A stretch of 64,000 bases of DNA from Siphonodentalium dalli. Its lineage: Eukaryota; Mollusca; Scaphopoda; Gadilida; Siphonodentaliidae. The notes beneath the pieces were generated by a model. That model was not told the origin of the DNA and did not search any database. It saw nothing but the letters and a program-made list of their open reading frames with translations. Location: positions 119,337,281 to 119,401,280 of the forward strand of contig CP136067.1 in assembly GCA_032622095.1 (NCBI GenBank). The letters are read 5' to 3'. Numbering within the stretch: position 1 is the first letter of the stretch; every line of letters starts with the position of its first letter. Below are positions 1 through 64,000 of the stretch, piece by piece. Position numbers and translations under genes: made by a program.

Positions 1-498
1 ACACCTTAGGCTGAATGTCCAGCGGAAACACCCAGCTCTGTTCGGGAGAACGATACAGACGGAAAATTCAAAAAGCCGAAAGTTGAACTTCCAGAAAATT
101 CGCAAGTAGGTGATCATGATTCTGCACACAAGAAACAGTCCACGAAGGGCCAACATTTCATCCCCAAACGCATAATTATGCCATACACAAAACAAAAGTT
201 TGATGCAGCCCTTCTAGCATTTGTTGTCGTTGATGGGAGACCTTTTGAGTCTGTGGCCGGCGAGAGGTTAAAAACAATGTGTGATGTGCTCACTGGAGGA
301 AGTTATGACCCACCCCACACCACAACGCTATCAAGATAAGTAATTGAATTGAGAGGGTCAATGGAGGGTAGTTTGAAGGCCTATTTGAAAACTGTTATCG
401 GGAAATCCAAAGTTTCAGTCACTTTCGATCACTGGAAGTGCGACAACAACAGTAATTATCAGTTAACTCCGATATTTGAACCCGAGCCATGTAAATGA
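1..498 (+). pseudogene. hAT-family transposase, N-terminal fragment (BED finger plus start of transposase), broken
   Basis: The window opens inside a degraded DNA transposase. Starting at base 2, a frame reads the C-terminal half of a BED-type zinc finger (HLRLNVQRKHPALF). A frameshift near 50-60 moves the signal to the frame starting at base 1. That frame is open from about 10 and runs through FDAALLAFVVVDGRPFESV (from about 205), which matches the usual hAT segment just after the BED finger. It reads through a TAA at 337-339 and then SVTFDHWKCDNNSNY (about 415-460), the region matching the first catalytic block (xTxDxW) of hAT/ZBED proteins. It stops at the TGA at 496-498, and no later catalytic or dimerisation region follows. 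One frameshift and one internal stop make it a pseudogene. The element continues off the left edge. Family assignment rests on motif memory only. Confidence 0.6.
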
Positions 499-2600
499 CT
501 AAAATAGTACATTATATTCTTAATTTCTTACGCAGAAGAAATGAAAATAATACACACGTCGAGTTGTTTATGATTTACACGAATCTAATGGTGTTCGTTC
601 AACTTTTCTCCTGTACAATCATGCTAAATTTCGATGTCCGCGAAAGGTGTAGATTCGATTCGAGATTCGATTCGAAATGAAATCCCCGATTCGCAGGGCC
701 ATACTTTGTGTGGTTTCGGTTACTCACATAAGCAGGTAAATAACATATGCTCGTATCTACCACGTAGCGCTCACCACTGGTTGAAAATCATCTTCTCAGT
801 TACAGGTTAAAGATACGGGTGGCGTTGGCGGTGGGTATGCTGTTAAAATATTCACCTCCGTCAAAAACCGCCATAAACAGAAAGAATAGTAAAATATAGA
901 CACACATTGTTCTTATACCAGTCAGAAATATGGCATAAACAGTATGTTATTGTCAAATGTTTTTCCTTTGTTATGTGAACAAAGGCAACAAACCGTTGCA
1001 GAACCTGGCTTTTCCTTAGATCCGGATATGGTAAACATAAAGAGCGTTATTTGTTTCTATTTTCCTGATATGGAAATAATTAAGAGCGTTTATATCATTT
1101 GTGTGTGTGATAACCAATATAATTGCGCTGTGGTATGTAAACAGAAGTAAAATTTCTGTAACACGAGCATGCCCTTGTTTACGTACACCATCTTTTATTG
1201 ACCAGATAAATTCACGTTTATCTACTTGCACGTACGTGTCGTGTAACTTGCCCTCATCTCTGATATATACATGTACATCGCTAGTACACTTTGTGTACCA
1301 GGAATGGTGTGTGTGCAGTTACGACAGAGGGCAGTGGAGCACACTATATATTCTCTCCACAAACTTCATTCTATATGGTGAATTCTTCATTTCAGCCATA
1401 GATCTTCCTTCTGTTTTGTTGGAATAATACATGTTCAATATCCCATTTTCATCGTGTTTTGTGTCGAATAAGACAACTATGAAAAAAGTCTTTCGTGTAA
1501 CAATAAAAGCACACATATCATTTGGGTGACAAGAGAAGGGTTATCTTATTTGACAGAAACTCTTTAACAAGTGAGCTCCCGAATATTTCAAACTGCTTTT
1601 CCTTCCTCGACATGGAACCCGAAGAGTCCAAATGCATGTTACGTATAGTGTGTAACACATGTCTTTACTGTAACATATGACATTTGCAATACCACAGTAT
1701 ATTATGAAATAACATATACATGTTGCATTATACACGACAGACTGCAGAATTTTATTAGTGTTTCGTTATACTCGTAATGCGACATAGTGGTAGTTTAGTG
1801 TGATAGCAGCCGCACCGGTGTGCTCAAAGTTTCTATCATGTAACGACTGTCGTCTGTAATGTAACATGGATGTCCTCACTGTAACACGGGGAATAATGAA
1901 ATTTAAAAACGATAAGTCATATGATTCCAAGGGAGTTTCTTTTTTGAATGGCCAGTGGTTTGAGCCTATCGGGTTCAGATAATTAAACCAATACCCAATA
2001 TGATAAAATATTCTCTTTTGATGCAATCTTAAGTATCGGCAAAATGTAATGTTCGAAAAACAGTTGAATCTACACATGGACAATGCATGATTTAACACCA
2101 CAGAATAGGAAAAATCCTATGTATTACTTGTAATATAACCCAATTTGACATGTTCGAGTTAGAAAATGAAGTACAGTATAGACATTATATATGCATAGGC
2201 GACATTCACAACCCAACCAAATACAAATTTTATGTTGTTAAGCCTGCATTTAGTATTTTAATAAGCCATAATGTCTATTTGTTCCAAGCGATCACCAAAT
2301 TACGTGTTCTACCAGCATATTTTTTCAATTTTTACCAGACTGAAATTTGGGCCAAAATTTATAATGACTCATATAATTGTATGTATTACTCCCACTCAGT
2401 AAACAGCCAAACCAATGCATTGTTAAAAAACATACACACCAAACTAGATCATTTGGGACTATCGTACTACTGGCTCAACCAAAGTATACCCTTTCGTGAT
2501 ATTTTTAACGCGGCGGTGAAACGCAGTCTCTCTGATAGTCCAGGCACATTAGACATGAAAGTGGAAAAGTAAGGAAATAAATCAGGGAAAGCTGATTTTT
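499..2600. other. Intergenic, no gene recognised
   Basis: AT-rich sequence. Short open frames exist on both strands (for example 2150-2572, 140 codons), but none shows a domain, low-complexity bias or a relation to a repeat seen elsewhere. I see no RNA gene here. Confidence 0.5.
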
Positions 2601-2620
2601 TTATATTATATAGCCTAGGC

Positions 2621-2684
2621 CATAACATCGCGGACGCGTCATGAAAAGTCCCCATAACATCGCGGACGCGTCACGAAAAGTCCC
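2621..2684. repeat. 32-bp direct tandem duplication
   Basis: Two adjacent copies of a 32-bp unit starting CATAACATCGCGGACGCGTC, at 2621 and 2653, with one base difference (ATG against ACG after GTC). The unit is CpG-rich (CGCGGACGCG), unlike its AT-rich surroundings. Confidence 0.9.
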
Positions 2685-2689
2685 CTAAA

Positions 2690-4540
2690 ATCCGAGTCGA
2701 TCTTTCTGAGTTACATCATTTTTTCCATATAATTAAAAAATATATATTTTTCACAATCATGGAAATAATTGGATGCTGAAATTGTTTTCAGCCGAAACGT
2801 ATACAAAATGCACTCAATATTGTTCGATACACAATTCTTGAACCAAAGACACCCATTCAAATGGAAACTTCGAATGAATTTCGCATATATGGATATGAAA
2901 TAAAACACTTAGCCAAAATACTGACGATTTTGAAGGCAAACTGTTGTATTCGATGTCGGATTTCTCGGGCTTCTCAAAATATAAACGTAAGCTATATAAT
3001 TTAAAAACTGCACGGACACCACTCCGTCGACTACGCATATCATAGGTGGTCAAAACTTGTAAAAACATAACCCTACCACCAAAACTTAGTTGTCAACGAT
3101 CTGGTCGTATTTTGCTCTTCTATTTTGTCTGATCTAGTCATATGCATTACGCAGTTATACCAGTCTAATATGAGTACGAGAGCGAATATAGTGACACGAT
3201 TAGAATAATACAAACGCGGTCATGAAATTGCTGTCAAAAGGACCGCAACCACCAAGCTGAGCCGAGACGAAAGCAACTTATTGTATAACCACCTAGTAGG
3301 TAAAATACGTATTAGCAATATACAAGTCTGTTGTTAAATATCTTTAAAGGTACACAGATCATTAAAACAGATCCAAGTGGAGGATTTATCAGTCATTGCA
3401 ATGCAAGTCAAACCCAATGATTTACGTCTTTAAAATTTAGGGTTTTCTGTTTACAGTCGGGGCCAAACATAATAATTTCGGGCATGCAACATACGAAGTA
3501 ATGTTTCGCTACACATTGTATGGTAGTTTCATTCGGCGTGGTGATACATTATTGAATGTAACGCAGAAACTTAAGTGCATATCCTTGCGGTATAAATAGT
3601 AGTTACATTTCCGGAGTTTTCAGCACTGTACATGGTAATCAACCATACACGTATGTTGCAATGCTTATTATATTGCAAAGAAACCGCAACCTCTTCAAAA
3701 GATTAGCACTGCATCACACCAGATCAAATCGATAGCACATCGTACATGTTATATACGACTAATTTTTGTGCTGCTTCCAAACCGATGTCTTAGTAGACAA
3801 TTTGTTCAACTTACTTCAGTCGGCAACTTGTAACTGGAATATGCTATTACGCAATATACAATATTAGTTTTCCGTATTTTGTTGTTTGAAAATATCTTGT
3901 CAAAACCACCCATGAACTTGTGCAAAATATCAGGTGATCATCGTTTAAAGCGATTCAAGATAAATAGTGCAGAAAAAATTGCCTTAATGTCCAGATTTAA
4001 CCATTGTATGAGACCTTGCTTTTCGCTATATCTCTCGCGAGATATATTAGAGATAATTCGTACATCCCCGATAAAATGTTTCCCTTATACTCTGCAATCA
4101 TTCTTCCTCACATATTTCGAGCGTGTTGTCACTCTTATGGGACTAGCTATTCAATTATGCAAAATATGTCAATTCCATTCTATTCTGGCGGCCATTTTGG
4201 GACATAATTTCTACTTATATGGTTCACGACTAAGCATTGTTTGTATGTATCTCAATGTTTTATGAATTTGAAATTAATTTATCTACATATGACTGCATTC
4301 CCATATGGCCTGATGGAAATGGTTCAGGATTTGAACCACTCCGAAAAATCAAGATATCTCGAAAAGCTCAAATCGGATTTTAGGGGACTTTTGCCATGTT
4401 GTTCATAAACATGTTCTTATTGAAACCTGAAAAAATAAGCTTTCTCCGATTTTTTGCACTAGTGAAACCTAATTTGCCTGGAATATGACGTATACATACA
4501 GGAATGGACAGCAAGCATAACGAATTCAAATAAGATGGCC
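2690..4540. other. Intergenic, no gene recognised
   Basis: AT-rich sequence with only short open frames (the longest is about 128 codons at 3879-4265). These lack recognisable domains and are interrupted in every other frame. No repeat structure stands out. Confidence 0.45.
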
Positions 4541-4550
4541 ATTTAAAGAA

Positions 4551-4918
4551 TAATTAAGCCAGACTTTGGCACAGAAAACTATCTTTCACACACCAACCAT
4601 AATGTCGATTCACGCCTGATGAAATTCCGTACTAGGAACCACCGACTTCCTATCGAGACAGGCTCCTGGGTTGGTCAAGTTCACGAAGATAGGAAGTGTA
4701 AATTATGTAACAATGGCCTTGGAGACAAATATCACGTTAATTTGAAGTGCACGAAACTTACTGATCTCAGGAAAAAGTACATTAAACCATATTATTACAT
4801 TCGACCCAATGCATTGGAACTTCACAGCCTTATCAAAACAAGCAATAGGAAAATCCTTATGAACCCATATCATTTTCTGCATCAGAAAAGTGAAGAAAGA
4901 ATCACCTGGTACACATAA
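4551..4918 (+). pseudogene. LINE ORF2 C-terminal tail (zinc-knuckle-like end), first of two LINE remnants
   Basis: The translation includes FGTENYLSHTNHNVDSR, then KFRTRNHRLPIETGSW, then CKLCNNGLGDKYHVNLKC and a tail with Y..IRPN. This order is the C-terminal end of the reverse transcriptase polyprotein of many invertebrate non-LTR retrotransposons: an RxxNH-LPIE block followed by a CxxC...H...C knuckle. No endonuclease or RT precedes it, so this copy is strongly 5'-truncated. It is followed without a gap by the body of a different LINE. The ATG at 4619 lies inside the domain and is not a real start. The open frame ends at about 4918, just before the next element. Confidence 0.7.
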
Positions 4919-7721
4919 ATCAATTAAATTTCGATGTACAAAAGATTATTCAGCTGATGGATTTCTATCCAAACTCCAGGATATGAACTGTTCTCCAGTG
5001 TTATGTTGTCAGGATGTCAATAAATCCTGGACTAACTTTAAAGATATGTTAGTATTATGTATTGACTGTATTGCACCATTCAAAAATGTCAGGGTCAAAC
5101 AGAACTCAGTGGATTGGATTGAGGGAGAACTTTTGGGGTTCATTAGGGAGAGAGAAGCGGCTCTAAAGAAATATAGAAAATCAAAAGCCCTAAACGATTT
5201 TGAAACTTTTAAATTCCTTCGGAATAAAGTCCAACATCTCACAAAAAAAGCTAAAGTTTCTTACATTCAGGATCAAATTGAAGAACACAAAAATGATTCT
5301 AAATCTCTCTTGAAATCTCTCAACAACCTTGGCACACCTTCAATGTCAAGCAAAATTGTGAGCAATATGACATTGAAAATTGACGGTAATATATACTTTG
5401 GTAAACCACAAATTGCTCGTATGTTCAACAACTTCGTCTGCAAGATACCAGCTGATTTGGTTACCAAATTCACCAAAGCACCTGGTATTTTTAAAGAAAA
5501 GTTTCTGAATAAATTTTATGCCAACATGATCCCTGAAGATGGTTTATCATTTAAGGAAGTGACGGAAGATGTTAAAACAATCCTACTGAGTTTCCCTCCA
5601 CCCAAAGCCACTGGTCCTGACATGATACCGGCAAAATTCTTGAGATGGCGCCGCCGTTTTATCACCAACATTGAAATATATCATAAATCTATCTATTCGC
5701 AATGGTGAAATTCCCGAAGACCTAAAGAGGGCTATGGTGGTCCCCATATACAAGAAGTGCGACAACTGGACACCTGTAAATTATCGACCTATCTCTATAC
5801 TAAACCTAGCATCTAAAGTTCTTGAACGCATAATGTATAACCAAATTGAAAGTTATCTGAAATCTAACAACCTTCTGTACTAGTACCAATCAGGATTTCG
5901 ACCAGGTTTTTCAACAGACACCAGTATCTTGTATAATGAATCAATTTTTATAATGGCAATTTAACTGGTATGATTTTCATTGACCTACACATGGCCTTTG
6001 ATACGGTTAACCATGAAATACTCATAACAAAGCTAAAAACTCTTGGTCTTAATAACATCACTCCTACCTGAAAGGAAGAACTCAGGCCGTGGATATTCAG
6101 GGCACTTTATCTGAATTTGAACCCATAACATGTGGTGTCCCATAAGGTGTTATCTTAGGGCCGTTACTATTCCTTATCTACATGAATGATGCTCCTCCAG
6201 GTGCCATAAATGGTCAACTTCTCTTGTATGCGGACGACTCAGCCATCATAGTATCTGGTCGTGATGTCGATACCATTCAAAATACCCTTAGCCAGGAAAT
6301 GGACAAACTTAGTATGTGGCTAGTGGACAACAAGTTGTCATTACATTTAGGAAAGACTGAATCCATCTTGTTTAAACCTGGAATCACAAGGGATCATCAC
6401 ATCTATCCGTAGCATGTAATGGTATCGACATCAGGTCCACTAACTCGGTCAAATACCATGGAGTTCAATTAGATCAAAATCTAAATGCTGAGTTAATGGG
6501 TCAATCAGTCCTTTCAATTCCAATTTTAGATTAAAATTTCTGTACAGGAAGGCATGTTTTCAAAACAAGAAATGTAGAATCCTGTTAGTATCTGCATTAA
6601 TTCAGTGCCATTTTGATTATTCATGCGGCTTCTGGTTTTCTAGTCTCACAGTCACAACTAAGAAACGTCTGGCAACACAAAACAGACTGGCGAGGTATAT
6701 ATTATCCCTACATTATCGTACCATGATTGGGTACATGGAATTCAAGGCACTAAATTGGTTACCAACTAGCAAAAGGGTCAATTTATTGAAAATGAGTATG
6801 GTCCTAAAGATCTTCGAAAACAAACTACCAGGATATATGAAGGAACATGTCTCATATTATCGTGCTCATTCGCCTTACGACAGTCGATCTGGTCCTCTCA
6901 GATGTTCACTTCCCTCAATGGGAACTTATCGAAATAAATCATTTTATTACACAGCTATCCGAATTTGTAACAGCCTCGACAAAGCCTTTCACCATAGCTT
7001 TGATTATAAACACTGGAAGAAATGTGTAAAAGATCACCTTCTCAACAGTTCAAAAATACGCGATTAAAATCCCTTTGTATACTTTTAAGCCATTCGAGGA
7101 AAATTTCTTATATACATCACAAAACAACAAAGGCATATGTCTGAGGTATCTGGATTGTGCAATGGAGTAAGTGTTCACTTAATTGTGATATGTTGGTGCC
7201 CGCCATACCATCCTCAATAGGCTGTTAACATCTTAACTTTTCCACATTTTACCCTCACCCTCACTCACCCCTTTGTTGCACTAAACAAACGATGACCCCC
7301 CTTCCCATACTCCCTTATAACCATACGGATATATCCTCCCCAGAATGTTTAGTTACTTTCACTATCAATTGAAAGGGTTAATGAAGTAAGTTTATACCAA
7401 TATTTTTAAACCCATTTCCTGTCATATAGTAGTCTCATACTATTTTAAATAATATAAATCTCAACTGACCAATTGACAACAGTGTAATTATTTCAACACT
7501 CTCGTATCAGCATTTATCTTCATATTTCCGATTAGTCTGCCCACCTTCTCTCCTCTCTATTTATTTTTACAGCCTATTATAAGCCAACATAAATACATTC
7601 TCATTCAAATGTTCAGCTCTGTCAATTTTATTTATTACTTTGATCGATGTATGTGATCTGTAAATTTTATATAGTGTAAAATGCTGATTGAAAGTATCTA
7701 AATAAAAATCAATCAATCAAT
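4915..7721 (+). mobile_element. Non-LTR retrotransposon (LINE), 5'-truncated and degraded
   Basis: A LINE copy lacking its endonuclease but keeping an almost complete reverse transcriptase region, thumb and C-terminal domain. These are spread over several frames, followed by about 650 bp of 3' UTR. It ends in a short tandem tail (AATC repeated, about 7705-7720), a common 3' end of CR1/jockey-like elements. The left edge lies against another LINE tail at about 4915, so either this LINE inserted downstream of the older fragment or the two were joined by deletion. No target-site duplication was identified by eye. Confidence 0.8.
4923..7067 (+). pseudogene. Reverse transcriptase ORF2 of the LINE, multiple frameshifts and stops
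   Basis: The pieces in order are as follows. 4923-5650 reads the pre-RT region (NKSWTNFKDM, GELLGFIREREAALKKYRKS) up to the start of the palm, PPPKATGPDMIPAKFLR. 5671-5883 reads IPEDLKRAMVVPIYKK, NYRPISILNLASKVLERIM and ends at a TAG. 5964-6060 has FIDLHMAFDTVNHEIL. At about 6130-6150 the conserved GVPQG box has a stop (TAA) where Q is expected. 6182-6412 keeps the catalytic YADD (6227-6238). 6540-6720 reads the thumb in shifted frames. 6723-7067 is the C-terminal domain (YMEFKALNWLPTSKRVN to KDHLLNS). RT motifs are in the normal order for LINE ORF2 and the catalytic aspartates survive, but at least four frameshifts or stops rule out an active protein. Confidence 0.8.
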
Positions 7722-7865
7722 CCGCGAAGCCCTCTTTATGATAGGAGCCCCTGAGGCATTAAACTAGAAGTCCCCACCCCATACCACAGGTCCCCAGAAC
7801 AAATATTGACCCCACCCCAATAGTACTTAATCCTATAGAAAGGTATCCAACTTGGTCCGGCCTAA

Positions 7866-8060
7866 TTATACTTCCACGGTGTAACCAAGGAAGTATATTG
7901 TTTTTGTACTGAGGTCGTTTTCCGTTTATTTTGAAATACTCAGAAACTAATTGCAGTAGGAACGCGAAATCGCTAGCGATTGTAGGCATCTAAGGTCTAC
8001 TAAAAATAAAGGTATCCGCATACCGGTGGTACAAATTTTTTATTCTTTTCCGAATCAGAT
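7866..8060 (+). repeat. Dispersed repeat, copy 1 (starts with a TATACTTCC hairpin)
   Basis: Begins with TATACTTCC, a short loop and GGAAGTATA (a hairpin), then reads TTGTTTTTGTACTG and later GGTATCCGCAT. A second copy lies at 8487-8660 in the same orientation with scattered differences. Both are non-coding. This could be the end of a non-autonomous element, but I see no matching opposite end. Confidence 0.6.
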
Positions 8061-8486
8061 GAAACTTGGAATATAACATCTACCATACAGGTTGATCACA
8101 AAACTGAAACAGATCTTAAATCCGTTGGAAAATGGCGGAGATTTGGGCCCTCAAAGTTTGAATTTGGGCCCATATGCTTTCCAATAACCAAACTGTTATT
8201 CGTCTCCGACTCATATGACAGATATAACGTACAATCTCTGTGAGCAGACGATCACAATACTGAAAACAATTTAAAAATCCATTAGAAAATAAAGGAGTTA
8301 CGGTCCATCAAATTTCGCATTTTGTAGGTTTGATGTTTTCCCAATCCCGTCACCCAATTTCGAGGCAGGGGTGGGGTCATGTCCAAACACTTGAGATCAA
8401 CCTACACATGTTAGGACAACATATAATCACCATACTTCATATTTTCCGTCCCTAAACTGCGATTCGTTCAGATCATGATTGTCCAT

Positions 8487-8660
8487 ATTATTATACTTCC
8501 ATTGTGTAACCAAGGAAGTATATTGTTTTTGTACTGGTGCCGTTTTCCGTTTATTGGAAATACTCAGAAAGTAATTGCACTAGAAACGCGAAACCTGTAG
8601 CGAATATGTAGGCATCTGAGGTCTACTAAAAATAAAGGTATCCGCATGTCGGTCCAATGT
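8487..8660 (+). repeat. Dispersed repeat, copy 2
   Basis: Direct copy of 7866-8060. It shares the hairpin, GTTTTCCGTTTATT, TACTCAGAAA and AAAATAAAGGTATCCGCAT. It runs into a TTATTATTATTAT tract at about 8700-8718. Confidence 0.6.
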
Positions 8661-8764
8661 TTCTTGACGGAGTTATGGCCCTTTTACGATTATTTTTCAC
8701 TATTATTATTATTATTATACTCAACACTTTTGCAACGCCTTAATATCTGAAAGTATCGAACTGA

Positions 8765-9030
8765 AAGTTTTGACCTTGAACTGACCATTTAGAAGGTCAA
8801 TGTCAGGTCGGGGTCACGATTTGACCCACCCAAAAGACTCCCCGGACAAAAGTACCCCTAGGTATTAAATTTCGTTGAAATCCGTCTGTTTTACCATATT
8901 TGACCTTGGATTGACCTTTATGAAGGTCAATGTCAGGTCGGGGTCACGATTTGACCCGTCCAAAACACTCCCTGGACAAAAGTATCAAATTTTGTCAAAA
9001 TCCGTCCAGCAGTTTTCCCGGTCATAGGTA
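8765..9030 (+). repeat. Two tandem 130-bp units, related by inversion to 59450-59890
   Basis: TGTCAGGTCGGGGTCACGAT occurs at 8801 and again at 8931 (period 130). Each unit carries TTGACCTT, GATTTGACCC and GGACAAAAGTA. The same words appear as reverse complement in 59450-59890, so this is a dispersed family and not a local expansion only. Confidence 0.7.
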
Positions 9031-9059
9031 ACAGACAAACAAACAGACAAACAGAAGTC

Positions 9060-11870
9060 CCAAAATATATATTAAATTTAGAAATGTTAATGCAAGTGCA
9101 CCATCGGATCATAAGGCACCAATTCGTATTCGCATGAAGAGGAACACACATATACGCATAACACTCACATGGGATGGGATGGGATACCATGGAAGTATAT
9201 CTGATTCCATGGAATCTGACCTCTAGTTTTAATTTTATTATTGTTTGTATCATTATTATATATTCATTTAAGAAACGCATTCTACAACAATTAGTTTTAA
9301 TGCGCATTTACATAAAAATCAACACAAACAAGATAGCATCGCGCATATTTACACGTACAAACAATACAAGCTTCACCAATATATGACAGATATCTCGGAA
9401 GATAACTATTCAAAATGGCACGGTAGATTAAAAGACCTTGCTAAAACAGTACTAAGTTAAGATATATCATTGCCAACTATAACGGATAAGCCTAAATATA
9501 TAAACGATGTACTTATAGCGAATAACACATTTTGAACAGGTGAGTTTTAAGAGCTGTTTTATAAGATACTACCAAGTATATCCTCATCATATTAACGACT
9601 AGTTAGTTCCAAATAGAGATTGAGACATTATGAAATGAGGGACAGGATTCACAATGATCATAAAAATCATACATACACCTAGCTCATTCTTTAACTCTGT
9701 TGGTTGAATTATGTATAATATAGGTGAAGAAAAAGATAATAGATAGTGTAATCTTCCAACCATGAATGACATAATATATATAGCAAGAAAACCATAGTCA
9801 GAAATGGTAATGCCTTCAATATCATATTATTAGGCATATATAAATTATAGCGTATGGTGTGCGCTTGGTGATGAAGCATGTACAAACATTTCTATAATCG
9901 GACGTGCCAATCTAAAGTTATGATAATTATGAAATATTTACATTGATATGTGTCCACAAAGGACGCATACGATCCAATTGGTTGAAAGGTTCATCGGTAA
10001 ACTTGCAACGCCCGTTGCATTGATACACCAAGGCCGTTGATAAAAAGCTGATAATACCGGGCGCTTTGGGTCGTATATAGACTATAACAAATTTTGTGAC
10101 GTCACCAATTTTTATTATCTAATACCACGCTGCTGTTTTGAATTTGAGCGTGCACTTTTCTCGCACAGTAGATGTGTGGGCTTAAAGCATTAATGCCGTA
10201 GTCGGAAAATCTTGTCACTGTGTCTTTCGATTACTGGTATTGTTAATGAAAATTATGAATATTGAATTACACTTTAAGTTCATTCGTAGTTGACCTTTTA
10301 TTGAGAAACTATGACACAATAAATAACGATACCAGTAACCACAGTCTACACTCTGCGGGTCGAGTGAATCGTGATGTGAAATATAATAAGATTCACATCT
10401 CGAATTTACCGATCTATACTGTGCGACGGTGGGCCATCAGGCTGGATTCGTTATCTCCGGGTTAAACCTCCGAGTTTAAACCTAGTTTAAACTACATTGG
10501 TGGTCCACCCAAACCGGATCTAAGGGGGCGTTTTTGTCGTTCAGTTGCAAGCTAATTGACAACTCGGTTCAGCGATATGAGCATGCAGTCAAACTACTCT
10601 CTTACCAATCGGACCAAAAAGACAGGCCGATATAATGGTTATTAACACGCCATAAATTATCGCGAACGCATGCACGCTCATTGGATTTATTCATTATGAA
10701 ACAAGTATCGCTCATGGCCCATTAATCCGATCTCATTCTGGGTTTAAATCAATCTGACAAAGGCATGTCTCTCAAAACGAGTTTCACACGCTGTTCATCA
10801 CTTGGTTTGTGATAGATTTTCTGCAAGATGCTTTACCCGCAAAGATAACATTTGTTGTATTTCTGTATATATTAAAGGGTATATGAGCTGTCTATCTGTA
10901 TGTCTATTTGTCTGTTCGCAACTTTTCGCACATACCCCTCGACCGAGATCAACCAAATTAGGTGTGGTGACTCGGGGCAACCAAGCGGATGGTATAACGG
11001 AGTTAGGTTTTCAAAATTTTGATTTAAAAATAAGAAAAATTTAATGTGAAAAAAAAATGAAAAAGTTGTGTTGTTAAACTGAGTAAGGAGTTGAATCTAG
11101 CAAGACACACAATTTAAAATCTAACTTAATTTTTGTTTGCTTTAAATTTAATTAAAATGTTCAAATGATCAAAATGTGTGCAAAGGTGTCGCAGGCTCTT
11201 ATCCTCTGACGCTAAATAAAGGCTCCATAATCGAGTCAATTCTGGAACAAGAGGTCTGTCTAGTAAAGGCAATTTATATGCTTATAATGCACACCAGAAG
11301 TGGCATCTGGACTGTGGAAGTGGGCAACCATGCAGAGGGACAGCTTTTAATAAAGAAATATATTACATGCATTGCTTTTTTTCCATGTCATAAATTTCCC
11401 GTTATGCAGAAAATCAAAAAGTTCCCAGGGTTTGAACTGGTGGAATATTATGGCAATTTATAGGCGTAGCCAGAGCAGAACTTTGTGGTATGATCTACAC
11501 CAAAATAGGTTATCCAATTTGACCCATAGAGCAATTTAATTTTAGGATTGCAAACTATGTGTATAGAATATCTGATCATACAGTAGCATCGATTTGTCAA
11601 AATTAAAACGTTGAAACCTTCAAATGAATTCGTAGAAAACACCAGTATTTGTGATTGCCACAAGACAACAAAAAAGCCATAAGATAGTTGTAAAAATCAT
11701 ATTGAACGAACATGTCCATATCTGAGCAAAGCTCGCGTGCTAATGGGTCAACTGTGACACGATAACTCTCGTGGGCAGTCGCCACTTAGAAATGCTCTCA
11801 TTCGAGATTATTTACAGCTCCACCCTTTGATCTGATTGTTTGACAATTCTAAACCGCGATCGAGAAAATA
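9060..11870. other. Intergenic; no gene; weak relic of a MITE end near 10451
   Basis: No convincing coding sequence. At 10451-10490 the sequence ATTCGTTATCTCCGGGTTAA followed by repeated GTTTAAAC/TTTAAACC words resembles the termini of the MITE at 11878-12200, so a diverged or partial copy probably starts here. Confidence 0.4.
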
Positions 11871-11877
11871 CTAGCTG

Positions 11878-12200
11878 ATTCGTCATCTCAGGTTTAGCCT
11901 CGGTAAAACTGGTTTAGCTGCATGGACCGTCGAATCATATAGTTGCCGATTTAAGACTACAACATGCAAATAAAATATCGAAATTAACAAAACTTATCCC
12001 AATACTACTTATAGGTGTGAGGGCTTCTCGCTTATAAATTTCCAATCAAAATATGCTCGCTATCGTAATTATTGATTTTCGCAATCAATAAACGCGACGG
12101 TCTGCATTGGGAAACTACGAATAATTATCTCGAAGATACATAGACACTATTGCTAACCCGCTGGTTTGACTGGACCAGGTTTAAACCAGAGATGACGAAT
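11878..12200. mobile_element. MITE, about 323 bp, with 19-bp terminal inverted repeats
   Basis: The left end ATTCGTCATCTCAGGTTTA (11878-11896) is matched by the reverse complement of the right end (12182-12200), ATTCGTCATCTCTGGTTTA, with one mismatch. The interior is non-coding. A related but diverged end is seen at 10451. I could not identify a clear target-site duplication, so the superfamily is open. Confidence 0.65.
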
Positions 12201-13125
12201 GCCCCACTTAGACACGCGGTCTCGGGATTAAACTACGGATTTAGCTTTCAAACGGCGGTTTAAACCTAGAGGTTTACGTAGAGCAGACCGATCCTCAGTG
12301 CAGACCACTTGGTACTGTGCGAAACGAAATAACATATATATGGAATTAACTGTTATCATAAGACTACACAGCACATACATGCATCTGGTAATCCATAAAT
12401 AGCATTATATTTTCTGGAATCGAAAGGAAAAAATATAATTATGAACAAAGCAGAAGAAACATTCATGCAGGTTCATGCGAATTCGGTCGATGGGGAAAGT
12501 TACACGATGACGTTGCTTCTCGAAACGGTGGCATCTTATGAATGAAGTGAATATTATGAAATTGACACACAGCATCAAGAAATATATTGGTTAAATACAA
12601 TAAATTTTTTCCCGTTCCCCTCTAGACAATGTATCACTAATTTCACTTTGATGTTCTGTCAATCAATATTACCCGGAAGTACGATTGGCCTAATTTATAC
12701 TCGAAATTACGACTGGGGTCCATTCTTTCGACAACGCTTTGTGTACGGAGTGTAATTACTGACAATCACCCAACGAAATATAGTCGTATGTGCATTTTAT
12801 TTGGTGGGAATACCAGAGAGTCTATTTACTGACTTTGATAAAAAAAAAGAAGACTAAAAGCCACAGCTGCACTCGTGTGAGTGGTTTAGCTTTGGTTCGT
12901 TAATTACGCTAGCGTATGCATGGTCAAGTTTCACTTTATCAACAATTCAAAACGACCATAATTGAGAGCGATGAGAGCACGCCCTGGTGGATAAACTGAA
13001 ATCAGATAATTTGATGCGATTTTATAATGTAAATCATGCCGAAAAGAACCCGATCAGTGGAAATAAAATACGAACGTATATATTATTCAAGTCAAAGTAT
13101 GAAATTGAATCATAAATTGTCAATG
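12201..13125. other. Intergenic, no gene recognised
   Basis: The part next to the MITE (12205-12300) again has TTTAAACC words, possibly an old neighbouring copy. The rest is AT-rich with no clear coding or repeat structure. Confidence 0.4.
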
Positions 13126-13602
13126 CGCGATCTGTCAAAGCGAGAATTCTATTCACAAGATTGAGAATCAGTAATCATCGGTGTTCTGCGTGTAATTCAA
13201 AATAAATTGAGTCAGAATATCATTTCATCTTAGAAAGTCAGGCCTACGAAAGTATCGTGAAACTTATGTCAAGGACATAACTGCAACGTTCACTCATTTC
13301 TTAGAAATGACAAATTATGAGAAATTCAGATTTATTATGCAGATTGAACAAATTGCAACCGTTACATGATCCGTCTTTCTTCACAATTCGAGACAATATT
13401 CATATATCTAACAAAATCTAGCAAGTATACGTGATATTTACGACAGTAAATTCATGAGAAAGTATATGCATATTGTACGTGATAACTCATGTTATAAACT
13501 ATTCTTTATGTTAATATATGTTGTGTTAATTATATGTGCAACTGCCCATTGGGTGTATTTTGCATTAAATATTATCTTATCTTATCTTATCTTATCTACT
13601 AC
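13126..13602 (+). pseudogene. LINE ORF2 C-terminal remnant with TTATC microsatellite tail
   Basis: From 13152 the reading FTRLRISNH is followed by CSACNSK, a stop, and ESEYHFILES in the same style as the C-terminal RxxNH and CxxC...H knuckle of LINE ORF2. Several stops and internal deletions have removed most of the domain. The sequence ends with WVYFALN-like coding and then a (TTATC)n tract at about 13573-13600. A short tandem repeat at the 3' end is usual for LINEs, so the microsatellite is read as the LINE tail and not as an independent locus. Assignment is by motif only. Confidence 0.5.
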
Positions 13603-13913
13603 TTTCTGGAAAACGAAAGCATTAATGCGCTTTATCCGAACGATTATTGGAATGTTTGCTCGACTGACAACAATTCAATGCTTTTGAACCTTCTTTTAAA
13701 AGTCTATCTCAGACAAAGCATGTACATAACAACCTTTAAACTCTTTCTATACTACATGAATTCTCCCATTCAGTTATAAAAAGTATGCATTGGAACTGTC
13801 TATTATTCATTTAGAGGGGTGTTCGGGTAATAAAAGCCGACAACAGACCAAAAAAAACAAAACAAGAAACCCAGATACTACATAAGCAGAATGACTCATA
13901 TTCATTGGTGGGT

Positions 13914-13972
13914 AAATGTTCAGATAATAAGTTAAAAGACCGTCGTTTGTTGAAATTATTATCTGAACATTT
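13914..13972. repeat. Hairpin: 16-bp perfect inverted repeat
   Basis: AAATGTTCAGATAATA (13914-13929) and its exact reverse complement (13957-13972) around a 27-base spacer. The flanking GG/CC extends the stem with one bulge. It lies just upstream of the minisatellite at 14099. Confidence 0.8.
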
Positions 13973-14098
13973 CCTAAGAGAACTTCTCATCATTCGCCAA
14001 TGCGTATTTAGTATAGAAAGTGTTAATGGGCTCATTGCCAAGATCTCATTATTTTCTGCATTAGAAAACGTACCGTGCACGTTACAAACAAAATCAGG

Positions 14099-14373
14099 AA
14101 GGAATATGCCGGGTAGGTAGTCGTCAAGGTAATATGCCGGGTAGGTAGTCGTCAAGGTAATATGCCGGGTAGGTAGTCGTCAAGGTAATATGCCGGGTAG
14201 GTAGTCGTCGAAACAGAAGGTAATATGCCGGGTAGGTAGTCGTCGAATCAGGAGGTAATATGCCGGGTAGGTAGTCGTCGAATCAGGAAGGTAATATGCC
14301 GGGTAAGTAGTCGTCGAAACAAGAACGTAATATGCCGGGTAGGTAGTCGTCGTATCAGGAAGGTAATATGCGA
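14099..14373. repeat. Minisatellite with two unit lengths (28 bp, then 35-36 bp)
   Basis: ATATGCCGGGTAGGTAGTCG recurs at 14104, 14132, 14160, 14188, 14223, 14258, 14294 and 14330, with a partial unit at 14366. The first spacings are exactly 28. Later spacings are 35-36, because units gain a 7-8 base insert (GAAACAG, GAATCAG). The array is nearly perfect and so probably young. Open frames through it on the minus strand are by-products of the repeat. Confidence 0.9.
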
Positions 14374-14459
14374 TGACTGTATACTGAATAAGTTTGTTAA
14401 AAACAAGTTTTATAAATTTGGGCGCCTCATCCCAATCCAACCCAATACCCAAACGGCAC

Positions 14460-15265
14460 CACTTTCCTATATGTAAGCAACACAGTTAAAGATGACACGT
14501 CCTATTAGACACCATAAAACAACCATATGTATGTTTCCTATGCCCGATCAAAATTAGAGTAGACCCATAAGCCCAATAATATGAGGTTTACATGGCCAGA
14601 TATCGACATTCAAAAAGTGAAGTTTTAACTCGTTTTGAATTTTTGTCAGCCTAGCAAAAAATAGTGTTCGTTTTTTACCCATTACTTTTTGACGAATTTG
14701 TGAATTTTCGTGAGGTATGTGTGATCCGATTGAGAGAATTTTAAGTTTTTCTTTTTCATGGTATGCTGAACGTTGGCTGAGGTTTTTTCTTTTGTAAAAT
14801 TGTGTGTCAAATCGGACCGTAGGTCTTTAACTCCCCGATATCACGTGGAAGACTATATACAAGTTTGTTGGAATTCGGCGACAAAAACATTTTCATTGAA
14901 TTCGGTGCCCCTTCCATTTTCCTTTAGTATTAACTTGCACCGTTATCGTCCTCGTAAATAGTTATTCATGTTAGACATATTTGGAGTCCTCTAGACGATC
15001 GCCCGTTAATTGCTATAAAGGACAGATAGACAGTCGACAAATATATATAATCTATATATTGTATGCTACATGTATATTATATACTTATATGTATGTTATA
15101 TTGTATTATTTATGTACATGTATTCTAAACATATGTTACTGTCAATTTTTGTGAATCATTATGTGGTTTCAACTTGTTCTATGTATACCATGGGTAAGAT
15201 GACACAGTAACCACTAGCTAAGAAATGACGTGGTGAAATAACGTCACATATGGACATCTGACTAC
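14460..15265. other. Intergenic, no gene recognised
   Basis: AT-rich; includes a TATATA/TGTATATT-rich stretch at 15040-15130. No domain is visible in any frame. Confidence 0.45.
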
Positions 15266-15269
15266 ATAT

Positions 15270-15371
15270 TAATCCATGGGCTGGTAGCTAGGACACCTCA
15301 CGCATCCCCCAGTACTTAACTTCTTTGATATTTTCATGTATTCTAATGTGTATTGTTCAGCCCATGGATTA
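15270..15371. repeat. Short foldback: 14-bp inverted repeats about 100 bp apart
   Basis: TAATCCATGGGCTG (15270-15283) and its reverse complement (15358-15371). It could be a tiny MITE or chance; no target duplication is evident. Confidence 0.45.
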
Positions 15372-15379
15372 TGCATTAT

Positions 15380-16850
15380 TATACATTATTACGCGCGCCG
15401 CGTGTATACTAATGTACAAATTCTCATTTCGCCTGGGCGCTGGAGTTTGCGCTGGGGGGGGGGGGGGGTTCTATTTATAGAATGTTAATTATTGGGACAA
15501 ATTAAAATTTGTAGTGCCACCCCAAACCCCAGCTGTAGTGCCACCCCGAGGCCGAGACCGGTAAAAGGTGTAGTTGAGAATTTCAATTTCGTTTATTGGC
15601 GTTTACATTATGTCAATAATGTTGATTTTTGGTTTGTGATAAGCTGTGCCAATTACAAATAACAGAAATGAAAAAGATTCTATATTTATATAATACATGA
15701 TCTTGAGCGCGTTACCATTTCTAACTTTGGTTTTCTTGTACATTGTATATAGTGCATATACACATCGCGTGATATGTTGGAACAATAAATGTGTAATGGT
15801 TTCTATGCTTTTGTTTGATCCTGTCCAGCTGTTCCTGATGACACGTGATGCCCGACATCAAAAATCAGCCGAATACGTCGTAATATCTATGACAAATGAT
15901 AACGAGATTGTATGTCGGCAACACGTGTATGTCTGGTATATACGGTGATTTATACAGTATGTAACAAGTGTGCCATAAGAAAAACACTCAACACCGTAGC
16001 GATATTTTTTGGAGTGTGATTCACGGTGACCCACGAATAGCGAGCACTATGGACAATTTGGCCACTGACAGCGGCACCATGCTATGTCGTACTCAATATG
16101 GTGATGGCAGTTTTATTTACTAGGGATTTTGGGTGGCCCCGGAAGATTTGAAGGGCTGTTCCCCTCCTCTACAACCCACGTTGGTATTGTTTTGGGGTTA
16201 TTAAATGATATGACATTTACATAACGATGAGGATGAAAAAAATATCTAGACATGATTTTTGGTGTCTTATGCTTTGCTTTCTTTTTCTTTCTTTCGTCTG
16301 TTGTTATTGTGGGTTGTGGCAACCAAATTTGGTAAAATGTTGATTTGTTCCATATATTCCGAACATTGTTCTCGGCTGTTCCGAAAAGGTAGCAAATTGT
16401 GACTCACTTGGTTATTAAACAATGCTACTTAATCAACTAAATGTTCTATTCTGGTTGGCCCGGTACCTTATGAGGCATGACAAGTTCATTTTAAGAGATG
16501 CAACCAGGGGGGGGGGGGGGGTGGGGGGGGGGGGAGTCTGCCAAAAACATTCCGTACACAGGGCTGAAAAATTTGGGACCCACCCCTTTTCCCTTATAGA
16601 TGTTTTTTTAATATCATATTGACAATTGAAACTGTTTAGTCATCACCCTTAATGCTGACTAATGTATATCTCTCAGTGATAGACTATTTGATGCAGATAA
16701 AGTTATTTCTCTGTTAACCGTGTAGCTTGACTAAAATTTTATTCAAAGGTCTGACTCACTTCAGTGGAACACCCTTGATGATCTCGAGCGATAGTAATAA
16801 TTATTCGCATAAAATATGTGTTGCCCGCGAATGTGATTGTTCTATGTTGT
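15380..16850. other. Intergenic; homopolymer G tracts
   Basis: No gene seen. It contains a 15-base G run at 15454-15468 and, at 16507-16534, a 15-base G run, a T and 12 more G. Both G tracts are likely to be sequencing-fragile. Confidence 0.5.
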
Positions 16851-16857
16851 GTTTTTA

Positions 16858-17315
16858 TATAAGGATTAACTGTCATGTAGACTGTTTTATGGAGATGTAA
16901 CCGTGAGGTAAGTGGACATAACTTGTGTAAAACCCGAATAGTCCACATGACAGTTAATCCTTATATTTATATACATTTAGCGAAAAGGCCACTTTTGTAA
17001 ATGTATTTAAATCGAAAAGTGTATCGTGACAAAAACAGCCCAAAATACCCAATAGCACCCTTGGCAAAAGTTAATTGGAACAATTTCTCTTCATATTGAA
17101 ACCCGATGATGTATTAAGTCAATCATGTGCGAGTCCAAATGCGCCCAAAACATTACGCGTTAGTCTTTCCAAACCCAATGATGTATCGATGGTGTTGTGA
17201 GCTTGGTGTTATGAGCCGTTGCGCATTCACCGAGAAATAACTGCAACTAGCCACGTGGGCGCCGACCAATCAGAATGCTGGATTTAGTGATGACAACACT
17301 TAGTATGTAAATATA
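16858..17315 (+). mobile_element. MITE-like element, family 'ACTGTCATGT', copy A (with internal rearrangement)
   Basis: Starts TATAAGGATTAACTGTCATG (16858). The inverse of this end recurs only about 80 bp away (16940-16965), which makes a 26-base foldback with one mismatch. The sequence after it (from about 17000) matches the reverse complement of 23530-23893 and, in part, of 24240-24396. Compared with copy C, copy A carries about 65 extra bases containing the inverted end, so the end was duplicated in inverted orientation inside this copy. Non-coding. Confidence 0.65.
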
Positions 17316-18139
17316 ACAATTTAAATGGAAGGGAATATGAATGTTTTCTATAATACTAGAGAAAATCGGCGAGGCTCACAGAAGAACACCGGCAACAGAT
17401 AATCATTTTCCAAAAGGGTCTACTAGTTTCTGATTAGGAGTATCATTTGTTAGGACATGTGGATGTGAAGAAAATATTTTGTGCATATTCATGATTTGAC
17501 CACCCCTATTTTGAAGGTCAAATGGGTGGATATTTAGACCGAGTAATGTTCCCTGTTATTTGCTGCTGGATTCGATGTGCATAAATTGGGTCATTATTGA
17601 GCGGAGCACATGTAGTTATCTCAGGACAACTGATATCATGTTCATTATATATTAACAGGATAAGTTTTATATTTTATAATAATATATTTTTGCTATATAT
17701 TTCTCCAGTTAATTATAAATAAATCGCTCAGAACTTATTGACCATGATGGTATATATGGATGTGAGACCTCGGTTTAATCTAAGGCAAATTAAAGCACCA
17801 TGGTATTGCAAAACATATATATTCACCCTCCCACATCTACCAAAATAGTGTTATTTAGGCTAATGGACAATAGAGCAGTCTCAGTGTTTGTCTATAATTA
17901 TGAAAATACACATTAGGAAACAATTTGCAAGGACCGGGTTTTCTGGGCTGCCTACCACCCAACCCACCCCGGCCCTGGCCCTGTGTATGAAATTTTCCGA
18001 TGCAATATGGATTCGCCGAAAACCTCTTTAGGGATTTTGACCATGTTGTTGAACGGAAATGGGCAGAACGTTGAAACGGAACTGAGAGGGATAATATTAT
18101 GTGGCTACTCTGGCCAATAAGCACCAACATTGATCAACT

Positions 18140-18690
18140 TAGTACAGTGTGTATGTCTGTTGACTCTATGGCCATAGGCGAGGATAGTAGGTTTACAAGG
18201 AGTTATTCTATTCATGAATGGTGTGAATAGTTATGCAATATGTGACTATACGGTCATGGATGGGGTGTCCATGTTGAGATGTAGAGGCATATAAGGAGTA
18301 GCTGTATGGTCATGTGGGAGATGAACGGAGTGGCTGTCTGTTCATTGAAGTGGTGTATAGATATAACGAGAGTAGCCTCATTGTGTTGTTTATGTATATA
18401 TGAAGTGACTGTGTGGTCGTGAGTGGTATGTACAGGTGTATGTTGGGTGCTGTATTGTCATGGGTGGGTGTATATGTATACATGTTTTGGCTGTATGGTA
18501 ATGCATGGGGTGTATGGATAAATAGTGAGTATATATAGTGTGTATCTGTGTACATGGAATGAGTTCACGGTCATTGTTGTTGAAGTGTATATGCATACCT
18601 GCAGTACAGTTTGGTGGTCATTGGCGGTCTTGTGTATATATCGAGTGAACTCATGTTCATGTATGGGATGTATATGTTTATCTGCTGGCC
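18140..18690. repeat. Degenerate minisatellite, GT-rich on the plus strand
   Basis: Imperfectly repeated words such as TGTATGGTCATG, GGTGTATATG and TGGCTGT every 30-60 bases. The bias produces several open frames on the minus strand rich in H, I, T and Y. These frames share repeats with each other and are not genes. Confidence 0.6.
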
Positions 18691-18717
18691 AGAAGCAAAG
18701 GGCCAATTTTGGGGGTT

Positions 18718-19210
18718 AGTAATAATTCTCTGTTAAAGTTTTTTTCTCATCGGATTGTTATTCTGGATGGCATGTGCTTCAATTTCTAGGTGGGTGTGGA
18801 GTTCACACCCTTGAGCATTTTCTAGAATCCAAGATGGCGTCCAACATGGCCGGCGTGTTACAAAATATGAACTATGTCAGTTTAGTACATTTTGTTGGAG
18901 ATAATATCCTATATAATGTATACAAATGTATACTAATTTTCATGTCCTACGATTATTTAGGCAGTGAAATTTGTTGTTCATTTGTGTTCAGCTATTTCCA
19001 ATGCTTTTTTTTTAAAGAACGTTTCATCGAAAACTCATTTTCGGTTTCTAGTCATATTTTAATATGAAATGAACAGATCTGAATGGGTTAAGACAGTGGA
19101 AGTATTACCGATAAAATGCAATCTCATTGTGGTATGAAATTTTTACTATGGTTTATAATGGCAGTCAAAATGGCGGAAAATTTATAGAAAATTCTATGGT
19201 TCGTCCTTAT
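18718..19210 (+). repeat. Dispersed repeat (CAAGATGGCG family), copy 1
   Basis: Contains TCAATTTCTAGGTGGGTGTG, then TTGAGCATTTTCTA and ATCCAAGATGGCGTCCAACA, and further on GGCAGTCAAAATGGCGG. The same string of landmarks occurs in reverse complement at 28095-28770, in the same order. Non-coding; element type unknown. Confidence 0.7.
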
Positions 19211-19529
19211 TCGTTTATATTTTGTGGTTGATGTGTGAAGTTGACTAATCTGCATTGGAGAAATTGCACTTGTTATGTCTTTGGGCTCAGTCTGTTTCAA
19301 TCCCTAAACAAATTTATCTTGGTATAACTTCGTGCTTCTAGCCATATTGCAATGTGAAACGAACAGGCAATTATTACCTATACAATTAAATCTCATTGGT
19401 CCTTGAAAATTTGAGATTGTCAATATACTCAATCATGACAGTCAAAATGGCTGCAAATGTATCAAAAGTGTTAGATTGGTGACACATACTTGAACACATT
19501 TTGTAAAGGCTAAAGTATCATTCAAAATG

Positions 19530-20640
19530 GCTGCCAAAATAAGTATTTAGCCTTATGCGACTAAGACATAATTTTTGTTTATAAATGCTGACACTTCATC
19601 ATAGAAACAATGCAGTTCCCGCCTCTGTTCAGAAATTAAATCATCAACTAGCTCAAATATCACGGAAATAAAACAAAACAATTATGGTCAAAGTTCAACA
19701 TAATATGGCTGCGGGAATGTTGTAGTGTTGGTCGTGATATGGTCTATTGACCAACAATAAAACAGACAAAACATCAACAGTCAATTAACTTTTTCTGGTA
19801 ACAGTTTTGCTAATGCTAAATATTTCACAGAAAGCTGTACTTACTACCGAGTAATGCTAGGTGAATGATTATTGGTCACATTTGATCGTTTTCAGAACAT
19901 TGAGATAGCACCAAACATGATCATCCCATCATAAGCAACTATCACCAACCTTCGAAGTAGAACCGACCAAACTCATGCTTCACTTGAATGGCGTACGATT
20001 TGAGTTTTTGTCTTAAATCTGCGCTCTAGTCTGCTTGGTCTGATAGGTCCCACCAAATGGATACATTCGTTGAGTTCTGGGGAGAGTTATTGCACATCTA
20101 CGCAGTACGCCTGCATAATTTAGCACAACCATGGTATCTATAGAGTGGACACTGCGTCCAACTGTGGTGATGCACGTTTCGACAGGCCATATAGCATTAT
20201 ATACAATGGCCCTCAATACCCTGTACATGTATAATCATGTTAAATTTGCAAATTGCCAGCTTTCTCATGGTAAATTTGTCTGTTGTATCTACCGCGATCT
20301 TTGATAACCGGATGTGCAATACAATTAAATACCATCAATTTTCCAAATTGTTCAGCAATCTATTAGACGAATGAGCTATGCCAACAACTCATCTCAAATC
20401 TTCCATAAACGGTATATGACCGTATATCGAACGGATTTGTTTCTCAGGAGGTTTTGCCGTTCAAATTCCAGAACCTCGAAACTTTGCGATAGAAGTCACT
20501 TGAACACTTATGTCTTCGAATCAGCGATATACGGGCGGGATTCACAGTCAGCTAGCAAAAACCTTGCCGATATTTGAGCCTGAGGCCTGTGTATATATAT
20601 ACTCACATAGTCTAGATGGCTTCCTTCAGAAATGATAACC
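19530..20640. other. Intergenic, no gene recognised
   Basis: Short frames only. No domain or repeat structure is seen. Confidence 0.4.
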
Positions 20641-20646
20641 ACACAA

Positions 20647-20861
20647 TTAACCCTTTCAGTGTCAAGTCCGATTTTTGTATCAACACATATTTCCTTGATC
20701 ATTTTTCAAATTTATTGATTATAATAATGTGATACATTGATGGAAAGAGCTCTAAGACCTCTTTCCATCAATGTATCACATTATTATAATCAATAAATTT
20801 GAAAAATGATCAAGGAAATATGGGTTGATACAAAAATCGGACTTGGCACTGAAAGGGTTAA
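20647..20861. mobile_element. piggyBac-type MITE: almost perfect 100-base palindrome flanked by TTAA
   Basis: Left end TTAACCCTTTCAGTGTCAAG, right end the inverse with a GGCACTGAAAGGGTTAA finish. The two arms of about 100 bases pair almost without mismatch around a short centre (GAGCTCTAAGACCTC). The TTAA at each edge is the target duplicated by piggyBac-superfamily elements, and the CCCTTT start resembles their termini. The near-identity of the arms suggests recent origin or arm correction. Superfamily is inferred from TTAA and terminus only. Confidence 0.75.
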
Positions 20862-21013
20862 AGGTACACAAGGCACTCGCAGTGGGTAAATGTGGAGCTC
20901 TTTTGTCCAGTTGTTAACGTGTCGGACTCATGTCCGCTGTCCCATGTAAAAATGACTGAGAATAAAGCATTCATACAATTCAATTCACTTGTCAACGCAT
21001 CGAGATGAGTTAA

Positions 21014-21464
21014 GGTTACACTGGTGTAAATAAGGTTCCGAGTGACATCTAGCGGATGCGGGAGGAATATATAGGAGAGAATAAAATAGACACTGGGCCC
21101 TGATTGGTCAATAGCCTTGTGTGCTTTTCACATAAAAAAATCATCACACCTCTTCCCTATGATTTCCCATAGGTAAAATAACCATTGGCACAGGAATTAA
21201 CCCTTTGTAGTGAAGTTTGAATTTTTTGGTGTGGTCTAAAATATGACTGTATTTTTTTATGCGGTTCTGACACTAGTTACGAAAACATAAGATTTAAAGG
21301 CGAATTCCCTGCTAGACAGACATGATTTTTATTTGTAAAAAGTTTCCCAAAATGTCAATTTTTCAGATTTAAAGAAAATTTTGGACCCAACATTTATATT
21401 GCCAACACTATACGCTAAAACGTTAGCACTGAGTCCTATGGAAAACATTTACATCAGTGTAACC
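21014..21464. mobile_element. Harbinger-type MITE, copy 1 (451 bp)
   Basis: Ends are GGTTACACTGGTGTAAAT and the inverse of GGTTACACTGATGTAAAT (18-bp terminal inverted repeats, one mismatch). The element is flanked by TAA on both sides (21011-21013 and 21465-21467). A 3-bp TAA/TTA duplication is the mark of PIF/Harbinger elements. The interior is non-coding. It is almost identical in sequence and equal in length to copy 2 at 22367. Confidence 0.8.
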
Positions 21465-22366
21465 TAAAGGGAAAAAATAGCTTTTTATCATTTTTGATTC
21501 CTGGGAGTCACTTTAAAGCATTTTAATGCATTTTACAGAGCCTGGTCTTTCAGTCCAATGAATATCTCATGCTTGATGTGGCTATTCTTGCTGCTGATGT
21601 CTTCTTTCACTTACATCCGCCAAAAAAATAGTAAGATTTTTCATAAAAAATGCCAATTTTTCAAGGTATTTTCAATTTTTTTCAAGGTGGTAATAGTCAC
21701 ATGATAATGCAAATGACCCATAACATGGGCATGTCAACGACACATATATCAATTGTTATAAGAACCTAATTTAACAAGTATTTTGGATTTTATAGCCAGT
21801 GATATACAGATATATATCATAAAAGTGTGTCATTTCCACTGGTGGGTATGGTCATTTGAAGGTTAATAGCACTAAAACTTGGACACATTTAAGAAAATGC
21901 TTCAGCAATTCAAAGAGAGCATATCTTTATTCAACTAATTCAATATACACCCACATCCAGTTATCTTGGATCACCCTTGCAGACCTGAAAATGTCATATT
22001 TTATTCTTCAATGTGCTGATAAAGTCATGCGCTTGATGCTCAGCTGATCAGATCTGGACTCAATGACCTCACATCACCAGAAGTTCTCTCATGGAAAGAA
22101 TATTGAACAGTCTTCCATAGGTGATCCAAGTTTGCAACACCAGACCCCTAAAACTGAGTGAAAATGGGGCCTGAACATGACTGGTGGTGGAAAATTGTGC
22201 TTTTTTGATGAATAATTTGTTAAAGAGGGTGGGGTTAAATTGTGTGTGATAAATAAAGAACCACAGAAGTGATATTGTTTTTGAACACATTTTTTCCATT
22301 GATGGGCAATTCTGAAGAAATGTAGGGAGTTACAATTATTCCGCGAAAAAGCGGGCTATCGCTTTA

Positions 22367-22817
22367 GGTTACACTGGTGTAAATAAGGTTCCGAGTGACA
22401 TCTAGCGGATGCGGGAGGAATATATAGGAGAGAATAAAATAGACACTGGGCCCTGATTGGTCAATAGCCTTGTGTGCTTTTCACATAAAAAAATCATCAC
22501 ACCTCTTCCCTATGATTTCCCATAGGTAAAATAACCATTGGCACAGGAATTAACCCTTTGTAGTGAAGTTTGAATTTTTTGGTGTGGTCTAAAATATGAC
22601 TGTATTTTTTTATGCGGTTCTGACACTAGTTACGAAAACATAAGATTTAAAGGCGAATTCCCTGCTAGACAGACATGATTTGTTTTTGTAAAAAGTTTCC
22701 CAAAATGTCAATTTTTCAGATTTAAAGAAAATTTTGGACCCAACATTTATATTGCCAACACTATACGCTAAAACGTTAGCACTGAGTCCTATGGAAAACA
22801 TTTACATCAGTGTAACC
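22367..22817. mobile_element. Harbinger-type MITE, copy 2 (451 bp)
   Basis: Same termini and length as copy 1; the only clear difference is a few bases near 22680 (GATTTGTTTTTG against GATTTTTATTTG). It is flanked by TTA on both sides (22364-22366, 22818-22820). The host sequence on the two sides is itself an inverted repeat (GCGGGCTATCGC on the left, GCAGCCCGC on the right), so it entered the middle of a palindrome. Confidence 0.8.
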
Positions 22818-23529
22818 TTAATCGCAGCCCGCCGCTGTGCTAATGTGTGTTTCCCACAACAGCGCATGGCTTGCCCGAATTGAGCGACGTGCAATTGTCT
22901 AATCGATCGTACGCTGTTCAAATCTCCCGCAAATTTGTGACACTTGAGAAAGGTCGATCGAACTGTGACTGCTTCGCACAACTCGTGTGTTAATATTATA
23001 CTCGGTACGAGTGTCGATATATCTTGTTAATATGTTAACCTTGAATAGAATACGAATCGTGCAGCTGGGGTTGCCCCCTCGTTGAAAGATGAGAGTGGCA
23101 ATTGCGCCATGTGCCCTATGACCGAGGTAATGGAATTGAGGCATTGAAACTAATTCACTGTATAGTGCGCTATATAAATGTATATATTATTATTACTATT
23201 ATTACTACACAAATATAAAAATATGTGAAAACATAACAACTAAGAAGAACATGCAGTAATAGATAAACGTTTTTATATTCATTATTGATAGTTCTCCAAT
23301 ATGTCGCGTGTCGAAATCATTGTTAAGAAAACAATACTATCACAGTGATTTGTCAAACGTTATTGTATTGATTAAAGTTTGGTATGTAATTATACTTTGA
23401 TCAGTAATACCATGCACCGTAACAGTAATATAAATAAATCAGTGAACATACTCTAGATAACACTATCAACTTTTAGTGTTTGTGATTTTCTTAAGGATTC
23501 AACTTACGTTCAATTTAATATATTTACAC

Positions 23530-23893
23530 ACTGAGTGTGATTATCACTAAATCCAGCATTCCGATTGGTCGGCGACCACGTGACTAGTTGCAATTATTTC
23601 TCGATAAACCTGCAAGAGGGTCATAATGACAACCATAATTACATCGACGCGTCATTGATTTTGGAGAAGAAGAACGTGTAATGTTTGGGCGCATTTGCAC
23701 TCGCGCAGGATTGAATTAATAAATCATCAGGTTTCAATATAAAGAGCCTCGTTTTGAAATTGTTCATGTGAACTTTTGCCAATATAAAATTGATTAAAAA
23801 CACCTTTGGTGTCACGTAGTATTAACAAGTTATGGCCACTTACCTCACTGTTACATCTCCATAAAAACAGTCCACATGACAGTTAATCCTTAA
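23530..23893 (-). mobile_element. MITE-like element, family 'ACTGTCATGT', copy B
   Basis: Ends AGTCCACATGACAGTTAATC plus CTT. Read on the minus strand it is collinear with 16858-17315, sharing GGAGATGTAAC, GAGGTAAGTGG and the distal GCTGGATTTAGTGAT. Non-coding. Confidence 0.65.
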
Positions 23894-24164
23894 ATAGTTT
23901 TCATTTGTAGATGCAGGTTAATTTTCCGCTTGTGCAAACTTGTCAGTGAACACTGAAATTATTTTTGTTTCCGAATCCAATAAAATTGTACAGTAAATCG
24001 GCGTGAAATGTATCCGCTTTTATGTTCCAGAATAATGTAGCACATCTCATTGTATAATGTTATTGTTCGAACATTGTTGCCAATTGTATTTTGTAAATAA
24101 AACAGAAAATAAAATGAATTTTGACGAAAGTGTTGTCTGCAGGTGAGAGAATTTGACAGGCTTT

Positions 24165-24396
24165 CAAAAACACGTCACGTGACAAATGGGAAATTCCGAC
24201 CAGTCACGTGACAAATGGTACAAAAATCACTTCTCATCTGGTTTCTGATCGGGTGCTATGGGATATTTTGGGCTGGTTTTGTCACGATACACGTTTCGAT
24301 TTAAATACATTTAAAGCGTTTTACACAAGTTATGACCACTTACCTCACGGTTACATCTCCATAAAAACAGTCCACATGACAGTTAATCCTTAAATA
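24165..24396 (-). mobile_element. MITE-like element, family 'ACTGTCATGT', copy C (short)
   Basis: Shares the last 70 bases of copy B almost exactly (TTACATCTCCATAAAAACAG then the common end). It continues into a segment (CGATTTAAATACATTTAAAG, GTCACGATACACG) present in copy A but not in B. Upstream are two close copies of CACGTGACAAATGG (from about 24176 and 24203). Confidence 0.65.
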
Positions 24397-24689
24397 ACAT
24401 TTTTTAAATGTCAGCAGCTCTAACACCTGTGACCTATTTCTGACCCATATAAATTATCTCTGTTATATTCAAAATTACCTATAGTTCAAAAAACATGTCA
24501 AGCTATAAATATGCTATGAAAGGAGTCCAGTGGGACAAAGTCTTTTGAATATATAACTGTGAAGAACTGACATTTGTGTCACGGTTGAAACATTGGGCAC
24601 CTCAATACCATCTAAATAAGGTCACACAAATGTTAAAATTCCGTCTGTGCGTCCGTCGACCTGTCCGTCTGTCTAGCCGAATATCATTC

Positions 24690-25090
24690 CAATAACAGCT
24701 TGCTTTTCGACAAATAACTCCAGCTTGCACTATTTCATTGGAACATATGTTGGTACTAGTATGTGTGTTTCTCAGTCAACAGTTACACATCTAAGTATAA
24801 TATGATTGCGGTACAATTTCGGCCATTTACGACTTAAAAATCACATGACTTGATAACAGTTTGGTGTCCCATCAACAACTTAGTTTAGGTTACAGTATTT
24901 AAACGGAACTTAAGTTGTGTGTGAGTTTCTCAACCACAAATACAGGTCATTTTCGAATACGTTCGCATCAAATACATTTTCGTGATATACATGATTGTAT
25001 GACCCGTTTGACTTAACATATACCTAAATCGATACAATTGTGGTTTCTTATCAATAAATTCAGTTTGCTCGGAGTTGCAATATTTGAGAG
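24690..25090. repeat. Diverged tandem units of a 'GTGAGTTTCTCAACC' type, related to 28790-29040
   Basis: Landmarks such as GTGTGAGTTTCTCAACCA, TACAGGTCAT, TTCGAATACG and TCGACTTA-like words recur at roughly 140-base spacing here, and again at 28790-29040 (GTGAGTTTCTAAGCC, CAGTTATGGTCCTTTTTCGA). Old and strongly diverged; non-coding. Confidence 0.4.
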
Positions 25091-25504
25091 TTAACTTACA
25101 TTTAGGCGTATTAACTCAACCATTACTGTATAATATGTAGCGGGGTATACTCTACGCAAAATATATTCAAACAGCTGCATAACATACACTGTATGTGACC
25201 AATAAGTGATGGAAGATCAACAAGACTCCTCCATGTTTCTTCCACGATGTATTGCGCCCCACTGGAATGTATATTAACCGACATTGTTCAGGTTCTTTAC
25301 TTTTTTATTTCAGATCCACCTGTATACTAGTACATTGTGCACTTAGTAATAAGACGAAGAAGCATGATTCGGACCAAGAGCATACGGCCGATTATCGGAA
25401 ACAAAGTTAAAAATAAATGGTCCACTGAACGAATGTGCCTGTTTATAATTCCCCAAATGTTTCTCAAATCGGAAACCGGTATAGAAGAGACTATGGAGCA
25501 GATT

Positions 25505-27630
25505 AAAGCCTTATCAAATTTGTCTTGGGGAGAGACAGAAAGAAGTACATATGCATTCATTTGATAGCGTTGGGTCCCGGATCGACTATGGAAGTCCAAC
25601 AAATGCGCCAATCGTGGCGACGTAAGGCCAGAACGAAAATGGAAGTTGTCATACCTTAACATATTTGTCTTGGTGAGAGACGCAAATCAGGTTGAAATCC
25701 TTACGTTTCTCGAAACTGGTCCATACCCCAGTTTAACGCTCTCGGGTAGCACACCCCGAGGGTGATAGATGGGGTTCGGGGTTCACCCATGTCGTCAAAT
25801 CGGCCGAAATCCCTACGGTTCTCGAAAAGTTTACATACCCTATTTTCACACTATCGGGGTGGCACCCCCATGGTGATGAATGGGTGGGGTGTCGGCTTGT
25901 TTATATGAGGTAGTTTGGGCCGCCCACCCATGTCGTCAAATCGGTAGAAATCCCTACGGTTCTTGAAAATGGTCTATATCCAATGTTCACCCCATCGTGA
26001 TGGGTGGGGGGATCGCGGTGTTCCTATTGGGTATTTGGGGCGGACCACCCACCAACCTTATCAAATTTGTCTTGGGGAGAGACAGAAAGAAGTATATATG
26101 GATTCATTTGATAGGGTTTGAGATTATAGAGTGGGTTTTGAATAAATGATTGTCCTCGGCTTAGGGCCACATTAAAGAACCATTTGTTTGACAATATTTG
26201 GTCTTATTCGAAAAACTTTGGGCGACGGTCATCATGATGTTTTAGTGGTCAGATGTGAATTGGCCGAAGGGTCTATTGTAACATTTTGACATAAATTGGT
26301 CTTTCTAAATCATATCCTATACTAACACTTCGAACACTGGTCCCAAAAATAAAAAAAGTCTCCACAACAATTCAACTCCGTAATATGACTTATAATATTT
26401 AAGTCGAGTTGTGTTTGATTATACAGTCCCGGGTCGACTGTGAAAGTCCAACAAATGCGCCAATCGTGGCGATGTAAGGCCAGAACGAAAATGGAAGTTG
26501 CCATACCTTAACATATTTGTATTGGTGAGAGACGCAAATCGGTTGAAATCCTTACCTTTCTCGAAACTGGTCCACACCCAAGTTTAACCCCCAATGGTGA
26601 CGGATGGGGGTTCGGGTGTTTCTATGGGGTATTTGGGTGGGCCACCCACCCATGCCGTCAAACGGTCGAAATCCCTACGGTTCTCGAAAAGGGTCCATAC
26701 ATGGTGGTAGCCCCGGGGTGATAGGTTGTGTCCGGGTGTTTCTAGTAGGTTTTTGGGGCTGGCCACACACCCATGCCACCAAATCGGTCGAAATCCTTAC
26801 CGTTATAAAAATGGTCCATACCGATGTTTACCCCCTCCGGTGGCACACCGGGGGTGATGGTGGGAGATCCAGGAGTTTCTACTGTATTTTGGGCCGTCAA
26901 ATCGGTCGAAATCCTCACCGTTCTCGAAAAAAGGACCATACTCTATTTTCACCTCATCGGGGTGGCACCCCCGGGGTGATGGGTGGGGTCGGTCTTTTTA
27001 GGTGGTATTTGAGGCGGTCCACCCACACATGCCTTCCAATTGGTCTAAATCCTTACCGTACTCGAAAGTGGTCTTTACCACATTTTGGTGGGGATCCGGG
27101 AGTTTCTATGGTATTTTGGGCGGATCACCCACCCATACCGTCAAATCTGTCGAAATCCTTACCGTTTTCGAAATTGGTCCTTACCACAGGTTCACCTCGT
27201 CGTGGTGGCATCCCCGGGGTGATGGTGGGGGTCTGGTGTTTATAGGGGGTATTTGGGCGGGCCACCCACACATGACGTAAAATCGGGCAAAATTCGTACC
27301 CTTCGCGAAAATTGTCCATACCATATGTTCACCTTTCGGTGGCACCCCATGGAGGTGATTGGTGGGGGTCAGTGTGTTTCTATGGAGTACTTGGGCGGCC
27401 ACTCGCCCATACCGTCAAATGGGTGGAAATTCTCACCGTTCTCGAAAATGGTCCATACCCCATTCACCCCTTCGGGGTGGCACCCCCAGGGGTGATAGAT
27501 GGGTTCAGTGAATTTCTAGGTGGTATTTGTCCATACCCCATTTACACCCCTACGGAGTGTCACACCGGTGTGATCGGTCGGGTTCGGGGTGTTTCTAGAT
27601 GGTATTTGGGGCGGGCCACCCATCCATGTC
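25505..27630. repeat. Satellite-like array with a higher-order duplication
   Basis: The core unit of about 110-165 bp contains GTCAAATCGGTCGAAATCC, TTCTCGAAAATGGTCCATAC, a GGGGTGGCACCCCC palindrome and GTATTTGGGCGGGCCACCCA. About eleven units are seen in two blocks: about 25670-26060 and 26510-27630. The leader segment (CTTGGGGAGAGACAGAAAGA; CCAACAAATGCGCCAATCGT; TTGGTGAGAGACGCAAATC) occurs before each block, at 25505-25690 and 26055-26540, so a leader-plus-array module has been duplicated. Long open frames on both strands here (up to 213 codons at 26604-27245) are read through the repeat and are not genes. Confidence 0.85.
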
Positions 27631-28094
27631 AAGTATGTCAGAGCTGTCAAGTATAGGCATAACAATTACAATAGCACCGCTGAAACAAAGTGCATGTAGA
27701 AAGTTTGTTTTAATACAGATGTTATCCAAATTAGTGCATTAACAATAAATACTCACAACAATACCAAACACGATATCATATTTGCCGAAAAAGTACTATA
27801 CTATCGTTTTTTATTGGCAGTTTGCAGGATGAGCGATTGTGGTTTTCAACTTCCATGTACGGTGATGCCGAAAGTGTTAGTGGAATTCCCCACACGTGTC
27901 ATCACAAATGTAAACACACATATTTCCATGTATAACCAGCGTGCCGTTATATAGCATGTCTATGTAATTCCCATGTTCATAGTGTCCTCGGTTGTCCTAT
28001 AGAAAGTGTTTCTTTTTAATGTACCGAATTCAGATTAGCCAACTCATTGAATCTATCAAACAAAACATGTAAGCGAATAAGGGCGAATTCTATA

Positions 28095-28770
28095 ATTTTA
28101 TATACATTTGCGGACATTTTGACTGCCGTCATAAACCATAGTGACCGTGCCATGCCCTGGTGAGATTACCTTGTACATACAATACTCCCACTCGCTTATT
28201 TCCTTCAAATCTGTTCATTACACAATAAAATATAGTCAGAAACCAATATTGAGTTTTCGAGGAAATTTCATACCACCTCGTGCAAGATCAATTTTGTTAG
28301 GGATTGGAAGTGGCTGAGACCAAAGGAATAAAACGGGAGTACTGAGAAAATTTTCATACGATATGAATAATAGGAAACCAAGGCACAATTTGCAATCAGT
28401 AAACAATAGGAAAGTATGTAGGAGATATGAGTGAAAAGCATCATAGTCTTCACATTTCGGTCACCTTTTTGGCAGCCATCTCTCTAGTGGAGTGCCATCT
28501 TTTCATACAAACAGTAGTGTAATGCAATATCATCAAAATAATATTTATATTTGTATACATTTGAAGAAATATGTTTTCCAACAAAATAGATTAAATTGAC
28601 TTAGTTCATAGTCTATATTACGGCGCCTATGTTGGACGCCATCTTGGATTATAGAAAATGCTCAAGGTGAAAACTCCACACCCACCTAGAAATTGATGCA
28701 CACACCACCCAAAATCACAATCTATAGGGGAAAACACTTTAACAGAGAATTTTTACTACACCCCTATTCA
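28095..28770 (-). repeat. Dispersed repeat (CAAGATGGCG family), copy 2
   Basis: Reverse-complement match to 18718-19210, including TGTTGGACGCCATCTTGGAT and CACACCCACCTAGAAATTGA. It is longer than copy 1 at the distal side (from about 28095, TTTTGACTGCCGTCATAAAC). Confidence 0.7.
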
Positions 28771-28789
28771 AACATTTTCCATCTGATCG

Positions 28790-31250
28790 AAACCAGATTT
28801 GGTATGTGAGTTTCTAAGCCCACAATACAGATTGAGTTCGAATATGAGGTTGATCCGAATATTAAAACACAGTTATGGTCCTTTTTCGACTTAGAGTTCA
28901 TGCATGCTGTGGTAACTCATTTGTTCTCTCTGGTTGAACCAAACTTTTATATGTGAGTGTGTCATCCCAAAATATAGATCATGTTCGAATATGGGTTTGA
29001 TCCATGTTTTTTTAAACAGTTATGCCCTTTGTAGAATCAGAATCAACCATAATTGAGGTTTCCTGATAACAGGCTTCATACTGACAGTGACAATGTAAGA
29101 TACAAGAGAAACATCTCCTGGAGACAAATCTGATTATTGAAATTAAGCTATCTTTAGCCATCGTAGATTATAAGATGTACTTCCTTATACTTTGATATAA
29201 TGAAGCACTGCTATATTGAAGGACCCATGGAAGTCCATATGGTCATTTTAGGGGACACCGAGGGGTCAGAAGATTAACATTGGGGTTTTCATGGATTTCA
29301 TCCAGATAACAGAAATCAATGCTTTTATTTGTAAAAAAAAAAATTATAGAGCAACTGGGGCTGTTATCAGTTTATCATGTCAGGAGCTTCAGCGGTTCCT
29401 AGACAGGAGATAATAAAATGGTCATATAACAGTAAAATAGATAAGTATTTAAAAAAACAATCTCCAGTCCAAGACGGCATAATTGTTACTTGGTGAAGAT
29501 TATTGACAGGAACCTCATATTACAATGTGTTCGTAGTGTCATGGTTGATTGAATTTTAGGGGCCATATAGCGATTAGAAGATTAACATTGAAGGTTAGCG
29601 TCCAAGCTACTTGTAAAACATTGTAATGTTTAAAACTATCTGACTGAGGGCTACTTACTTTCATATGTATGAACTATGGTAATCTGTTTCGATTTAGGGG
29701 TCATACGGGCCAGCATCCTCATCATATTATAGTTGTATAACATTATATAGATAACACATTTGTATCATCTAAACTACATGTAATTTTGGAAAACACACAC
29801 CCATGTAATGAAACACTTACTCTTACATGTACGTAACAATATACATGTAAGCATTCCTTATTACACAGGCCAGATCTACTCTCATCTGCATGACATGTTT
29901 GATAAATGAGGAGAATAGGGAAGGGGTCAGTAAAGTTCAATTTATATATGAGATGGAATACCATATTCTAAGCAGTCAACAAATTATAATTTCTCTTTAG
30001 AAGTTAATGAGATTTGATTATATGGCATGTCAAAAGTGACAGAGATAGGGATTTAACATGTTTGTTTTCAATGAGTTAACTTCAACTCCTTAACATATCC
30101 TCCGAAATCACCGAACCATTTGATCTCACAGTGAGAGGTGCTTGGTGATGTGAATAGGGACAGAGTTATCAGATTTAAAACTACCCCACCGCCCCAAATA
30201 CTTTAACTCCTTCTTACGACAAATTATTTGAGCTTTTAAATTCAAGTTGAGTACTGATATATGGATTCCTGTGATCATATCTTCGATAAATTATCAGCTA
30301 TAGCTAATAGCCATCACCGAGGTATGGGTTACACACCTGCCGATCGTGATCAGCCTCCTACCAAGTGTGAATTAATTTTGTTTAAAAATAATATTTTTAA
30401 AAACTATCGCCATTATAACATCCAATGGGGTGCTCCGAATGACCACACCAAATTTGGTTGAAATCAATCCAGAGTCTGTGAGAAAAGTCAGGAACAGATA
30501 ATCCTTGCCAAATGAGGGGTCACACACCCATATTACCTTGTTATTTCATATTCCCAATGAAACTAAATTTCTTTCACAAGTCATAATAAGCTTAATACAT
30601 CAACAAATGCCACTCACTCTCATGTGTAATGTGATGGTAATTATAGATAATGTTATCTGACACTGTTTGGTAAAGAAATAAGATAAATAGGGTAGAATGG
30701 TTATGTGTGTCATTCATTTAAATTCAAATGAGCTTAATTCCCATGCATTTGTTATATGCAGTTGTTTACCTGGCAGATGTTACAATAGTATTTATATAGG
30801 CTATTAACTCATTTTCATCTATGTTAATGACATGCCTTATTTATTATGCTGATAAATTCAATGAATAATTATCGGTGGTGCAATGATGATAACTAATAAT
30901 TTTGTAAGTAACTTTGAGGAAAATTAATTCACCTCAGCTCCTATAAATTTACCCTTTTTGAAATTTTACTAGAATATATATTTCATAAATTGGGTTTCAA
31001 ATTTGGATAAAATTGGGGCAGATATAGGAGATTTACCCATATATATGACCTGTCAACTTCAAAGGTTGATTTATAAGCTGATTTTAGAATCACTTAATTG
31101 GGGGTACCAACTTTGGTATACAACACATGGCCACATTTAGAATATTTCTAACTTTATGAGGGATGTCATGTTGTCAATTTCCAACAGTCGGATAGCTTGA
31201 AGTACCAGTTGTAAAAATACTTTAGTCCAGTTGGGGGGGTTGCAGTTGGA
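28790..31250. other. Intergenic; old diverged repeats only
   Basis: 28790-29040 holds two diverged units like those at 24690-25090. The rest shows no domain, RNA gene or tandem structure that I can support. Confidence 0.4.
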
Positions 31251-31252
31251 AA

Positions 31253-31810
31253 TTGCAAGTTGATCACCCTCTGCTTGCTGTCTGTCAAATAAGACCCTCT
31301 AGCTATGTCATGTTTATAACTACTTGTTTTAATGACATGACATTCTTCTCAGTCTTCACAGTCATTGACTGTCTTGTTTTAACTCGATCAATACATTGTT
31401 CAGCAAGTCTGATATACCGAATATCAACAAATCTATTGGAAATTTGTTCAAGGTATCACGCTATCTATATAAATATACATTCATTAGAGGAACTTCGCAC
31501 ACCAAGAATGAAAAACAAAAATACAACCTATGACACAATACCCTTTGTAACAACACATAATCCGCGCCACCAAAATATGCCACAGATCGCTAAAGAATTA
31601 TTACCAATTATAGACAAAAGTTCCAAAATGCGATCACTGGTTAAGTGTGGCGATATACTGGCAAGTAGAAGACAACCTAAACGATTTCTGAATCGAGCCA
31701 GATTTCCGGAAAATAAAGAGAAATTCACGGTGTATATTTGCGCTCTACAAAATGTTCACACAGAATTACAATCAATAATAGGCCATCGGAGAAGATTTAT
31801 TTATTGATCG
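31253..31810 (+). pseudogene. Probable Penelope-like element RT fragment (region after the RT domain)
   Basis: The open frame of 184 codons carries a recognisable block from about residue 95: IPFVTTHNPRHQNMPQI, then LLPIIDKSS, then ILASRRQPKRFLNRARF. This order (VTTxNP, a following helix, then SRRQPxxLxxxLxRAxF) matches what I remember from the segment between the RT domain and the Cys-rich/GIY-YIG end of Penelope-like retroelements in marine invertebrates. No RT catalytic motifs precede it, and the expected cysteine-rich segment is missing after YICALQNV, so this is a short, broken piece. The ATG at 31253 is probably not a real start; the similarity begins at about 31490. It may instead belong to another RT family with the same tail. 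Confidence 0.45.
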
Positions 31811-32767
31811 CTATTCACGAAAGTTGAACGCGTAATCTGACGGCAAACGAGCAAGCAATTCGGAGTTACTCCCCGTATGATTTGTGACGTCATCGTACAT
31901 ATGGAGATAATTTACAAACAGTGAAAACCCGAAATTCTTGTCTGTATAAAATGTCTACTGTGAGTGCATTATGCACAAAAGGCCTCTAGACAACAAGATT
32001 AAATACATTAGTTTTTACATCATGCATGCATGTATATCATGATCGTGGTGACTTCTTGATCCCACTCAAACAATTAAAAAGGTGAAGATTATATCTCTTG
32101 TGTTAATGTGTAGGTGTAATGACACATCTTGTGAGATCAAGGACTTCATATGGTATTAATATAAGTTAATATCAATTTAAAAGCCATTAAAAGTGTTTTA
32201 TCCGCAGGACATTGCAACCGAATGACGTGATAATTAACGTACCGAGACATGCATGGATATATATGAGACATGCTGTGTTATCAGTACGAGTTACCCATGA
32301 TATCTCTACATATTTCAATAGGAAAAGGGCCATAAGAAATTTTAGGTCTGACAGAATTGGACAATAATTTGTAGTGTTATATTACGATTTCCGTGTTCAT
32401 ATTTCTGGAAAAAGAAAACGTTTGAAATTTCGAAGAAAATTTTTTATTTCATTCTATGACAACCATGATGATAATGCGACACAGGTTGATATAGATTATT
32501 CCATTACTGTATTATGTTAATGATAATAGTCAAGGGGACATCATGTAATTGCCTTTTTTATTTTATCGTGGATTTATCGAATGTGGAAATTTGCCTTTGA
32601 TGAGGCCTAGTGACCAATTTTGAATAGGCATTTCCATGCAAACGTCCGCAGCAAAAGTTAGAGTTGTAAATATTTCTGGGCATGAATTTGTGCGGTATTG
32701 AAAAATGGACATAGGTGTCGCCTCGAGAGGGAATTTATGAAACCTATATTTCGGTTAGCGTAAATAC

Positions 32768-33105
32768 TTAACTTTCCGAATCCGTATGTTGGATTTGACA
32801 GGTAGGCGGACTTCTTTTTCTCACCGCGTGGTTTTATTGAGGCACCCGATGAAAAAATCGGTCATTATTTAAATAAAGCCGACATATTTTACAGAGTATT
32901 TTCACACCTTTCGATAAGAGATGTTCGTCCAACTTTGTTACATGAGAATGGGTCGATGGCCAGAGTAATGTAGTACCATTGGAAATCGGAAAGACAATAA
33001 TGACGTCATGTGACGTCACCATATTTTTAGGGTGAGATGAATATGACGATTCACGCAAAGCGTTGTTTTTCGTTTCGTATAAGACCTAACGTAATAGGGT
33101 TATGT
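32768..33105 (+). repeat. Dispersed repeat, copy A (empty-site reference for the MITE at 35607)
   Basis: Includes TTAACTTTCCGAATCCGTATG, CGTGGTTTTATTGAGGCACC, AAAAAATCGGT, TGACGTCATGTGACGTCA and AACGCTTTG in inverse form (AAAGCGTTG). It is matched in reverse complement by 35280-35606. The TTAA at 32768-32771 corresponds to the TTAA in which the piggyBac-type MITE sits in copy B. Confidence 0.75.
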
Positions 33106-33139
33106 CAAATTATTAATATGCTTAATAATATGGGGCCAT

Positions 33140-33970
33140 GCAACTATAACAGGATCCTTATTTAAGTTTCAAAAGAAAGCTATACGCATTATATGCAAGA
33201 CGAAATATCGTAGCCATACCGAACCACTTTTTAAGAAGGAAAATATCCTCAAACTATATCATCTCCAAATCGCATTATTTATGTACAATTGGAAAAATAA
33301 AACTCTCCCATCATCATTCGAAAAAACATTCAAATATACACCCATATCTACAACTAGACAAGCCGGAAGTTTGATGGTGACAAAACCGAGAACAAATTTC
33401 TCACTAATACTTCCAAAACACGCTTTCCCCAATGTATGGAACTGTTTGAACGCTTCGCTCAGAAATTCTCCAAATAAAACACAATTCAAAAAGTCTATCA
33501 CCAATAATCTATTATCACAATATAGTAATGATCATACTATATGTAAAATTCTAGAATGTAAATCGTGCAGAGTAACAACTTGAAATCACTGACCTTGTTA
33601 TTGACATGGCCCAACAAGTATGAGTCACCCAGGTACCCTCACCTTTTTGGGGCGATTTAATAATACGTATATTTTCAGGCACGCGTACATAATTAGCTTA
33701 GCCCCAACATTAAACACATATACGAATGTCAGACTGCCCTACAGGATAAGAAGATTTACCACTGACAAACCCTTCCACGCTCATCCTTGTTGTAAATACT
33801 CATTACTCAGCAATGAACGCCATCTCAATCATACATGTAATGTTATATTACAGGGGTGGCAGGAAGACGGCCTGTACTGGCCATGCCACCCCTGCACATG
33901 CAAATATGTATACAAATAATTATATAACACTGTATTGTATAAATGTGCAAATAAACATTCAAACATTAAA
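33140..33970 (+). mobile_element. LINE 3' end (5'-truncated): ORF2 C-terminus, 3' UTR with hairpin, ATTCAAAC tail
   Basis: After the coding tail (33167-33583) a 3' UTR of about 390 bp ends with ATAAACATTCAAACATT, a short repeat of the kind LINEs carry at the 3' end. At 33851-33894 an 11-bp perfect stem (CAGGGGTGGCA with TGCCACCCCTG) encloses a further GGCC-containing hairpin. A stem-loop near the 3' end is a typical RT recognition signal in some LINE clades; its role here is inferred. Confidence 0.65.
33167..33583 (+). pseudogene. LINE ORF2 thumb/C-terminal fragment
   Basis: Open translation with FQKKAIRIICKTKYRSHTEP, LFKKENILKLYHLQ, FMYNWKNKTLPSSF and FPNVWNCLNASLRNSPNK. These are the conserved blocks after the RT palm in many LINE ORF2 proteins (xLQKKAxRIIx.....HTEPLFK, then the YxTR..G, K...G...WN region). 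The palm and everything upstream are absent because of 5' truncation. The frame stays open through the C-terminus to TGA at 33581-33583, so the truncated copy itself looks rather young. Confidence 0.7.
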
Positions 33971-34519
33971 TTATCTGCATACATGAGACCCAACGTATAT
34001 GTGGCTCCGTTCTTGTAACCACGCCTACCCGAATTGCTTAATTATGTTATTCGCGGTCGCATTTTAATATAAATAGTCCCAGAGAGTGTCCAAGTATGCT
34101 TAAATATCGTGTTAGATTTAATATAACATACATATTTCCTTTATTAATTTCCCAAATGCAGTCAGACTGACAACGCCGACCAACCTTTTGAAAGCCACCT
34201 TTTCGCAATACGTAATCGACTAACTCGGTTGTTTATATAAGTATGTAAACTGAGAGGCATAAGCAACAAACCGACGTCAATTTTTTTTTTTTTTTTAGAA
34301 AATCATGTTTATTCGGAAATATTTCTCACGAAATGAACCGATTCAAAGAACATATATTAATTGAGCACGAATGAATGCAAAATTTGTAACTCAACTTACT
34401 CGTGGGCACCAATCATCTTGTTGGCACTTTTAATAGAACTGGTCACCATTGCGTCTTGATATTGCAAAATGCAATGAATATACTAGGACTCTGGGTCTAA
34501 TAAGACAATTCATTGCGGT

Positions 34520-35090
34520 AATGGTGGTGTTAATTTCCATCTATAAACCAGCCACCGTATTGGCAAAAATAGGTTTTCGAATATTTTTGGAGAAAAATGC
34601 GTAAATTTGATCAAAAATTGGGACCAGGAGGTACATTGTATGTTTTCACAGAAATATTCTAGTGGGTGGATCGGGATATATATTAAATAATAGTGTAGCA
34701 ATTTATCAACGGCCGTTGTGTTAGTTAAGTCCTTTTGGCTAATCGTGAGTTCTTACAGATTTCACAATTTCCACCCATATACCGCCACCATATTGGCAGC
34801 CATCTTGGGGTTAGTATGCCATTTTTAAAACCAAAACGGAATGAAATTACCGTATACATCAATTACCTCCAGGCTTTCTACATTATTTTCGGTATTACAT
34901 TCCGGGAAGATGACAAAATGCGTTTTAGATTATTTTTTGGGGGAAATAATATAAAATTGATTAAAAATTCGAGTCAGGATCGAGGTACATTATGTAATAT
35001 TTTTACTTTAATGTTCGAGTATGCAGATCAAAACCTATATATTAAACAATGCTTTAGCAGTCTTTCAATTTCCGATGTGTTATTTACGCA
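34520..35090. repeat. Two diverged tandem units of about 300 bp
   Basis: ACCGTATTGGCAAAAAT...TTTGATCAAAAATTGGGACC...GAGGTACATTGTATG at 34554-34640 is echoed by CCACCATATTGGCAGCC...AAATTGATTAAAAATTCGAG...GAGGTACATTATGTAAT at 34785-35000. Non-coding; the 122-codon frame at 34735-35103 lies in it and is not supported as a gene. Confidence 0.5.
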
Positions 35091-35279
35091 ATATGGTAAG
35101 TAATCGTGCGTTCTGTGTGCCTTATACCACAGCCTGATGCCTCTTAGCTTTTGGGGGGAGGGTTGATTTTTCTAACTTTGATAAAAAATAATATGGCCAA
35201 CAGCGATCGGTAAAATATTGAAACGTAGCTAATTAGCAGTTCATTCCTATGGTATAAAATAATTGGATCATAGCCTTCT

Positions 35280-35606
35280 TAATTTTGGTTTTATAAGAAA
35301 TGAAAGACAACGCTTTGAGTGAATCGTCATATTCATCTCACCCTGAAAAATAGTTGACGTCACATGACGTCATGACTGTCATTCCGAGATTCCATAATTA
35401 CATGTGTTACCATACTCTGCTTATCGCCCAATTCTCAGGTATCACAATTGGATGAATATCTCTTCTCGATAGGTGTGAATATGCTCTGTCAAATATGTCG
35501 GATTTATTAAAAAAATTACCGATTTTTTGATCGGGTGCCTCAATAAAACCACGTGGTGAGAAGAAAGTCCGCCTATCTGACCAATCGAACATACGGATTC
35601 CGAGAG
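35280..35606 (-). repeat. Dispersed repeat, copy B (interrupted at its end by the MITE 35607-36006)
   Basis: Reverse complement of 32768-33105: TGACGTCACATGACGTCA, GGTGCCTCAATAAAACCACG, GTCCGCCTATCTGACC, CATACGGATTCCGAGAG. Its last bases GAGAGTTAA continue, after the MITE, as TTAAGTTTGTATGC, matching the undisturbed copy A. Confidence 0.75.
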
Positions 35607-36006
35607 TTAACCCTTTACCCAACAAACCGGCCAAAACCGGCCAAATAAAGCTTCAACAGCCTAAAATATCTTCGGTCTGTCTCAATAAAACCATACAAAT
35701 ATGGATATCATTGGAACCGGCTCCTTGACCACATTGTGATAGTTACTGTTATGCCCTGTGCCAATGCATTCTCTTATATATGCGAGTCGACCATAGGTCG
35801 CCTCGCATATATAAGAGAATGCATTGGCCTAAAAAAAATCTTTTTTTAACACTTTTTACCATTTTTTCTTACATTCTTTAACAATTTTATAATTTTTAAT
35901 GTGTTAAGCCAATGCATTCTCTTATATATGCGAGGCGACCTATGGTCGACTCGCATATATAAGAGAATGCATTGGCAGAGGGCCCTTCTGTTTGGTAAAG
36001 GGTTAA
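35607..36006. mobile_element. piggyBac-type MITE carrying two 69-bp palindromes
   Basis: Flanked by TTAA (35607-35610 and 36003-36006). Terminal inverted repeats are CCCTTTACCCAACA on the left and CCCTTTACCAAACA (inverse) on the right. Inside are two near-perfect palindromes, about 35759-35828 and 35909-35976. Each is built from arms GCCAATGCATTCTCTTATAT with ATGCGAG and a centre TCGACCATAGGTCG. They are separated by a T-rich and A-rich stretch. The same palindrome recurs at 38636-38946. The empty site in copy A (32768) confirms the TTAA target. Non-coding and so dependent on a transposase elsewhere. Confidence 0.85.
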
Positions 36007-36750
36007 GTTTGTATGCTGTCTAATGAAATCACTCATACTGATCGTTAAACCTATTATATATATATTCTTTGTTTGGGAAATCACAATTTGCTGACTGCAT
36101 GGCTTTTGTCTACACCTGATGTGACTATATTATTTTTATGTGGTCTCAATGCAGCAGATTCCCTTAATCCAAGGTGTCATAGGCCACATTACATGTATAT
36201 GCATAATATTGCATACTTCCTGAAAGCACAGCCGTTTTTCCACACCCACTCTCTTTTTTTAAATGGGATAAGTAATCTTCAAAAACATGCAAAAATTCAT
36301 AATTGTGGTACCGAAAATAACCAATGGTGGTGTTTCAAGTAATTTGCCAACCGGGTTTTGTAAATGTTGAACATATTTATTGTGACCCACACTGTTTATA
36401 TACATTACACATATTATTATAGACATAGATAATTGTATGGGCACAGATGATCGGAGCACGAGTTGCAGAACGTATCAGAGCCCCTCTCCTCTGGTATTCG
36501 GCTGATAATAAATGTATTTAGAGATAGGTTCAAAAAATTATGTTTAAAGTGGCTGCTGCTGTTGATGTTTGGTGTGGCTGTGGTCTCGCGTTGGGGGAGT
36601 AGGATATAATTTATTATGAGAATTATGAGAAGCGGTCAGTCGAGGAAATGAATGAATGAACTGTCTCGAAAATGCGCGTATGTAGTGCGGAATGCCAAAC
36701 AGGAGATCTTTTTCAGAGACGATGGCCACATTAAGTTCGTCCAACCGTGC

Positions 36751-38664
36751 CTACATAAGTTCTCTGGAGTCTGCGTACAAATGACAACTGAAGACAAAAT
36801 GGTTTGCGTTTTCACATGGATGACCACAACTACATGTTGGTTGAGCCGAGATGTAATATTCATATTTGTCAAAGTTTAGATCACTGCAGCTATTTCTGAG
36901 TCTACAGTGCAGTATGTTTAGTTTCCTCTGACCAACGTTATAGTATGGTGGTGGTTTTATAGTCATTTCTTGTTTGCAAAACGTTCTAAACATGTTGCTT
37001 GTGATTTCGTCTTTAGTTGGTTCTGAACAGGGGTCAGTAAGTTTTTTGTTGTCGGTAGTGGTTTTGCATGATAAATGATCATGGACGGGATGGAACTCTA
37101 TCTGAAATGAGCCGTATTCGTCAAGTAGTTTACGTATCACCAAGTGTTTCTGATGCGGTATCCAGATGCATCACTGACAGTTTGGGGTAGTAAATTTGTT
37201 CCAGGTATGCATTTTATGAAGGTTTTGTCTTTCGTTAAGGGGAGTCCATCCGAGTTCGAATAATACTCTCTCATCTGATACCGAACGTGTCAGGTCACAC
37301 TATTCTACCGGCGTCGATATAGAGGCCGTCGAGTTTCCGGAGGAGGCAATGTCCCAAAACAACGTCCCCGTATTCCATTATCGGGAGTACATAAGATTTA
37401 ATCATTATTTTTTAGGGTTTGTCTATTTACAAGAAATTTTATTTTCCTCAGTTGTGACAGTCTGGCTTCCACTCGACTGAAAATTTCATTGTTATGATTG
37501 TCCCAATAAAGATTTGATTGTATAGAAATTCCAAGATGTTTGTGGCAAGCTACTTGCTCTATGTGGCGATCAGCAAGTTCAAGATCCAAATGATATTCCG
37601 AGGGAGTGAGTGAAAACACCATAGATTTTGTTTCTGCATTGAATGTAACCAACCATTGTTTCGACCACCAACTCTATCAATCTTCAAATAGTTCCAGCGA
37701 ACTGTCATCGAGTGATGGTTGGACAGTCAAAAACATGTATCATCTGCATACATACGAGCAAAGGAGTGTGTGGTCGTTGCCAGGTCATTGATATATGTCA
37801 GGAATAAGAAGGGTCACAGGAGAAATCCCTGCGGAACTCCTGCCGGAATAATGTGGTAATCAGAAAAGAGGTTACCAACTAAAACACGTTGTGATCTATT
37901 GGAGAGATAGCTGTTGAGCCAGTTGTGGGTGTTTCCGACAACTCCGTATTGTTCCAGTTTGAATAGCAACCCCCTGTGTCAGACTCTCTCAAACGCGTTG
38001 GACATATCGCACAAATATTGCTGACGTATTTAACGTCTCATCGAGGGTCTGGCACAGGGGTGGTATATCTCAACTAACTGGAAAGTTGTGCTATGCCCTG
38101 GGACAAATCCTGATTGATATTGGAATACTATATTATTATTTGAGAAATGGGCCGATAAGTATTTCAGGACAATTTTCTCCATGATCTTGCTGAGGTACGG
38201 GAGTAAGGATATATGGCTGTCATTTTTACAGCTGGATTTATCGTTTTTCGTGTAGATAGGGATAACATTTGCCTGCTTCCACCGTGTTTGGAAAAACGCA
38301 GAACTCGATAGATTTCTTTAAAAGAGCTTTAAGGGGGTGGCGATAGCTTGTTTTTTATTTGGATCATTTTAACGGTAATTCCATCGTGGCCAGATGCTTT
38401 ATTAAGTTTCAACGTTCTAATAGCACAAATTATATCTTCGATAGTGAATTCAATGTCTGTTACACTGTTGCTACATTTCTGAGTGAATATTGATAGACTA
38501 AACGACGGCTGGTCGAGGTCTGAATTAGAGATGAACGCACCAGTGAGCATGGATGCTTTGGTGTGCTCAAATACTAAGATGCCACTGTCATCGGTAAGAG
38601 GGGGGGGGGTAGCGTCTTTGTGTTTGGTTTGGTTTGGTCGCCTCGCATATATAAGAGAATGCAT
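36751..38664 (-). pseudogene. LINE copy A ORF2 remains (RT palm, thumb, C-terminal knuckle)
   Basis: RT start (KASGHDGITVKMIQ), a VIPIY-type box, then DMSNAFERV, then GVPQG, then FARMYADDT, then thumb and CSCG...H...C in the order normal for ORF2. The catalytic YADD is intact, but the sequence is spread over at least three frames with stops (for example directly after GVPQGFLL). In copy B exactly this palm is missing. Confidence 0.75.
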
Positions 38665-38946
38665 TGGCCTAACAATTTTTTATCATTTTTTTTAAATAAA
38701 TGTTTCTTACAATTTTTAGGACATAAAATAAAAAACATCCATTACCCTGCAGGGAGCCCCACACATATATAGAAGCATATAGAAAAGTGTCGTCTGCCCG
38801 TGTTTGTCTGGGGCTCTGTATGAGTGAAATTATAAAATTGTTAAAGAATACAAGAAAAAATTATTAAAATTGTTAGGCCAATGCATTCTCTTATATATGC
38901 GAGGCGACCTATGGTCAACTCGCATATACAAGAGAATGCATTGGCT
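38636..38946. mobile_element. Palindromic element remnant: one half palindrome and one full 69-bp palindrome
   Basis: The left edge starts exactly at the centre of the palindrome known from 35759 and 35909 (GGTCGCCTCGCATATATAAG onward), so only one arm is present. The right side (38878-38946) is a full copy with small changes (TCAACTCGCATATACAAG). Between them is an inverted T-rich/A-rich spacer as in the MITE at 35607. Within it is an extra segment with its own hairpin (GGGAGCCCCACACA with TGTCTGGGGCTC). The piggyBac-type TTAA ends are missing on both sides. It lies inside LINE copy A, where most of the endonuclease should be. Confidence 0.75.
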
Positions 38947-39448
38947 TTGGGGAAAAAAAATCATGTTGAGTATTTTGATGATGGATGCTCTCGACCGGAG
39001 CTGTATGTTACTACTAGGAAATGCTGCATCGATGTGAGTTTTGGTGAAATATAAATGTCATAATCTTCGATTTCGTCTAACAGCCTCAGACGTTTATGTC
39101 TGATGCTTCTTATGTTCAAATGAAAGATCGAGATCGTTTGATGAACGTCGTTGGTTTTTTTGTTTTTTTAAACATATTTTATTTGTTCATAATAAATATG
39201 ACAAAAGGGATTGGAGGACAGGCGATTGTGGAGAAGAATCGGAAATTCGGTACAGTGACGAGATTGGTTGAGTGTGTATATGCTTCATCACCACGTCGGT
39301 GGTCATTCCATGCAACAAGTAAAAAAAAAACGATAATACAGGCATGTATCAATTATTCAATGCCTTAACAGCTAGGGCCATAACTGGGATATAAGTATAT
39401 ATTCTATTATAAGTATAGATTGTAAGTGTAAATAGCATGGGCAGAGTG

Positions 39449-40321
39449 TTAGGTTCTCTCAAATCGACCGGAATCTCTGATATACGAGTGTACGGCCTTT
39501 AAAATATCACTATTCTCAGTATATGTTAGTTCGGGTTTCCCATAAAGAAATATGTCTACAGAGTTAATATTATATTGCATGAGCTTATTGTTAAGTCTTA
39601 GACGAGATTCGGTATAATGGTTACATTCAAAGAAAAAATGATTAGCATTTTCTTCCCGGAAGCCACACGAGCATGTTGCGGAATCTGATATATGATTGTG
39701 TAATTTATCAGACTGTAGGCCACTACATTTACATCGAAGTTGCGTGTGAATAATATTAAAATAACGACTCCCATTTGTGAAATACAAAGGTGGCTTCAAC
39801 TTTGTACCCGCGTAGTACATATGTTTCAATTGCTTCACGAATTCATCATGGGCGAGATTACGAATTGTTAATTTAATGGAGTTCCATTCCTTTGTACAGG
39901 CAGGGATAAAAGTGGATTTTAACCTTGCCGCGTCACAGCGCATGATAATGAAATCAGAGGCGTATTTTGATTCTCGATCGGTCTTATCGATGAAACGTTC
40001 GGGCAAGATGGTGCGTAAGTAACGAGTTGCGTTATTATTTATTATCCTGTGAAGGGTGGATAACCGTTTAACGGTTCTTCTGTCCTCTAGACTATCCCAG
40101 CCAACCTCAGTCAATAATCTGGCATCTGATACGGAACGAGTGCAACCAGTCACGATTCTGGCTGCATCTAACTGAATATCATTAAGGTTTTTAAGGAGGT
40201 AATTCGGAGCGCCAAACCACACTGGGCTTGCATATTCGAGAAGTGGCCTCACATATGTCAAGTACATTGTTTCTAAAGTTTTTCTGCTTAGTATACATTT
40301 AAGTTTCCTTATTTGGGACAA
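39449..40321 (-). CDS. LINE ORF2 C-terminal part: thumb and CSCG...H...C domain
   Basis: 290 codons, open. It starts with SQIRKLKCILSRKTLETMYL and YVRPLLEYASPVWFGAP, the thumb directly after the RT palm. It continues with LQLDAARIVTG-like (IQLDAARIVTGCTRSVSD), YFTNGSRYFNIIHTQLR and ends with the knuckle CSCGFREENANHFFFEC and a tail (IRDSGRFERT). The ATG at 40321 is created by the deletion and is not a natural start; coding upstream (ANARL) is in the same frame. It is the same family as LINE copy A, which has CSCGHPCENANHFVFSC. Confidence 0.75.
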   Translation of the reverse strand: MSQIRKLKCILSRKTLETMYLTYVRPLLEYASPVWFGAPNYLLKNLNDIQLDAARIVTGCTRSVSDARLLTEVGWDSLEDRRTVKRLSTLHRIINNNATRYLRTILPERFIDKTDRESKYASDFIIMRCDAARLKSTFIPACTKEWNSIKLTIRNLAHDEFVKQLKHMYYAGTKLKPPLYFTNGSRYFNIIHTQLRCKCSGLQSDKLHNHISDSATCSCGFREENANHFFFECNHYTESRLRLNNKLMQYNINSVDIFLYGKPELTYTENSDILKAVHSYIRDSGRFERT

Positions 40322-40529
40322 TCTCGCATTAGCACGTTTACACGTGTTGTCAAGTTAATAACAAGTTATTTTCTTGTAAATGCTCTAGTAATTTATTATG
40401 GATAATTTTTTCTAATATTTTGCCGAGAACGCTCAGAAGTGAAACTGGCCTATAAGTATTAGGATCTTTTTGGTCACCTTTTTTGAAAAGAGGTATAACA
40501 TCCGCTTTTTTCCATTCATCTGGGAACTA

Positions 40530-42176
40530 TCAAAGGTCTATCGATTTCTGAAATAATATACTAAGTGGTTTGCATACAGTAGCATGTGTTTCTTTAAGCA
40601 TGCGATGACTAATACCATCTGACCCACAAGCTTTTTTCGTTGGTAGATCTTTCAAAATTTTAGAAATTTTAGACTCGCTAATCGGTATTTCAGTGATAAC
40701 TTCATCTGTCCGTTCATCAAAATTCGGCAAACATTTCGCTTTCATTCCTAATGAGCTGTTTGCAACAAAGATACTATTTAAAATTTCAGCTTTGTCTTTG
40801 TCATTGCAGTACATTTTGTTTGTATATGAGACAGGCGGGATTCCCTGGTTATAATTGTTACCCATAAATGTGTTTACAATATGCCAAAACTGTTTTGGGT
40901 TATTATTCATAACAAGAGATTCATCCAAGTGAGTCATATACTCATTTTTTGTGTGTTTCTTGGCATTATTCACTTGGTTTCGAGCTTTCTTATATTTCGA
41001 CCACGTGAAACTCGTATTACATTTTAGAGCGTTTCTTCTATAGCGATCGCGTTGACGGATTAGTCTTCTGACTGTGCTATCAAACCACGGTTTATCATTT
41101 CTACGTACCAATATATCTCGGCGTGGTATGAAGGATTCGGCCATCTTCAAAAACGTATATCTGAAATGCTCAACAGATTCGTTGATGTCAAAACAGTTTA
41201 CTTCATTATTAAGACATGCGGACCAGTTAGTTTCTTTTATTGCTCTATTTAAGCCTGTAAAGTCGGCATCAGAATAACTCCACACTATTCTTTTGTAGGC
41301 TTGTGTCACCCGGGGTGTCCTTTTTAGTTCGACAGACGTGGCATAGTGATCAGAAACTTCAAGGTCTACAGTGGAGGGGTTCATCGCTGTTAACGCTTCA
41401 GAGATAATTATTGGGTCTAAGAGCGTTTGTGACGTCGACGTTACTCGTGTTGGTTCTTTAATGACGTTAGACATGCCGACATATTTATTAATTATGGTCT
41501 GCAGTGGGTTATCCCGTACCAACATATTACAATTCAAGTCACTAACGACAACAACTGATGGGTTAATATCTAATGCTTCTCCAATTTTGTCATCAAGCAG
41601 TTCCCAGAAGTTATTTACATATTCCCTATCGGATCTATAAGTAACACATAGTAAAAACTTTTCTACAGACCCTACTTCAAACCAGAGTATGTCATCATTA
41701 AACTGCAAACCTGACATTTCTCTGTATGGAATTTTATCTGAAAAGTATACTATGATCCCCCCGCCGTACACATTTCGATCTTTACGTACAGGGTGTTGGA
41801 AACCTGATATAAGCAAGTTTTCATTTGGATAATGTTCATCAAGATGAGATTCAGTAAAGCATAGAATATCGTAATCATCGATAATATCTGATATCTTATG
41901 AATTTTGTTTCTTATGCTTCTTACGTTACAATGAATAATAGAGATTGAAGTGGTAGCTGTGGCGTCTAACTGATCTGGGTTCGGGTGTATATCCCCAGCT
42001 AGAGCAAGAAGAGTAAATGCTAGAAATGCCACTATTACATTATGAAAAGCTAGTAGACGCAAACGAGTTGGCTTATGGGTAGCATGATTATACATATTAC
42101 ATGAACAAGGTATGTGTTGATAAATGCCATGAAATATTCCAATTGTTAGCCTGTATTGAGCCACACTAACTCCCAT
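40530..42176 (-). CDS. LINE ORF2 N-terminal part: signal-like segment, degenerate 2A-like motif, AP endonuclease, start of RT
   Basis: 548 codons, open. Residues 41-60 form a hydrophobic stretch (LLAFHNVIVAFLAFTLLALA). It is followed at 61-69 by GDIHPNPDQ, the position where CR1-like LINEs of invertebrates carry a 2A-like DIHPNPGP motif; here the final G-P has become D-Q. The AP endonuclease runs from about 78 to 285: SIIHCNVRSIRNKI, FTESH (E109), GGGIIVYFSD, VVSDLNCN (212-215, the GDxN box with G changed to S), SDH (275-277). After a linker with WFDSTVRRLIRQRDRYRR, the RT begins at about 500 (KACGSDGISHRMLKE) and ends at LFQKSIDL before two stop codons (TGA TAG). Beyond these stops the same frame continues FPDEWKKADVIPLFKKGD. 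The endonuclease may still fold; no complete RT follows. Confidence 0.8.
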   Translation of the reverse strand: MGVSVAQYRLTIGIFHGIYQHIPCSCNMYNHATHKPTRLRLLAFHNVIVAFLAFTLLALAGDIHPNPDQLDATATTSISIIHCNVRSIRNKIHKISDIIDDYDILCFTESHLDEHYPNENLLISGFQHPVRKDRNVYGGGIIVYFSDKIPYREMSGLQFNDDILWFEVGSVEKFLLCVTYRSDREYVNNFWELLDDKIGEALDINPSVVVVSDLNCNMLVRDNPLQTIINKYVGMSNVIKEPTRVTSTSQTLLDPIIISEALTAMNPSTVDLEVSDHYATSVELKRTPRVTQAYKRIVWSYSDADFTGLNRAIKETNWSACLNNEVNCFDINESVEHFRYTFLKMAESFIPRRDILVRRNDKPWFDSTVRRLIRQRDRYRRNALKCNTSFTWSKYKKARNQVNNAKKHTKNEYMTHLDESLVMNNNPKQFWHIVNTFMGNNYNQGIPPVSYTNKMYCNDKDKAEILNSIFVANSSLGMKAKCLPNFDERTDEVITEIPISESKISKILKDLPTKKACGSDGISHRMLKETHATVCKPLSILFQKSIDL

Positions 42177-43170
42177 GACTAGATGTAGAGGAAGTCAACA
42201 AGGCACACGACAGGCCAACAGTAAAAATAATGACGTAGCTGCTTATATGTTTACATGAATGTTTCAGATAAGAGGTGTGAGATTCAGACAAAAAAAAGAG
42301 AGAAAATAACATTAAGTATGTAAAGTTATCCATTTTATAATGGAAATTACAAAAGTCTGCATAAATCTATAACTAATGTACAAATTTGGAGTGTATGCCT
42401 TTAGCAATTCATCCAAGCTCCAAAGACGCATATTTGATTTAGGTTCATGTAATGTGTGTATTTGAATGTGCCAAAAGACTGCATCAAAGACCGTTGGCAT
42501 GTTACATGTACGCGATATACATCTAGCTCAAACTCGTGAATATTGTGCGGAATTATTAGCGGATTACCAGACACTGTTGACCGATACAAATCGAGCGTCG
42601 ATCGGGACATGAACTGTGCGGGCACAGCGAAGGTCTATGAATTGTCTCGTTTATTGCTTTGAATAATTCGGCCTGTTGTGTACGCCGGGAACACGATCGT
42701 ATCAATCTCTCTTGTTAGTGTTCTGGTCAGTGGGTCAACTGCCGGGTTATAGTATTTCGGGAAGGGGAACGATTGAGAATTGTACGCTCGTGGAAAGCAA
42801 GATAGACGCGAAAATAGGTCAGGTTCTTCGCGTACATGACTATTTGGCAGTCATTTATCTGAAATTGGATGTGCGTATCGTCATATATATATATAAACAA
42901 CCATAACTTACGTGTACAAATGTACATGCACAAAATTGAGAGTTGGAAGGTTGGATTAATAATGTGTATGGTGAGTTACCTTCATAATTTTCGACGCTGT
43001 TCGCAGTATAACAATTCCGTTCGCTTTATGATATTTATTCAGATAGTGATTCAAAGTTTATAACATACCAGTTGACTTTAGCGCTTGGTTAATCTAGATG
43101 TGATCTTTGTTACTAGATATATCTGATATATGTAGTTGAAATGTTAGATACGTATTTAAGCAGGGATGTG
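42177..43170. other. Probable LINE 5' region, then intergenic
   Basis: The first part may be the 5' UTR of LINE copy B; its 5' limit cannot be set from one copy. No gene is recognised further on. Confidence 0.35.
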
Positions 43171-43173
43171 ATA

Positions 43174-43337
43174 ATTTGTGAGGAGTTCATGGCCATTTTC
43201 TGATGTACTTATCAAGTTGAAATTTGAAATGTGTGTGGTTCAAACAAAGAGTCTAATTTGTGAGGAGTTCATGGCCATTTTCTGATGTACTTATCAAGTT
43301 GAAATTTGAAATGTGTGTGGTTCAAACAAAGAGTCTA
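43174..43337. repeat. 82-bp tandem duplication
   Basis: Two copies, 43174-43255 and 43256-43337, identical by eye (GTGAGGAGTTCATGGCCATT to CAAACAAAGAGTCTA). A very recent local duplication. Confidence 0.95.
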
Positions 43338-43642
43338 CTTTGTCCCACATATTGAATGTTTAACATTTTCAAACAATTATGTACCACCAATCAATTAGAG
43401 ATATGTGGTACGTGTGTACAATTTTAGTACTTTTAGTATGTACATTCTGTATAATACATTCGACATAAATGTTTTGTAGAGACTCATAAAATGGCACCAC
43501 TTATACTGTTTCCAACAATGATTTAGATATATGCAATATAAATTACCAATTATTAAATTTACTTGAACACATATTGAGAAAGCATAAGCAAACATAAAAG
43601 AATGTATTTATCAAGTGAATGTTTGAAAAATGTGTGGAATTG

Positions 43643-44225
43643 AGTCTATATATTCCAAATATATTGGTCTGTTTTTCATTACTTTATATAGCCTCAAAGT
43701 TTGAAGCTATGTAAAGTAATGTAAAACAGAAGTTCAAACAGTTATCAGTATTTAGCATTGATTAGGCAAAATACAATCAATATAAACGTGTATTACTGAT
43801 TAATGTTTACCATTTTTAAACAAATATACAGCACTATAGTCTGTTTATTCCAAAAAATATTGGTCTGTCTTACACTACTTTACATAGCTTCAAAGTTTGA
43901 AGCTATATAAAGCAATGTAAAACAGAAGTTCAAACAGTTATCAGTATTTAGCACTGATTAGGCAAAATACAATCAATATAAAGGTGTATTACTGATTAAT
44001 GTTTACCATTTTTACACAAATACATAGCACTAGAGTCTATTTAGACCAAAATTATTGGTCTGCTTTACATTACCTAACATATCTTCAAAGTTTGAAGCTA
44101 TATAAAGCAATGCAAAACAGAAGTTCAAACAGTTATCAGTATTTAGCACTGATTAGGCAAAATACAATCAATATAAAGGTGTATTACTGATTACCATTTT
44201 TAGACAATTATATAGCACTTACATT
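43643..44225. repeat. Three tandem units of about 195 bp, each with an internal hairpin
   Basis: Units start near 43643, 43840 and 44034 with GTCTATTTA-like sequence, and share CAGTTATCAGTATTTAGCA and GGCAAAATACAATCAATATA. Each holds an inverted repeat such as TTTACATAGCTTC with GAAGCTATATAAA around AAAGTTT. Non-coding. Confidence 0.85.
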
Positions 44226-44229
44226 TCTC

Positions 44230-45360
44230 AAGCTAGGCTCAGGTATAAAAGTTTGATGACAATATCATGGTCACAATAAATGCATTAATGGCTCCAGACA
44301 GTAATGTCAGTATGATTTATTTATATAATATTTGTAGAGCAGTTACACAGTTTTACTTGCTATTCATGTTTCGAGCATTCACAAAGATATGGAAGGGATG
44401 TATTGCAATTAGATTTTTTAATTCAATTTAAACATATAAATGAATGGTGGAACATTTAACCCCTATCATTCATGTTGTTATTAATGTATCAGTATTACTT
44501 TGAATTAAAGTTATACACATATGTTCTAGACATGATTTATAGCATTCAGTTTACATATTAGTACTGATGAGTGATTTCCCCAATAATCAAATTTGTCAGG
44601 TCTTGCTACATACAAATTGTCTTAGATTAAAGTCCATTGGACTGATGTGCACCCAATATTAAATTATATTCATCAGTATTTTGTCTGGCAATTTTAGTTG
44701 TGTGGGAGAATCATGAAAAGCAAGTCATAATGGTAACTACATTATGGTTTGTTTGAGTATTGTCATTGGAACATATACAGGTGTTGAGATTGCTAGTCAT
44801 TGCTAGAAATCATTGCTTATTTTCTGCCCAACTTTGGTTTTGGTAGCTGGGAGTCAGTGTCAGAACCCAAGTCAACCATAGACTTCTTGGAGGTCTCATG
44901 CAGTTTGTAGAATATCGTCGTTGGATCACGATCGTTGTCAGGACCAGGGTTAAGTTCTGAGGACCCACTGGTACAAGAAGTAATGTTAATAGCAAAATTA
45001 GTCTAATTGCGCTTATTCCAAACGGAATCGTGACTAAGCGAAATTTCTTTTCGGGAGACCGTTTAATGTAGAGAACTGGAAAGTCCCTATTGAAATTCTC
45101 CACGATTTATATCAACTCCCATGAGAAATGGTGTGCAATGATCTTAATCACAAGATATTTCAACAGGGACTTCCATAACAGTTCCATTCCGTCGCGAGGC
45201 CACAGCCACAGCATAGCCGTAATTATATAATTGGTGCAAGCAGAGATAGACATGAATAAATGTGCAAAAGAAATAGTAAAATAGCACACATTAGTTGGTG
45301 TGCACAGCATAAATGGTCAATGTTATCCGAATAGCAAAGTTCAATATATACCAAATACAT
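44230..45360. other. Intergenic, no gene recognised
   Basis: Open frames of up to 97 codons without recognisable motifs; no repeat structure. Confidence 0.4.
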
Positions 45361-45369
45361 GTATTACCT

Positions 45370-46000
45370 TTATCCAATTGACCTTGACCCTATATGTCCG
45401 TTTGGTGGAAATTATTGGCACTACACGAGCTGACATAATTTATTCAAACACAAAGCTCATCGGAATGCCAATTGTGGGCTTTTTCAATGTTCTCCAAATA
45501 TTTGATGCCGTTTCCATGCAACAACATAAAATGAGAAAAGTTGAAAAAGCCCCACTCGAAACAGTTTCCACTATATGTGAATATGTGGTTTCATGCTTTA
45601 GTTACTAAAGTAATAAAATCGTTTTTATATTTGGTCTGATGGTCTCTTAAAGGTAAATGAATCGTGACCACTAATACTATACAAACTACAAAGGGTAGTA
45701 CTTAAAATGTTATTATAATATGAGACAATTAACACAAAATATCACATTTTTCCAATGATCTTGACTTTAGCAATTGTCCTTGACCTTGTATGTCCTAGTG
45801 ACCGAGCTCATTTGATGGACTATTAACGGCGATATGAGTTAACATAATTTATTCAAACAAGGCTCATTGGTTCTCAACAGGGGCCTTTTTCAACTTTTCT
45901 CCAAAAAACAGATTTTATCCCGACACATGACCCCCCCCCCCCCCTCACAACATACATTTGAAGTTTCATGCCTTAGTCACTAAAGTCACGAGTCAACCAC
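45370..46000. repeat. Two diverged units of about 400-bp spacing, with a C14 tract
   Basis: CAATTGACCTTGACCCTATATGTCC ... TAACATAATTTATTCAAACA-like ... GGGCTTTTTCAATGTTCTCC at 45374-45500 recurs as CAATTGTCCTTGACCTTGTA ... GTTAACATAATTTATTCAAA ... GGGGCCTTTTTCAACTTTTC at 45768-45900. The second unit contains a run of 14 C at 45931-45944. Confidence 0.55.
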
Positions 46001-46969
46001 TCAAGGGACCCCACTATAACAAGTTACCTTATTGTCGTTGCTGGCTTTACTTGTGGTCGTAATTTATCCCCAAATTAATTTAGGATAGAACTGGTCGCCA
46101 TGTGAACTGTTGCATGACATTTCGAACTCTCGCGACAGCGTGTGAGCATGTCCATATATTACTGGAAGAAGATTATTGGAATATTTGCCAGGCCGCCAAA
46201 TATTCGATATGGTGAAAGGTAACGGATTTAAACAAAATTCGAAATATGATCACTCTGAGGATAGGATCCTCGACTCAAATCAAATATTGTTTACCACCCG
46301 AAGCCGAATAAATTGAAACATGGTGGCATTAAATCAGATTATGCATCTTTAAGTAGGCATATTATATAGTCAAGTCTCATTATTAGTAACGAGCTACGAT
46401 AGTATAACGGAGAAAACAACCGTATAAAACAAATTATTCGAGATCGACATAGATGCTGTATCAAATCCACTAAATGGCAGCGAGAACAAAAAACCTTAGA
46501 TTGTTTTCATAATGACAAAGCATTACTTTTGTGAGTTATTCAAGAAGATATTAGACTTTCTGCATTGTTCACCGTCGTTTTCATTGATGGTAACGGAGAA
46601 ACCCGCGATTGTTTGGACATCACGGCATCTGATTACTTTCGCGGCGAGATGATTCTCACAAAAACATGATACCCCATATCCACACCTTTTTCAATACAAT
46701 TATCTCGGTGTACAAAGCTTCTAAAATGTGTACACATGCATGGACATAATAAATTTGGGGGATAAGTAGCATTTACCACGACTTGTAACCAAATAAGGTT
46801 ATCCACATATGTGTTATCACTTATAATGTATTTAAATAGACACCGTGCATGTATATATTAATATAACTCACGATTCGCTTAGTGTGGGCATTTTCAAAAT
46901 ACGCATTGAAATAAGTTAATATGTATTTGTGGGTCGTAACTCTGATACAAATGTATGAACGGGCCTATT

Positions 46970-47460
46970 TAGCGAACTCGTCTCAGAAACTCCTCTTTTG
47001 AACTCGCATACCAAAAGTCTCTCAAATCCGTTAATAATTGTTCGAAATAAGCTCTGGACAACTGTTCGTGGGTGCTATAACCGCCAAACAAATGACTGTT
47101 GAAGGGCGATAACTGTTGTAAATGTACGGCCGGACCAAGTTTCCTAACTCTTTTCAGAAATTCATCTTGTGAACTCATATACATGTACCACAAATCTTTC
47201 AAATCCGTTGATAATTCTTCGAAATAAACCATGGAAAACGTTTTCCTGGTAGCTAAACGTAAAAAATTGCAGTCAAAGGGCCGTAACTCTGATAAAAATT
47301 TACGACCGGGACTAGTTTGGGAAAACGTTTCAGATACTCCTTTTGTGAACTCACATACCAACAATCTTGGAATCCGTTGATAATTGTTCGATATAACCCA
47401 CGGACAAATTTCCGTGGGTGTTAAACGCAAAAAAATGATAATCAAAGGGCGTAGGTGTAG
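46970..47460. repeat. Minisatellite, about 3.5 units of 140-150 bp
   Basis: Repeated words: TTTTGTGAACTCACATACCA-like, CAAATCCGTTGATAATTCTT, TCGAAATAA, TCGTGGGTG, AAGGGCGTAACTC-like. This unit type is widespread in mollusc genomes as I remember them. The minus-strand frame of 186 codons at 46969-47529 reads straight through three units (YFEQLLTDLRDFWY, YFEELSTDLKDLWY) and is best seen as a repeat artefact. Confidence 0.7.
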
Positions 47461-47559
47461 GTTATGCAAATGACATGTAATCGATGGGCATGGGATGCTG
47501 AATATGTTTCTGAACTGATGAACTGACATGGCTGTCGGTCAAATTGTGTCCCCTCACAT

Positions 47560-48255
47560 TATTTGGTTATGGCCAATCAATTACAAGTTATTTGCATCGG
47601 ACTCTCTTCGTTAACAATCAGTTAAACTGAGTTTCGGGACTATCTGCTGAACTGTTCCCGACTAAGTGCTGAACGGGTTATTTAACTGTTGAACTGGCAT
47701 CGTGGTCGGTCAAATTGTGTTCCCCCATTATATTTGGTCATTATCGACCGATAACATGCCATTTACATAACCTATATCCGACTACATTCATTACAAATCA
47801 GTTAAACTGCGTTTGGGACCATCTGCTGGCTGTGCCCAATGAAGTGCTGAACGGGGTTTTGAACTGTTGAAGTGGGATGTAGATCGATAACATGGTTTCC
47901 GCTCACTGTATTTGGTTATGGCCCATTGATTATAAGTCATATGTATATCCGATAGTCGAATATCTGCGTTAAAAGTCGGTTAAACTGCATTCGGGTCAAT
48001 TTCGGGTCTAACGTATCTGCTGATCTGTTCCCAGTGAAGTGCTGAACGGGTTTTTGAACTGTAGAACTGGGACTGCGATCGGTCAAATGGTGTTCGGTTA
48101 CTGTGTTTGGTTATGGCACATCCGTTACAGGTTCTAAACCTACACCGACGATCTTCGTTACAAATCGGTTAAACAGGCTGCTTTCGGAACTATACCGTAT
48201 CTGCTGATCTGTTCCCAATGAAGTATTGAGCGGGTTTTTGAACTATTGAACTAGT
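47560..48255. repeat. Four tandem diverged units of about 160-190 bp
   Basis: CGTTACAAATCGGTTAAAC, CTGCTGATCTGTTCCCA, AGTGCTGAACGGGTTTTTGA and GTTTGGTTATGGC recur four times. Non-coding. It lies directly 3' of the HtrL-like exon. Confidence 0.75.
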
Positions 48256-48476
48256 CGGAGGGAATTCTTCTCAAAGCTAATATGACATGTGAATTTGGGG
48301 GTGATCGAGTTCGCCAATTTTGCTGGAAATACCCGCGATAAATATAGAAAGCACAGACTGATGCCCAGCCGGTGACAAAGTCAAAAAGGAGGTATGCCTG
48401 GTACAGATTAGCCATATCCACTGACCACCAAGTTGAGATGTGACAATTGCTATATGTTTCGAAGCATAACGGCTGA

Positions 48477-49406
48477 TCATTGCACCTTCGTTTTGTTCAT
48501 GGAACTGAAAGTGACATTTCTTGGTGCATGCAGCCTGTTCAAACATATATTTCCTAAGTGAAACCAGCCACCTTTGTATGGCTGTAATTTGACACTCATG
48601 TTATATTTCAGAGAACTTTTAACGTTCATCCCGTATATAATTTGTTGGCCGGTACTCATCAAATTGTTCTCGAGGAATATATAGAACATTCGTTTGTATT
48701 GGTTCACAAAATTCAACATGACCTCTTTTCTGGCAAGGGCTGCCCCAGAAGCAACATAAACGTGGTTTCCAGAAACAATTTGTGACAAAGATACATTTCT
48801 GTTCACTTCATATACAGCACTAAATGCCACACGCGTTGCATCGAGGTCGTCTGGAACACGCAACGCAAACAATCCGCTTCCGCTAGACATTGACGGATCT
48901 CGAAAATATCCGATGTCAAGCCACATCACGTGATCTGTTGCTACGAGACCATTTTCTATCGTCTGCTTCAGCAGATGCCATCGAGCACTTACTGCGCATG
49001 CGTAATCCGGATTCACTGTGTTTGGTAAATGTTTCGGATAACCGGGTGTTTTGAATATCTTTTCAATCTCGGGCCTGTGTTGAAATGGCCATACTTCTCT
49101 TCTCAGTTTTCTGTCAAGGAGTATCACATGAACATATTCGTTATCTCCGGTGAAATGCTTAAACATATTATAGTAGTTTATATCGTCGAAATATGCCACC
49201 AAAGGAGTCCTTATACCCCGGTATGATCGCATCCATACTTTATAGTCGTTCGTCTTGCGAATATTCGAAGTAGATCCCTTTGAAAAATTTCCAATGTTGA
49301 TATACGCCGTTACCATGGTAATTGTGCGATTTGTCCCATATAGCAACTGGACTTCCGGTGCTGTTCGGATGTTCTGTTTAACTACGTGAATCATATATCT
49401 GTGAAA
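48477..49406 (-). CDS. HtrL/YibB-domain protein, terminal exon
   Basis: The only convincing host gene piece in the window. The exon codes for about 309 residues. Relative to the ATG at 49394, VTAYINIGNF lies at 28-37, TPLVAYFDD at 63-71, VMWLDIGYFRD at 156-166, a stretch around STGQQIIYGM at 247-256 and GGWFHLGN at 275-282. These are the blocks of the HtrL/YibB family, known from enterobacterial LPS-core regions and from nematodes and molluscs. The fold resembles a glycosyltransferase, but the reaction is not established. Coding continues in frame upstream of the ATG for FHRY to a good 3' splice site, so this is probably the last exon of a longer gene whose earlier exon (perhaps a membrane anchor) I cannot find. 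N-x-S/T sites (NRT, NVS, NMS, NVT) fit a secretory-pathway protein. No stop or frameshift. Confidence 0.75.
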   Translation of the reverse strand, partial: FHRYMIHVVKQNIRTAPEVQLLYGTNRTITMVTAYINIGNFSKGSTSNIRKTNDYKVWMRSYRGIRTPLVAYFDDINYYNMFKHFTGDNEYVHVILLDRKLRREVWPFQHRPEIEKIFKTPGYPKHLPNTVNPDYACAVSARWHLLKQTIENGLVATDHVMWLDIGYFRDPSMSSGSGLFALRVPDDLDATRVAFSAVYEVNRNVSLSQIVSGNHVYVASGAALARKEVMLNFVNQYKRMFYIFLENNLMSTGQQIIYGMNVKSSLKYNMSVKLQPYKGGWFHLGNICLNRLHAPRNVTFSSMNKTKVQ

Positions 49407-49428
49407 CTGGAACGAGAATAACAGGGGT
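49407..49428 (-). other. 3' splice site of the HtrL-like exon
   Basis: On the minus strand a pyrimidine-rich run (CCCCTGTTATTCTCGTTCC) ends in AG directly before the exon, at 49407. A second AG eight bases into the exon (CACAG) is a weaker alternative. The frame before the ATG is open, which favours a spliced origin. Confidence 0.6.
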
Positions 49429-50184
49429 GCATGTATATCTATACAGAAACATAGTCAAACCTCGGTAAATTTATGGGGTTTATCGTAAATCTACTAGCCG
49501 ATAGGCCATGTCACAAAGTTATTAGTTTAATATTTCATTTTGTTCAAGAAAGACCACAGTAAGAAAATTTCACTGACACATCACTACACTGCAAACATAT
49601 GAACCACTGAGCCACAGATCCAGTTGCCATAACGTCCAGTTGTCATAGCAACGACCTGATAGGTGTTCAATCGATTTGACTTTAAACATATTTTATTTTT
49701 ATACTAAACATGATACAAAATGGATTGGGGACAAGTTACAGAAACTTACTTAGCCTCTCCCGATGCAAGTTAAGGATGTACTACATAACATAATATTTAC
49801 ATAGTCCGCCTGTGTTCAACTAAATCGTGGTCGGTGATTGGTCAACTACAAATTGGGCCACCCGTGTCGTATCCCAGTAATAAACAGACACACAATAATA
49901 ACACACAGACAGTAACACGAACACGGTCACAAATTGTTGATATAATCTGACCTATTCACGAAAAGCGGTGAGCAGACTAACAGGGCGTGCTTTTCAAAAT
50001 TCAGCCGATTTGTATCTTAAACCAGTTATGTATATCGATGACGTTATCGTTTCTAAGTGCTTGGAACTCCTATATTGGGCTGACCTAATGTGCTGTGTTG
50101 GCTAGTCTCAAAATTTCGGCAGATTTTGTGCAAATAAGTAAGAATAATCTCAGCTTTTGTATGGGAATAAACCATCAATAAGCT

Positions 50185-50283
50185 ATATAAATATAAGAAA
50201 TGAATGTAGTGGATGTGCGTGAGGGTGTGTGTGTGTGTAAAACACCCACACCAACTATATACATTCATTTCTAAAATAACAGC
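50185..50283. repeat. Foldback with GT tract
   Basis: AGAAATGAATGTAGT is mirrored by ACTATATACATTCATTTCT about 70 bp later. The loop contains a GTGTGTGTGTGT run and the complementary ACACCCACACC. Confidence 0.6.
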
Positions 50284-50930
50284 ACTCTCCATGCTCAATT
50301 AAAACGGCATAGAAATAGCCGGCAACCAAAGCTGGCAAAATTATAATTTGCCACATGCTTTATACAAGTCATACACATATCAAATCATTAAAACAATTAC
50401 AGCATTATCCGTGCTCCAGCGGCATAAATAGAGTCGTATAACCACATTGGCAAAATAATAAATTACCTCTTGCTTTATCATGTACATTATTTTTTATTAA
50501 CTTTGCTCAAAAGATGGATAGGGGTAAACGCTGGCAAAATTATAATTTGCCACGTGCTTTATACAAGTTATACACATACCACATCATTAACACAAAAACA
50601 ACACTATCCGTGCTCAATTAAAACGGCATAACATAACCGTCAACCAAAGCTGACAAAAGTATAATTTGCCATATGCTTTATACAATTTTATACACATATT
50701 ACATTCTTAACACAATAACAACACTCTCCGTGCTCAATTATATGGCATAGCCGCAAATCAACACTGATAAAATTATAATTTGCCTTGTGTTTTATATTAC
50801 ATCCTTAACACAATAACAATACTCTCCGTGCTCAATCGGCATAAACAGAGTCGTATAACCACACTGGAAAAATTATAAATTACCTCTTACTTTATTGTGT
50901 ACATTATTGTTTAATAACTTTGCTTCAAGA
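50283..50930. repeat. Tandem array of about five diverged 110-190 bp units
   Basis: Recurring words: CGTGCTCAATTAAAACGGCAT, CTGGCAAAATTATAATTTGCC, ATGCTTTATACAAGT, TTATACACATA, and in two units GAGTCGTATAACCACA with AAATTACCTCTTGCTTTAT. Two unit types alternate. Non-coding. Confidence 0.75.
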
Positions 50931-51094
50931 TGTAGATCTTAAAAAATTAAATTACATTATCACGAACGTCACAATCATGATTTCAAAACCGTGAATTATA
51001 ATGACAAGCAATATGTCTAAAATAAAACATCACTGATGAAACAAATACCCATATTGACAGCATTAATACAGCCTTGCCTTGTTCATTTTTAGAA

Positions 51095-52372
51095 ATAAGT
51101 CAGTTCAGGTAAAATAAGTGGTTCAAGTAATTTCAAAATATTTATTTTGTGGTCAAGGTATAGATGTTTGAAGTTTGAAAATATTTGTTCTGCAATATTT
51201 AAGGTTAAATAAATAGTTCCAAGGTTTTGCAGGTGTATCTACATGCATGGTTAATTGGTATTCTGTGCTCTAAATAGTTTCGGATTTTGACTCGAAATGA
51301 TATATATCTATGTACATGTATAGTCATTTGTTGTTTTGTGTTATCCAGGTTAAAAGGGTCTCACAGAGACATACGCGAATCATGTGCAGGTGATAAGCGG
51401 TTGTTGATAAAATTATCCATGATTTGAATGTGGTCAAGTTTCGAACTATCCTATAGTTGGTCAGGGTTGACAAGCCGGTTATTATTGTTTTGGTTGAGAA
51501 TGCTCTCGAAATGATTGTGGACTTTGTTACACAACGAGTGTTATAAGACTCGACGAAAGGTTTATTAGGGCTGGCTTATTGTTCAGTTTTATAAAAAAGT
51601 CAGTTCAAGTGAAATAAGTGGTTCAAGTAATTTCAAGATAAATAATTTGAGGTCAAGGTATGGATGTTTGAAGTTTGAAAATATTTGTTATGGAACATTT
51701 CAGGTTAGACAAATTGTTCCAGTGGTTTGCAGGTATATCTACATGCATGGTTAATTTGTATTCTGTGTTACAAGACGCTCGAAATTGTTTCAAATTTTGA
51801 TTCGAAATGATATATATCTATGTACATGTATAGTCAATTGTGTTTTTTTTGTTATTCAAGTTAAAAGGGTCTCAGAGACAATTGCAAACCATGTGCAGGT
51901 TATATGCGGTTGAGAGGATGTTGATAAAAGTCTCCATGATTTGAATGGGGTCATGTTTCGAACTAACCTAAAGTTGATCAGTGTTGACAATTCGGTTATT
52001 ACTGACGATGTAGTTAACAAGTCACGATGTCAGGGTTGACAAGTCGACTATTACTGTTTTGGTTGTGAATGCTCTCGAAATGATTGTGGACATTTGTTAC
52101 ACAATAAGTGTTATTTGACTCAACAAAAGGTTTATTAGGGCTTACTTAATTTTTAGAAATGAGTCACTTCAGGTAAAATAAGTGGTTCAAGTAATCTCAA
52201 AATAAAACAAATTGTGGTCAAGGTATAGATGTTTGAAGTTTCAAAATATTTGTTATGGAATATTTCAGGTTAGACAAATAGTTCCAAGGTTTTGCAGGTA
52301 TGTCTACATGCATGGTTAGTTGGTATTCTGTGTTACGACACGCTCGAAATAGTTTCAAATTTTGATTCAAAA

Positions 52373-52390
<18 letters not shown>
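51095..52390. repeat. Tandem array of about 500-564 bp units (third unit interrupted)
   Basis: Units begin near 51101, 51601 and 52165 with CAGTTCAGGTAAAATAAGTG-like sequence. The second unit is longer by about 60 bp because of an internal duplication (GTCAGGGTTGACAAGTCG). The third unit is broken at its ATATATAT stretch by the element 52422-53470 and continues at 53475-53610. Non-coding. Confidence 0.85.

Positions 52391-52424
<34 letters not shown>
52374..52424. repeat. (AT)n microsatellite
   Basis: About 25 AT dinucleotides, grown from the GATATATATCTATG found at the same place in units one and two of the surrounding array. Confidence 0.95.
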
Positions 52425-52428
<4 letters not shown>

Positions 52429-52494
52429 TTAGAAAGAACATATGTGCAGATAGATATATAGACTGTAAATAAGTAAACATGGTCCGAATAATTT

Positions 52495-52567
52495 GTTGCA
52501 GATGAACTTTATTTCGCTAGGCCTTTCAACGCTTGTATGCGCGTATCTTCAGGCGATTGTTCACAAC
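52495..52567 (-). ncRNA. Type I hammerhead ribozyme motif, monomer 1
   Basis: Minus strand, 5' to 3': GUUG, UGAAC, AA, UCGC (5' side of stem I); core CUGAAGA (fits CUGANGA); stem II ACGC with GCGU around loop GCAUACAA, its base a U-U mismatch; GAA; stem III AGGCCU, self-complementary; A17; then GCGA, AAUAAA, GUUCA, UCUG, CAAC (3' side of stem I). The stem I helices UCGC/GCGA, UGAAC/GUUCA and GUUG/CAAC all pair. Predicted cut after CUA, between 52518 and 52517. The U-U at 10.1/11.1 departs from the usual G-C, so activity may be reduced. A tiny palindromic stem III is typical of hammerheads that act as dimers in tandem transcripts. Confidence 0.7.
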
Positions 52568-52933
52568 GTATGGCATCAGCAGTCTCTTCAGTGTTTGTAC
52601 ATCGATGAAGAACTTTTTTCCTGGTATTGAACACCACGATATGTTCATGGTCCATCTTGTCGAGGTTTACCTTTGGCTATTGTGACGTCTCCTCTGTAGC
52701 GAAGTGACGTTGCACCCAAATTCGTACTTTGGTAGAGCGTTCCATTTAAGCACAGGTAAAGTTCCTCAATGGAAAAAAAGAGTTCTCTTCTGTGTGATGA
52801 TCACTGTTAGCTGGTTTTCGCCGAACTTCTGTCCATGTTTGTCGTACACATAGATAAATATATAGACTTAGAAAGAACATATGTGCAGATAGATATATAG
52901 ACTGTAAATAAGTAAACATGGTCCGAAGAATTT

Positions 52934-53006
52934 GTTGCAGATGAACTTTATTTCGCTAGGCCTTTCAACGCTTGTATGCGCGTATCTTCAGGCGATTGTT
53001 CACAAC
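52934..53006 (-). ncRNA. Type I hammerhead ribozyme motif, monomer 2
   Basis: Same sequence as the motif at 52495-52567, 439 bases further on. Predicted cut between 52957 and 52956, so cleavage at both motifs would release a 439-nt RNA. Confidence 0.7.
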
Positions 53007-53351
53007 GTATGGCATCAGTCTCTTCAGTGTTTGTACATCGATGAAGAACTTTTTTCCTGGTATTGAACACCACGATATGTTCATGGTCCATCTTGTCGAG
53101 GTTTACCTTTGGCTATTGTGACGTCTCCTCTGTAGCGAAGTGACGTTGCTCCCAAATTCGTACTTTGGTAGAGCGTTCCATTTAAGCACAGGTAAAGTTC
53201 CTCAATGGAAAAAAAGAGTTCTCTTCTGTGTGATGATCACTGTTAGCTGGTTTTCGCCGAACTTCTGTCCATGTTTGTCGTACACATAGATGAATATATA
53301 GACTTAGAAAGAATGTACGATGTACAAACACTGAAGAGACTGATGCCATAC

Positions 53352-53424
53352 GTTGTGAACAATCGCCTGAAGATACGCGCATACAGGCGTTGAAAGGCCT
53401 AGCGAAATAAAGTTCATCTGCAAC
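53352..53424 (+). ncRNA. Type I hammerhead ribozyme motif, inverted copy
   Basis: Same fold on the plus strand. The only change is in loop 2 (GCATACAG instead of GCATACAA). Core, stems I, II and III and the CUA triplet are kept. Predicted cut after 53401. Confidence 0.7.
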
Positions 53425-53609
53425 AAATTCTTCGGACCATGTTTACTTATTTACAGTCTATATATATATATATGTACATGTATTGTCATGGGTTCCTCGT
53501 GATTCGAATGTGGTCAGGTTTCGAACTAACCTAAAGTTGATCAGGGTTGACAATTCGGTTATTACTGATTTTGTATTTAACAAGTTAGGATGTCCTGGTT
53601 CCCATGACG

Positions 53610-54012
53610 AAAGAAACTCAGTATTCTAACATGTCATATGGTATATGCGTATATATATATGCTCCATGGCAGGTTTCTCAAAAGTAATCACACGAAAAGA
53701 TGTATAGAAAAGTGTGCAATAATAAAATCTATTATGAGTTTTCCTTGAGTGTCTGCGAGCGAGACGACACAGGCAATCCATAATAGAATATAATAGCCAG
53801 ATTCTAGCTTATCATAAATTATAACAAAATTTGATCTGATTATTGGAGCTAAGACTATGAGATATTATATTTTCCTCATCACAGCCATATCGACCAGCCA
53901 ATACACACACGAGAAACCTTTATTTAATCACCATAGTATCATAAAGTTAGAGGAGAAATGATCGGACAAGTATAATTATCGATGGTAATTAATCAAAAAT
54001 ATAAATTTCGCA
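53610..54012. other. Intergenic, no gene recognised
   Basis: AT-rich sequence without open frames of note. Confidence 0.4.
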
Positions 54013-54024
54013 TGGGATGTGCGC

Positions 54025-54173
54025 AAGGCTTGAAATAGTGTGTCTGTCATTTGCAGAATGAGGTCCCCAGAGGCTGAATTTGGTGATGCTAGCCCGCTAT
54101 GCGGGGTAGCATAACTAAATTCACCCTCTGGGAACCTCATTCTGCAAATGACAGGCTCACTGTTTCAAGGCTT
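54025..54173. mobile_element. Foldback MITE with 9-bp target duplication
   Basis: The arms of about 72 bases (AAGGCTTGAAATAGTG... and its inverse) pair over their length with roughly ten mismatches around TATG. GGATGTGCG flanks it at 54015-54023 and 54174-54182. A 9-bp duplication suggests a Mutator-type source (hAT would give 8). Non-coding. Confidence 0.8.
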
Positions 54174-54182
54174 GGATGTGCG

Positions 54183-55140
54183 ATGAGAGTAGGGTCACTG
54201 GCTGGATAACAGCGATGGCTATTGACAGAAATTATCTCGGCTATTGTAAAATTAAATTAACTCTTGAGTTAATGCTAAGTTAATTTTGTCCCGGTGTCAG
54301 GCTAAATTTAATGCATGTCGGACAATAACGGAAATTTGGCGTGCTAGTGGAGTCGACTGACATGAATAAATCATGTCTTAGTTAATGACAATTGTCAATA
54401 ATCTACAATGAGTTTCTTTGTTGCTTTCAGATTCTGAGGTCGCGTTAGATAATTAGTTTGATTGAAGTTAGAAATTAATTTAAAACCTTCATGTTCAACG
54501 GTGAAATGTATTAGTTAGTGATAACAATGGTTGGTTTGTTTTTTCTCTATATATAAGGCAGTCATACATGGGAAAGAAAGTGTCATAGATATTCTGGGAG
54601 AGAAAATGTCAGATATTTAGTGATTCAGTAATTGAAATTTTGATTTTCGAAAAGGAAGGCGGTTGCCATTTACATTACATCATGATAGTAAAAACATCGT
54701 GTATACATTTTAAAATAAAGTGTATTTGAATTCATGTTCAAACTTGTGGTTTTAATTGCGATGTGTAGGGGTGCATGTGTGTCCCGCTGTGAACCAGTTA
54801 ATAAACAATTTGTTCCAGAAGAAGTTCCAGAGATGTGGTGGCATGTACGAACATAAAACCGGAACTGGTCGGAAGTTAATCCTTATATTGGATTGTCCAA
54901 GATGTGGCCATCAAAGTTAGAGCCTAAAATTAGTGGTGGATGATATTTATACCTGCATCAATGGAATTGACCTCAGGACGACGGGAAGTATATGTCGGAT
55001 ATGCATCACCCAAATACTGGAGTTACAACGGCAATCTCAGTGGACGAGATATCCAGTGCTAGGTAGAGAACAGTTTATACCACGATCGCCTATCTTACTA
55101 TATAAATAAAGCCATACCCGTTAATTAAACGTGCCTACTG
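54183..55140. other. Intergenic, no gene recognised
   Basis: No domain or repeat supported; short frames only. Confidence 0.4.
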
Positions 55141-55146
55141 TTGATT

Positions 55147-55316
55147 AAACTTCGCAGAGTGGATTAAACTTTCTCCATACAATTTGAACGGAAAAGTGTT
55201 TATCCATCGGATTGTAAAGATCGTGGCATAAACTTCGCAGAGTGGATTAAACTTTCTCCATACAATTTGAACGGAAACGTGTTTATCGATCGCATTGTAA
55301 AGATCGTGGCATAAAC
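55147..55316. repeat. 83-bp tandem duplication next to a hairpin element
   Basis: AAACTTCGCAGAGTGGATTA starts at 55147 and 55230. The two copies differ at a few positions (AAAAGTG against AAACGTG; CCATCGG against CGATCGC). Each contains GTTTAT...ATAAAC in inverted orientation. Confidence 0.9.
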
Positions 55317-55319
55317 AAA

Positions 55320-55459
55320 ATATACGCACAGTGTTTCTGAATAACAAATTTAATCCACTCGTGGGATTGGCGATTTACACCACTCGGTGAAGCTCGTGGT
55401 GTAAATCTCCAATCCAAATCGTGGATTAAATTTGTTATTCAGAAACACTATGCGTATAT
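55320..55459. mobile_element. Large hairpin (possible MITE), 140 bp
   Basis: ATATACGCACAGTGTTTCTG at the left is mirrored by CAGAAACACTATGCGTATAT at the right. Inner parts pair too (CAAATTTAATCCAC, GATTTACACCAC), with a loop CTCGGTGAAG. The right arm lacks a few bases. No target duplication is visible. Confidence 0.7.
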
Positions 55460-55964
55460 TCTATATTTAAATTGTTCATTGTCGGAGATGTCGCCATGAT
55501 CTGCATATATAAATATGCATGTCTTTGGAATTATTGGAATGCCACTTAGTGGCCATAATATATATGGTATCCAGACGAATAAGATTGATGAAACAATATA
55601 CACTATTATTTGTCATCAGGACCAGTACAGCTGTTTGTAAAAAATATATAGTCAACACAACGTGAAGTCATGATATGAAGTCATTCTAAACTGGACAGTT
55701 GTATCATTACAGAATCGTCAAGTTTTTGTCATCTGATAAAAACCTTGGCAAAAGATATGGGAGTCATCTGACACACTGAGATGTGTCCCTGTGCACTTCT
55801 GATCACATAAGCGCAGGTCACATCGATGACAATAAACGCCAGATGGGGATCGGACAATCAGATCACCAGAGGATGCTCTAGGAATGAGTTTGTGACGGTG
55901 TGGCTTCGTTAAAAGATGCGACTCTTTTCCGCTCCCCACCAGCTTAACCAACATGCTGGTGGTA

Positions 55965-56090
55965 TGCGACGATTGTGATTGATATATTACATAGTCTTAA
56001 ATGTTGTAGTTAATGTAAAAAAAATTCTCATCATGTTAATTCGACGGAGCCTGATTTTCCCTCACACATATACCCTCGTGGTCAGAGTGG
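55965..56090. other. Spacer before the minisatellite
   Basis: No gene; the reading frame at 55718-55954 on the minus strand shows no recognisable domain. Confidence 0.35.
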
Positions 56091-56092
56091 TA

Positions 56093-57030
56093 TATATTGA
56101 CCTTATATTCTGAACAAGCTGACACTCGGTATTATTGGCCTTATATTCTGAGCAAGCTGATTCCCCATATTATTGGCCTTATATTCTGAGCAAGCTGATT
56201 CCCCATATTATTGGCCTTATATTCTGAGCAAGCTGATTCCCCATATTATTGGCTTTCTATTCAGAACAAGCTGATTCCCCATATTATTGGCCTTATATTC
56301 TGAGCAAGCTGATTCTCCATATTATTGGCCTTATAATCCGAACAGATTGATTCCCATATTATTGGCCTTATATTCCGAACAGATTGATTCCCATATTGTT
56401 GGCCCTATATTTAGAACAAGCTGATTCCCCATATTATTGTCCTTATATTCTGAACAAACTGATTCCCCATATTATTGGCCTTATATTCAGAACAAGCTGA
56501 TTCCCCATATTATTGGCCTTATATTCAGAACAAGCTGATTCCCCATATTATTGGCTTTCTATTCCGAACAAGCTGATTTTCCATATTATTGGCTTTCTAT
56601 TCCGAACAAGCTGATTCCCCATATATTGACTTTCTATTCAGAACAAGCTGACTTCCCATATTATTGGCTTTATATTCTGAACAAGCTGATTTTCCATATT
56701 ATTGGCTATCTATTCTGAACAAGCTGATTCCCCATATATTGGCTTTCTATTCAGAACAAGCTGATTTCCCATATTATTGGCCTTATATTCTGAGCAAGCT
56801 GATTTTCCATATCATTGGCCATATATTCCGAACAGGCTGATTCTCCATATTATTGACCTTATATTCCGAACAAGCTGATTCTCCATATTATTGGCCATAT
56901 AATCCGAACAGATTGATTCCCATATTATTGGCCTTATATTCCGAACAGATTGATTCCCATATTGTTGGCCCTATATTTAGAACAAGCTGATTCCCCATAT
57001 TATTGTCCTTATATTCTGAACAAACTGATT
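56093..57030. repeat. 38-bp minisatellite, about 24 units, with a higher-order repeat
   Basis: The unit has CCTTATATTCTGAGCAAGCT then GATTCCCCATATTATTGG, and starts at 56101, 56139, 56177 and 56215 among others. Variants (GGCTTTCTATTC, AATCCGAACAGATTG) are ordered. A run of about 130 bases (ATAATCCGAACAGATTG through TATTTAGAACAAGCTG to GAACAAACTGATT) occurs at about 56331-56462 and again at about 56908-57030, so the array also grew by copying multi-unit blocks. Confidence 0.95.
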
Positions 57031-57039
57031 TAGTTCAGG

Positions 57040-57600
57040 AGCCAGGAGGGTTTTAATTACACTATCGTGCAAGGAAGGTTTGATGCTCTCGATTTGTTGG
57101 CGGTAATAGACCATTATGGAAAACCAATTTCTTAAGTTGCGCATTCCTGGCGTTTAGGGGCCAGATTGCCCCCAAAAATGACTTTTAATAACACTATCGC
57201 GCAAGTCCACCAGCTTTACATCGAATACGCTATTATGTTCACTGATCATAAAAAAATATTTTAAGAATGGAATTTCCTGGCGTTTTCAAATAAGAAGGGG
57301 TCTTTTGATGGACCCCAAATTGTTTCAATTTCACTTTTTATTCACAATCACGCAAGTCCACCATTTTTCCTGAAATAGTCTATTGTGTTTACTGATCATA
57401 AAAACACAACTTAAGAACGGAATTTTCCTGGCGTTTTCTTTATAAGAATGGGTCTTTCAGTGGTACTCCCCCCTAAATAATTTCAGCTATACAATCGCAC
57501 ACTAACAATGGACATCGTAATTTGGCACGATGTTTGTCGCATGTTTGGGCATTCAGAAAACATGTCTTAATTATAATAATAATGAAAATGGTTTTTCGAG
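57040..57600. repeat. Three or four diverged 125-130 bp tandem units
   Basis: Recurring words: ACTATCGCGCAAGTCCACCA, TGTTTACTGATCATAAAAAC, TTAAGAACGGAATTTTCCTG, GCGTTTTC...AAGAAGGGGTC. Old array directly after the 38-bp minisatellite. Confidence 0.7.
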
Positions 57601-58189
57601 ATAAGAAGGGATCCCGTCGAGTATTAAAGAAGGCCTTTATTAATTCGCATGCTTATGTATATAAAATATTTTACAGACAACAATCGGTTGGTGAATGAAT
57701 CGAAATTGTTATACAGCAATCGAGTATCCCAGATGAATGAAAACAACAAGATGTAATGCATATCGATTGGTAAGTACATAAATCCTCTTTACATGTCCCG
57801 AAAGAGGAAGCCGATCAAATTAGTCAAAATACTAACGCACATACACGACATAATGTATAACATAACTTCCGGTTAAACGAAAGAGCTTCTGCACAATTTA
57901 ATATTCGCACAAAATATGTTATCTGGTAACTATTCCATCGCAAATTAAACCCCTTGTTCAATTTTCAATTTGGTTCGTATCTTAGGTCATCGAAATAGCC
58001 CCATTACTTCTATGATAACCGGATGGGCAATCATGGAAAGCTGAAAGAGCGCGCACGTCCTTTTGCTGCAAAATCTACGGAAAGTCGACTCATTCCAAAT
58101 TATTAATTTTTGTTTTAATAAAGAATTTTTATAATGTGTGTTTCCTTTAATTCTAAATCCCTATATGATGGTATCGAAACGTGAGCGAT

Positions 58190-58600
58190 CCTCGGTATCA
58201 CACGGGACATATCCCAGGGTACATGTACCAGTGTACATCCTGGTTTCCCGGGGTACATCATGGTATCCAAGGGTATAGCCTGGTATCCCGGACTACTTGT
58301 ACCTAGTTATACTATGGTACATAAACTTGCACCCTGATATACCTAGGTGCAAGCACCTAAGTAATTTGGATAACATAAAAAATACATCGGCTACGTAGCC
58401 CTACCCAAATCCCAGGTTATTTGTACCTAGGTATATCAGGGTACTGTAAATTAAAATACCAAGATATACATCGGTATAGTACCCAAGGATATCAGGTTAT
58501 ACTCCTGGATTCCAGGCTGCACCCCGGGATACCAGGCTGTACCATGGGATTTGGCCAATATCCACTAGTATCCGCTGGTACATGTACCCTGTGATATTTT
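58190..58600. repeat. Cryptic repeat of GGTATCC/GGTACA words
   Basis: Dense short words such as CTGGTATCCC, GGGTACATC, TACCTAGGTATA and CAGGCTGCACCCCGGGATAC at 10-25 base spacing on both strands, with many local palindromes (GTACCTAGGTAT, CCCGGG). No fixed period. Non-coding. Confidence 0.6.
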
Positions 58601-58619
58601 TATCTGGGACAAAATGGTG

Positions 58620-59445
58620 AACAACATACTTTGAATATCTAGTTGCTATTGTCCGGTCTTTATGGGGGCCCGTACACGGGTCCGTTGTATGACTGCATGT
58701 CTAACAACTAGAAATCAATAGTATTGATGAATATTTAAAAAATGTAGAATACATGATCTTATATACATGTACAGTATACATCTAAACGCTGTTTCTTACT
58801 GTCATGGGAGCGATGCTATAAATATTTACCCATCGTGGGAGTGAAACATATCTTACCCTTCTGTGATATTGAGAATCTTTTGTTGGCACGGTGTCATGGG
58901 TGTTTTGATAGAGATTGGTGTTGATTTTGCATTACCCACAATTGTCCCTGTATATCGAATTTGTACTGAACTAAATTTATTTGAGCTGAAGTGAATTCTA
59001 CTTTAGACTACGATCAGTACCTCGATATGCAATACCTCAACACCGTCAACAACGCGCATATATATGTTATCGACATGCATCGCAGGGGTCGTATCCACTC
59101 CTCGGGGAATTAGCTCTGGTTTTTGCTCCAGGCCTTCTAGTAACTCTCATACCTATACCATCCACAACAAGAAAACTAAGATGCATGCATCAGGTCGGCC
59201 GTGAACTATCTACCATAGAATTGTTGTAGCTATCGATTATACATTTTGGAACACCTGTCTGTATGTATGTGTGTATGCATGAATGCATGTGTGTATGTGT
59301 TATAGACTCTAACACTGCTCGACTGATCCGACTCGGATTTGGTATTTAACGTGTCAACTTGACCTCGCTCATAGGCATGTTTCTGGACCCTGACCGATCC
59401 GACTAAAAATTTGTGTGTAGGACTACTTCGATCCCGGGAGCATTA
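58620..59445. other. Intergenic, no gene recognised
   Basis: Contains a short TGTATGTATGTGTGTATGCA tract at about 59260. No coding or structured element is supported. Confidence 0.4.
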
Positions 59446-59449
59446 TGGA

Positions 59450-59890
59450 CGGGTCCAATTTCACGTGGGACCATGTTCTCGAACGTGCTGATGTAGGCAT
59501 GTTTCTGGACTATTTGGACGGGTCAAATCTTGATCCCGACCTGACTTTGACATTCAAAAAGATCAATTCAAGGTCAAATCTGGTAAAACGGAAGTATTTC
59601 AACGAAATATAATACCTACTGTTACTTTTGTCCCAGGAGTGTTTCGGGTGGGTCAAATTATGACCCTGACCTGATCTTGACATTCAAAATTGTCAATTCA
59701 AGGTCAAATCGGGTAAAGCCGGGCGGATTTCGACGGGTACTTTTGTCGTGACTTTTGTCCGGGGAGTGTTTTGGACGGATCAAATCGTGACCCGCCTTGA
59801 CGTTCACCTTTAAAATGGTCAATTCAAGGTTAAATCGCGCAATTCTCCGAAAATCAGAGGGGAACATCCCGGACGAAGTAGGGTCCACCA
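59450..59890 (-). repeat. Tandem units related by inversion to 8765-9030
   Basis: GACCTGACTTTGACATTCAA, CAATTCAAGGTCAAATC and ACTTTTGTCC...GGAGTGTTT recur about every 120-130 bases. They are the reverse complement of the words at 8765-9030. Confidence 0.65.
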
Positions 59891-60054
59891 GCTACTATTA
59901 TATATTTCTAGATTTAGTTACAAACTAAATACCTGTATATTGTACAAAGAAATGTTTGACAAATATATCTGTATCAATATTACCATACGGGTCATTAAAA
60001 TAGATACGACGAAACAAATTTTGAAGGGTGCATGGTATCAGGTAAATTTTTATA

Positions 60055-60320
60055 TTTCAAATGATGACAGGAATGCGGAAAGTTGAAGTACCTACGTAAT
60101 ACTGGCTATCCGAATGAAGAGATATACATGTATATAAAAACCAAAATAGAAGATGACTGCTGGCGACAATGTTTTCCAAAAAAATTCAAAGCATTCGATA
60201 GCTCCCATCTAGTTGTCAGCCCGAAGATCAATATAAAGTGTGGTGACTATCAGATGAGGGATATGACTGTACAGTTGCTAAACAATTCAGTCACGCAAAA
60301 GAGGATCAAACAGTAAGATA
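60055..60320 (+). repeat. Dispersed repeat, copy 1 (GCTGGCGACAATGTTTTCC family)
   Basis: Landmarks: AAGTTGAAGTACCTACGTAA, CTGGCGACAATGTTTTCC, GATAGCTCCCATCT. The same order recurs at 61195-61450. The 77-codon frame inside is not supported as a gene. Confidence 0.55.
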
Positions 60321-61194
60321 CCAAATTGCTGCCTGTGGTAATGTTTTTTAACGAAATTCGGGAAAATTAGATTACTCTCACCCTGGTTATCCAGAAGATC
60401 ATTGTGGAATCTGGTGACGATCGGACAAGGGGTGTCGTCTGTAGGATCAACCAAATTATTTAGCCATAAAAAATAGTAAAATTCAAGATCACCGCTGGCA
60501 GTGATGTCTTCACAAGGACAGCTTGAGAACAAAACATGGCTCACATCTAGCGGTGACCCAAACTATCCACATGAGAAAAAGTTCTCCAATAAAAGCTGGC
60601 TGCAGGGTGCGCCAATTAATTCAAATTCGAAATTTAACAGGGTGTACTGGTTGTGGCCATGTTTTCCCCGCAAATTTGATAGACTGGTGGACAAAACCAC
60701 TGAATCCGTTGAATCAATATACATGTATACATGGATTAATTTATATGCATTGTTATACACAGTATTGGTATATAAAGGTACTGAAAATAACAATATTACT
60801 AGTATACACAAAATAAACCATATATCATGGCTATGGGTTCTAATATCCGAATATGACAGCTGATAACTTGGTGTGAATTGAAGAGCGGTGGTGTCTCAAG
60901 CATATCTAACCCTCCACGTTAGAAACATGCCATTAAATGTCATAAGTATAATCTAGCTTGAGGACAGAAGTTTTCCAAAAAAAACCCCTTAATTCAACCA
61001 GGTCCTCGCGCGATGTATGGTCGATCACATGATGATCTAGGGGGGATTAGAATTGTTGTATAAAAACAGCACGGCATGTAAATATAAAATAAAATAGTGC
61101 TACATCTTATTACAGATTATTGCCATATATAATCAGTGACTATTCAGACAGTCTGACAAAATAAAGTTTCAGTGACACTCTATCCGAAGAGGGG

Positions 61195-61450
61195 AATAAT
61201 TCCATCTGTTACAGTCAATGGAGCAATTATGAATCTGGAAAGGTGAAATTTCTAAGTAATACTAGATATCGACATGACGCGATAACATATAACGTAAATG
61301 CCATATGGCCGCTGGCGACCATTTTTTCCTATAAAATTAAAAAAAATATTTGATAGCTCTCATCTGATAGATGAATATCAAGATAAATATGAAGTTTAGT
61401 GAAGATCGGATGAGTGAAGTGGACTGTGCTAAACGGTTTAGTAATGCTTA
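61195..61450 (+). repeat. Dispersed repeat, copy 2
   Basis: AAGGTGAAATTTCTAAGTAA, CTGGCGACCATTTTTTCC, TGATAGCTCTCATCT and GTGAAGATCGGATGAG match copy 1 in order. Confidence 0.55.
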
Positions 61451-61738
61451 AAAAGATTTTTACCTTAATATTTTTATGTTCACTTTATAAACTTCACTGA
61501 GTCATCTTTGTCATGTATTGAGTTTGATATCTTTTGTTAACAGTTTATAAATCATGTATGTCTCATGTTTTTATTTTAATTTATGTGTTTATTATCATTA
61601 AATAAAGTTGCATTCCTTAAAAAGATTCTTACCTCAATGTTTTTATGTTCACTTTATAAACTCCACTGAGTCATCTTTGTCATATATTGAATTTGATATC
61701 TTTTGTTAACAGTTTATAAATTATGTATGTCTCGTGTT
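61447..61738. repeat. 169-bp tandem duplication (second unit partial)
   Basis: CTTAAAAAGAT at 61447 and 61616. The first about 120 bases are repeated with few changes (TTTTTATGTTCACTTTATAA, TTGTTAACAGTTTATAAA). Confidence 0.9.
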
Positions 61739-61739
61739 C

Positions 61740-62975
61740 GTTATTATATTATATACACTTTATAGTGTGTTTCAGAACGAAAACAAAATGAACAAAATCA
61801 ACAAATTTGTAAATTTAAAAACAATTCAAACGTTGTTGTATTCCATGTCCCAGCCCGGACATATACACCAAATTTCAATAATATTCATTGAGAAACAACG
61901 GACCAAACGCCATATAACACCCCGTATGCATCTTTTATTCCGAGTTGGCCTTTTATTCCGAGTTGGCACGCGCCATTGGAGCGAGTTAGCCCTGGGGCGA
62001 GTACGCCGATTCTGACACCTTTTCTATTTGCAGCAGGTTAAGTTTACGCGTAATTTAATTTACAAAGTTCCCCAATTGGTATCGTAAATAGAGCGACCTT
62101 ATTTGACAGAGAATGCCTCTGTTATTGATTATAAAGTTGCTATACATTAAAAACGACAATTCACATGCTCGTTCAAGCGCAGTAGTCTATTTTCCCCATG
62201 TTAAAGGACATCCACAAATACTAAATAACGCTAACTTACTGCCGAATGTTTTACACGACAACTGTTAACATATTTGGGCTGAATTCATCTGACGCGGTAT
62301 TATTCCTCAAAATAAACAACAAAACCATCGTTACTTGGAAATGTAGTTTGGGCTAACATTTACATAAATCCTCCATATCATTATTCCGACACACACGTCA
62401 GATGAAAAAGTCACATGAAGTAACCGGCCAAATTGGCCGAAATAAATAATCTAGTCCGAGATACCACTGACGACAATACGCAGTCAAGTGTATATTTCGG
62501 ACAATATAACTGAGGGCGGCTCGTGTAGGTTTGGAGAGCTATTAGTAGGTCCAGCGCGAAGTAGTCACCAGGGCTAATTCCCCAAGAACGACTACTACCC
62601 CATGTGCATAATATTAGCAACATTCCAAGCTAATCGTGCACGTATGACTCATGCACACTGCCATAATGATTAGTCGGGTAAATATTATTATTGAACACCT
62701 CTTCCTGAGCGGATGGTACCGTGCTCAGAGATGTATATCCCGATAGCACCAAATTTTATGGAATTATACACTTAACGCTTGAAGCATATCATAACTATCG
62801 TATATTTTTAGTTAAATTTGTCTTAAAACCTTCGGTTTATTCGTTCCACGAAGCTGACCAAAACCCATTTAATTACTATAGGAATATCTGATGTTTGGAT
62901 TATGTTTATGGAGTTTTAAAGATATGCATAACGTTTATGGAATATAGGGGGTATTTTGAAATTTACTTTTATTTC
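61740..62975. other. Intergenic, no gene recognised
   Basis: No domain found. It includes a short direct duplication TTTTATTCCGAGTTGGC at about 61930-61965. Confidence 0.4.
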
Positions 62976-62978
62976 AGA

Positions 62979-64000
62979 GTTACTCGGAGAGGATAGCAGT
63001 GCCAATACTCAACGGTCAGATGTAAAAAGCTGCCTGATACATCAATCTGGTAGTAATGTTGTGTCCTCGAAGTTGCTGCGATGGACGGACAATTCGTGGG
63101 CAGCAGTTCGAAAAGCAGTTCAAACGCGGATGACTAACATACATGTCTCTACATCCAAGTATAGAGAAATAGTCGAGTCGTTACCTGATCACCCAGCTGA
63201 AGATGATGGTTACCACACCACATGTTATAAGAATTGTACAGCTACCCCAAAAGTTTGTCAGCCGTTATGGCCAAGATCGCCGGCGTTGATCTCATTGCGA
63301 AAGAGGCAAAAGTTCATCAATGTTGTCGTGCACAATTTGGTAAAAAAGCAGATCGAATCAAGGCGCAACAGTCATTGACGACAATTCCCGAGGAACAAGT
63401 TGGCAATGCTCGTCCGTTGGAGAGCATCATAGCATACGTGAACGAGCAGATCATTAACCAAAAACGGCCTGAACACCTTTATTCAATATATGACCGTTAT
63501 TATGTTCTCTGTGCCGAGTGTGAAATTGAACGCCGATAACAAAGGTGCAATATTTCGGGACAGTTTTACAGAAGCGTTTTCCAGATAAACTAACATTCCG
63601 TTCGCCAGATTGCGAAAAGACTGGAGTAATAGTGCATAGTACCGATATAGACTATGCTTCTATACTGGCTGTTTTTTTTACTTTAAATCTTCGCCCGAAG
63701 GACTGGTCAATCAAGCTGGAATTCTGCTTAGAAAAGCTATCAAGGATGTCAAAAAAGAACCCCTTAGTGATGCCCTAACAATAGACGCGTAAAAGAGGCG
63801 AAGGTACTCGGTGACCCAGTGGCTAAGGCATCAATTATATGAGCCAGGATGCTCTTTTCATAGTGAAGGGTGACAATCTGAAGCCGCGAAAGCATGTACC
63901 TACCGCAATGGCATTAAAATCCCTGACAGGCAGCAAAAATGTTATTACCATGTTTAACAAATTGGGCTCCTGTCTGAATTAAAATGCAACCGAAGAGCCA
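62979..64000 (+). pseudogene. Broken ORF of a repeated invertebrate protein family (zinc-binding-like N-terminal half)
   Basis: Coding starts after a good 3' splice site or ends its similarity there (TTTACTTTTATTTCAG at 62963-62978). Frame 1 (to 63378) reads KSCLIHQSG, LLRWTDNSWAAVRKAVQTR, KYREIVESLP and GYHTTCYKNCTA. Frame 3 (63260-63539) reads KIAGVDLIAKEAKVHQCC, then IIAYVNEQIINQKRPEHLYSIYDRYYVL. Frame 2 (63545-63778) reads LQKRFPDKLTFRSPDCEKTG. After stops at about 63776-63820 the same frame reads SQDALFIVKGDNLKPRKHVP and LKSLTGSKNVITMFNKLG. I recognise this order (YHxxCY, an HxxC second block, a YDRY block, SQDxxxxV..G.xKPxKH, SLTG...LNRLG-like) from large proteins repeated in molluscs and cnidarians, but I do not know an established name. 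Two frameshifts and several stops show decay. It continues past the right edge. Confidence 0.55.

Follow-up and report, generated by a model that had tools for sequence, protein, structure and literature searches.

Penelope-like elements (PLEs) reportedly carry a minimal hammerhead ribozyme (HHR) within their terminal repeats (pLTRs), as is said to have been described by Lunse et al. in 2017 and by Cervera and de la Pena in 2014. The ends of PLE insertions have been assigned to two reverse-transcription start sites with a tail of 30-40 bp between them (accessible portion of PMC11167929). For the A. vaga PLE, the available part of PMC3846280 describes direct pLTRs with an adjacent inverted pLTR, and a pLTR that spans the first 12 codons, or 22 with the tail. 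The origin of retrozymes by reduction of Penelope elements has already been proposed (excerpt of PMC11722881), as has Penelope-driven mobilisation of retrozymes (excerpts of PMC7229834 and PMC7761336), and the excerpt of PMC6685494 refers to butterfly Penelope elements that are short and non-autonomous. Judged by title and the beginning of the abstract, none of the literature matches listed reports a graded Penelope-to-retrozyme series within one genome. The genome considered here makes these Penelope proposals on the origin and the movers of animal retrozymes testable, because it contains retrozyme-like arrays together with tandem GIY-YIG/PLE frames and with possible intermediates that have a hammerhead of the same type.

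Repeat units and hammerheads in the window

The window, the whole stretch of DNA that was analysed, comprises 64 kb (C7:119337281-119401280); the genome to which it belongs measures 2.23 Gb and is assembled in 9 contigs. It contains an insertion at 52426-53458 with (TA)n on its flanks, placed at a GATATATATCTATGTACATG-type site within a diverged tandem repeat of period ~500-565 bp. TRF reported 52411-53313 as a repeat of period 436 with 2.1 copies and 98% matches, and a repeat search resolved two direct units that agree at 99% over 300 bp (spacing 436) and at 97% over 174 bp (spacing 439). Their HHRs lie on the minus strand, which corrects the preliminary description. Unit 1 occupies 52869-53304 (436 bp, minus strand), with 9 more homologous bases up to 53313, and unit 2, the 3'-most in the HHR sense, occupies 52430-52868 (439 bp, minus strand); one 3-bp indel accounts for the whole difference in length. 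An inverted partial copy on the plus strand (53318-53469) follows head-to-head in a PLE-like manner, is 99% complementary to 52889-53040, lacks the 35-bp tail described below and passes into (TA)n after 53458. The units have a low GC content (0.40), their longest sense ATG ORF is 57 aa, and no RT + GIY-YIG ORF was found in them. The repeat searches and the three hammerheads detected thus uphold the initial picture of two direct repeats and an inverted fragment with an HHR in each.

An unoccupied copy of the flanking repeat at 51808 reads GATATATATCTATGTACATG; in the occupied copy, the insert sits between GATATAT and ATATATGTACATG. The region ~47900-57800 of the window is duplicated ~0.77 Mb away, at ~120.16 Mb (L044, G000:C7:120155000-120164000), with flanks that agree at 98.7% over >4 kb and 96.9% over >3 kb. 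The insert of this duplicate consists of the inverted fragment only (~120 bp), joined at the 5-base AGACT. Since AGACT borders the missing part on either side, a deletion between the two AGACT is the simplest explanation. A 325-aa ORF of the window (48477-49454, minus strand; Pfam HtrL_YibB, E 2.7e-13), for which only 2 related proteins were found, also occurs in the duplicate. Elsewhere, the window contains LINE-like ORFs at 39449-42194 (minus strand; endonuclease domain, E 8.7e-7, in the frame 40533-42194), a long hairpin at 54024-54174 (arms of 74 bp, 88% complementary, spacer 3 bp) and a minisatellite at 56095-57030 (38-bp unit, ~25 copies).

In each copy, the HHR reads, in its own sense, UCGC-CUGAAGA-U-ACGC-loop-GCGU-U-GAAAGGCCUA|GCGA, with U.U where stem II is normally closed by a base pair. 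A hammerhead descriptor returned exactly 3 matches in the 64 kb, one per copy (minus 52991, minus 52552 and plus 53367). The motifs extend over 52953-52995 in unit 1 and 52514-52556 in unit 2, both on the minus strand, and over 53363-53405 on the plus strand in the inverted copy; in unit 2, a possible outer stem I would span about 52503-52564 (minus strand). On 30 Markov-simulated windows, the descriptor gave 0 strict matches and loose matches in 4, a generous test because the descriptor was composed after the motif had been seen. Cleavage is predicted at CUA|GCGA, at 52518|52517 and 52957|52956 in the direct units (439 apart) and at 53401|53402 on the plus strand; the first of these positions is the one proposed earlier. 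The claim of one HHR per copy held in 3 of 3 cases, but not that of a self-contained three-way pairing: stem III (AGGCCU) has no loop and could pair only between two HHRs. From this loop-less stem III it follows that the active form should be a dimeric (double) hammerhead.

Folding predictions were made for both forms. The best fold of the isolated 59-nt HHRs was not a hammerhead and was no better than that of shuffles (z -1.08 and -0.45). The double-hammerhead dimer of the window was predicted at -33.1 kcal/mol, against a cofold MFE of -33.6 kcal/mol; the dimer of family 2 (defined below) was predicted at -24.3, i.e. 4 kcal/mol above the cofold optimum of -28.5. Predicted circular folds of the units had 57-58% of bases paired, with an MFE that did not stand out from those of 60 shuffles per unit (z -0.79 and -1.48), and hence the highly self-paired circular RNA characteristic of retrozymes was not recovered among these folds, which were no more stable than shuffles.

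A covariance-model match, which the preliminary description had suggested looking for, did not appear: Rfam hammerhead families gave no match in the window at the gathering threshold and none in 52300-53600 at E<=10. Rfam at E<=1 likewise found no hammerhead in five further loci (L055, L058, L062, L064 and L065); in four of these, an HHR lies next to a PLE or GIY-YIG frame. We therefore rejected the silence of Rfam as a refutation, since Rfam overlooks the Penelope HHRs of this genome just as well. Rfam misses this kind of hammerhead: it gave none in the window or in the five loci, against 294 pattern matches in the genome.

Genome-wide copies and hammerhead families

These 294 exact matches were obtained with the HHR pattern CTGAAGATN{8,20}TGAAAGSSCTA across the 2.23 Gb, and the reversed-pattern control gave 0. 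Core and U.U are prescribed by this pattern and stem II pairing is left free; stem I was compared in the fetched loci. Stem III was GGCC or GCGC in all 100 matches listed, though GCCC and GGGC were also allowed. Among the same 100, 56 HHRs belong to one minus-strand array at C3:274634764-274668374, where many steps measure 434-441 bp; with these the 100 end, and the array may be longer. Another array, of family 2, lies at C4:131.21 Mb (L055; 11 HHRs, steps of 435-473), and a family-2 query revealed more runs on C9 at ~437-bp steps; tandem copies elsewhere in the genome, whose counting had been suggested at the outset, are accordingly present. A search with the unit itself gave at least 37 matches, with very common words skipped and the C3 array absent from them. 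Dispersed single and truncated copies occur alongside dimers and long arrays. One element fragment (L040, 5893-6657, plus strand) lies inside an open frame that runs on for ~200 codons and is followed by a REJ/PKD-domain frame; zinc-finger-like frames were also seen, and together with the LINE and REJ/PKD frames they suggest that the genome is that of an animal. Three pattern searches of viral contigs yielded 0, 1 and 0 stretches, L001 having no CTGANGA in the 177 bases before its match, and two pattern searches of genome contigs for relatives elsewhere yielded 0 and 7 (bacterial) matches.

A parser run over the fetched loci identified 32 HHRs (25 in an earlier parse, before L058-L068 were fetched); the 32 omit HHRs in which stem I has fewer than 3 pairs, such as that of the L064 inverted end, and the parser does not match the HHR type of L058, L059 and L062. 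Because MAFFT placed stem II wrongly between families, scripts were used to compare the stems of each copy individually. Four families were distinguished. Family 1, that of the window, has stem I UCGC/GCGA, stem II ACGC/GCGU and stem III AGGCCU; family 2 has AAGC/GCUU, GCAA/UUGC and AGCGCU at the same places. Stem III is again AGGCCU in family 3, with stem I UGUAAC/GUUACA and stem II CAGC/GCUG, and in family 4, with stem I (A)AAC/GUU(U) and stem II CGGC/GCCG. The core CUGAAGA was unchanged in all 25 HHRs of the earlier parse, the basal U.U of stem II was constant in 32 of 32, and stem III was a loop-less 6-nt palindrome (AGGCCT or AGCGCT) in 28 of 32. A broken pair was found in stem II of 6 of the 13 family-2 HHRs. 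Families 1 and 2 also possess an outer stem I helix with an internal loop; this helix differs between them, and that of family 1 was equalled in 473 of 5000 shuffles. Across the four families the core stays the same and substitutions in stems I and II come in matching pairs, from which we conclude that the hammerhead is real and under structural constraint. A chance motif was ruled out by the covariation together with the genome-wide pattern control (294 against 0).

Insertion ends and neighbouring GIY-YIG frames

Twelve independent family-1 3' ends were distinguished, by our own count over the fetched loci rather than as a census of the genome, with duplicate loci counted once (the window and L044; L042 and L043; L046, L047 and L057). 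Five of these ends lie at site 1, ACA[AG]TC|TA (window right, L039 right, L040 left, L042/43 and L068), and four at site 2, AAGTC|TA, which is 35 bp further on (window left, L039 left, L041 and L046/47/57); the other three are at different positions (two in L040, one in L045). Both the window and L039 combine one end of each site type with a head-to-head copy. In the window, a 35-bp tail on the minus strand (52426-52460) separates site 1, which follows 52461, from site 2, which follows 52426; at the end of this tail TRF found an (AT)n run (52375-52425). Family 4 has both no-tail and tail ends, 37 bp apart, with a different tail. Predicted tail folds differ between families, and a conserved tail hairpin is not claimed. 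Most family-1 ends fall in (TA)n. L041 is a single truncated copy that ends at site 2 and lies between two TATACAAATACATATAT (17 bp); its target consists of more than (TA)n alone. We read this pair as a target duplication; the automatic duplication check of the locus returned another 18-mer, not abutting the insert, in surroundings rich in simple repeats. An ATG at 52478-52480 (minus strand; GGACCATGTTTA), located 20 nt before the site 1 end and kept in families 1 and 2, is a candidate vestige of the PLE ORF start, and CCATGYTT is present in families 1, 2 and 3 and absent from the family-4 pieces. The inverted head, the 3' ends spaced by 35 bp and the (TA)n targets are recognisable in these sequences as PLE hallmarks.

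A search of the genome for GIY-YIG domains gave at least 146 matches from the 150 candidates that were scored out of 796, and many of these matches are tandem open frames of 670-820 aa at 4.4-4.9-kb steps; arrays of such frames are located, for example, at C5:66869267-66882835 and C1:118763839-118777947 (G000). The single long frame that was checked (L063) contains both RT and GIY-YIG. Clear PLE hammerheads, with a 7-bp stem I and a loop-less palindromic stem III (ACGCGU or ACGU), were found in two of five inter-ORF regions. The remaining three had no HHR at the thresholds used: L060 and L061, seemingly one family, show none, and in L059 a weaker hammerhead with a 3-bp stem I was discerned by eye. 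BLAST of the five regions against family 1/2 units detected no meaningful similarity, the N-terminal frames next to the L058, L061 and L062 regions had no Pfam match, and both GACGTCACAAT and CCATGYTT were absent from the two intact-PLE pieces examined.

HHRs of families 3 and 4 were found beside GIY-YIG frames, in one of the two loci examined for each. L064 contains a GIY-YIG frame at 651-1202 (E 2.5e-5) and, ~110 bp downstream at 1312 on the same strand, a family-3 HHR; the minus strand of L065 contains a GIY-YIG frame at 246-560 (E 2.3e-7) and then a family-4 HHR. Both loci are head-to-head inverted pairs. Of the second loci, L066 (family 3) is cut short ahead of any GIY-YIG frame, and L067 (family 4) contains a frame end similar to that of L065. 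The GIY-YIG copies beside these HHRs are themselves truncated; RT was not detected in the one further L065 frame tested, which matched no Pfam family. The motif GACGTCACAAT, which families 3 and 4 have in common with the window, occurs upstream of the HHR in unit 2 (52679-52689, minus strand) and was read off the sequence in unit 1 (53115-53125, minus strand). Tallied without a chance control, it precedes the HHR in the window and L039 (family 1), at both L064 ends (family 3) and in 3 of 3 family-4 pieces; it is absent from the L066 piece and from the family-2 unit examined, and other family-2 units read GACGTAACAAT. Outside the HHR, families 1/2 and 3/4 have only short motifs in common. No autonomous PLE that is intact and has the HHR or the tail of the window units was found. 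L048-L054, considered as an autonomous partner, were rejected as copies of one repeat with no HHR by the descriptor. This repeat, of which there are six near-identical copies of at least 8.6 kb (on C2, C3, C6, C6, C8 and C9; L051 is partial), contains a diverged Penelope-tail-like fragment.

Interpretation and comparison with known systems

We consider it likely that the locus derives from the terminal repeat of a PLE, reduced to a tandem unit that lacks ORFs and resembles a retrozyme; the units are read in this way because most sequence features of retrozymes and the features of pLTRs are both found in them. Their mobilisation is probably accomplished by PLE enzymes. Weighing against this reading are the restriction of the similarity between families 1/2 and 3/4 outside the HHR to short motifs, the three of 12 ends at other positions, the U.U in stem II and the less favourable predicted dimer of family 2. 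The insertion would then be a non-autonomous PLE left with its pLTR, comprising a putative promoter region, a dimeric minimal hammerhead and a reverse-transcription start region. A multi-unit transcript in the HHR sense (the minus strand of the window) would be cut between units by the double hammerhead, with the AGGCCU palindrome of one unit pairing with that of the next, and the released units may circularise. The PLE reverse transcriptase/GIY-YIG endonuclease would nick (TA)-rich DNA, the cDNA would start at either of two sites 35 nt apart, and a second, inverted partial copy would join head-to-head. The chances seem to us evenly balanced that this genome keeps a Penelope-to-retrozyme transition, in related hammerhead families that range from the GIY-YIG-attached families 3 and 4 to the ORF-less, arrayed families 1 and 2, such that animal retrozymes, at least here, would be reduced pLTRs still mobilised by Penelope enzymes at the two tail sites.

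The two recurrent ends might instead have arisen by recombination between TATATA and (TA)n microsatellites rather than at PLE start sites, an explanation that concerns one line of evidence and is compatible with the other readings. Within the unit, TATATA occurs only at the two end sites, so TA microhomology alone could produce both ends, and the prevalence of ends in (TA)n agrees with this. We nevertheless regard it as rather doubtful: the spacing of the ends equals the published PLE tail, L041 ends at site 2 though its target is mixed in sequence, and the pattern recurs in family 4, whose tail is a different one of 37 bp. Spread of the units as satellite DNA, by unequal crossing-over or rolling-circle DNA amplification with the HHR as a roleless relic, would account for long uniform arrays such as that at C3:274.63-274.67 Mb with its many spacings of 434-441 bp. 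It is very improbable in view of the compensatory changes that keep the HHR pairs across families, and of dispersed single or truncated copies, including L041 with its 17-bp flanking repeat.

An independent metazoan retrozyme, not descended from PLEs and endowed with its own dimeric type I HHR, RNA circles and a borrowed PLE/LINE reverse transcriptase, is suggested by the unit size, the low GC, the lack of ORFs and the range from dimers to long arrays, and the intact-PLE regions examined indeed share no extended similarity with the units. The head-to-head inverted copies and tail-spaced ends argue against it, as does the occurrence of GACGTCACAAT and of the AGGCCU/U.U HHR in copies adjoining GIY-YIG frames, and we find it unlikely. 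The preliminary designation of the locus as a metazoan retrozyme is hence retained in part. A type I HHR in every copy, ORF-less low-GC tandem units, dimers to arrays and compensatory HHR changes agree with it; the HHR is not of the classical cis-acting kind with capped stem III, and the designation alone leaves the Penelope ends, the (TA)n targets, the inverted head and the GIY-YIG link unexplained.

Compared with the metazoan non-LTR retrozymes of Cervera and de la Pena (2020), as presented in the accessible text of PMC7229834, the units are alike in being short, ORF-less and tandem with one type I HHR each, in their low GC and in their range from dimers to long arrays; they agree with the tandem units of 150-450 bp, GC below 45-50% and lack of LTR or ORF given there. 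The axolotl retrozyme described in the same text also has a dimeric HHR, with a palindromic tetraloop and a U.U mismatch. The expressed RNAs reported there measure ~170-400 nt, in contrast to the 436/439-bp units found here, and the window units differ further in carrying PLE-type ends, inverted heads and motifs common to GIY-YIG-bearing copies. Plant LTR retrozymes are similar as non-autonomous repeats with hammerheads and a proposed circular RNA intermediate, whereas the excerpt of PMC7229834 ascribes to them type III HHRs, LTRs and a size of 600-800 nt. With PLEs, as far as the accessible portions of PMC11167929 and PMC3846280 describe them, the locus shares an HHR without capped stem III, direct and inverted terminal repeats, an optional tail of 30-40 bp, AT-rich targets and an HHR near a start codon; unlike PLEs, the window units contain no RT/endonuclease ORF, and units adjoin directly in arrays.
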